From Deltaproteobacteria bacterium (GTDB lineage Bacteria; Desulfobacterota; DSM-4660; Desulfatiglandales; HGW-15): 33,414 nt of DNA. The position numbers were made by a program, and so were the translations under genes. Shown piece by piece: positions 1 through 33,414 of this stretch. Under the pieces are notes generated by a model that was given only the letters and a program-made list of their open reading frames with translations, did no database searches and was not told where the DNA came from. Each line of letters opens with the position of its first letter. Position 1 is the stretch's first letter. The DNA is taken from NCBI GenBank assembly GCA_016931115.1, contig JAFGFM010000179.1:1-33414 (forward strand), read 5' to 3'.

Positions 1-44
1 AAAACGCATAGCGCAAAGAGAAAAGAATGAACGTCGAACATTCA

Positions 45-83
45 CCCTGTTAAATAAGGTTCCCTCCGGGAAATTTAACAGGG
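45..83. repeat. Long hairpin with 11-bp outer stem
   Basis: The arms CCCTGTTAAAT (45-55) and ATTTAACAGGG (73-83) are perfectly complementary. Inside them TTCCC (60-64) pairs with GGGAA (68-72) around TCC, leaving AAGG (56-59) as a bulge. There is no T-tract on either side, so this is not a typical Rho-independent terminator. It looks like a dispersed intergenic hairpin element. Confidence 0.7.
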
Positions 84-126
84 TAAACATCGAACTTTGA
101 ATATTGAATGAAAAAACATTAAAAGA

Positions 127-146
127 GGGCGAAAGATTTTTCGCCC
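127..146. repeat. 20-base palindromic element, GGGC...GCCC followed by CTACGAA
   Basis: GGGCGAAA (127-134) and TTTCGCCC (139-146) form a perfect 8-bp stem with loop GATT. The flank CTACGAA follows directly. The same architecture (20 bases, GGGC/GCCC ends, CTAC plus RAA flank) recurs at 22937-22956, so the two appear to be members of one dispersed repeat family. Confidence 0.65.
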
Positions 147-164
147 CTACGAAAGACAAAATGG

Positions 165-184
165 ATTCCCATCTGCATGGGAAT
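165..184. repeat. Short hairpin ATTCCCAT/ATGGGAAT
   Basis: An 8-bp perfect stem (165-172 with 177-184) closes a CTGC loop and is followed by GACGGGGTG. This resembles the GATTCCC...GGGAATGAC type of intergenic repeat seen in many proteobacterial genomes; that recognition is from memory. Confidence 0.5.
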
Positions 185-518
185 GACGGGGTGTGGGGAT
201 GGATTTTCCGGTGTACCGGGATCGATGACCCGCTTTTCATGGGAATATCGGGTGGGGGTATATTTTTCATTGGGCGCAAGGGCGAAAAGAATGAAATTCC
301 AACATCGAACGTCCAACTTTGAACATCGAACTTTCAACATCGAATGAAAAAAGGGCTAAAGGCTCAAGGCACAAGTTGAGATCCAGTAATCATTAATCAT
401 GAGTTCCTCTGCCCAATTTCTTGTAATGCCATTTGAGAGATGGTTTAAAAGAGATAAGCTCCGGGCTAGCGAGCTGTCACCCATTGACATTCCCAAGGTT
501 CGGAAGTACTCTTTTGTC

Positions 519-2162
519 ATGACACAAGAGATACGAAAAAAAATCGAGGCACTTTTTCCGTGCGAAAAAGATATCCCCCGGGAGATAGACTTTGCTCCAT
601 CCTGTGGAACATACGAAGGGGGCATGACCTATCTCATTGATGGAGAGCTTCGCGCATGGAGCGGACGCACCTCCGAGGTGCTCTCACCGGTATGCATTAA
701 TACAGACCGGGGGCTTGTCCGGAGGAAGATCGGTATGGAGGCAAGACTTACCACCGGGGAGGCGATATCGGCACTGGATGCCGCTGAACGTGCATGGGAT
801 CACGGTCGGGGCGTATGGCCTGTCATGCGGGTTCAGGAGCGCGCAGAGAGACTTTCAGCCTTCGCCGCAATGATGCGCTCAGTTCGCGATCAATCCGTTC
901 GCCTGCTCATGTGGGAGACAGGCAAGAGCCTATCCGACAGTGAGAAGGAGTTTGACAGAACAGTCCAGTATATTACCGATACAGTGGAGGCATTAAAAGA
1001 AACAGATCGTGCTGGCGCCAGGTTCTCCTCAAACAGCGGCGTTCTGGCGCAGATTCGTCGATCACCGCTTGGCGTGGTCTTATCCATGGGGCCGTTCAAC
1101 TACCCGCTTAACGAGACCTTCACCACACTCATTCCCGCTCTGGCCATGGGCAATACCGCGGTAGTCAAGCTGCCTCGCTATGGGTCTCTGTGCCAGATTC
1201 CCCTGTTACACGCATTTAAAGAATGTTTTCCAGGGGGAGTGGTCAACATCATTAATGGAGACGGCAGGGATGTGGCAGGTCCCATTATGGAATCCGGCAA
1301 GGTGGCAGCCCTTGCTTTTATTGGCAGTTCCCGCGCTGCCAACATCCTTAAAAAACAGCATCCAATGCCCAACAGGCTGCGCTGCATCCTGGGTCTTGAC
1401 GCCAAGAACCCCGGCATTATACTTCCGGACGCTGATATAGATCTGGCGGTCAAGGAGTGCGTCACGGGCGCACTGTCATTCAACGGCCAGAGATGCACAG
1501 CGCTCAAGATACTGTTCGTGCACCGCTCTATTGCGGATGCATTTGTGAAAAGGCTCTCAGACTCAGTGGACGCCCTCCCATTTGGCCTGCCATGGGAGAA
1601 AGGTGTGCGCATCACGCCGCTGCCCGAACCCGGAGCGCCTGACAAGATGCGTTCCCTGGTAGACGACGCTGTCAAAAAAGGGGCCTCAATATGCAACTCA
1701 AACGGAGGCATGTCGAATGAGAGCTTTTATTTCCCGGCGGTGGTCTATCCTGTAACGTCCGATATGCAGCTCTACACTGTAGAACAGTTCGGACCCGTTA
1801 TGCCGGTTGCAGTTTTTGATAACGAGCATGAGGTATTTGACTATATCGTCTCTTCAAACTTCGGTCAGCAGGCGAGCATATTCAGCAGGGACCCGAAGAG
1901 GGTAGGCCCGCTCATTGATGTGTTAGCAAATCAGGTGTGCCGCATAAACCTCAACGCACAGTGCCAGCGCGGCCCGGATGTTTATCCATTTACTGGACGC
2001 AAGGACAGCGCAGAGGGCACACTTTCGGTTTCAGATGCGCTTCGCTGTTTTTCAATCCGCTCCATGGTAGCAGCTCCGGAAAGCGACGCCGGTAAAGAGC
2101 TCCTCCGCGAAATCCTGCACGAGCGCTCTTCCAGCTTCGTCAACACCGATTATCTGTTCTGA
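519..2162 (+). CDS. NADP-dependent glyceraldehyde-3-phosphate dehydrogenase-like aldehyde dehydrogenase
   Basis: A 547-residue member of the aldehyde dehydrogenase superfamily, closest in my reading to the GapN (non-phosphorylating glyceraldehyde-3-phosphate dehydrogenase) branch. GapN enzymes oxidise glyceraldehyde-3-phosphate to 3-phosphoglycerate with NADP+ in the cytoplasm. Visible signatures are PLGVVLSMGPFNYPLNE, FIGSS, and the catalytic cysteine in FNGQRCTA (Cys326). Exactly 34 residues before that cysteine, where the family normally has Glu of ELGGK, this protein has Gly292 in LGLDAKNP. I start it at the ATG at 519 (MTQEIRKKIEALFP) because a GGAAG lies about ten bases upstream and the extra 40 residues from the ATG at 399 look non-coding. 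It stands alone; its 3' end nearly meets that of the Fur-family gene, 14 bases apart. Class is certain; substrate is inferred. Confidence 0.88.
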   Translation: MTQEIRKKIEALFPCEKDIPREIDFAPSCGTYEGGMTYLIDGELRAWSGRTSEVLSPVCINTDRGLVRRKIGMEARLTTGEAISALDAAERAWDHGRGVWPVMRVQERAERLSAFAAMMRSVRDQSVRLLMWETGKSLSDSEKEFDRTVQYITDTVEALKETDRAGARFSSNSGVLAQIRRSPLGVVLSMGPFNYPLNETFTTLIPALAMGNTAVVKLPRYGSLCQIPLLHAFKECFPGGVVNIINGDGRDVAGPIMESGKVAALAFIGSSRAANILKKQHPMPNRLRCILGLDAKNPGIILPDADIDLAVKECVTGALSFNGQRCTALKILFVHRSIADAFVKRLSDSVDALPFGLPWEKGVRITPLPEPGAPDKMRSLVDDAVKKGASICNSNGGMSNESFYFPAVVYPVTSDMQLYTVEQFGPVMPVAVFDNEHEVFDYIVSSNFGQQASIFSRDPKRVGPLIDVLANQVCRINLNAQCQRGPDVYPFTGRKDSAEGTLSVSDALRCFSIRSMVAAPESDAGKELLREILHERSSSFVNTDYLF

Positions 2163-2176
2163 CAATTTTTATGGTA

Positions 2177-2617
2177 TTATCTGGTTTGCCCCTTTTCACA
2201 GTTCTTACAGATGCCATCTATGCGCACCTCCATCTTATCTACCCTGCCTGGGAATATCTTCATGAAGGTATCTGCATCCACCTTTAAACTGTCCGGGCTC
2301 AGGCAGACCATCTGCCCGCAGCTTTTACAGTAAAAATGGGGGTGGGGTTTATGATTTTCATTTGGCGCAAGGCCGTAATAAAATGCCCTGCCGCCAGTGC
2401 TGATGCGTTCTGCAACATGGTGATCAACAAGCAGGTCAAGTATCCTGTATACTGTTACCTGGTTTATGGCGCCTGAACGTTCAATAATCTTATAGATATC
2501 TGCGGCTGAAAGAGGGAAGGGGTTGCTCCCGATCACCTCAAGAACAGCTATGCGGTTTGAGCTGGCCTCAAGCCCTGCCTTTATAAGCATCTCTTCATAA
2601 TTGCATTGATTGCACAT
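2177..2617 (-). CDS. zur: Fur-family transcriptional repressor, probable zinc regulator Zur
   Basis: A 146-residue Fur-family protein. The N-terminal winged helix contains the recognition-helix signature QVTVYRILDLL (residues 53-63). The C-terminal dimerisation domain carries HKPHPHF and two CxxC pairs (Cys97/Cys100, Cys137/Cys140) that form the structural zinc site of the family. A further CNQC occurs at residues 2-5. I assign it to zinc because it lies directly downstream of znuA-znuC-znuB on the same strand. It probably represses them, with zinc as co-repressor, through the inverted repeat at 5397-5419. An AAGG sits eight bases before the ATG. The 153-base gap from znuB is filled by an inverted-repeat element with heptads, so whether it is co-transcribed with znuB is open. 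Fur or PerR specificity cannot be excluded from sequence alone. Confidence 0.85.
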   Translation of the reverse strand: MCNQCNYEEMLIKAGLEASSNRIAVLEVIGSNPFPLSAADIYKIIERSGAINQVTVYRILDLLVDHHVAERISTGGRAFYYGLAPNENHKPHPHFYCKSCGQMVCLSPDSLKVDADTFMKIFPGRVDKMEVRIDGICKNCEKGQTR

Positions 2618-2641
2618 AAGCTAACCTTATTTTAAATACTT

Positions 2642-2754
2642 TTTTCACCACGGAGAGCAAAGAGCTGAAGGCTCAAGGCTGAAAGCTCAAGGCTCAAGGC
2701 TCAAAGCTCAAGGCTCAAAAATCTTTGCGAACTTAGCGACCTTTGTGGTGAAAA
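2642..2754. repeat. 113-bp element with 10-bp terminal inverted repeats enclosing heptads
   Basis: TTTTCACCAC (2642-2651) and GTGGTGAAAA (2745-2754) are perfect inverted repeats. They enclose a tandem array and fill most of the gap between znuB and zur. There is no coding capacity. It could be a miniature mobile element or a dispersed intergenic hairpin; I do not see an obvious target-site duplication. Confidence 0.55.
2664..2719. repeat. Tandem array of eight heptads GCTSAAR
   Basis: Eight consecutive 7-base units run without a break: GCTGAAG, GCTCAAG, GCTGAAA, GCTCAAG, GCTCAAG, GCTCAAA, GCTCAAG, GCTCAAA. The same words recur, in reverse complement, at 28583-28657 and as three degenerate units at 355-375. 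Confidence 0.85.
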
Positions 2755-2770
2755 CTCCTGATTTATATAA

Positions 2771-3586
2771 CTAAAACCTTAAGATAATCCTTACCCTGTC
2801 TAATATTAATGAAAATATAAACGCAATACCTGAAACCATTATAATAGATGCCCCTGATGTCAGGTTGTACTGGTATGAGATCAGAAGGCCTGTTACTGTA
2901 AAAACCGCACCGATCAGACCTGAAACAACCATCATCTGAAATAGTGATTTTACATATTTTTCCGCAATAAAGGGGGGTATGGTCAAGAGTGCAATTACAA
3001 GGATGAGCCCCACTATCTGTATTAGCAGTACGATTGTTATGGCAAGCATCCCTATCAGCCCAAAATAGATCTTTACTACAGGCACACCCCTTGTCTTGGC
3101 AAATTCCTCATCATATGACATGGCAAGGAGCTCCTTGTAAAAGAGCCTTGCAAGTATGATCATAAGCAGAGCTATTATGAGCATGATATAAATATCATTT
3201 CTGGTAACAGTAAGGATGCTGCCAAAGAGATAGCTCATAAGGTCAGCATTATAGCCGGGTGTTATATCTATCATGATAATGCCAAAGGCCATGCCGATGG
3301 CCCAGATAACGCCTATTATGGTATCAGCGCGGTGTTTTGCAGTATGGCTTACAAGGGCCATTATCATTGCGGCAAAAAATGAAAAGCCCATTGTGCATGG
3401 TAAATATGGCCATTTAAGGTAAAATGCAAGCCCCACACCCCCGTAGGCAGCGTGTGCTATTCCGCCAGATAAAAAGACTATACGGTTTACCACCACAAGG
3501 GTCCCCATGATGCCGCAGATTATGCTTGCTACAAGGCCTGCAATTAGGGCGTTTTGTATAAAATCAAACTGAAGGGCTTCCAGCAT
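2771..3586 (-). CDS. znuB: Zinc ABC transporter, membrane permease ZnuB
   Basis: A 271-residue hydrophobic protein of the ABC-3 family, the inner-membrane channel for zinc or manganese import. It has about eight membrane segments, beginning with the first near residues 14-33. The segment GGIAHAAYGGVGLAFYL (about 41-57) and the EEFAKTRGVPV coupling-helix region (about 160-170) are typical. It follows znuC after a single base, and GAGGTG lies seven bases before its ATG, inside the end of znuC, which suggests translational coupling. It works with ZnuC and ZnuA. Zinc rather than manganese specificity is inferred from the Fur-family neighbour and the histidine-rich loop in ZnuA. Confidence 0.92.
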   Translation of the reverse strand: MLEALQFDFIQNALIAGLVASIICGIMGTLVVVNRIVFLSGGIAHAAYGGVGLAFYLKWPYLPCTMGFSFFAAMIMALVSHTAKHRADTIIGVIWAIGMAFGIIMIDITPGYNADLMSYLFGSILTVTRNDIYIMLIIALLMIILARLFYKELLAMSYDEEFAKTRGVPVVKIYFGLIGMLAITIVLLIQIVGLILVIALLTIPPFIAEKYVKSLFQMMVVSGLIGAVFTVTGLLISYQYNLTSGASIIMVSGIAFIFSLILDRVRIILRF

Positions 3587-3587
3587 A

Positions 3588-4343
3588 TTATTTCACCTCA
3601 TGATGCTTAAGCACGCGGTGCGGCATGCCGTGGGCTATCAGTTCTACAGGGCATGTCTCTCCTGTGGAGCCGGCATACATATGCTCCAGCATCGCACCTG
3701 TGATCTCTGCCTGGTTATGGTAATAAAGCTGTTTGTTCACGCATGCCACTGATTTTACATAGCGTGAAATAAGGAGCAGGTCATGGCTTACAAGTAAAAT
3801 CGTAATGTCATTATTAAGCTCCTTGAGCAGCCTGTAAAAATCGGCCTGACCTTTTGCATCTATGCTCGCTGTGGGTTCATCCAGTAGCAGTAGTTTAGGC
3901 CCTGAAACAAGGGCCCTTGCGATAAATACCCTCTGGCGCTGTCCACCGGAAAGGGTACCTATTTTTCTATCTGCATATTCATCCATCTCCATACGCGCAA
4001 GGGCAGCCATGGCCTTTGAACGATCCGCCCCGGTATCAATATTGATCATCCCCATAAGTACTACATCCAGGGCAGAAACAGGAAATGACCTGTTTACATG
4101 TACATTCTGTGGTACATAACCGATGGCTCTTAATGCCTTTTGCGGGGGCTTTCCATCAACAAGTATACTGCCCTTCTGAGGGGTAAGGAGCCCCAGAATC
4201 AGTTTAAGCAGCGTGGTTTTACCCCCACCGTTTGGACCGATAACGGCGACAAAATCCCCATGCGGGATCTGTAAATTCACATCCTGGAGCACAGTCTCCT
4301 TTTCAAAGGAGAAATCACAATCATTTATTTCAATTACGGGCAT
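3588..4343 (-). CDS. znuC: Zinc ABC transporter, ATP-binding protein ZnuC
   Basis: A 251-residue ABC ATPase that powers zinc import through ZnuB. Walker A is GPNGGGKTT (about residues 36-44), the Q-loop is YVPQN, the ABC signature is LSGGQRQRV, Walker B is KLLLLDEPT, and the switch histidine is in LLVSHDL. The C-terminal tail after residue 210 is rich in His and Cys, as in many zinc transporter ATPases. An AGGGA ribosome binding site overlaps the znuA stop codon, ten bases before the ATG. It lies between znuA and znuB in one operon. Confidence 0.94.
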   Translation of the reverse strand: MPVIEINDCDFSFEKETVLQDVNLQIPHGDFVAVIGPNGGGKTTLLKLILGLLTPQKGSILVDGKPPQKALRAIGYVPQNVHVNRSFPVSALDVVLMGMINIDTGADRSKAMAALARMEMDEYADRKIGTLSGGQRQRVFIARALVSGPKLLLLDEPTASIDAKGQADFYRLLKELNNDITILLVSHDLLLISRYVKSVACVNKQLYYHNQAEITGAMLEHMYAGSTGETCPVELIAHGMPHRVLKHHEVK

Positions 4344-4353
4344 CTATTTGTCC

Positions 4354-5253
4354 CTATTTTAATGCTTCCCTGAATTTATCCGCTACATTCCGCAGATTAG
4401 TTAACCACTCATATGCCATTGGATCGGCAAATATAACCTCTCCGCCTATCTCGCTCGCAACCACTTTTGCGCTTTTAACAGAAAACTGCGGCTGTGCAAA
4501 GATAACCTTTATATTGTTTTCCCTGGCATGGCTGATCAGTTCCTTCAGTTGTGCAGGTTTGGGCTCTTTACCCTCGATCTCAACAGGTACCTGCTCAAGG
4601 CCATAGTTCTCTGCAAAATAGCCCCAGGCCGGATGAAATACAATAAATTTCATGCCGGATTTTTCTTTAAACAGTGCCTTTAATTCTGCATCCAGCTGTT
4701 CAACACTGCTGATGAAGTTTTTGTAGTTTGCCTCATACTCATCCTTATGGGCAGGGTCAATTTCATTGAGCCCCTTCAGGATTGAGGCGGCCTGTATCTT
4801 TACAAGCGGGGGGGATAACCAGATATGCGGGTCAAGGCTGCGCTTTTCATGGCGCGCCTCTTTGCCAGCTTCTGAATGGCGATCTCCTTCATGATGATGA
4901 GATTTCATGGGTATCTTTTTAATACCCTCATCTATATGAACCACCTTGATCGTCGGGTTAATGGAGATGATTTTATCAAGGTTGGCCTCTTCAAACTCTA
5001 TGCCTGTGGCAAAATATAGCCTTGCGCCAGAAAGAGCTGCCATCTGCCTTGGCTTTGGCTCATAAGTGTGTGCATCAGCGCCGGTCGGCACCATTACCTG
5101 GCAATCCACAAAATCACCCCCTATCTGCTGAACAAAATATCTCTGGGGTTCTATGGTGACAAAGATTGATTGCCTGTCAGATGCCATGTTGATTGTACAG
5201 GTGCAGAGCAATATAAGTAATGAAAGATATAGTATCCTGCTCAACCGTTTCAA
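4354..5253 (-). CDS. znuA: Zinc ABC transporter, periplasmic binding protein ZnuA (TTG start)
   Basis: A 299-residue cluster A-I solute-binding protein that captures zinc in the periplasm. The likely metal ligands are His62 (GADAHTYEP), His143 (DPHIWLSP), His207 (FHPAWGYF) and Asp277 (FADPMAYEW). A histidine-rich loop with HHH and two further His lies at about 119-135, as in zinc-type members. The signal peptide is residues 1-24 (KRLSRILYL then a hydrophobic stretch). I choose the TTG at 5253-5251: a strong GGGAGG (5265-5260) precedes it by six bases and the product then begins as a normal signal peptide. Longer ATG starts up to 5316 have no comparable site and add an atypical leader. It is first in the znu operon, with a palindromic operator about 150 bases upstream. 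Confidence 0.9.
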   Translation of the reverse strand: MKRLSRILYLSLLILLCTCTINMASDRQSIFVTIEPQRYFVQQIGGDFVDCQVMVPTGADAHTYEPKPRQMAALSGARLYFATGIEFEEANLDKIISINPTIKVVHIDEGIKKIPMKSHHHEGDRHSEAGKEARHEKRSLDPHIWLSPPLVKIQAASILKGLNEIDPAHKDEYEANYKNFISSVEQLDAELKALFKEKSGMKFIVFHPAWGYFAENYGLEQVPVEIEGKEPKPAQLKELISHARENNIKVIFAQPQFSVKSAKVVASEIGGEVIFADPMAYEWLTNLRNVADKFREALK

Positions 5254-5396
5254 AGTTATCCTCCCGGTGTAAAACAACATATATTTAAGGATATTCATGC
5301 AACTCATTATCATCATATTAATAGTTTATTTCCCATAAAATAGTATTAAATATAAAGCTGTAATAATTTAAATTATGGAATATTTACTAATATAAT

Positions 5397-5419
5397 ATAA
5401 TGCAAAAATATTGCATTAT
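5397..5419. promoter_or_regulatory. Probable Zur operator, 9-5-9 inverted repeat
   Basis: ATAATGCAA (5397-5405) and TTGCATTAT (5411-5419) are perfect inverted repeats around AAATA. The site lies in the AT-rich 242-base gap between the znu operon (minus) and the Cys/His-rich protein and TonB receptor genes (plus). This position and form suit a Fur-family dimer that controls both arms. Assignment to Zur is inferred from context. Confidence 0.6.
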
Positions 5420-5495
5420 TTATATAAAGGCAATATAAATCTACAAAATAAATGCTATTGAAGGCTTAATTGTAGAGAGAGTCAATCAGGTCTAT

Positions 5496-5927
5496 GTGGT
5501 TAAGATGAATGATTACAAAATGAAATGTCAGATTATTATCAGTATGTTGGCTGCTCTCTTTTTAGCCTTATCTCCGCTTCTGCATGGCATACATCTTACC
5601 CTTTCATCACACCATCACAGAATATGCATGGCTGACTCCTCATGTAGGACAAAATCCTGTTGCCATGTATCCAATGAAACGCCTGATTGCAGGCAGGATT
5701 CTTTTCTAATAACCTCATCATTTCCAGGTCATGCTGATACGCATGACCCAAAAACATGTCCCTTCTGCATTCAGATTAACCAACTCCTGAAAAGCCAGTT
5801 TATTGCAACCTCTCAGGTTATTCTTTTTTTTACCAGATGCTTACATGAAGAGCCGGTCTCCTTTTTCAGGGGGATAATTAATGTTAGCTATAATAATATC
5901 CAACCGAGGGCGCCTCCTTTATCCTGA
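5496..5927 (+). CDS. Small Cys/His-rich exported protein, DUF2946-like
   Basis: A protein of up to 143 residues with an N-terminal hydrophobic segment (about 11-30, IIISMLAALFLALSPLLHG) that reads as a signal peptide. The mature part is rich in metal-binding residues: SHHHRICMAD, SCCH, and a TCPFC motif near residues 87-91. It ends in RAPPLS. The CPFC motif, size and the C-terminal RAPP remind me of the DUF2946 family, small proteins often beside metal-transport genes; this is recognition by pattern only. The start is uncertain: GTG at 5496 or ATG at 5505 or 5520, with a weak AGG at 5488. It lies between the putative Zur operator and a TonB-dependent receptor, 75 bases upstream of the latter. 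I infer a periplasmic role in zinc handling, unproven. Confidence 0.72.
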   Translation: MVKMNDYKMKCQIIISMLAALFLALSPLLHGIHLTLSSHHHRICMADSSCRTKSCCHVSNETPDCRQDSFLITSSFPGHADTHDPKTCPFCIQINQLLKSQFIATSQVILFFTRCLHEEPVSFFRGIINVSYNNIQPRAPPLS

Positions 5928-6002
5928 TAGTTAAAAATTAAAACATCAATTTTGTTAATATACTTTTTTACATACATTTATCAGTAAATAAAGGAGTCTT
6001 GC

Positions 6003-8081
6003 ATGTTTCGTATAAAAAGAACGCTATCAGTTTCTTTGCTTTTTACTTTGTTGTGTTTCAGCCTTTCAGGCAAAGAAAATGATGTAAAAATAGAAGATAA
6101 TTATCAGGAAAAGGAGACCTTTGAGCTTGCCCGCGTAGTAGTCATGGGAAAGGCCATGGATTATAGAAATAGTGAAATCGATGGCCAGGTGCTGTTAACA
6201 CACAAGGTGGTTGATCTGGCAGAGATATTGTCCGATGAAATGGCCGAAGTGCAGATGATAAGAAAAAGCGGTTATGGAAATGAGGTCTCCATACGTGGTT
6301 TCGGGCAGGAGAATATCAAGGTACTTATTGATGAAGGGATAGTGGAAGGGGCATGTGGAAGCAGGAAAGACCCGGCCCTTTCTCACATAAATATGCTGAC
6401 AGTGCAGGAGATTGTTGTAAAGCAGGGCCCGTTTGACGTGACAAAACCGGGGTATCTTGGCGGATATATCAATGTTATCACCAAAAAGCCGGATTCAGGG
6501 TTTAGCGGCGAGATAGTATCAAGGGCCGGAAGTTACAATTTTACAAGCAATGGCTTTATGGTTACAGGTGGAAACGAATATGTCAAAGGGCTGCTTGGTT
6601 ATAATTATTCAAAATCAGGGCAGTATGAAGATGGCGCTGGAAATGGCCTATCGCAGGTACGGGATGGCCTTGCAGCATCCTATAATAATAGAGGTATAAA
6701 TGCAGATTCATTTAAAAAGCATGACCTTTGGGGCAAGATAAATATAACACCCTCTGAAAAGTTGTCTCTGCTGCTTGAACATACATACGGGGAGGCCAGG
6801 GATATCCTTACACCCAGGGTGGTATTTGATACTGAAAAAGAGATTAACAGGCTCAGCAAGATAAGCCTGGCCATTGATAATGCAGGCAGTTTTTCCGATA
6901 ATCTTACACTATCCGTTTACAGAAATGCCATAGAGCATTATCCCTTCCAGGGTTTCAGAAATGTGCCTGTGCCCAAAAATAATCTGGTAGAGTCGGCTAT
7001 TACTGGCGGAGGCATCAGTAACATGGTTGAAACAGGGTATGCGGATATTATGTATGGTGTTGATATATATCACAGGGAGTGGTGGGGTGATGTCTACAAC
7101 AGCTTGACCGGGGCGCTTTTGAACGGCTACCTTATACCAAATGTTAAGAGCCTTAATATTGGCGCCTTTTTCAAGGCTGATAAAAGGATTGATAAATGGT
7201 CTATGGGCCTTGGTTTGAGATATGACAGGTTCAGGCAAAAGGCGGATGAAGAGCTTGTTTTTACACAGAGTGTTACCTCTTTAAATAAACAGACAGACTC
7301 GCTTCCTGGCGGTTATTTTATGGTTAAATATTATCTCCGCGACGGCATGATGTTATTCAGCGGGATAGGGCGCAGTCACAGGACCCCTACATCAGCAGAG
7401 CGTTATATACAGGGGGGCGCGACATTTTTTGGTAATCCCGGGCTTAATCCTGCATCCAATACTGAATATGATATGGGTATTACAATTGAAAACAAAAGAT
7501 GGGAGATCAGCGCAAAGACCTTTTATTCAAACCTGGATGATTTTATCTACCAGGAATTCAATTCTGCAGGGTATCAGAGCTATACGAATATAGATGCTCA
7601 TATTCTTGGAGGGGATATAAAATTCAGGTTGGATATTCATGATTCTTTGTCTCTGAATGGCGGGGTGGCATACCAGAGGGGCTACAAAGACAGTTTCCCT
7701 GATAATAACCGGGAAAAAGAGCTTGGACAGATTGCGCCACTCAAGACAAAGCTCTCTCTTGACTTTCACGGGGCAAGGTCATTTGATATTGATAATACAG
7801 AACTCTATTCCACCATAGAGTGGGTGCACTCTGAGGATGCTGATCATATTGATCAGGATGCGGGCGAGGTGCCCATTTCAGGCTGGGATATAATGAATAT
7901 AAGGATAGGATACAGGTATAAATCCGCAGTTATAAATTTAGGGATAGATAATGTGTTTGACAGGCTTTATACTGTAGCCAACTCCTACGAGTGGGATGTT
8001 ATAGGCGGAACCGGGGCAAACCCGGCAATAGTAAATGAACCGGGGAGGTTTATCTATGGAAGCCTGGCCTTTGCCTGGTAA
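6003..8081 (+). CDS. TonB-dependent outer-membrane receptor, probable zinc (or other metal) uptake
   Basis: A 692-residue TonB-dependent receptor. Signal peptide at residues 1-23. A likely TonB box region is [12 protein letters not shown] (about 40-51). The plug follows ([18 protein letters not shown], then [15 protein letters not shown]), and the rest is a 22-strand-type barrel ending in the aromatic FAW. The plug loop [12 protein letters not shown] (about 117-128) replaces the usual loop and offers Cys, Asp and His, which recalls metal-binding loops of copper- and zinc-type receptors. A strong AAAGGAG lies eight bases before the ATG. It is downstream of the Cys/His-rich protein and divergent from znuACB, so I infer it brings zinc across the outer membrane under the same regulator. 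Substrate is not proven; copper is the main alternative. Confidence 0.88.
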
Positions 8082-8218
8082 TACTGGGAAAATATAAAAG
8101 AAGATGGCGTCATATTTGACTTCATAATGTCGGGAAAATGTCAGTCAGAAAAATGGCGATATGCGTGCCATGTTAGTAAGATATTGAAAATACAATATAA
8201 AATGATTATTGATAGCTC

Positions 8219-8234
8219 TGGCACGCACATTGCT
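8219..8234 (+). promoter_or_regulatory. Sigma-54 (-24/-12) promoter
   Basis: TGGCACG (8219-8225), four bases, then TTGCT (8230-8234) match the RpoN consensus TGGCACG-N4-TTGCW exactly, with the GG and GC doublets ten bases apart. The predicted start of transcription is near 8245. Upstream there are two inverted repeats that could serve an activator: ATGGC-N9-GCCAT (8153-8171) and ATATTG-N6-CAATAT (8181-8198). The product is the structured RNA candidate that follows, since a terminator at 8371-8404 precedes the next gene. Confidence 0.75.
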
Positions 8235-8244
8235 ATATATAAAG

Positions 8245-8404
8245 TCAAAATCAATAGATGCTTCTCGGGTGCGCGTGAATCTTTTTTGATGTGCTACTCA
8301 ATTTATAAAAAAATTTATTAAGAGATTCGCACTCCTAAAATAACGGCTTTCCGGGAAGCATATATTGATAAAAAAGAGGAGATATACATCTCCTCTTTTT
8401 TTTT
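8245..8404 (+). ncRNA. Candidate sigma-54-dependent structured small RNA
   Basis: The stretch between the sigma-54 promoter and the terminator is strongly self-complementary. An outer stem pairs 8251-8268 with 8351-8368: 16 Watson-Crick pairs, one G-U and one mismatch over 18 positions, plus one more A-T pair at 8250/8369. Inside it GTGC (8269-8272) pairs with GCAC (8329-8332) and GAATCT (8277-8282) with AGATTC (8323-8328), with a four-base bulge. The outer stem starts about six bases after the predicted start site and ends just before the terminator. There is no reasonable reading frame in it: a six-codon ORF at 8258 has no ribosome binding site. I do not recognise it as a known RNA family. 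An alternative is a hairpin-type mobile element that happens to follow a promoter. Confidence 0.6.
8371..8404 (+). terminator. Rho-independent terminator
   Basis: GAGGAGAT (8376-8383) and ATCTCCTC (8388-8395) form a perfect 8-bp stem with loop ATAC, flanked by five A before and nine T after, so the stem can extend through A-T pairs. The T-tract makes it an efficient terminator on the plus strand. The A-tract would serve less well on the minus strand. Confidence 0.88.
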
Positions 8405-8511
8405 GCCATCTGGCCGCATTTTTACATTTCTAGGATTTTTCTTGACTTACCTCGGTGGGTCTGCAAATAAACCTGCTTTATTTTTTTATATCAAATAACA
8501 GGACATATATA

Positions 8512-9678
8512 ATGATAGAGAATAATGATGTGCACCGGCTCAGTTATAATGGAAAAGAGATAATAATCATCGGGACTGCCCATGTCTCACAGAAGAGTGC
8601 TGACCTTGTGCGTGAGGTAATAGAGGATGAAAAACCTGATACAGTCTGTATAGAACTGTGCGACTCAAGATTTCAGGCAATGACTCAGAAACAGAAATGG
8701 CAGGATACTGACCTTTACAAGATTATTAAGGAAAAAAAGGCCACTCTGCTTTTAGCCAATTTCATGCTTGCCTCCATACAGAAAAAGATCGGTAAAAAAC
8801 TGGGGATCAAGCCGGGTGAAGAGATGGCTCAGGCCATAAGGTCTGCTGAGTCAGCCGGTTCAAAAATACACCTGGCTGATCGTGACATAAGGACTACTCT
8901 CTCAAGGGCGTGGAAGACAATAACCTTCTGGGAAAAGTTAAAGCTCATGGCGCAGTTTTCCGGGTCACTAATCGGTGTTGATGATATAAGCGAGGAGGAG
9001 GTGGAAAAGCTCAAGGATAAGGATATGCTTGAGACCCTCCTTTCTGAGATAGGCGAAACGCAGCCCAAGCTTAAGACAATACTGATAGATGAAAGAGATA
9101 AATATCTTACAGAAAAGATTCGGACAGCACCTGGTGAAAGAATAGTTGCTGTTGTCGGTGCAGGTCATGTGCCGGGAATAAAGGCAGGATGGGAAGCCAG
9201 TATTGATTTAAATGAACTGGATAAAAAACCTGAAAAGGGGCACTGGGGTACGATTTTGGCCTGGGGTATACCTGCCCTCATAATAGCCATGTTTGCGGCA
9301 AGTTATTTTATGGGAGGTAAGGATGTAGGCACTGATATGATCCTGTTCTGGCTTGTTGCCAATCTGGTTTTTACTGCAATAGGCGCAGCAGTTGCATTTG
9401 CCCATCCTTTTACCATTATAGCTGCCGCTCTTTCCTCGCCATTTACCTCCCTGCACCCACTGATAGCCTCTGGCTGGGTTGCAGGTATTGTTCAGGTCTT
9501 AATAAGCAAACCAAAGGTGAGGGATTTTGAGTCTCTGCCTGATGATATTACCTCTGTTAAAGGGTTCTGGCATAATAAGATAACAAGGATACTCCTTGTG
9601 GTTGTGCTCACTAACCTGGGAACAACTTTTGGGAATTTTCTGTCGATAATTATTTTTCCTTTAAAGACCTTCTGGTAG
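8512..9678 (+). CDS. TraB-family (TraB/PrgY/GumN) membrane protein
   Basis: A 388-residue TraB-domain protein. The N-terminal soluble domain has the family motifs GTAHVS (residues 21-26), the CIELCDSRF segment (46-54) and GAGHVPG near residue 220. These carry the conserved His, Glu and Arg that resemble a metalloprotease-type or Tiki-like site. The C-terminal half has four to five hydrophobic membrane segments (from about residue 245), so it is an inner-membrane protein. I start at the ATG at 8512 because AGGA lies eight bases upstream and the product begins just before the domain. An upstream in-frame start at 8455 adds a leader with no support. Bacterial members of this architecture are of unknown function; in Enterococcus, PrgY and TraB limit peptide pheromone activity. 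It is a single gene between a terminator and the kinase. Confidence 0.86.
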   Translation: MIENNDVHRLSYNGKEIIIIGTAHVSQKSADLVREVIEDEKPDTVCIELCDSRFQAMTQKQKWQDTDLYKIIKEKKATLLLANFMLASIQKKIGKKLGIKPGEEMAQAIRSAESAGSKIHLADRDIRTTLSRAWKTITFWEKLKLMAQFSGSLIGVDDISEEEVEKLKDKDMLETLLSEIGETQPKLKTILIDERDKYLTEKIRTAPGERIVAVVGAGHVPGIKAGWEASIDLNELDKKPEKGHWGTILAWGIPALIIAMFAASYFMGGKDVGTDMILFWLVANLVFTAIGAAVAFAHPFTIIAAALSSPFTSLHPLIASGWVAGIVQVLISKPKVRDFESLPDDITSVKGFWHNKITRILLVVVLTNLGTTFGNFLSIIIFPLKTFW

Positions 9679-9908
9679 TGTCAATCATAAATACAACATA
9701 TTGATCCTGCTATGTTATTTATTAGACCCTGTTGTGTATTTATTATGCTTCCAGCACAACTGGCCTGAAAATAACTGGCATGATCAATATTATATTTCTA
9801 TTGATTGTTGTGTTTTTATATGGATAATTACCTTTTTGTGTATTCCCGGTTTTACCTGAGATGTTTTTTCTCCTCAGTCAAATGTAATAGCGCTTTCAGA
9901 GGTTAAAA

Positions 9909-12278
9909 ATGGCAGACAGAAAACCCGACACACCGGATAGAACCATTATCAGTGAAGCAAGTCATGTAATGGGCAATGACCTTTGTAATAATATTGCTGG
10001 TCATATCAATAGCCCAACCCAATTAAGAGAGATACTCGAATCAAACAATGATCCACTGGTAATCATAAATGGTGACCATACAGTGTTTGCGGCAAATAAA
10101 AAATTTGCTGAAATGCTGGGGTATAACCCTGATGAACTGGCAAGACTTCATGTATGGGACTGGGAGACACTTTTTACACCCGAACAGATAAAGCAGGCAT
10201 CCAATACATCGCAGCTTACTCGTGTCAACTTTGAATCCATGCACAGGCGTAAAGATGGCACACTTATAAATGTAGAGGTATTCGGACAGTCCTTTAAAAA
10301 AGACAATGAGATATGGCAGGTCTGCCTTTGCAGGAAGATTGCTGAATGTAAAGAGAAAGAGCTTGAGATCCAGAAGTACCAGCACAACCTTTCTGAGACC
10401 CAGCGCATTGCCCATATCGGGAGTTGGGAACTGGACCTGACAACAGGCGGATTTCTATGCTCTGATGAGTTGAAAAGGATATGGGGGGTTGAGGATGAAG
10501 AGGAAAACAGGATCCTGGATATTATGGAAGACAGGATACACCCTGAAGATACCTATAAACTGAACTTTACGATTCAGGAATCCATAAAAAATGCAGTGCC
10601 CTATGATATCGAATACAGGATTATAGATAAACAGGGCCACACCAGGTACATGTATACACGTTCAAGGCTGATAAAGGATTCAAATGGGAAGGCGGTTCGC
10701 ATTTACGGCATATGCCAGGATATTACTGACCAGAGGCTAAAGGAAGAGGAGAGGCGCCTCAATGAGAAGAGATTGTTTCAGACACAGGAGATCGCCCATA
10801 TAGGGACACATGAATATAATGTGAAAACCCGGGAACTCTGGTGGTCTGATGAGCTTTATAAAATCTTCGGTATAGATCAAAAACAGGGAATAAGCTCTGA
10901 AAAATATCTCTCACATATCCACCCTGATGACCAGGAACGCCTTAAGGTTGCCCTTCAAGTCGGAAGGGAGGATTACTATATAGAATACAGGATCATCAGG
11001 CCCAATGGTGAGATACGTTATATCTCCAACTATGTTGGTAAACATGAATATAAAAATGGTGAGCGCTATCTGATAAGAGGTACAGGACAGGATATAACAG
11101 AGCGGAAACTCATAGAACAGGAAAACAAGCAGCTCGAACTAAAGCTTAACCATGCACAGAAGATGGAGACAATAGGCACCCTCGCTGGAGGCATAGCCCA
11201 TGATATAAACAATATCCTTGGCATTATCATCGGGAATACAGAGCTCTGCCTTGATGAAGTGCCAGCGCTGAGTCCGGCACATTTAAACCTTGAGGAGATA
11301 GTAAAGGCGGTATTAAGGGCAAAGGAGGTGATCCGTCGGCTCCTTACATTCAGCCGGAACATTGATGTGAAAAAGGAGAAGATAGATATAGTATCGGTTG
11401 TAAATGACGCCCTTGAATTTTTAAGGTCATCAATATCTGCAACAGTAGAGATTGAAAAACAGATAAATGTAGCAAATCCATTTCTTGTTGCCGATCCTAC
11501 CCAGATAAACCAGATCATCCTGAACCTGTGCGCAAATTCTGCCCAGGCAATGGAGACGACAGGCGGGACAATAAAGGTAAAAATGGAAAATGTTGTCGTA
11601 AATCATGCATCGGTTAATGACAACGATCTGCTGGCCAATGGTGAATATATAAAGATTGTAATAAGTGACGACGGCCCCGGTATCCCTGCTGCTATCCATG
11701 ACAGGATTTTTGACCCCTATTTTACAACAAAGGAGGTTGGCAAGGGCTCAGGTATGGGCCTTCCGGTTGTTCAGGGCATAGTAAAAAAACACAGGGGTTC
11801 AATAAACCTGAAAAGCGATACAGGTAAGGGTACCTCCTTTACCATCCTTTTACCTGGTATAAACGAAGACAAAACTGTTAATGGCAATGGCATAAAGGGC
11901 TTTCCCGCGGAAAAAAGGATATTGTTTGTTGATGATGAGGAGCAGATAGCAAAGGTATCCAGCCGCATGCTTGAAAGCCTGGGCTATATTGTTGACACTG
12001 AAACAAACCCCATTGATGCACTTGAACTGATAAAGAAAAGGCCTGAGAGGTACCACCTCGTAATCACTGATATGGCTATGCCACAGATGAACGCCCTGAT
12101 GTTTTTTGAGGAGATACGTAAGATAAGAAAGGATATGCCTGTTATACTCTGTTCCGGCCATAACCCCCTTGTGGATGAGCAAAAGGCCCTGGAGGCGGGC
12201 TTTTCCGCATATGTACTGAAGCCCTTTACAAGGCTTGAACTTGCCTCTGCTGTGCAGAATGTATTTAGATATTCGTAG
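9909..12278 (+). CDS. Hybrid sensor histidine kinase, PAS-PAS-PAS-HisKA-HATPase-REC
   Basis: A 789-residue soluble hybrid kinase with no membrane segment. Three PAS domains come first (about 38-150, 165-290, 291-405), the second and third with PAC-type segments ending GICQDITDQR and GTGQDITERK. The phospho-accepting His431 is in GGIAHDINN. The ATPase domain shows NLCANSAQAM, DDGPGI and GKGSGMGL. A C-terminal receiver follows with phosphorylatable Asp721 (VITDMAMPQM) and Lys771 (VLKPF). It would sense a cytoplasmic signal, phosphorylate itself and relay internally to the receiver. No response regulator or output gene is adjacent, so its target is unknown. AGAGG precedes the ATG at 9909. Its stop codon abuts the stop codon of the convergent U32 gene with no bases between. 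Confidence 0.93.
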   Translation: MADRKPDTPDRTIISEASHVMGNDLCNNIAGHINSPTQLREILESNNDPLVIINGDHTVFAANKKFAEMLGYNPDELARLHVWDWETLFTPEQIKQASNTSQLTRVNFESMHRRKDGTLINVEVFGQSFKKDNEIWQVCLCRKIAECKEKELEIQKYQHNLSETQRIAHIGSWELDLTTGGFLCSDELKRIWGVEDEEENRILDIMEDRIHPEDTYKLNFTIQESIKNAVPYDIEYRIIDKQGHTRYMYTRSRLIKDSNGKAVRIYGICQDITDQRLKEEERRLNEKRLFQTQEIAHIGTHEYNVKTRELWWSDELYKIFGIDQKQGISSEKYLSHIHPDDQERLKVALQVGREDYYIEYRIIRPNGEIRYISNYVGKHEYKNGERYLIRGTGQDITERKLIEQENKQLELKLNHAQKMETIGTLAGGIAHDINNILGIIIGNTELCLDEVPALSPAHLNLEEIVKAVLRAKEVIRRLLTFSRNIDVKKEKIDIVSVVNDALEFLRSSISATVEIEKQINVANPFLVADPTQINQIILNLCANSAQAMETTGGTIKVKMENVVVNHASVNDNDLLANGEYIKIVISDDGPGIPAAIHDRIFDPYFTTKEVGKGSGMGLPVVQGIVKKHRGSINLKSDTGKGTSFTILLPGINEDKTVNGNGIKGFPAEKRILFVDDEEQIAKVSSRMLESLGYIVDTETNPIDALELIKKRPERYHLVITDMAMPQMNALMFFEEIRKIRKDMPVILCSGHNPLVDEQKALEAGFSAYVLKPFTRLELASAVQNVFRYS

Positions 12279-13466
12279 CTATTTTACCCTTCTCAGGATA
12301 GTGTAGGGGTTAAGCTCATCATCAATAAGTATGAACTGTGAGTGGTTTACCTCATCAAGTCTATGTCCATTTTTTGTTATAAGGGGCGAAGGCATTTTGA
12401 TCTGCGTAATTGACCCGTCAGTATTCAGCACCTCAAGCAGCTCACCTGCAAATATCTTGTTTCTTACCTCAAGAACAGATTTCCCTTCATATTGTTCTTC
12501 AGTGATGTTGCCTACAAAAGTCGATTCGGAATATGAACCGCTCTCTTCAATCTGGTAATCATTTTTGTCTATGTACCCCTTCATAAAACCGGTTGAGAGC
12601 CCCCGGTTGGGCACCCTGTTAAGCATCTCAAGGCCCTGTTCCTTTGTAAACCTTTTACCATCAAGGATCTGCCTGTAAAAGGAGACTACGGTCGCAAGAT
12701 AGTGAATGGATTTCATCCTCCCCTCTATTTTTACTGATGCGATCCCAGCATCCATGAGTGCAGGCATAAATTCAAAGAGCGCTGTATCCCTGCTGTTTAA
12801 AAGGTACATCCCCCTTTCATCTTCATACACAGGCATGTATTCATTGGGCCGTGTCTCCTCCATGAGATAATATTTCCACCTGCAGGGGTGTTTACACTCA
12901 CCCCGGTTTGCCCTGTAGCCGGTCAAATAATCGCTGATCGCACACCTGCCGGAATATGAAAAACAGACTGCCCCGTGTATGAACACCTCTGTCTCTATTA
13001 TCCCCTTTGTCTTTTGCGCTATTCCCCTGATCCTCTCTATGGAAAGCTCTCTTGCAAGTATTATCCTTGAGGCACCGAGCTCATGGTAGGCTAAAGCTGC
13101 CTGGTAGTTTGTGGTGTTGGCCTGGGTGGAAATAAAGAGCCCTGCCTTTAGATTAAGCCTTTTGAGCTCCCTTAGTACACCCATGTCTGAGATTATAAAT
13201 GCATCTATACCCATCTCATCAAGGGAAAGGGCGGTTTCGGTTAACCTTTCGAACTCTTCTGAAAAGGGGTAAATATTCAGTGTAACGTACCCTTTTTTAC
13301 CCCTCTTATGGAGGTAATCTATACCAGCCTGTGCATTATCAAGGGTAAAATTACCTGCAAAACTCCGGAGTGAACCAAATTCAGTCCCGAAATATACGGC
13401 ATCAGCGCCATACACTACTGACCATTTAAGTTTTTCAAGGTTCCCCGCAGGGGCAAGCAGTTCCAT
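12279..13466 (-). CDS. Peptidase U32-family protein, TrhP/YegQ-like tRNA hydroxylation protein
   Basis: A 395-residue U32-family protein starting MELLAPAGNLEKLKWSVVYGADAVYFG, the family's N-terminal barrel. The signature HGAVCFSYSGRCAISDY and GECKHPCRW holds the four cysteines that bind an iron-sulfur cluster in TrhP, UbiU/UbiV and RlhA. The spacing and the EGRMKSIHYLA segment most resemble TrhP (YegQ), which with prephenate-derived carbon makes 5-hydroxyuridine at tRNA position 34. It is shorter than YegQ (about 450 residues), so I keep the assignment at family level. GAGGG lies about six bases before the ATG. No partner gene is adjacent. The older label collagenase-like protease is unlikely to describe its role. 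Confidence 0.85.
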   Translation of the reverse strand: MELLAPAGNLEKLKWSVVYGADAVYFGTEFGSLRSFAGNFTLDNAQAGIDYLHKRGKKGYVTLNIYPFSEEFERLTETALSLDEMGIDAFIISDMGVLRELKRLNLKAGLFISTQANTTNYQAALAYHELGASRIILARELSIERIRGIAQKTKGIIETEVFIHGAVCFSYSGRCAISDYLTGYRANRGECKHPCRWKYYLMEETRPNEYMPVYEDERGMYLLNSRDTALFEFMPALMDAGIASVKIEGRMKSIHYLATVVSFYRQILDGKRFTKEQGLEMLNRVPNRGLSTGFMKGYIDKNDYQIEESGSYSESTFVGNITEEQYEGKSVLEVRNKIFAGELLEVLNTDGSITQIKMPSPLITKNGHRLDEVNHSQFILIDDELNPYTILRRVK

Positions 13467-13539
13467 ATGTGACCCTCAATTCTGTAAGATGAAAGGTTTA
13501 TATCAGAATATTGTCATATACAACACCTAATTATTTAAT

Positions 13540-13568
13540 TTGACTGAGAATGTTGCCATGTGTTAAAC
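13540..13568 (+). promoter_or_regulatory. Possible sigma-70 promoter for the FAH-mmd operon
   Basis: TTGACT (13540-13545) and TTAAAC (13563-13568) are 17 bases apart. The -35 is near consensus, the -10 is weak. The position, about 35 bases before the FAH-family start, is right. Confidence 0.35.
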
Positions 13569-13602
13569 CATTTTTGTTTTAAAGGAAGGGTTTGGATTAA
13601 TA

Positions 13603-14424
13603 ATGAAGATTCTTCAGTACATGGATAAAGATCGGGTGCAGCTCGGGGTGCTTGACCATGATATGGTTTATCCCATTGATTTTAACGGTGACATGCTTGA
13701 TTTTATAACCCTCTCCCCAGGGGCAACTAAAAAAGGGACCCCTCTATCCCCTGAGATGATAGATTACGCCCCTGCCATTACCCGACCCTCAAAGATAGTA
13801 TGTGTAGGGCTCAATTACCTGGATCACATAAAGGAGAGCCACGGCAAGGCCCCTGAGAGACCAATACTCTTTTCCAAGTTTACAACAAGCCTTGTTGGGC
13901 ATAATAAAGAGATCATATGGGATACAGGTATTACCAAAAAGGTGGATTTTGAGGCGGAGCTTGCGGTGATAATAGGCAGGAAAACCCGCAACTGCCCTGC
14001 AAAAGATGTAATGGACAAAATCTTCGGGTACACATGCTCAAATGATGTGAGCGCGAGGGACCTCCAGTTCGGAGACGGGCAGTGGGTAAGAGGGAAATCA
14101 CTTGATACATTCTGCCCCCTGGGGCCGTGGATCGTGACAACTGACGAGTTAAAGGAACCCGATTCCCTCTATATTAAATGCAGTCTTAATGAGCTGCTTA
14201 TGCAGGATAGCAACACCGGTCTGATGCTTTTCAAAATTGCTGATCTGATCAGTTATATCTCCTGTAATTTTACACTTCTTCCGGGTGATGTCATCCTCAC
14301 CGGCACACCCCACGGTGTCGGGACATTTCGTGAACCATCCATCTATATGAAGAATGGGGACAGGGTTACAGTCGAAATAGAGGGGATCGGAGCACTTACA
14401 AATTTCTGCAAAACTACATTATAA
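13603..14424 (+). CDS. Fumarylacetoacetate hydrolase (FAH) family enzyme
   Basis: A 273-residue FAH-family protein of the acylpyruvase / 2-hydroxyhepta-2,4-diene-1,7-dioate isomerase type. The domain begins at KIVCVGLNYLDH (about 65-76). Metal-binding acidic residues are in VDFEAELAVIIGR, then NDVSARD, the GKSLDTFCPLGPW segment and ILTGTPHGVG near the end. Relatives cleave or isomerise acylpyruvates or decarboxylate oxaloacetate using Mg2+. It is first of three genes on the strand, 24 bases before the carboxyltransferase, so a role in the same acid or CoA-ester pathway is likely. The substrate cannot be read from sequence. A purine-rich AAGGAAGGG lies about 13 bases before the ATG. Confidence 0.88.
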   Translation: MKILQYMDKDRVQLGVLDHDMVYPIDFNGDMLDFITLSPGATKKGTPLSPEMIDYAPAITRPSKIVCVGLNYLDHIKESHGKAPERPILFSKFTTSLVGHNKEIIWDTGITKKVDFEAELAVIIGRKTRNCPAKDVMDKIFGYTCSNDVSARDLQFGDGQWVRGKSLDTFCPLGPWIVTTDELKEPDSLYIKCSLNELLMQDSNTGLMLFKIADLISYISCNFTLLPGDVILTGTPHGVGTFREPSIYMKNGDRVTVEIEGIGALTNFCKTTL

Positions 14425-14448
14425 AAAGTGTGAAAGGTTGTTTTACTT

Positions 14449-15996
14449 ATGACAATAAAAAAAAAGATAAACGAATTTCTTTCCCGTGCTTCACGTCTTG
14501 TCAAGGGCGGAGGCGAGGTATCTGTGCAGAAGCAGATGAAGAGCGGAAAGCTTAATGCCAGGGAGAGGATAGATATAATACTTGACCAGGATACCTTTTT
14601 TGAGACAGACCTCTTTGTAGAGCATACTGCAAAGGATTTTGGAATGGAGTCACAGAAACTTGCCGGGGACGGTGTTATAACCGGTTTTGGCAAGGTGGGC
14701 GGAAGGGCTGTTGCCCTTTTTGCACAGGATTTTACTGTTGCTGGCGGTTCGCTTGGAAAGGCGCATGCGGGCAAGATTACGAAGATCATGGATTCAGCCG
14801 GTGATATGGGTATACCGCTTATAGGTATAAATGATTCTGGCGGTGCAAGGATACAGGAGGGTGTTGATTCCCTGTGCGGATATGGTGATATATTTTACAG
14901 GAATACGCAGTTGAGCGGGGTGATCCCTCAAGTTTCCCTTATCCTTGGCCCGTGTGCCGGAGGGGCAGTCTATTCACCGGCATTAACCGATTTTGTCTTT
15001 GTTGTAGATAAAATCTCCAATATGTTTATCACCGGTCCGCAGGTGATAAAATCGGTAATAGGCGAGGAGATAGATGCAGAAAGACTTGGTGGCGCAGTGA
15101 CCCATGCCGCATTAACAGGCAATGCACATTTCTATGCGAAAACAGAGGCAGAGGCCTTTGAACAGATAAGGGGCTTGCTCTCATTTCTGCCATCCAACTG
15201 CACGGAGATGCCGCCTGTTCAGGATGAATTCAGGTCACCATCAAAACCCCTTGAAGGACAGGATGTACTGCCAAATGACCGCAAAAAATCATATGATGTT
15301 AAGGATATCATAAAGGGGATACTGGACAGCTCTTACTTCTTTGAGGTGCAGGAGCATTTTGCAAGAAATATCATTGTCGGGTTCGGACGCATTTGCGGAA
15401 GGTCTGTGGGCATTATTGCAAATCAGCCAATGGTGCTTGCGGGTGTCCTTGATGTTAATGCATCTGACAAGGCATCAAGATTCATAAGGTTCTGTGATGC
15501 CTTTAATATCCCTCTTGTAACATTTGTGGATACACCGGGGTACCTCCCCGGAATAGACCAGGAGCATTCAGGCATAATAAGGCACGGTGCAAAGCTCCTT
15601 TATGCCTACAGCGAGGCAACTGTCCCCAAGTTTACAGTGGTAATGAGAAAGGCCTATGGCGGCGCATATATTGCCATGTGCAGCAGACACCTCGGTGCAA
15701 ACATGGTGATTGCCTGGCCAACAGCCGAGATAGCGGTAATGGGGTCTGAAGGGGCTGCAAACATCATATTCAAGAGAGAGATAGCAAACAGCCATGAGCC
15801 TGAAAAGACAAGGCTTGAAAAGGTAAAAGAGTATGAAGAGAAGTTTGCAAACCCCTATGTGGCCGCTTCAAGGGGTTATGTGGATATGATAATCGAGCCC
15901 CATAAGACAAGGGATGCGCTTATTAAGGCACTTGAACTCGCAAAGACAAGACGCGCACCTCAATACATGAAACGACACGGGAATCTGCCTCTTTAG
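14449..15996 (+). CDS. Biotin-dependent acyl-CoA carboxyltransferase subunit (MmdA/PccB-like)
   Basis: A 515-residue carboxyltransferase of the methylmalonyl-CoA decarboxylase alpha / propionyl-CoA carboxylase beta family. It has the expected two crotonase-like halves. The N-terminal half shows GGSLGKAHAGKI and GGARIQEGVDSL; the C-terminal half shows DTPGYLPGIDQEHSGIIRHG and KAYGGAYIAM, which form the acyl-CoA and biotin sites. Length is normal. It moves carboxyl between an acyl-CoA and biotin. The carrier protein follows after nine bases, but no biotin carboxylase and no sodium-pump beta subunit lies in the window. It may therefore be a decarboxylase or transcarboxylase core, or depend on a carboxylase encoded elsewhere. 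mmdA is the likely name; pccB cannot be excluded. Confidence 0.92.
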   Translation: MTIKKKINEFLSRASRLVKGGGEVSVQKQMKSGKLNARERIDIILDQDTFFETDLFVEHTAKDFGMESQKLAGDGVITGFGKVGGRAVALFAQDFTVAGGSLGKAHAGKITKIMDSAGDMGIPLIGINDSGGARIQEGVDSLCGYGDIFYRNTQLSGVIPQVSLILGPCAGGAVYSPALTDFVFVVDKISNMFITGPQVIKSVIGEEIDAERLGGAVTHAALTGNAHFYAKTEAEAFEQIRGLLSFLPSNCTEMPPVQDEFRSPSKPLEGQDVLPNDRKKSYDVKDIIKGILDSSYFFEVQEHFARNIIVGFGRICGRSVGIIANQPMVLAGVLDVNASDKASRFIRFCDAFNIPLVTFVDTPGYLPGIDQEHSGIIRHGAKLLYAYSEATVPKFTVVMRKAYGGAYIAMCSRHLGANMVIAWPTAEIAVMGSEGAANIIFKREIANSHEPEKTRLEKVKEYEEKFANPYVAASRGYVDMIIEPHKTRDALIKALELAKTRRAPQYMKRHGNLPL

Positions 15997-16005
15997 GATA
16001 TAAAA

Positions 16006-16317
16006 ATGGATAAAAAATTACAGTACCTCATAATTGATGATACAAGTTATGAAACCGAGATACCTGATGGGTATATCAGGAAGGTAATAAAAGAGCCTGC
16101 GGGGCAAAAAAATATACGTGCGGTTATACCGGGTGTAATATCAGAAATCAGGGTGAAAAAGGGGCAGATGGTATTCAAAGGGCATGTGGTTGTTATTCTC
16201 GAGGCTATGAAGATGCTCAATGCAATTGAGGCTGAAGCTGATGGAAAGGTGGCAGAGATACTGGTTGCTGCAGGAGACAGGGTTGCAAAAGGGCATCTTT
16301 TGATAAAGATGGAATAA
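16006..16317 (+). CDS. Biotin carboxyl carrier protein (MmdC-like)
   Basis: A 103-residue biotinyl-domain protein. The biotin attachment motif is EAMKM with Lys69, preceded by IPGVISEIRVKKGQMV and followed by GDRVAKGHLLIKME, the typical half-barrel. The N-terminal 38 residues are a short linker. It carries carboxybiotin to the carboxyltransferase encoded just upstream. AGGA overlaps the stop of that gene and sits before the ATG, which suggests coupled expression. Unlike many gamma subunits it lacks a long Pro/Ala-rich linker. Confidence 0.93.
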   Translation: MDKKLQYLIIDDTSYETEIPDGYIRKVIKEPAGQKNIRAVIPGVISEIRVKKGQMVFKGHVVVILEAMKMLNAIEAEADGKVAEILVAAGDRVAKGHLLIKME

Positions 16318-16322
16318 TTTTT
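16294..16322 (+). terminator. Weak hairpin terminator overlapping the end of the biotin carrier gene
   Basis: CATCTTT (16294-16300) and AAAGATG (16305-16311) form a perfect 7-bp stem with loop TGAT, followed by a short AT-rich spacer and a run of T. The stem is AT-rich and overlaps the last codons, so the strength is doubtful. Confidence 0.4.
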
Positions 16323-16430
16323 TATTTAGCTTTTTTTTGATGTGTCATTAATAAAAAAAATGGTAATATCCCGGCCTGTTCACAACCATGTTTCAGAGTT
16401 ATTTTTCTCACCTAACAAGGAGATATTCAG

Positions 16431-17033
16431 ATGAATATCCGGATCGGTACAGAGTTATCAGTAATCATAAAGGGGCAGGAGGAGCTATTTACTGCCTGTT
16501 ATATTGGCGAAAATAATAAAAGGCAGATTGTCCTGACATTTCCGGAAGAAAGATCCTCCTGTTTTAAAAAGGTAAAGTCACCTGAAAAGATAACAGTACA
16601 GTTTTCCGATAAAGGCGCAAGATACGAGTTCAGCACTGTTATACTCAATCTGCTTGATGAACCTCTCCATCTTGCTGTGCTTGATCATCCTTCAGAAATA
16701 ATTAAAACAGATAAAAGGGCCTCTGACAGGATCAACTGCCTTATTTCGGCAAAACTTGATGCCCATTCAGATAAGGGTTCTGCACCAATTCTTGGCGTAA
16801 TAGAAAACATTAATAAAACAGGGTGCCTCTGCCTGATAAAGGAGATGGAAGCGGGCCTGATATCATTAACAAATGGTGATAAGGTAAATATCAGCTGTCA
16901 GTTCCCTGGCCTTGTTGGAGAGCAGAGTGCGGGAGGAAGCGTGGCCCGTATCAGGAGGGAGAAAAAGGATATTTTTATAGGGATTCACTTTGATGAAAAG
17001 ATATGGTGGGTGCCCCCATATGAAAGAAAGTAA
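16431..17033 (+). CDS. PilZ-domain protein, probable cyclic di-GMP receptor
   Basis: A 200-residue protein with a YcgR-like N-terminal beta domain (about 5-90) and a PilZ domain (about 94-195). The cyclic di-GMP motif RxxxR is Arg96-Ala-Ser-Asp-Arg100. The second motif, usually D/N-x-S-x-x-G, appears as NINKTG (126-131), with Asn in place of Ser. It is soluble, with no signal peptide. It is first in the plus-strand arm of the pilus locus, six bases before the MshM-like ATPase, so I infer that it links cyclic di-GMP level to pilus activity. Ribosome binding site AAGGAG precedes the ATG by ten bases. Confidence 0.85.
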   Translation: MNIRIGTELSVIIKGQEELFTACYIGENNKRQIVLTFPEERSSCFKKVKSPEKITVQFSDKGARYEFSTVILNLLDEPLHLAVLDHPSEIIKTDKRASDRINCLISAKLDAHSDKGSAPILGVIENINKTGCLCLIKEMEAGLISLTNGDKVNISCQFPGLVGEQSAGGSVARIRREKKDIFIGIHFDEKIWWVPPYERK

Positions 17034-17039
17034 ACCACA

Positions 17040-18680
17040 ATGTTAAAGGAGATAAAGTGGGAGTTTGTAAGGGATATCAAGGCCCCTGAACCGGATAAAG
17101 AGCCCGCTATTTTACGCCCCTACCTGGATTTTTACGGCCTTGTAAAGCCCCCCTTTACCATCACCCCTGACCCTGAATTTCTTTTTTCCTCCTCCACCTA
17201 TAAAACCGTCCTTGAAGATATCCTGTATGGCATTGAGGCGGGCATGGGCTTTATACTCCTTACAGGTGAGGTGGGCACAGGCAAGACAACACTCTGCAGG
17301 GCTATCCTGGATAACCTTGAAGGGAAGGCAGAGACAGTATACATAATCAACCCATCCCTTTCCGGCATGGAGATCATTGAGGCCATCCTTGATGACCTTG
17401 ATATAGATCATTCGCCCAATTCATCAAAAAAGGTCTTGATTGATATCCTGAACCGTTTTTTGCTTAACACAACCAGGAAGAGGCCGGTTGTGATCATAAT
17501 AGATGACGCACAGACCATGACCCCTGGCGGGCTTGAGAATTTAAGATTATTAAGCAACCTTGAAACAGACAAAAAGAAGCTCCTCCAGATTGTACTGGCA
17601 GGTCAGCCTGAACTGCAAAAGATATTGTCGCAACCGGAATTAAGGCAGCTGAGGCAGCGCATCAGTATAAGCTGCCGACTGGGGCTGTTAAGTTATGCAG
17701 AGCTCAAACAGTACATATCCCTTCGTCTTTTTGTGGCAGGTGACAGGGGGCATACAGGTTTTACCGGAGGTGCCATTAAAAAGATTTACATGGCATCACA
17801 TGGAATACCAAGACTGATTAATATCATCTGTGATTACGCACTTATGGCGGGTTATGTATCAAACAGCCCTGTTGTTAGAAAAAGGGATGCTATTCGGGGT
17901 ATCAGTGAGCTGAGGCAGCAGGCAATACTCGATAAACCATTTTTATCCGGTATGCAGATACTTTATCCACTAAAAAAGAGGTTAAGAGCGGAACTCACCA
18001 TCCTCTTATTATGCCTTATGGTACTGGTAATTGTGCACAGCAACAATATTTACATTTTTAGTAATGAGCGCAATTTGCCTGTTAAAAAAAATGAACAGGC
18101 AGGCCTGGCAGATCTGCCTTTGATAGAACCTGCTGTAAGTATAATTCCTGAGAATAGTGGAGCGACAAAGAGAGTTGCTGATGCAGCAGCGGTGAATAGT
18201 GAAGCTGCATCAACTGATATGGAGAATATTTCTATTAAAAAAAATTATATCATTCAGCTCTTTTCATATAAGACCATGAAGGAGGCTTTCAGGGGTGGCA
18301 CACTACTCAGGCAGCAGGGGGTTGATGCACACTGGAATGCTGTTCATATGACAACAAATGGAACATGGTACAGGGTGTATCAAGGGGGGTTTGAGTCAGA
18401 AAAGGGAGCGAAGGCCTATATGAATGATGCAGGGCTTAAGGATGGTATTATTCTCTACGCCCCCTGGACAGTGGTAATAGACCCAAAGAATGGAGATGAG
18501 GGTATTAAAGATATAAGCAGGGTTCTTATTGAAAAGGGGTATGACCCTCTTATTGAAGAAAATGTAAATGGGGAGACACGTTTGATACTGGGGGCATATA
18601 TCAGCCATGAACGGGCCATGCGTGCAAGCCGGGAGATAATTGATCTCGGGTATGATGCAAAACCAGTGGAGAGGCTATGA
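17040..18680 (+). CDS. MshM/ExeA-like AAA ATPase with membrane helix and C-terminal SPOR domains
   Basis: A 546-residue protein. The N-terminal cytoplasmic ATPase is of the MshM/ExeA type: FYGLVKPPFTITPDPEFLF (31-49), Walker A GEVGTGKTT (76-84), Walker B VIIIDDAQ (151-158), and an arginine-rich C-subdomain. One membrane helix follows at about 318-336, so the rest is periplasmic. Residues 401-477 form a SPOR-type domain (YIIQLFSY ... WYRVYQGGFESEKGAKAYM), and 478-546 look like a second, weaker SPOR repeat. ExeA uses a peptidoglycan-binding domain in this place to help secretin assembly through the wall; the SPOR domains probably do the same here. It is in the plus arm of the pilus locus, before the MshN-like protein. 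Start ATG 17040 lacks a strong ribosome binding site. Confidence 0.88.
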   Translation: MLKEIKWEFVRDIKAPEPDKEPAILRPYLDFYGLVKPPFTITPDPEFLFSSSTYKTVLEDILYGIEAGMGFILLTGEVGTGKTTLCRAILDNLEGKAETVYIINPSLSGMEIIEAILDDLDIDHSPNSSKKVLIDILNRFLLNTTRKRPVVIIIDDAQTMTPGGLENLRLLSNLETDKKKLLQIVLAGQPELQKILSQPELRQLRQRISISCRLGLLSYAELKQYISLRLFVAGDRGHTGFTGGAIKKIYMASHGIPRLINIICDYALMAGYVSNSPVVRKRDAIRGISELRQQAILDKPFLSGMQILYPLKKRLRAELTILLLCLMVLVIVHSNNIYIFSNERNLPVKKNEQAGLADLPLIEPAVSIIPENSGATKRVADAAAVNSEAASTDMENISIKKNYIIQLFSYKTMKEAFRGGTLLRQQGVDAHWNAVHMTTNGTWYRVYQGGFESEKGAKAYMNDAGLKDGIILYAPWTVVIDPKNGDEGIKDISRVLIEKGYDPLIEENVNGETRLILGAYISHERAMRASREIIDLGYDAKPVERL

Positions 18681-18713
18681 CTCTGCCGGGTAAATATAAC
18701 AGGTGAAAGTAGA

Positions 18714-19766
18714 ATGAGCCTTCTGAATGAAGCATTGAGAAAAAACAGATCAGAACAAGACCGGCAGGTGATCTATGCTGCACCTTCACAGGAGGCTATC
18801 AATTCTAAAAGGGTATTATTATATATAGTGTTATTTTTAGTTCTTGCAGCAGGGTTTTCATATATGTGGATAAGGGAGAATCATAAGTTATCAGTCTCTT
18901 CTGAAACCCAAAATGGGCCTGTAAACAGTATTACAAGCTCCATACCAGGGCCGGTTGCCCCATCAGTAAAGGTAGATACAGAAACAAAAGAAACAGCGTT
19001 CAATGTGACAAAGGAGGCTGAGATCATTATTCCTGAAAAGGAAATCCAGGCAGCTCCTGATAAAGTGACAACATCTGTATCTGCATCGAATGAAAAGGTG
19101 CAGGAGGCAGAGGTTGCTATAGACAGGGGCAGAGTTGAAATTCACACAGAACAGCCTGAAAATGAGGAGTATTTTTTACGAAAGGCGGTTCAGCTGCACA
19201 GGGAGGCAAAGCCTGAAGCAGCGCTTATGATGTATAAAAAGGCCTCTGCACTGAATCCATCTAATTCGGAGGCGCTTTTTAATATGGCCTCCATATATAT
19301 TACTATGGCCAGATATCAGGATGCATATGAGATATTATCAGCGCTTATTAAAATGGATGAGGCTGATACAAAGACAATGCTGAACCTTGCTGTGGCTGAA
19401 ATAGGGCTTGAAAAATACTCTGATGCACTTTTGCACCTTGATAACCCCGGTGTTCCTGACCCCGGGCTTTTATTTGAGATATCCTTTCACAGGGGTGTAG
19501 CCTTAAGCCGTATCGGGCGGCCTGATGATGCGATAAAAAGCTATAAGGGTGCTGAAAAGATCAACAGTAATAACCCTGCATTACTTCTTAACATGGCTGT
19601 GCTCTATGACAGGTATGGGAGATACAGCGAGGCGGTTGACTATTATACAAAACTCATTAACAGTGATTCTTCCAGGTCCGTTGAAATGGGTGTATACAAA
19701 AACAGGATCAAACAACTGAGCGCCCATTTGCACGGGTCGAGTGAAAATGGATTTGGTAAGGAGTAA
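18714..19766 (+). CDS. MshN-like TPR protein with one membrane helix
   Basis: A 350-residue bitopic protein. It begins MSLLNEALRKNRSEQ, the N-terminal motif of MshN/GspB-type proteins, with one membrane helix at about 33-52 and a low-complexity linker up to about 150. Four or so tetratricopeptide repeats fill residues 155-335 (ENEEYFLRKAVQLHREAKPE ... ALLLNMAVLYDRYGRYSEAVD). It is likely to scaffold pilus-machine parts in the periplasm with the SPOR-carrying ATPase encoded just upstream. Its stop codon TAA is part of the first unit of a hexamer array (19761-19820), so the array could have set the C-terminus. GGTGAAAG precedes the ATG. Confidence 0.82.
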   Translation: MSLLNEALRKNRSEQDRQVIYAAPSQEAINSKRVLLYIVLFLVLAAGFSYMWIRENHKLSVSSETQNGPVNSITSSIPGPVAPSVKVDTETKETAFNVTKEAEIIIPEKEIQAAPDKVTTSVSASNEKVQEAEVAIDRGRVEIHTEQPENEEYFLRKAVQLHREAKPEAALMMYKKASALNPSNSEALFNMASIYITMARYQDAYEILSALIKMDEADTKTMLNLAVAEIGLEKYSDALLHLDNPGVPDPGLLFEISFHRGVALSRIGRPDDAIKSYKGAEKINSNNPALLLNMAVLYDRYGRYSEAVDYYTKLINSDSSRSVEMGVYKNRIKQLSAHLHGSSENGFGKE

Positions 19767-19820
19767 GAGTGAGAGTAAGAGTAAGAGCAAGAGCAAGAGC
19801 AAGAGTAAGAGTAAGAGTAT
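19761..19820. repeat. Tandem hexamer array, ten units of GAGYAA type
   Basis: Ten 6-base units run in register: GAGTAA, GAGTGA, two GAGTAA, three GAGCAA, two GAGTAA and GAGTAT. Like units are grouped. The first unit includes the mshN-like stop codon. It lies between that gene and mshE. The reverse complement of the GCAAGA and GTGAGA phases appears in the array at 22751. Confidence 0.92.
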
Positions 19821-19878
19821 AGTCGCTGCATATAATATGTTTTCATTATGATTTATCAGAATTTGTGAGGCGAAGAGA

Positions 19879-21525
19879 ATGAATAAATTCTTAGGTGAAA
19901 TTCTTATTGAACTTGGATTCGTTGATGAGAGCCAGTTAAAGATGGCCCTTGATGAAAAAAACAAGACCGGCTCTCTGCTTGGTGATGTGCTACTCAGGCT
20001 TGACTGGGTTACAGAGGAGCAGCTTCAGACCGCTATTGCCATACAGAGTGGGGCAAAGATACTTGATATCCAATCTACCAAGATAGACCAGTCGCTTGTA
20101 GCAGACATACCAATGGATTTTGCCATTGCAAAAGGAATCTTCCCCCTTGAAAAGGTGGATAATATCCTCAAGGTGGCAACCAGCAACCCCTTTGATGTTA
20201 TTACTCAGGATGAACTTACCAGAATGACAGGGTTCAGGGTTGAGACCTATATTGCGCCAAAGGTCTGGATATCAGAGACAATAGACCTTTACTACAAGGC
20301 CGCGGTAACCATCGATGAAAATATAGAAAAGATAACAAGGGCTAATATTCAGGTGGAGGAAGACTCTGATCATATAATCAGACTTGCGGACCTCCTTATC
20401 GACAAGGGGAATATTCTTGAGGCAAGCGATATTCACATAGTGGCTGATACAAAGCTTGTACGCATATATTACCGTGTGGACGGGGTGCTTCAGCAGGCAT
20501 ATCTTTTCAGTAAAAACCTTCACAAGAGTCTTGTTCAGCGTTTTAAAATAATGGGTGATATGGATATCTCCAAATCACATGTCCCTCAGGATGGACGCAT
20601 TCAGCACAGGGGCCACTCGGGTGATATAGATATCAGGCTTTCTACATTTCCCACACAGTTTGGAGAGACTGTGGTTATGAGGCTTTTAAGGTCATCAAAG
20701 GGTGTTGTACCGCTTGCCAGGCTTGGTTTTGAAAGCGATGACCTTGAAAAATTTGAGAAAACACTTAACAGGCCCTATGGCCTTGTTCTTGTTACAGGGC
20801 CCACAGGCTCAGGCAAGACATCAACCCTCTATTCAGCTCTGATGAGCATTCTGAGCCCTAATATCAATGTAATGACGATTGAAGACCCTATTGAATATGT
20901 GATACCGACCATCAGGCAGACAGCGGTGAATCCGAAGGCAGGGCTCACCTTTGCAACCGCTCTTCGGTCTGCTATGCGCCAGGACCCTGATGTAATACTT
21001 GTGGGCGAAATAAGGGACACTGAAACAGCAGAACTGGCCCTTGGCGCATCAGTTACAGGTCATCTTGTTTTATCCACTCTGCATACAAATGATTCATCAT
21101 CTGCTATAAGCAGGCTCCTGGATCTTGGCACAACACCAAATATGCTCGCCTCGGCTGTTACCATGGTGCTTGCTCAGAGGCTCATAAGGTTTGTCTGCCC
21201 CAAATGCTCTAAGATTACTCCTATAGAGGCAGGTGAAAGGGATATCTTTATAAGAAACGGCATTGAACCACCTGATAAACTGGCAAGGCACACAGGGTGC
21301 GACGGGTGCAGCAATACAGGCTATGTTGGCCGGTCAGGGGTTTATGAGATACTTATAGTGAACCGTGAGATAGAACAGTTGATTGCCACAGGGGCACCAA
21401 GCAGTAAAATCGAGGAGGCTGCAATAAAGGCAGGTACAACTTTGATGATAAGGCAGGCGCTGAAAAAGGTGGCCAGACAAATAACAACTCTTGACGAGGT
21501 ATACAGGGTAATAGCAGATGCCTAG
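19879..21525 (+). CDS. mshE: Pilus assembly ATPase MshE (GspE/PilB family)
   Basis: A 548-residue secretion ATPase that powers pilus assembly. Residues 1-60 contain two tandem MshEN-type motifs (KFLGEILIELGFVDESQL and SLLGDVLLRLDWVTEEQL), the unit that binds cyclic di-GMP in Vibrio MshE. The ATPase core has Walker A GPTGSGKT (307-314), Asp box MTIEDPIEY, Walker B ILVGEIRDTETAE, and His box LSTLHTND. A zinc-type tetracysteine is Cys440/443 and Cys474/477. GTGAGGCGAAGAG before the ATG serves as the binding site. It overlaps mshG by eight bases. The N-terminal motif match, plus the PilZ gene upstream, points to second-messenger control. The first MshEN motif has Lys-Phe-Leu where Arg-Leu-Gly is common, so binding needs proof. 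Confidence 0.93.
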   Translation: MNKFLGEILIELGFVDESQLKMALDEKNKTGSLLGDVLLRLDWVTEEQLQTAIAIQSGAKILDIQSTKIDQSLVADIPMDFAIAKGIFPLEKVDNILKVATSNPFDVITQDELTRMTGFRVETYIAPKVWISETIDLYYKAAVTIDENIEKITRANIQVEEDSDHIIRLADLLIDKGNILEASDIHIVADTKLVRIYYRVDGVLQQAYLFSKNLHKSLVQRFKIMGDMDISKSHVPQDGRIQHRGHSGDIDIRLSTFPTQFGETVVMRLLRSSKGVVPLARLGFESDDLEKFEKTLNRPYGLVLVTGPTGSGKTSTLYSALMSILSPNINVMTIEDPIEYVIPTIRQTAVNPKAGLTFATALRSAMRQDPDVILVGEIRDTETAELALGASVTGHLVLSTLHTNDSSSAISRLLDLGTTPNMLASAVTMVLAQRLIRFVCPKCSKITPIEAGERDIFIRNGIEPPDKLARHTGCDGCSNTGYVGRSGVYEILIVNREIEQLIATGAPSSKIEEAAIKAGTTLMIRQALKKVARQITTLDEVYRVIADA

Positions 21526-22735
21526 ATATCATTACAAGGCTGTTGATGAAAAGGGAGTTGTTTTCAGAGGGGCATTGACCGCATTTGATGAAGAGGACCT
21601 TGATTCAAGACTTACGCAAAAGGGTCTTACATTGATAAGCGGGAAAAAAAACAGGGCAGGGCGGTTTGCCGGCCTTAATGGTTCAGGCGGGATCAAACCA
21701 AGGATGCTTATCGAGTTTTATTACAGGTTGTCCCAGACCCTTGAGCTGGGGCTCCCCATCATAAGCACACTTGATGACAGCTCCATGCTCACACCCTATA
21801 AACCTTTAAGAAAGATATCCCAGGAGATAAAGGTAGCTCTTGAGAGTGGTAAGACACTTCATGAGGCTATGTCACAGTTCCCAAAAGTTTTTACGAAGCT
21901 TGATCTTGGCCTTATTCGTATGGGTGAGGAATCAGGGAATCTCCCGGCCTGCATAAATGATCTCGCATCATTTCTGGAATGGAAGGAGGAGACCAGGTCT
22001 GCAATCAAGAGAGCGACCATCTATCCTTCATTTATCCTTCTTGTCATACTTGCTGTTATAGGTGTCTGGATAGGTTATGTTTTGCCCCAGATGGCAGCAG
22101 TTCTGACAGATATGGGGATAACCCTTCCTGTCATGACCAGATGGGTGCTGGCAGCAAGCCTGTTTGTGCAGATCAACTGGTTTTTTATTGCAGGTGGAAT
22201 CGTCTTTTTAATCCTGCTCCTGCTTCTTTTCAAGAAGAGTCATCACGGGGGAATACTGGTTCATAAATACATACTTAAATTCCCTGTTATTGGCGATGTC
22301 GCAGCAAATATTACCTATGCCCGAATCAGCCACTATTTTGCCACCATGCATGAGGCAGGTATTAACATAAAAAGTATTTTTGAGATACTGCTGGATAATG
22401 TGCTGGGAAATCTGTTTATTGAAGAGCGGCTCAGGTTAGCCTATGATGGTATTCTAAAAGGACAGTCCATAGCAGAAAGCCTTGAGACATCAGGGGGCTT
22501 TCCACCCCTTCTTCTTGGCGCGATTAAAAATGGCGAATCAACAGGCACCCTTGGTGCCTCTTTTAACAGGCTTGGCGATTTTTTTGATAAAGAGGTAAAG
22601 AGGGTTGTTGAGGTGATGGTAAGCTCCTTTGAACCTGTTACCATACTTTTGCTGGGCGGTGTTTTCGGAATAATTGTGCTATCAATACTGCTGCCATTAT
22701 ATGATGTGATTGGTCAGGTTGGTAAGGCTTATTAG
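21518..22735 (+). CDS. mshG: Pilus inner-membrane platform protein MshG (GspF/PilC family)
   Basis: A 405-residue platform protein with two T2SSF domains (about 60-185 and 265-388) and three membrane helices (about 165-190, 210-240 and 375-398). Signatures are LSQTLELGLPI, then ATIYPSFILL and PVTILLLGGVFGIIVLSILLPLY at the end. It anchors the pseudopilus or pilus base and couples the MshE ATPase to pilin extraction. Its ATG lies inside the last codons of mshE in an eight-base overlap, which suggests translational coupling. It is the last gene of the plus-strand arm, facing the minus-strand prepilin gene 234 bases away. Confidence 0.93.
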   Translation: MPRYHYKAVDEKGVVFRGALTAFDEEDLDSRLTQKGLTLISGKKNRAGRFAGLNGSGGIKPRMLIEFYYRLSQTLELGLPIISTLDDSSMLTPYKPLRKISQEIKVALESGKTLHEAMSQFPKVFTKLDLGLIRMGEESGNLPACINDLASFLEWKEETRSAIKRATIYPSFILLVILAVIGVWIGYVLPQMAAVLTDMGITLPVMTRWVLAASLFVQINWFFIAGGIVFLILLLLLFKKSHHGGILVHKYILKFPVIGDVAANITYARISHYFATMHEAGINIKSIFEILLDNVLGNLFIEERLRLAYDGILKGQSIAESLETSGGFPPLLLGAIKNGESTGTLGASFNRLGDFFDKEVKRVVEVMVSSFEPVTILLLGGVFGIIVLSILLPLYDVIGQVGKAY

Positions 22736-22750
22736 TAGACTACAGATTTA

Positions 22751-22840
22751 TCTTGCTCTCACTCTTGCTCTTAATCTTAATCTTAATCTTAATCTTAATC
22801 GCAATCGCAATCGCAATCGTAATCGTAATCCAAATCGAGA
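22751..22840. repeat. Tandem hexamer array with graded unit changes
   Basis: Units run TCTTGC, TCTCAC, TCTTGC, five TCTTAA, three TCGCAA, two TCGTAA, TCCAAA and TCGAGA, followed by TCGAAA-type words to about 22888. Neighbouring blocks differ by one or two bases, as expected of slippage with local homogenisation. The first three units are the reverse complement of words in the 19761 array. It lies between the converging mshG and prepilin genes. Confidence 0.92.
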
Positions 22841-22936
22841 CTCGAAACTCGAATTAAAAACGATTTCGATAACGATTTCGATTTCGAAAAAAGGATAAAG
22901 CTGATGCCGACATTTTTATTATGTAACAGGACGATA

Positions 22937-22956
22937 GGGCACGCTGCAGCGTGCCC
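22937..22956. repeat. 20-base perfect palindrome followed by CTACAAA
   Basis: GGGCACGCTGCAGCGTGCCC is its own reverse complement. It lies 14 bases beyond the prepilin stop. The ends and the CTAC plus RAA flank match the element at 127-146. A terminating role is possible as the hairpin is GC-rich, but no T-tract follows on either strand. Confidence 0.75.
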
Positions 22957-22969
22957 CTACAAATGGAAA

Positions 22970-23839
22970 TTATGGTACGCTGATGAGTGTCCCCTCACCA
23001 GCAATGGTAATAGGTGTATTGGGATTTGATGCAACGATGGCCCCGCCGCCGCTTGCGGCGCTTCTGATGGAAAACTGTTCACCTGAAATTATCCTGAATG
23101 AGACTGCACTGCCAGGGGCAACAAGACCAATGTCAGAGCTTTGGGTAATGTTGTAGACGAAAATATTAGCTGCTGAGCCATTATTGACAGAGAGCACCGG
23201 GTTACCACATATCTCACCATAAAGAGGGTATCCACTTATATAGACAACCAAGTCATCAAAGGTATTGTCAGGGGGGCGCCTGATAAAATTGGGCGCCCCA
23301 TCCCTGTTATCACCACGATGGGTTCCCGCTGTAACATCATCAAAGACATTGCCATCATTATCAGCATCCTTTGGGCCTGCGCTTACGAGAACAGCTGCTA
23401 CTGAAAAGGCTGTGGTTGATCCGTCAGAATCAACCACAAGGGGAGAGCCTGCCAGACCTGCCCTCAAGGCGCTGCAGCTATTAGACCTGCTTGTCCCCAG
23501 GTTGCTGTTAAGGGCATAACCTATTACCCTGCTGTTTGCATCTCTCGGTTTCATGCCCAGGGTCAGGTATGGCAGCTCCCCGGTAGCTAATAAGTTGTTT
23601 TCCCACCCGTCGCCATTGGTATTGTCAGCCCATGGGAGTTTACCATGTATCTTTGCATAACTTATCAGTGCAAATTTCGCCTCATTAAGATAATCAGCGT
23701 TTTCGTTTCTGATCTTTCTTTCGGAAAGCATGCCCATTAAAGAGACCCCTCCACCTGCCAGAAGCCCGATGATCACCATTACAATGGCGATTTCTATGAG
23801 GGTGAATCCCTTTTCACTTGTTACTTTCAGCTTTGTCAT
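22970..23839 (-). CDS. Prepilin-like protein with large C-terminal domain and Ca-type loop
   Basis: A 289-residue type IV prepilin or pseudopilin. The cleavage site is EKG/FTLIE at Gly11, with Glu at mature position 5 (Glu16), then a hydrophobic helix through about residue 37. The large globular part carries DADNDG (158-163), a DxDxDG calcium-type loop, within the region that in GspG-type pseudopilins also binds calcium, and a FDDLVVYISG segment. Two Cys (122 and 211) could form a disulfide. It follows the smaller prepilin by 14 bases at the end of the minus arm. It may be a minor pilin at the tip. The prepilin peptidase is not in the window. Confidence 0.85.
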   Translation of the reverse strand: MTKLKVTSEKGFTLIEIAIVMVIIGLLAGGGVSLMGMLSERKIRNENADYLNEAKFALISYAKIHGKLPWADNTNGDGWENNLLATGELPYLTLGMKPRDANSRVIGYALNSNLGTSRSNSCSALRAGLAGSPLVVDSDGSTTAFSVAAVLVSAGPKDADNDGNVFDDVTAGTHRGDNRDGAPNFIRRPPDNTFDDLVVYISGYPLYGEICGNPVLSVNNGSAANIFVYNITQSSDIGLVAPGSAVSFRIISGEQFSIRSAASGGGAIVASNPNTPITIAGEGTLISVP

Positions 23840-23853
23840 ATGGTTGTACTAGA

Positions 23854-24411
23854 TCAGAATCTCCATGCGAAGTTTGGTATTGTTGTCCCGGCAGTATATG
23901 CAGCGCTTCCCCTGATATCGCCGGTGTTGTTGACCCCGTCATCATATTTGGTGTCAATCTCCTGGCATACCTCGGCAGGGATATTAGTGGCTATTATATG
24001 ATTTCTGTTACCGCTGCCACCAATGTTATTATACTGTAAGGTTATAGTGCCTCCAAATGCATGTGTTGGCAAGGTTGTACCGTTTCCAGATAAAAGCCCG
24101 GCAAGATGCAGATCTTCCATTGCCCATCCGGTGTTTTCATTAAATTGGCCGTTATTATTGCCATTATTCGCATCTCCGGGGGGTGAATTCGGGTCGTTTT
24201 CATCACCCGGAAGCATTCGGAAACGATCCTGATAGGAAATGGCTGCTGCCCTTAAACCATCGACATCAGTTACCAGCCTTTTTACCCTTGCATTCTGGAT
24301 CATGGACTGTCCTTTGAGTACACCACCAATAAGAAGGCCGATAATTACAAGAACAATTGCAATTTCAATTAGCGTGAATCCCTTCTGATTTTTACATGAA
24401 GTTTTAAACAT
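23854..24411 (-). CDS. Type IV prepilin, probable major pilin
   Basis: A 185-residue prepilin with leader MFKTSCKNQKG, cleavage before Phe12, and Glu16 at mature position 5. The N-terminal helix (FTLIEIAIVLVIIGLLIGGVL) resembles that of the adjacent larger prepilin. The globular part is Asn- and Gly-rich in the middle (about 75-92). A single Cys lies in it near residue 148 (PAEVCQEID). A strong AAAGGAG lies seven bases before the ATG. It follows the secretin gene and is the best candidate for the main pilus subunit, judged only by size and site. Confidence 0.86.
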   Translation of the reverse strand: MFKTSCKNQKGFTLIEIAIVLVIIGLLIGGVLKGQSMIQNARVKRLVTDVDGLRAAAISYQDRFRMLPGDENDPNSPPGDANNGNNNGQFNENTGWAMEDLHLAGLLSGNGTTLPTHAFGGTITLQYNNIGGSGNRNHIIATNIPAEVCQEIDTKYDDGVNNTGDIRGSAAYTAGTTIPNFAWRF

Positions 24412-24452
24412 TATAATCTCCTTTCTATGTCAGGTTAATTTTTATGCTTCTT

Positions 24453-25928
24453 TTATTTCATTATATGGGGGGTAATAAAAATTACCAGCTCCCTGTTTTC
24501 CTTTTTTTCTTCCATATGTTTAAAAAGTGAACCAAGAAGGGGTATCCTTCTTAAGCCGGGTAACCCGTTTTCATCAAGCTGGCTGATCTGGCTTATAAGC
24601 CCTGCTATGACAATGGAGCGCCCTTGCTCTACCCTTACAGTTGTGGCCAGCTCCTGAAGATCTATTATGGGGTTTGATATGGCCTGAGCTGTTTCTCCTG
24701 ATGTTGGGAGTTCAACGTTCTCTTCACGCTGAATGCGGGTGATAGTGGGCACTATATTGAGTGTAACCATCCCGGTATTGGATATTCTCGCGGTAAGGCC
24801 TAACTGTAGACCGAGGATTGCCCTCTTTATACTTGCATCAACTGTAACTGTCCCTGATTCAAGATCCCTTTCTACACCTTCAATATCACCATATGGGAAC
24901 TGATACCCCACAGTCATGATTGCAGACTGACCATTCATGACAGCAACGTGGGGGTTGGAGAGTGTAGATACATCTCCCTGTGTAAGCAGAAAATCCAGGA
25001 CTGTGCTGAAGCGTGAATAATCCGCCTTAAGGATAGTGCCTCCGCTATTGAAATTGATCTCAAATTCATCTGTCAGGTCGCTGCTCTTAAAATATGCATC
25101 GAATTTTGACCAGTCTATCCCGTATTTGTTATCTCTGTTCAGACTTACTTCAACTATCTTCGCCTCAAGGAAAACCTGCCTGTGCAAAGAGTCAGAAAGT
25201 GAATCCAGAAAGTTCACCATGACCGAGACCTTTTTTGGTGTATCGGCCATGTAGATCACACCGGCATTCCTGCTTATACGCAGGGTGCCCTCTTCTGATT
25301 TTAGCCCTTCAAGGGCAGTCTGTATGCTGGCCCACACATCAGTATTTTCGGCTGATCTCTTTGCCTTTAATTGTATCTTGCCACTTACTCCAGCCCCTGC
25401 GACTCCTGATGCAAGCATATCCCCGCCGATCTCTATATCTGTTTCATTGGATATATCAAGGTAGTCGAAGTGGTATGTGTGTTCCTGAAACCTTTGTATG
25501 TTAAGACAATTATCGGTTATAGACCATGCGAAACCTGCGCCCCTCACAACCGCCATTTCAAGGACCTCTTCAAGTGTTGCATTTTTGAGGGTTATGGTTA
25601 CAGGTCTGGTGAGATCAACAGCACTTTCAACACTAAGATTCATGTCAGAATCCTTCATGAGTGCATTGATTATGCTTCCGATCGGGGCGTTTTCAAATGT
25701 CATGGAAAATATCTTTTGTTCTGTATCAAGCCCTTTTGTAACAGGGGTGAGCTCTTCGGTAAAAGGCGGAGGCCCCGGCTCAGCAGCCTTTTTCTGCTGC
25801 TCAATCATCTCACCGGGCTTTATCATCTCTATTGGTGTAAAACCGGCCTTGTTTTTACGATCAGGGGTCGAACAGGCGCAAAAGAATGCTATCAATATGA
25901 TGGATGATATTAGGATTGCTCTTTTCAT
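24453..25928 (-). CDS. mshL: MshL-like secretin, outer-membrane lipoprotein
   Basis: A 491-residue secretin. A lipoprotein-type signal ends in FFCAC with the likely lipidated Cys20 (Ala at -1). An STN-type domain covers about 75-155 (MTFENAPIGSIINALMKDS ... VTITLKNATLEEVL), then an N1-type fold. The secretin barrel core occupies about 270-490, with LPGLRRIPLLGSLF and the terminal RELVIFITPHIMK typical of MshL/PilQ. It forms the outer-membrane channel through which the pilus extends. Start ATG at 25928 overlaps the previous stop TAA by one base (TAATG). Length is slightly below Vibrio MshL, as I recall it. Confidence 0.93.
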   Translation of the reverse strand: MKRAILISSIILIAFFCACSTPDRKNKAGFTPIEMIKPGEMIEQQKKAAEPGPPPFTEELTPVTKGLDTEQKIFSMTFENAPIGSIINALMKDSDMNLSVESAVDLTRPVTITLKNATLEEVLEMAVVRGAGFAWSITDNCLNIQRFQEHTYHFDYLDISNETDIEIGGDMLASGVAGAGVSGKIQLKAKRSAENTDVWASIQTALEGLKSEEGTLRISRNAGVIYMADTPKKVSVMVNFLDSLSDSLHRQVFLEAKIVEVSLNRDNKYGIDWSKFDAYFKSSDLTDEFEINFNSGGTILKADYSRFSTVLDFLLTQGDVSTLSNPHVAVMNGQSAIMTVGYQFPYGDIEGVERDLESGTVTVDASIKRAILGLQLGLTARISNTGMVTLNIVPTITRIQREENVELPTSGETAQAISNPIIDLQELATTVRVEQGRSIVIAGLISQISQLDENGLPGLRRIPLLGSLFKHMEEKKENRELVIFITPHIMK

Positions 25929-26464
25929 TATTCCCCCTGGTCCACTGAATAGAGGGGTTTCGGGGCATCAACGAAAAAACGCTGCCCGTTTTTCTTAAAG
26001 GAGACACCCTCTTTTGTTATTTTTTCTATCATATACCCTGATACCTCATCCTTTTCAAAATAGGTAATGCCATTAATCAATGCCGATGCTTTCTGTTTAG
26101 TAAGGGTGCCCGATGATATGATAATCCCCATAATAACTGGTGGAATATCTTTCTCTTCATATCGGACAACCTCCTGAATCTCTTGAGAAGATATTATGGG
26201 TTCGGGAGTGTTTACAGGTTTTAGAGCAGGTATCTCTTTAATAAGTGTATCAATGGATTTACTCCAGTCCCTTTTTCCTCTCTCTTTAATAAGCCCCTCA
26301 AGATTATTCCATTTCTGTTTGGCAAGCCTTGATTCGGATGAGACCCCGACAAGCGGGGTGTCATAGAGGAGCAACAGCTTTACGCCGCTGTACCAGAGTA
26401 AAAACAAGGCTGCCAGAAAAAAGAGGGCTGTTATTATTTTTATCCTGCTTACTGTTTCAACCAA
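25928..26464 (-). CDS. PilP/GspC-like inner-membrane protein (MshK position)
   Basis: A 178-residue protein with an N-terminal membrane helix (about 10-33) and a periplasmic tail. The last 60 residues read as an HR-type domain (ASALINGITYFEKDEVSGYMIEKITKEGVSFKKNGQRFFV), found in PilP and GspC where it contacts the secretin. It sits between the PilO-like gene and mshL, the slot held by mshK in Vibrio. I infer that it bridges the inner-membrane platform to MshL. Similarity is by form rather than strong sequence match. Confidence 0.75.
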   Translation of the reverse strand: MVETVSRIKIITALFFLAALFLLWYSGVKLLLLYDTPLVGVSSESRLAKQKWNNLEGLIKERGKRDWSKSIDTLIKEIPALKPVNTPEPIISSQEIQEVVRYEEKDIPPVIMGIIISSGTLTKQKASALINGITYFEKDEVSGYMIEKITKEGVSFKKNGQRFFVDAPKPLYSVDQGE

Positions 26465-26478
26465 TTGTCACACCTGTT

Positions 26479-27018
26479 TTATCTGTTTGCCCCAGTCTTG
26501 TCAGATGACTGGTTATTCATAATATGATACCTGTAATCCATCAGTATTTCACATTCTGCCGGTTTACCCGAAAGACCCTGTTCCAGTTTTATCCGTTTAA
26601 AGAAAAGGAATGTATATTCTGTCTGGAGTATCCTGATCACATCCAGGCCATTCTTAAACGGGCATTTGAAGGTAAGCCTGACAGGCAGCCTGTCGCCAGT
26701 GGATTGGTTTGTATCCATTTCAACCTTTAGTTCTGTAAGATTATGTTTAACCCCAACCCTGCTGAATATATCATTCAGAAATACAGTGCTAAGCTTAAGT
26801 GATTCTGTGGCGTGAGAAAGAAATTTTTCCTGTTCCATGACAATACTGATATTATCTGCGTTTTCTCTCCAGAAATCGGTATCCTTTTTAAGTATCTCCC
26901 TTCTTTCCCTAGCATCAAGTATATTATTGATGATATTGATATTCATATAACAGATAATAAAACAACCGGTCCAGACAACTGTAAGCAGAAACCATTTGAT
27001 TTTAATTTCTTTTGTCAT
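26479..27018 (-). CDS. PilO-like inner-membrane protein (MshJ position)
   Basis: A 179-residue protein with one N-terminal membrane helix (about 9-31), a coiled region (about 33-70) and a small periplasmic ferredoxin-like fold after 80, as in PilO and GspM. It overlaps the PilM/PilN gene by four bases (ATGA) and is followed after 14 bases by the PilP-like gene. This order (M/N, O, P, secretin) is standard for alignment subcomplexes of type IV pili. Assignment rests mostly on order and topology. Confidence 0.75.
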   Translation of the reverse strand: MTKEIKIKWFLLTVVWTGCFIICYMNINIINNILDARERREILKKDTDFWRENADNISIVMEQEKFLSHATESLKLSTVFLNDIFSRVGVKHNLTELKVEMDTNQSTGDRLPVRLTFKCPFKNGLDVIRILQTEYTFLFFKRIKLEQGLSGKPAECEILMDYRYHIMNNQSSDKTGANR

Positions 27019-28415
27019 ATGAGATCCAGCCTGAATGAGATGTGGTAAATAAGCCTGGTGGTCCCAGGCTGTTTTTCTGTCATTTCTATCTCTATGTTAT
27101 CAATGGTTATCTGGTTAGATATATTTAGATTGGTATTGATGTTTTCCACCAGGCTTCTGAGCGTAGAGCTGAAATCATTTATATCGTCAGCAGCTGCCTG
27201 CCCCCTGAAATAGATGGATGGGGATGGCTCCTGTTCAATCTCCAGTGATTCGATAACAATATTCTGCGGCAAAGAGGCCGCAAGTCTGCCAATCACAGAG
27301 AGGGGTTTTTCTCTTTCGTTATCAGCCAGAAGTGAATCAAGCGTATTATTATAGTGTTCAATAACTGCCTTTGGGTCCTCCTCACCTGTAATAATGGCGG
27401 ATGATTCCCTGCGTGAGACATTGATTAAAAAAGATAATTCAGCGCAAAGCATAACAAGCAGAACAAGACCTATAATGATGCCCGTTATCTGTATCCTGTT
27501 TGTTTCTATCTCCTTAATCAGAAGGCGGTCGGAGACTCCAGGCACACTATCAGGTGAGGTCAGTTCTTCAGGTGTAAAGTCTGCTGCAAGCCCGAGCTCT
27601 TCTGACAAAGTGCGGGCATCCCTTATGCCGGCTGTTTTTTCATCAAGAACAGTGATATTCCTTCCTATCTTTTCTCTGAGCCGGTCAGTATTGTCATCAG
27701 CCCTTGATACCAGAAAAATCCTGTCAAGCTGTGCCTTTGTGCGCTGGGATAAATGATAGGCTGACTGGTTTATTTCATATGTTAATGTATCAGCCCTGGA
27801 TGAGTCATCTCCTGATACCTCGGGCAAAGGTATTGTTCTTGAGAATAAAAAATTGCCCTTATAAAAAAAGAGGAGAAAGCACTCCCTGTTGATAAGATAT
27901 AAAAGGCCAATGTTCTGCTTTTCAAATGAACCAACGCTCCTTTTTAACCTTGCATTCCAGATAAGCCCCGGTGAAGCAATGCGTACAGGTCTGAACCTGT
28001 GAACTGCCAGGCGCTCTAAAAGCTCGCCTGCCTTTGGCTCCTGCATGAAAAGAGAGACGATCTCCTGACTGCCTTTTGTCTTTCTTGCGACATCATAGGA
28101 AAAGAGATTTTGTACACCCTGGTTTTGGGGAAACTCAACCTTTAATTTTCGTGAGATAAAGGACTCTATTGCCGATTTATCGGTTGATTGGAAATCATAC
28201 GTCCTGCTGCCCAGCCAGAAATCCGGCACCACCAAAAGCGGAAAATCATAATCCTGAAATTTTATCTCTGAGATCTCTATTACTGTATCTGTATCAAGAA
28301 AACTGGAAATGGAAAAGGTATCAAGGATTTGCTGTTTTTTATGATGGTCATAGGAGATAAAAAACAGGTTGTCGTCATGGATAACGATCAGCCCCTGTTT
28401 TTTGTTTTTAAACAT
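27015..28415 (-). CDS. PilM-PilN fusion protein (MshI-like)
   Basis: A 466-residue protein. The N-terminal part (about 1-300) is a PilM/GspL-type cytoplasmic actin-like domain. One membrane helix follows at about 309-332, and the C-terminal periplasmic part (about 340-466) is PilN-like (VIGRLAASLPQNIVIESLEIE ... INDFSSTLRSLVENI). In many pili PilM and PilN are separate; here one chain covers both, as in GspL. The ATP-binding residues of true PilM are not clear in it, so the N-terminal domain may be structural. It is first in the minus arm. Confidence 0.8.
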   Translation of the reverse strand: MFKNKKQGLIVIHDDNLFFISYDHHKKQQILDTFSISSFLDTDTVIEISEIKFQDYDFPLLVVPDFWLGSRTYDFQSTDKSAIESFISRKLKVEFPQNQGVQNLFSYDVARKTKGSQEIVSLFMQEPKAGELLERLAVHRFRPVRIASPGLIWNARLKRSVGSFEKQNIGLLYLINRECFLLFFYKGNFLFSRTIPLPEVSGDDSSRADTLTYEINQSAYHLSQRTKAQLDRIFLVSRADDNTDRLREKIGRNITVLDEKTAGIRDARTLSEELGLAADFTPEELTSPDSVPGVSDRLLIKEIETNRIQITGIIIGLVLLVMLCAELSFLINVSRRESSAIITGEEDPKAVIEHYNNTLDSLLADNEREKPLSVIGRLAASLPQNIVIESLEIEQEPSPSIYFRGQAAADDINDFSSTLRSLVENINTNLNISNQITIDNIEIEMTEKQPGTTRLIYHISFRLDLI

Positions 28416-28500
28416 GTTTTTTCCCGGACATTGAAGTCTCGTTTAAAAAATAAATTTTATTCAACTTAACTGATAAATATTATTGAAGAAAAACAGTAAG

Positions 28501-28529
28501 TATTTACAATGTGATTTGTTCTGTGTCAA
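28501..28529 (-). promoter_or_regulatory. Possible sigma-70 promoter of the pilus minus arm
   Basis: Read on the minus strand, a perfect TTGACA (28529-28524) is followed after 17 bases by TAAATA (28506-28501). The -10 is weak. It would give a leader of about 80 bases before the PilM/PilN start. Confidence 0.4.
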
Positions 28530-28582
28530 TAAAAAGTATCAAAATTCTAAAGTGGATTGTTGAGTAGACAGCAAACCTTGCG

Positions 28583-28657
28583 CCTTTATCCTTTATCTTT
28601 AATCTTTGAGCTTTGAGCTTCAAGCTTTGAGCCTCAAGCCCTGCGCCCCTCCTTTAT
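28583..28657. repeat. Tandem heptad array abutting the EF-G stop codon
   Basis: Seven-base units run in register: two CCTTTAT, CTTTAAT, two CTTTGAG, CTTCAAG, CTTTGAG, CCTCAAG, then diverged words and a final CCTTTAT that contains the EF-G stop codon (28654-28656 on the plus strand). In reverse complement these are the GCTCAAA/GCTTGAA words of the 2664-2719 array. The array lies just after EF-G in that gene's direction. Confidence 0.88.
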
Positions 28658-30687
28658 GCCTTGTCATAATGGCTGAACTGCATGCTGTAGGTTGCCCTGC
28701 CCTGGGTCTCTGATCTGAGAGAGGTGGAGTAGCCAAACATCTTTGACAGGGGCACGCTTGCATCTATCACCTGCACCGGACCCTTGGCCGTGATCCCCTC
28801 AATCTTGCCGCCCCTTGAATTGAGACTCCCTATTACATCCCCCATGAACTCGTCAGGCACCAGTACCTCAACCTTCATAATGGGTTCAAGGAGCTGAGGC
28901 TCGCCCTTGACGCAGGCGCTGTTAAAGGCCATGGTCGCAGCCACCTTGAAAGCCATTGCGTCAGAGAAAGATTCATCTACCTTTACATCAATGAGGGTGG
29001 TTTCCACATCGATTACAGGGTATCCCATCATGATGCCGCCGGATGCAGCCTCATTGATACCCTCTTTTATAGCATCAATAAATTCCTGTGTGAGAGCAGG
29101 ATCAGTGCATTTATTTACAAACTGGTTTCCTTTCCCCCTTGAAAGTGAAGATATCCTGATCTTTACACCGGCAAAGTGTTTCTGACCGGCAAGCTCCCTT
29201 TCAAAGGTCTCTTCATGCTCCACATCCTTTGATATGGTCTCCCTGAACACAACCTGCTGTTTGCCCTGGTTTGTATCCACCAGGTATTCTCTTTTTATCT
29301 TGCCGATAATGATATCAAGATGCAACTCACCCATGCCTGAAATAATTATCTGCCCTGTTTCATCATCTATACGATATTTGAATGTGGGGTCTTCGTCAGA
29401 AAGCTTGGCAAGCACATCAAGGAGTTTATCCTGATCCTGTATCTTTTTGGGTTCAACAGCCACAGAGATAACCGGCTCATAAACATTTATTGCCTCAAGC
29501 AGTATGGGTTTATCTTCAGTGCAGAGTGTATCACCCGTGCTGGAGATCTTTAGGCCCATTGCCGCTACAATATCCCCTGCTGATGCGCTCTCTATGCGCT
29601 CACGCTTGTTAGAGTGCATCTTGAGCAGCCTTGAGAGCTTTTCCTTAACCCCTTTGACAGGGTTGTAGACCGTGTCACCGACATTTATGACGCCGGAATA
29701 GACCCTGATAAATGTCATTTTCCTGCCCTGATCCATCATCACCTTGAAGACAAGTGCGGCAAAAGGTCCTTTCGGGTCTGACGCCCTGGTCTCCTCCTCA
29801 AGGCTTACAGGCAGGTGCCCTTTGATAGCAGGCACATCAATGGGTGATGGCAGGTAATTGACTATTGCATCGAGAAGCGGCTGAACCCCTTTGTTTCGTA
29901 GAGAGCTTCCGCAGAAAATAGGCACGCATTCGAGCTTAATTGTAGACTGACGAATGGCCTTTTTAATGTCTGCTATATCTATTTCCTCTTCTGCCAGATA
30001 CTTTTCCATTATGGTGTCATTGTATTCTGATAATATCTCAAGAATATGATCCCTGTAGATAAGCGCCTCATCCATAAGTTCATCAGGGATTGGGAGCTCA
30101 TTATATTCCATACCAAGGCTCTCTTCATCCCACGTAATGGCTTTCATTTTAAGGAGGTCTATCACCCCTTTGAAACTCTCTTCTGAACCCCAGGGGAGCT
30201 GGAGTATGAGAGGCTTTATGCCGAGACGATTTTTCATCATCTCAACAACCCTGAAAAAGTCTGCACCTATCCTGTCCATCTTGTTAACAAAGGCAAGTTT
30301 TGGCACGTGATAGTGGTCAGCCTGGTGCCATACTGTCTCAGACTGGGGCTCAACACCTCCCACAGCACAGAAAACACCGATAGCTCCATCCAGCACCCTT
30401 AAGGACCTTTCTACCTCAATGGTGAAATCAACATGGCCTGGCGTATCTATAATATTGATTATATGGTTGCTCCAGTTGCAGGATGTAACAGCAGATGAAA
30501 TGGTGATGCCCCTTTCCCTCTCCTCCAGCATCCAGTCCATTGTGGCCTCGCCATCATGCACCTCACCCATCTTGTGCACCTTGCCAGTGTAATAGAGGAT
30601 TCTTTCTGTTGTAGTGGTTTTGCCTGCATCAATATGGGCAATAATGCCTATGTTTCTTGTATTTGTAAGTTTCGGAACCGGGGCCAT
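28654..30687 (-). CDS. fusA: Translation elongation factor G (copy outside a str operon)
   Basis: A 677-residue EF-G, the GTPase that moves tRNA and mRNA on the ribosome. G1 is AHIDAGKT (17-24), switch I contains RGITISSA, G3 is DTPGHVDF (81-88), G4 is NKMD (135-138). Domains II to V follow to full length, ending near [27 protein letters not shown]. It is a little shorter than the usual 690-700. No rpsL, rpsG or tuf is beside it, so it may be a second copy with a narrower role such as recycling or stress, which I cannot test. Its promoter overlaps that of the divergent glycosylase gene, and its stop is inside a heptad array. Confidence 0.94.
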
Positions 30688-30799
30688 ATGTGAAATTCTC
30701 TTTATTTATAACAGTTAATATTAGCTAGTGTTCGTTCAAAAAATTATTGTTTTTGTATGAAAGCCTTCAGCCTATAGCTGAATGCTTTATTCTGACCAT

Positions 30800-30843
30800 T
30801 TGACACGAGGCGTAAATTTAAGGTATCCTTCTCCGCCTGTCAA
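30800..30843. promoter_or_regulatory. Overlapping divergent promoters in an inverted repeat
   Basis: On the plus strand TTGACA (30800-30805) is followed after 18 bases by TATCCT (30824-30829). On the minus strand TTGACA (30843-30838) is followed after 17 bases by TAAATT (30820-30815). The two -35 elements are part of an inverted repeat, TTGACA-cga-GGCG with CGCCTGTCAA, which encloses AAGG-TAT-CCTT. Two polymerases could not occupy both at once. Confidence 0.5.
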
Positions 30844-30874
30844 GGTAATTACTGTGTATTGAAAAGGATAGATT

Positions 30875-31531
30875 TTGTCTGAGTATACTCATAATAAGCT
30901 TATGGAGATGTACAACCTGATGCTTGAACGGCTGGGGCCACAGCAATGGTGGCCTGGTGATGGGCCATTTGAGATGATGGTGGGGGCTCTCCTCACACAG
31001 AATACAAGCTGGACTAATGTGGAAAAGGCCATTAATAACCTGAAGGGAATGAACCTGCTCACAGTTCAAGCCATCCATGAGCTCTCAAAAGAAAAACTTG
31101 CAGAGATTATCAGGCCGGCAGGTTATTATAATATTAAAGCTGCCAGGCTCAAGAATCTTGCTAGTATGCTTATGGAAAGGTATGAGGGCGATATCGTAAG
31201 GCTTTTTGATGAGGGTACTGATGTTCAGCGTGAAGTGCTATTATCAGTCAAAGGCATAGGGCCTGAGACAGCAGACAGCATCATCCTGTACGCTGCACAT
31301 AAACCGGTTTTTGTTATAGATGCATACACCTACAGGATACTCAATCGTCATAATATGGCAGATGATCAGGCCACATATGATGAGATCCAGGAGCTGTTCA
31401 TGTCAAACCTTGAACCGGATCATGAGCTCTTTAATGAGTTTCATGCCCTTATTGTGAAAACAGCGAAACTCTATTGCAGAAAAAACCCTCAATGTGATGA
31501 ATGCCCCCTTAATGGATGGGGAAAGGATTAA
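30875..31531 (+). CDS. HhH-GPD DNA glycosylase, MagIII/endonuclease III-like (TTG start)
   Basis: A 218-residue base-excision glycosylase. The N-terminal WWPGDGPFEMMVGALLTQNT (25-44) and IRPAGYYNIKAARL (79-92) resemble MagIII of Helicobacter, a 3-methyladenine glycosylase. The helix-hairpin-helix is SVKGIGPETAD (124-134), with catalytic Asp149 in VIDAYTYR. Endonuclease III has a catalytic Lys where this has Glu131, so it is probably a monofunctional glycosylase without lyase activity. The C-terminal Cys201-x5-Cys207-x2-Cys210 recalls the iron-sulfur loop, but the fourth Cys is missing. TTG start is supported by AAGGA six bases upstream. Confidence 0.88.
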   Translation: MSEYTHNKLMEMYNLMLERLGPQQWWPGDGPFEMMVGALLTQNTSWTNVEKAINNLKGMNLLTVQAIHELSKEKLAEIIRPAGYYNIKAARLKNLASMLMERYEGDIVRLFDEGTDVQREVLLSVKGIGPETADSIILYAAHKPVFVIDAYTYRILNRHNMADDQATYDEIQELFMSNLEPDHELFNEFHALIVKTAKLYCRKNPQCDECPLNGWGKD

Positions 31532-31569
31532 ATTCCATTGGTTCTAAAGAGATAAAAAAGGGCTGATCT

Positions 31570-32580
31570 ATGCAGGTATTCAAACCTAAGAAAATTATAA
31601 TTTCATTAAGTGCCATTGTTATTTTTGCAGGCGCTCTAGCTATTACAGGGATTGGACACTATCTTACTGCCCCGAAGGCTGAACATGGAGATAACAGGGT
31701 ATTTATCATACAGAATGGCATGAACCTGAGAAATATCTCTGAGTCGCTTGAAAAGGAGGGCCTTATAAGAAGCAGCCTGGCATTCATGATCAGGGCGCGG
31801 TTTAAAGGCCTGGGCCGCATGATAAAGGCAGGGGAATACAGCCTTAATCCTTCAATGACACCTGAAAGAATCATGTGGATGATTACAAGGGGCGAGGTTG
31901 TTGCATACAATGTGACCATACCAGAGGGTTTTACCATAGCACAGATTGCAGAGGTGGTTTCATCATACAGCCTGATTACTAAAGAAGAATTTCTTCAGTA
32001 TGTGAACCAGGATGGCATAGAGAGGATGTACGGGCTTAAAGGGCCGGGGCTTGAAGGGTATCTTTATCCTGATACATACCGCTTTGCACGGGGGCTTAAT
32101 GCAAAGGCAATAGTTGATACCATGATCATGCGATTCAGGGCAATCACAGAGCCACTTGAAGATCGTTTGCTTGAAAGTGGAATGGGCCTTCATGATGTTG
32201 TAACACTTGCATCGATCGTGGAAAAGGAGACAGGAAACCCTGATGAAAGACCTCTTATTGCCAGCGTTTTTCTTAATAGGCTAAAAAAAAATATGAGGCT
32301 TGACAGCGACCCTACTGTTATTTACGGCATGAAGGATTTTACAGGTAACATCAGGAAAAAGGATCTCACAGCCTACAGCCCCTATAATACATATGTGATT
32401 AGAGGGCTCCCACCCGGCCCCATTGCAAACCCTGGATATTATTCTATAAAGGCAGTGCTGTTTCCCGCAGATACAGAGTTTCTCTATTTTGTCTCTAAAA
32501 ACGACGGGTCTCACCACTTTTCAAAAGGCATTGCAGAACATAACAGGGCTGTCCGCATTTATCAGAAAAAAAGAGGGTAG
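31570..32580 (+). CDS. mltG: Endolytic peptidoglycan transglycosylase MltG (YceG family)
   Basis: A 336-residue inner-membrane enzyme that cuts nascent glycan chains and sets their length. One N-terminal membrane helix (about 11-29), a LysM-like region (about 40-100), then the catalytic YceG domain. The active glutamate is Glu218 in SIVEKETG, followed by DPTVIYGM and GLPPGPIANPG. Length matches the family. It follows the glycosylase gene by 38 bases with an AAAGGG before the ATG, so they may be co-transcribed although their roles are unrelated. Confidence 0.94.
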   Translation: MQVFKPKKIIISLSAIVIFAGALAITGIGHYLTAPKAEHGDNRVFIIQNGMNLRNISESLEKEGLIRSSLAFMIRARFKGLGRMIKAGEYSLNPSMTPERIMWMITRGEVVAYNVTIPEGFTIAQIAEVVSSYSLITKEEFLQYVNQDGIERMYGLKGPGLEGYLYPDTYRFARGLNAKAIVDTMIMRFRAITEPLEDRLLESGMGLHDVVTLASIVEKETGNPDERPLIASVFLNRLKKNMRLDSDPTVIYGMKDFTGNIRKKDLTAYSPYNTYVIRGLPPGPIANPGYYSIKAVLFPADTEFLYFVSKNDGSHHFSKGIAEHNRAVRIYQKKRG

Positions 32581-32840
32581 TATTTCCCGAAAAACAAATA
32601 CGTGACATTTTATTTACGTAACCCCATCTTTTGGTATTTGATTTGCAATAATAATATACAGATTTGTTGAGTAATAAGGGCAAATCCCTTAAGATAGCGA
32701 AATAACTGATAAAAAGAATAATTTAACAGATCATTGAAAGGTGATAAATGAAATATAGTTCAAAAAAAAATACATAGTAAAGTTTATTGTATATTTTTTT
32801 ATAGGTTTTGCGGACACACAAAGAAGAAAGGAGTCAGAAC

Positions 32841-33077
32841 ATGTTAGCATTAATACTTGTAGTAATAGTCACGCTCTTCAGTACCTATGTAAGCTGCTCA
32901 ATTAATATTGGGGATATAACCTGGCTGGATTATTACCAGGGAATAATGGCAGGTTTTCTTGCGAGCGGCATTATCCTTCAGGTCTCAAATAAGTGGAGAA
33001 GGGTAAAGGAGTTACAGAAACGATCACAGTCTTTTATGAATAATATGAAGGACTGGAGTGATGTAATCCTTTCATAA
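32841..33077 (+). CDS. Small membrane protein of unknown function
   Basis: A 78-residue protein, unrecognised. Two hydrophobic segments (about 1-20 and 31-45) flank a short loop, and a basic coiled tail follows (WRRVKELQKRSQSF). AAAGGAG (32827-32833) lies seven bases before the ATG at 32841, which is a strong site. A TTG at 32808 in the same frame would add 11 residues with no support. It stands alone, after a 260-base AT-rich gap from mltG. The ribosome binding site and the amphipathic tail make it likely real. Confidence 0.6.
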   Translation: MLALILVVIVTLFSTYVSCSINIGDITWLDYYQGIMAGFLASGIILQVSNKWRRVKELQKRSQSFMNNMKDWSDVILS

Positions 33078-33414
33078 TGCAATAGTTTCTAAAGACAGTA
33101 GTATTAAAATGAAGTCTGGGTTTGCTGATAATGCACTCAGGCCTTGATATTCCGGTTTTCAGCTTTCGTGTTTTCAAAAGTTAACTACTTCGGGACACTG
33201 AGAAGCCCTGCATCTTTACACAAATAAAAAAACATTTTGCCTGTTTCATGATTTTAGTGGTAATACAAATCTAAAAGACTGGCCAAATAAAACACAAAAA
33301 GCCATGATATTGACTTTTAAATATGCCATTTACCCTTATGTTGTGAGTGCTCCTAACTCTCTGAAAGGATTGATTTTTTAGTGATTAAGGTTAGATGCCC
33401 CGAATCATATTAAA
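33078..33414. other. Gene-free AT-rich end of window
   Basis: No reading frame, strong hairpin, repeat array or RNA gene is visible to me. It may hold the promoter of a gene beyond the window edge. Confidence 0.5.

Follow-up and report, generated by a model that had tools for sequence, protein, structure and literature searches.

A predicted sigma-54-dependent hairpin RNA of Desulfobacterota and its possible role as a protein decoy

Described RNAs of comparable design

To our knowledge, sigma-54-controlled small RNAs (sRNAs) have been described mainly from gammaproteobacteria. The Qrr1-5 RNAs are under LuxO/sigma-54 control and act by Hfq-dependent base pairing, while the CA motifs of CrcZ and CrcY bind Hfq/Crc. 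In E. coli, GlmY is transcribed from a sigma-54 promoter with upstream activator sites and is activated by QseF (PMC6075780); it is a strongly structured sRNA that serves as a decoy of the RNA-binding protein RapZ (PMC7073468). CrcZ and CrcY of Pseudomonas and Azotobacter are CbrB/RpoN-dependent, paralogous stand-alone sRNAs that sequester a regulator (PMC6292655), and Qrr1-5 form a paralogous sRNA family in Vibrio (PMC8043402). Pxr of Myxococcus xanthus is a structured sRNA with a conserved, functionally important stem (PMC5684412). In Listeria, one RNA element, that of the Rli55/ANTAR hairpins, occurs in mRNA leaders and also in a free RNA by which the binding protein is sequestered (reviewed in PMC7602753).

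The locus described here lies in a 33,414-nt stretch of a deltaproteobacterial genome (the window), in which positions 8245-8404 (+) are predicted to encode an sRNA. This RNA resembles GlmY in its sigma-54 promoter, its strong structure and the decoy role that we propose for it, but it forms a single long hairpin with no Rfam-level relationship to GlmY, and the GlmY/GlmZ models gave no match in Rfam scans. No rapZ-like gene was recognized by eye in the rpoN cluster of the same genome. With CrcZ/CrcY it shares the design of stand-alone sRNAs in paralogous copies with (here predicted) RpoN dependence; in contrast to their CA motifs for Hfq/Crc, Hfq was not detected here. Qrr1-5 are likewise paralogous and sigma-54 controlled, but they pair in an Hfq-dependent manner and the RNA described here has no Rfam match. 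Pxr is also a structured sRNA from the former Deltaproteobacteria, yet it comprises three stem-loops, was described in myxobacteria and has no detected Rfam-level relation to the window RNA. Rli55 is similar in the use of one element as leader and free RNA (here proposed), whereas the ANTAR element consists of two short hairpins and is unrelated in architecture. Finally, 6S RNA (RF00013) is also a long imperfect hairpin, but copies matched by our covariance model (R1) are about 100 nt long, occur in multiple copies and do not match RF00013. Replacement of 6S RNA by the new RNA was considered and rejected, as the two coexist in several genomes: RF00013 has matches in 10 genomes of family f4, and several of these also carry the new RNA. 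The 17 genomes in the family to which the window belongs, f1 (G000-G016), gave no RF00013 match; their 6S RNA may be too diverged for the model.

Promoter, fold and terminator of the window RNA

An exact -24/-12 (sigma-54, RpoN) element, TGGCACGCACATTGCT, occupies positions 8219-8234 (+), as a preliminary description of this DNA had claimed, and is the only site without mismatches in the window; promoter spacing places the predicted transcription start at about 8245. The 5.18-Mb genome contains 48 matches to the strict pattern TGGCAYN5TTGCW and 0 to a reversed control pattern, and most of the 48 sites are intergenic. Reading of downstream open reading frames (ORFs) by eye placed amtB, glnA and motA, which are typical RpoN targets, just 3' of several strict sites, and the -24/-12 motif is therefore informative in this genome. 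RpoN itself is encoded there (PF04552 match, E = 2.6e-64), in a cluster read by eye as lptC-lptA-lptB-rpoN-hpf-ptsN-like. Separately, 46 further strict sites (L319-L364), many of them read as lying before amtB, glnA, motA, motB, pilin-like and sensor-kinase genes, can serve as a list of probable members of the RpoN regulon.

Upstream of the promoter, two inverted repeats are present as previously noted, at 8153-8171 (ATGGC-N9-GCCAT, centered at about -83 from the predicted start) and 8181-8198 (ATATTG-N6-CAATAT, centered at about -55), and they are possible sites of an activator (enhancer-binding protein). In a sister species of the same genus (G001), the repeats are 89% (17 of 19 bases) and 94% (17 of 18 bases) identical, against 55% for the adjoining stretch 8199-8218, as might be expected of binding sites. 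The count of inverted repeats upstream is only marginally above chance (P = 0.056), the second repeat was not visible at orthologous loci of other genera, and no similar repeats or shared activator motif were found upstream of the remaining strict sigma-54 sites in this genome. Within the genus, the promoter and RNA appear more constrained at the DNA level than the neighboring genes: identity to the sister species is 26 of 26 bases from the promoter to the predicted start (8219-8244), 96.8% across the RNA hairpin and 94% across the terminator, compared to 88-92% in flanking genes and 74% at 8085-8150.

The predicted transcript of about 160 nt (8245-8404, +), whose start is set by promoter spacing and whose end is set by the terminator, folds at -55.4 kcal/mol (z = -7.55, with 0 of 200 shuffles equal). 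Without the terminator (8245-8370), the hairpin still reaches z = -5.6 (0 of 300 shuffles equal). The structure is a long imperfect hairpin of 120 nt at 8250-8369 (+; RNAfold, -38.3 kcal/mol) that begins about 5 bases past the predicted start and comprises a basal stem (8250-8256/8363-8369, +) and an outer stem (8258-8269/8350-8361, +) enclosing inner stems. The pairing earlier described between 8251-8268 and 8351-8368 was confirmed, with 16 Watson-Crick pairs and one G-U pair among its 18 positions (17 paired in all). The conserved family core, GCUUCUCGGGUGCGCGUGAAUCUUUU...AAAUAACGGCUUUCCGGGAAGC, extends from 8260 to 8359 (+) and matches R1 with 78.3 bits (E = 5.2e-14 in its own genome), a score for a copy that is itself part of the seed alignment. 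Inside the core is an asymmetric internal loop. The 5' side of this loop with adjoining bases (8275-8281, +) falls in near-invariant columns of A1 and A2 and reads GUGAAUC in the window and GUGCAUC in most relatives; the 3' side with the adjoining stem, AAUAACGGC (8339-8347, +), includes AACGGC, which is near-invariant in A1 and A2.

The hairpin is followed at 8371-8404 (+) by an intrinsic terminator, AAAAAAGAGGAGAU-AUAC-AUCUCCUCUUUUUU, whose 14-bp stem folds separately and precedes a U run, in agreement with the strong terminator described before. A coding function is not apparent: the sole plus-strand ORF of at least 60 amino acids that overlaps the RNA (8127-8321) begins upstream of the promoter, which bears out the earlier view that the stretch has no credible ORF, and length differences among copies are not multiples of three, which counts against a coding ORF. 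We consider it very probable, from comparative sequence evidence, that 8245-8404 is a real sigma-54-dependent RNA gene.

A hairpin RNA family and its genomic settings

A DNA-level search identified one other full-length copy (97% identical, same genus), and many relatives share short conserved blocks that correspond to the two arms of a single hairpin, GCUUCUCGGGUGYGCGUGCAUCUUUU and AACGGCAUNNNGGGAAGC. R1 found six diverged members in the window's own genome (G000), with 54-73% identity. The RNA had been proposed to be a stand-alone, structured product of a sigma-54-driven gene; promoter, terminator, covariation and Rfam searches support such a gene, but the six members show that it is not a lone unit. 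Of 85 genomes of the order, 55 carry members, as do 14 of 395 genomes sampled across the phylum; 9 of these 14 are from this order. The relatives are mostly metagenome-assembled genomes (MAGs), in which missing copies are weak evidence. Altogether, the genomes searched hold more than 130 copies, some under sigma-54 and many apparently not. Named genomes with matches include Desulfatibacillum sp. MAG, Eth-SRB1, Eth-SRB2, "Ca. Desulfaltia," "Ca. Desulfatibia vada," Desulfosarcina sp. MAG and the Olavius Delta 1 symbiont. When 84,980 species genomes were scanned with a pattern for the 5' arm alone, the matches listed fell almost only in Desulfobacterales/Desulfobacteraceae and other former Deltaproteobacteria; among the matches listed, 91 of 118 also carry the 3' arm in a strict test, and a match in Amphibacillus that lacks this arm looks like chance.

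The RNA had been claimed to belong to no known family, and at the gathering score of Rfam 15 neither the window nor 19 relatives gave a match; relaxed searches by E-value threshold yielded weak, chance-level matches only. The open literature, as distinct from subscription papers, contained precedents for sigma-54 sRNAs but no paper recognized as describing this RNA. The window RNA belongs to a large and apparently undescribed family of hairpin RNAs across sulfate-reducing Desulfobacterales and some other Desulfobacterota, although lack of a match in Rfam or open papers is not proof that nobody has described it.

The covariation anticipated in relatives is present in the outer stem. Across 101 distinct aligned copies, 94.9% of the cells in its 16 pairs are paired, compared to 35-63% with the partner slid by 1-3 columns, in an alignment fitted to (and thus favoring) this stem. 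Both sides have changed in 11 of the 16 pairs, with 0 of 500 shuffles as good; shared ancestry inflates such shuffle comparisons, an effect to which the count of pairs changed on both sides is the least sensitive of the measures. Between outer and inner stems, the lopsided internal loop is near-invariant (5' GUGCAUC, 3' UAACG), and the inner part varies in length, with some copies having only a short loop. Owing to this variation, the inner hairpin was missed by RNAalifold on large alignments, and a shuffled-energy test was used instead, in which the inner region of 127 copies folded better than chance (mean z of -1.55 versus -0.17 for control stretches). In orthologues at the locus described below, the hairpin is closed by an additional basal stem, about 7 pairs long, which is formed by different bases in G015, G003, G004 and G010. 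In family f4, several near-identical copies with flanks conserved around a short 53-nt core were observed (L154, L155, L150, L153, L165); two of them are in one genome, G052, and the copies may belong to a larger repeated unit.

Promoters and terminators recur in the family, as judged by simple, hand-made scores. Of 136 distinct copies, 17 have a site with at least 10 of 11 -24/-12 consensus positions no more than 60 nt upstream, where the site frequency in the same loci predicts 0.36; in the window's genome this applies to 2 of 6 copies (about 0.001 expected). A strict terminator test succeeded downstream of 55 of 137 copies and 9 of 137 controls, while a relaxed scan (84 of 137 versus 58 of 136) discriminated poorly and is not counted as evidence. 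Compact promoter-hairpin-terminator units of the same design occur in two further MAGs, one of them a Desulfatibacillum sp.

Immediately downstream of the window RNA, and outside the RNA gene, traB (TraB/PrgY/GumN family; 8512-9678, +; PF01963, E = 2.6e-42) serves as a syntenic marker. It was confirmed 3' of the RNA in G000, G001, G015, G004 and G003 (five genomes of four genera). G010 holds a probable sixth traB-type locus, placed from its upstream genes as the contig ends before traB. The -24/-12 site is present at all six loci, and the conservation of both position and promoter argues for a stable gene and not a mobile hairpin. Several copies per genome would also be expected of a mobile hairpin or REP-like DNA element that landed behind a promoter by chance, and the preliminary description had named many near-identical, promoterless copies as the sign of such an element. 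The copies within the genome are instead well diverged, the same position is held across genera, sigma-54 promoters are retained, the arms covary as RNA, and 2.9 million viral contigs contained no exact match. This explanation is largely refuted by within-genome identity, synteny and kept promoters, and we give it almost no weight.

Upstream of the RNA, the window contains a zinc-uptake cluster (2177-8081) of a FUR-family regulator, an ABC-3 permease, a ZnuA-type binding protein and a TonB-dependent receptor, of which the FUR, ABC-3 and ZnuA families were confirmed. A new regulatory unit next to this zinc island had been suggested. However, sequence reading found cooC-like genes upstream of the orthologues in G015, G004, G003 and G010, and serC-like genes in three of these, and so the zinc genes are incidental neighbors, not a conserved partner, and a zinc connection was rejected.

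The synteny with traB raises an alternative hypothesis, that the hairpin is a 5'-leader element by which transcripts continuing into the following gene (traB in this case) are attenuated or protected. Some family members do lie 20-60 nt before start codons. With gene names assigned by sequence reading, the distance from the end of the core to the next gene is 27 nt for phoH2 (G000), 55 nt for a universal stress protein gene (G001) and 47 nt for cheD (G021). In 12 genomes the core is found shortly upstream of a UPF0280-like gene, and in this group it runs directly into a U run, as an attenuator would. For the window RNA, however, cis control of traB is disfavored because a strong, separate terminator stands between the two, with a TTGACT/TTGACA element between terminator and traB, and most family members adjoin unrelated genes. 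A leader function is accordingly improbable as the general explanation. Some of the leader copies that run directly into a U run may themselves be short RNAs with their own terminator.

Two of these settings merit description in their own right. The member 27 nt before the PhoH2-like (PIN plus PhoH) start codon (L313, G000:C205:5000-12409; L037:1501-1585) is separated from it by a Shine-Dalgarno-like sequence and is the best cis-acting candidate in the window's genome. The syntenic group between nnr-like and UPF0280-like genes (L109, L078, L062, L065, L066 and seven more) has a core mostly followed at once by a U run, a strongly conserved inner hairpin, GAUCUUAAACCACUUAGGAGGGAAGAUU, and, in five members, -24/-12 sites of the type TGGCAGGRRTYTTGCA.

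In 45 of 137 copies, the core is immediately preceded by another conserved RNA module of about 105 nt, D1 (e.g., L043:1598-1720 [-], L045:1396-1500 [+], L033:1598-1715 [-] and about 40 others). Its sequence is GUGCCACC-CAACUUCAACAC...AAACCAUGUGAUGGCC..GGCCUCCAAAGGUUA...GGGAGU..GGUGGCAC. One member searched at a relaxed threshold had no credible Rfam match, and a dedicated model (R2) finds D1 in 44 of 85 genomes, sometimes with only a short or degenerate core. D1 and sigma-54 sites are mutually exclusive (D1 in 0 of 17 sigma-54 copies; hypergeometric P = 0.0007, for related copies that are not independent). The frequency of D1 could suggest a riboswitch-like, ligand-sensing RNA, in which the core is the expression platform and the upstream module is the sensor in other members. 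Yet the window member lacks D1, no consistent gene class follows the core, and many copies stop at a terminator and have no attached gene, making this reading a little less probable still than a leader.

A possible decoy for an RNA-binding protein

Hfq (PF17209) was not found in the window's genome, which is 98.5% complete, whereas five control genomes gave matches; classical Hfq-dependent pairing is therefore unlikely. Moreover, strict conservation in the RNA falls on a paired stem and its internal loop, an arrangement that fits recognition by a protein better than pairing with mRNA. A decoy role is proposed because the same hairpin also occurs close upstream of some start codons, and a core shared between leaders and free RNA fits a common protein-binding element. 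As the best explanation, we propose that RpoN-RNA polymerase, together with an enhancer-binding activator, transcribes 8245-8404 as a stand-alone sRNA whose internal loop and outer stem would be bound by a regulatory protein dedicated to them. The free RNA would then titrate this protein away from hairpins of the same type that closely precede certain genes, much as GlmY titrates RapZ or Rli55 titrates EutV. Taken as a whole, the proposal of an RpoN-driven, stand-alone sRNA that acts in trans without Hfq as a protein decoy has, in our estimate, a probability of roughly 0.45.

The variable apical loops could instead be base-pairing seeds. Under this hypothesis, the window RNA would be a sigma-54-dependent sRNA that pairs with mRNA independently of Hfq, its stem providing stability and its variable inner loop the seed. 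Variable seeds are frequent among base-pairing sRNAs, and the variability of the inner loop matches this pattern. The predicted stand-alone transcript with its terminator is equally suited to such a role, and many relatives have CUCC-type inner loops that resemble an anti-Shine-Dalgarno sequence (e.g., AUCUCCUAAA). Conversely, conserved sequence resides in the stem and internal loop and not in an exposed loop, the apical loop of the window RNA is A/U-rich and lacks CUCC, and Hfq was not detected. Base pairing is, on this evidence, a rather unlikely primary function, albeit one to be taken seriously.

Extended to the family, the decoy reading would imply an RNA regulator of wide reach in the Desulfobacterota, with an Hfq-independent network in sulfate-reducing Desulfobacterales in which paralogous hairpin RNAs, some under sigma-54 and others preceded by D1, share an RNA-binding protein, and the hairpin serves both as free decoy and as mRNA leader. 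We put this forward tentatively, with about one chance in three in mind. A whole structured RNA family without an Rfam 15 match is spread over the Desulfobacterales and offers an entry to post-transcriptional control in bacteria that are important for carbon and sulfur cycling in marine sediments. In these organisms, at least one of which has no detectable Hfq, the hairpin may act as bait for an RNA-binding protein.
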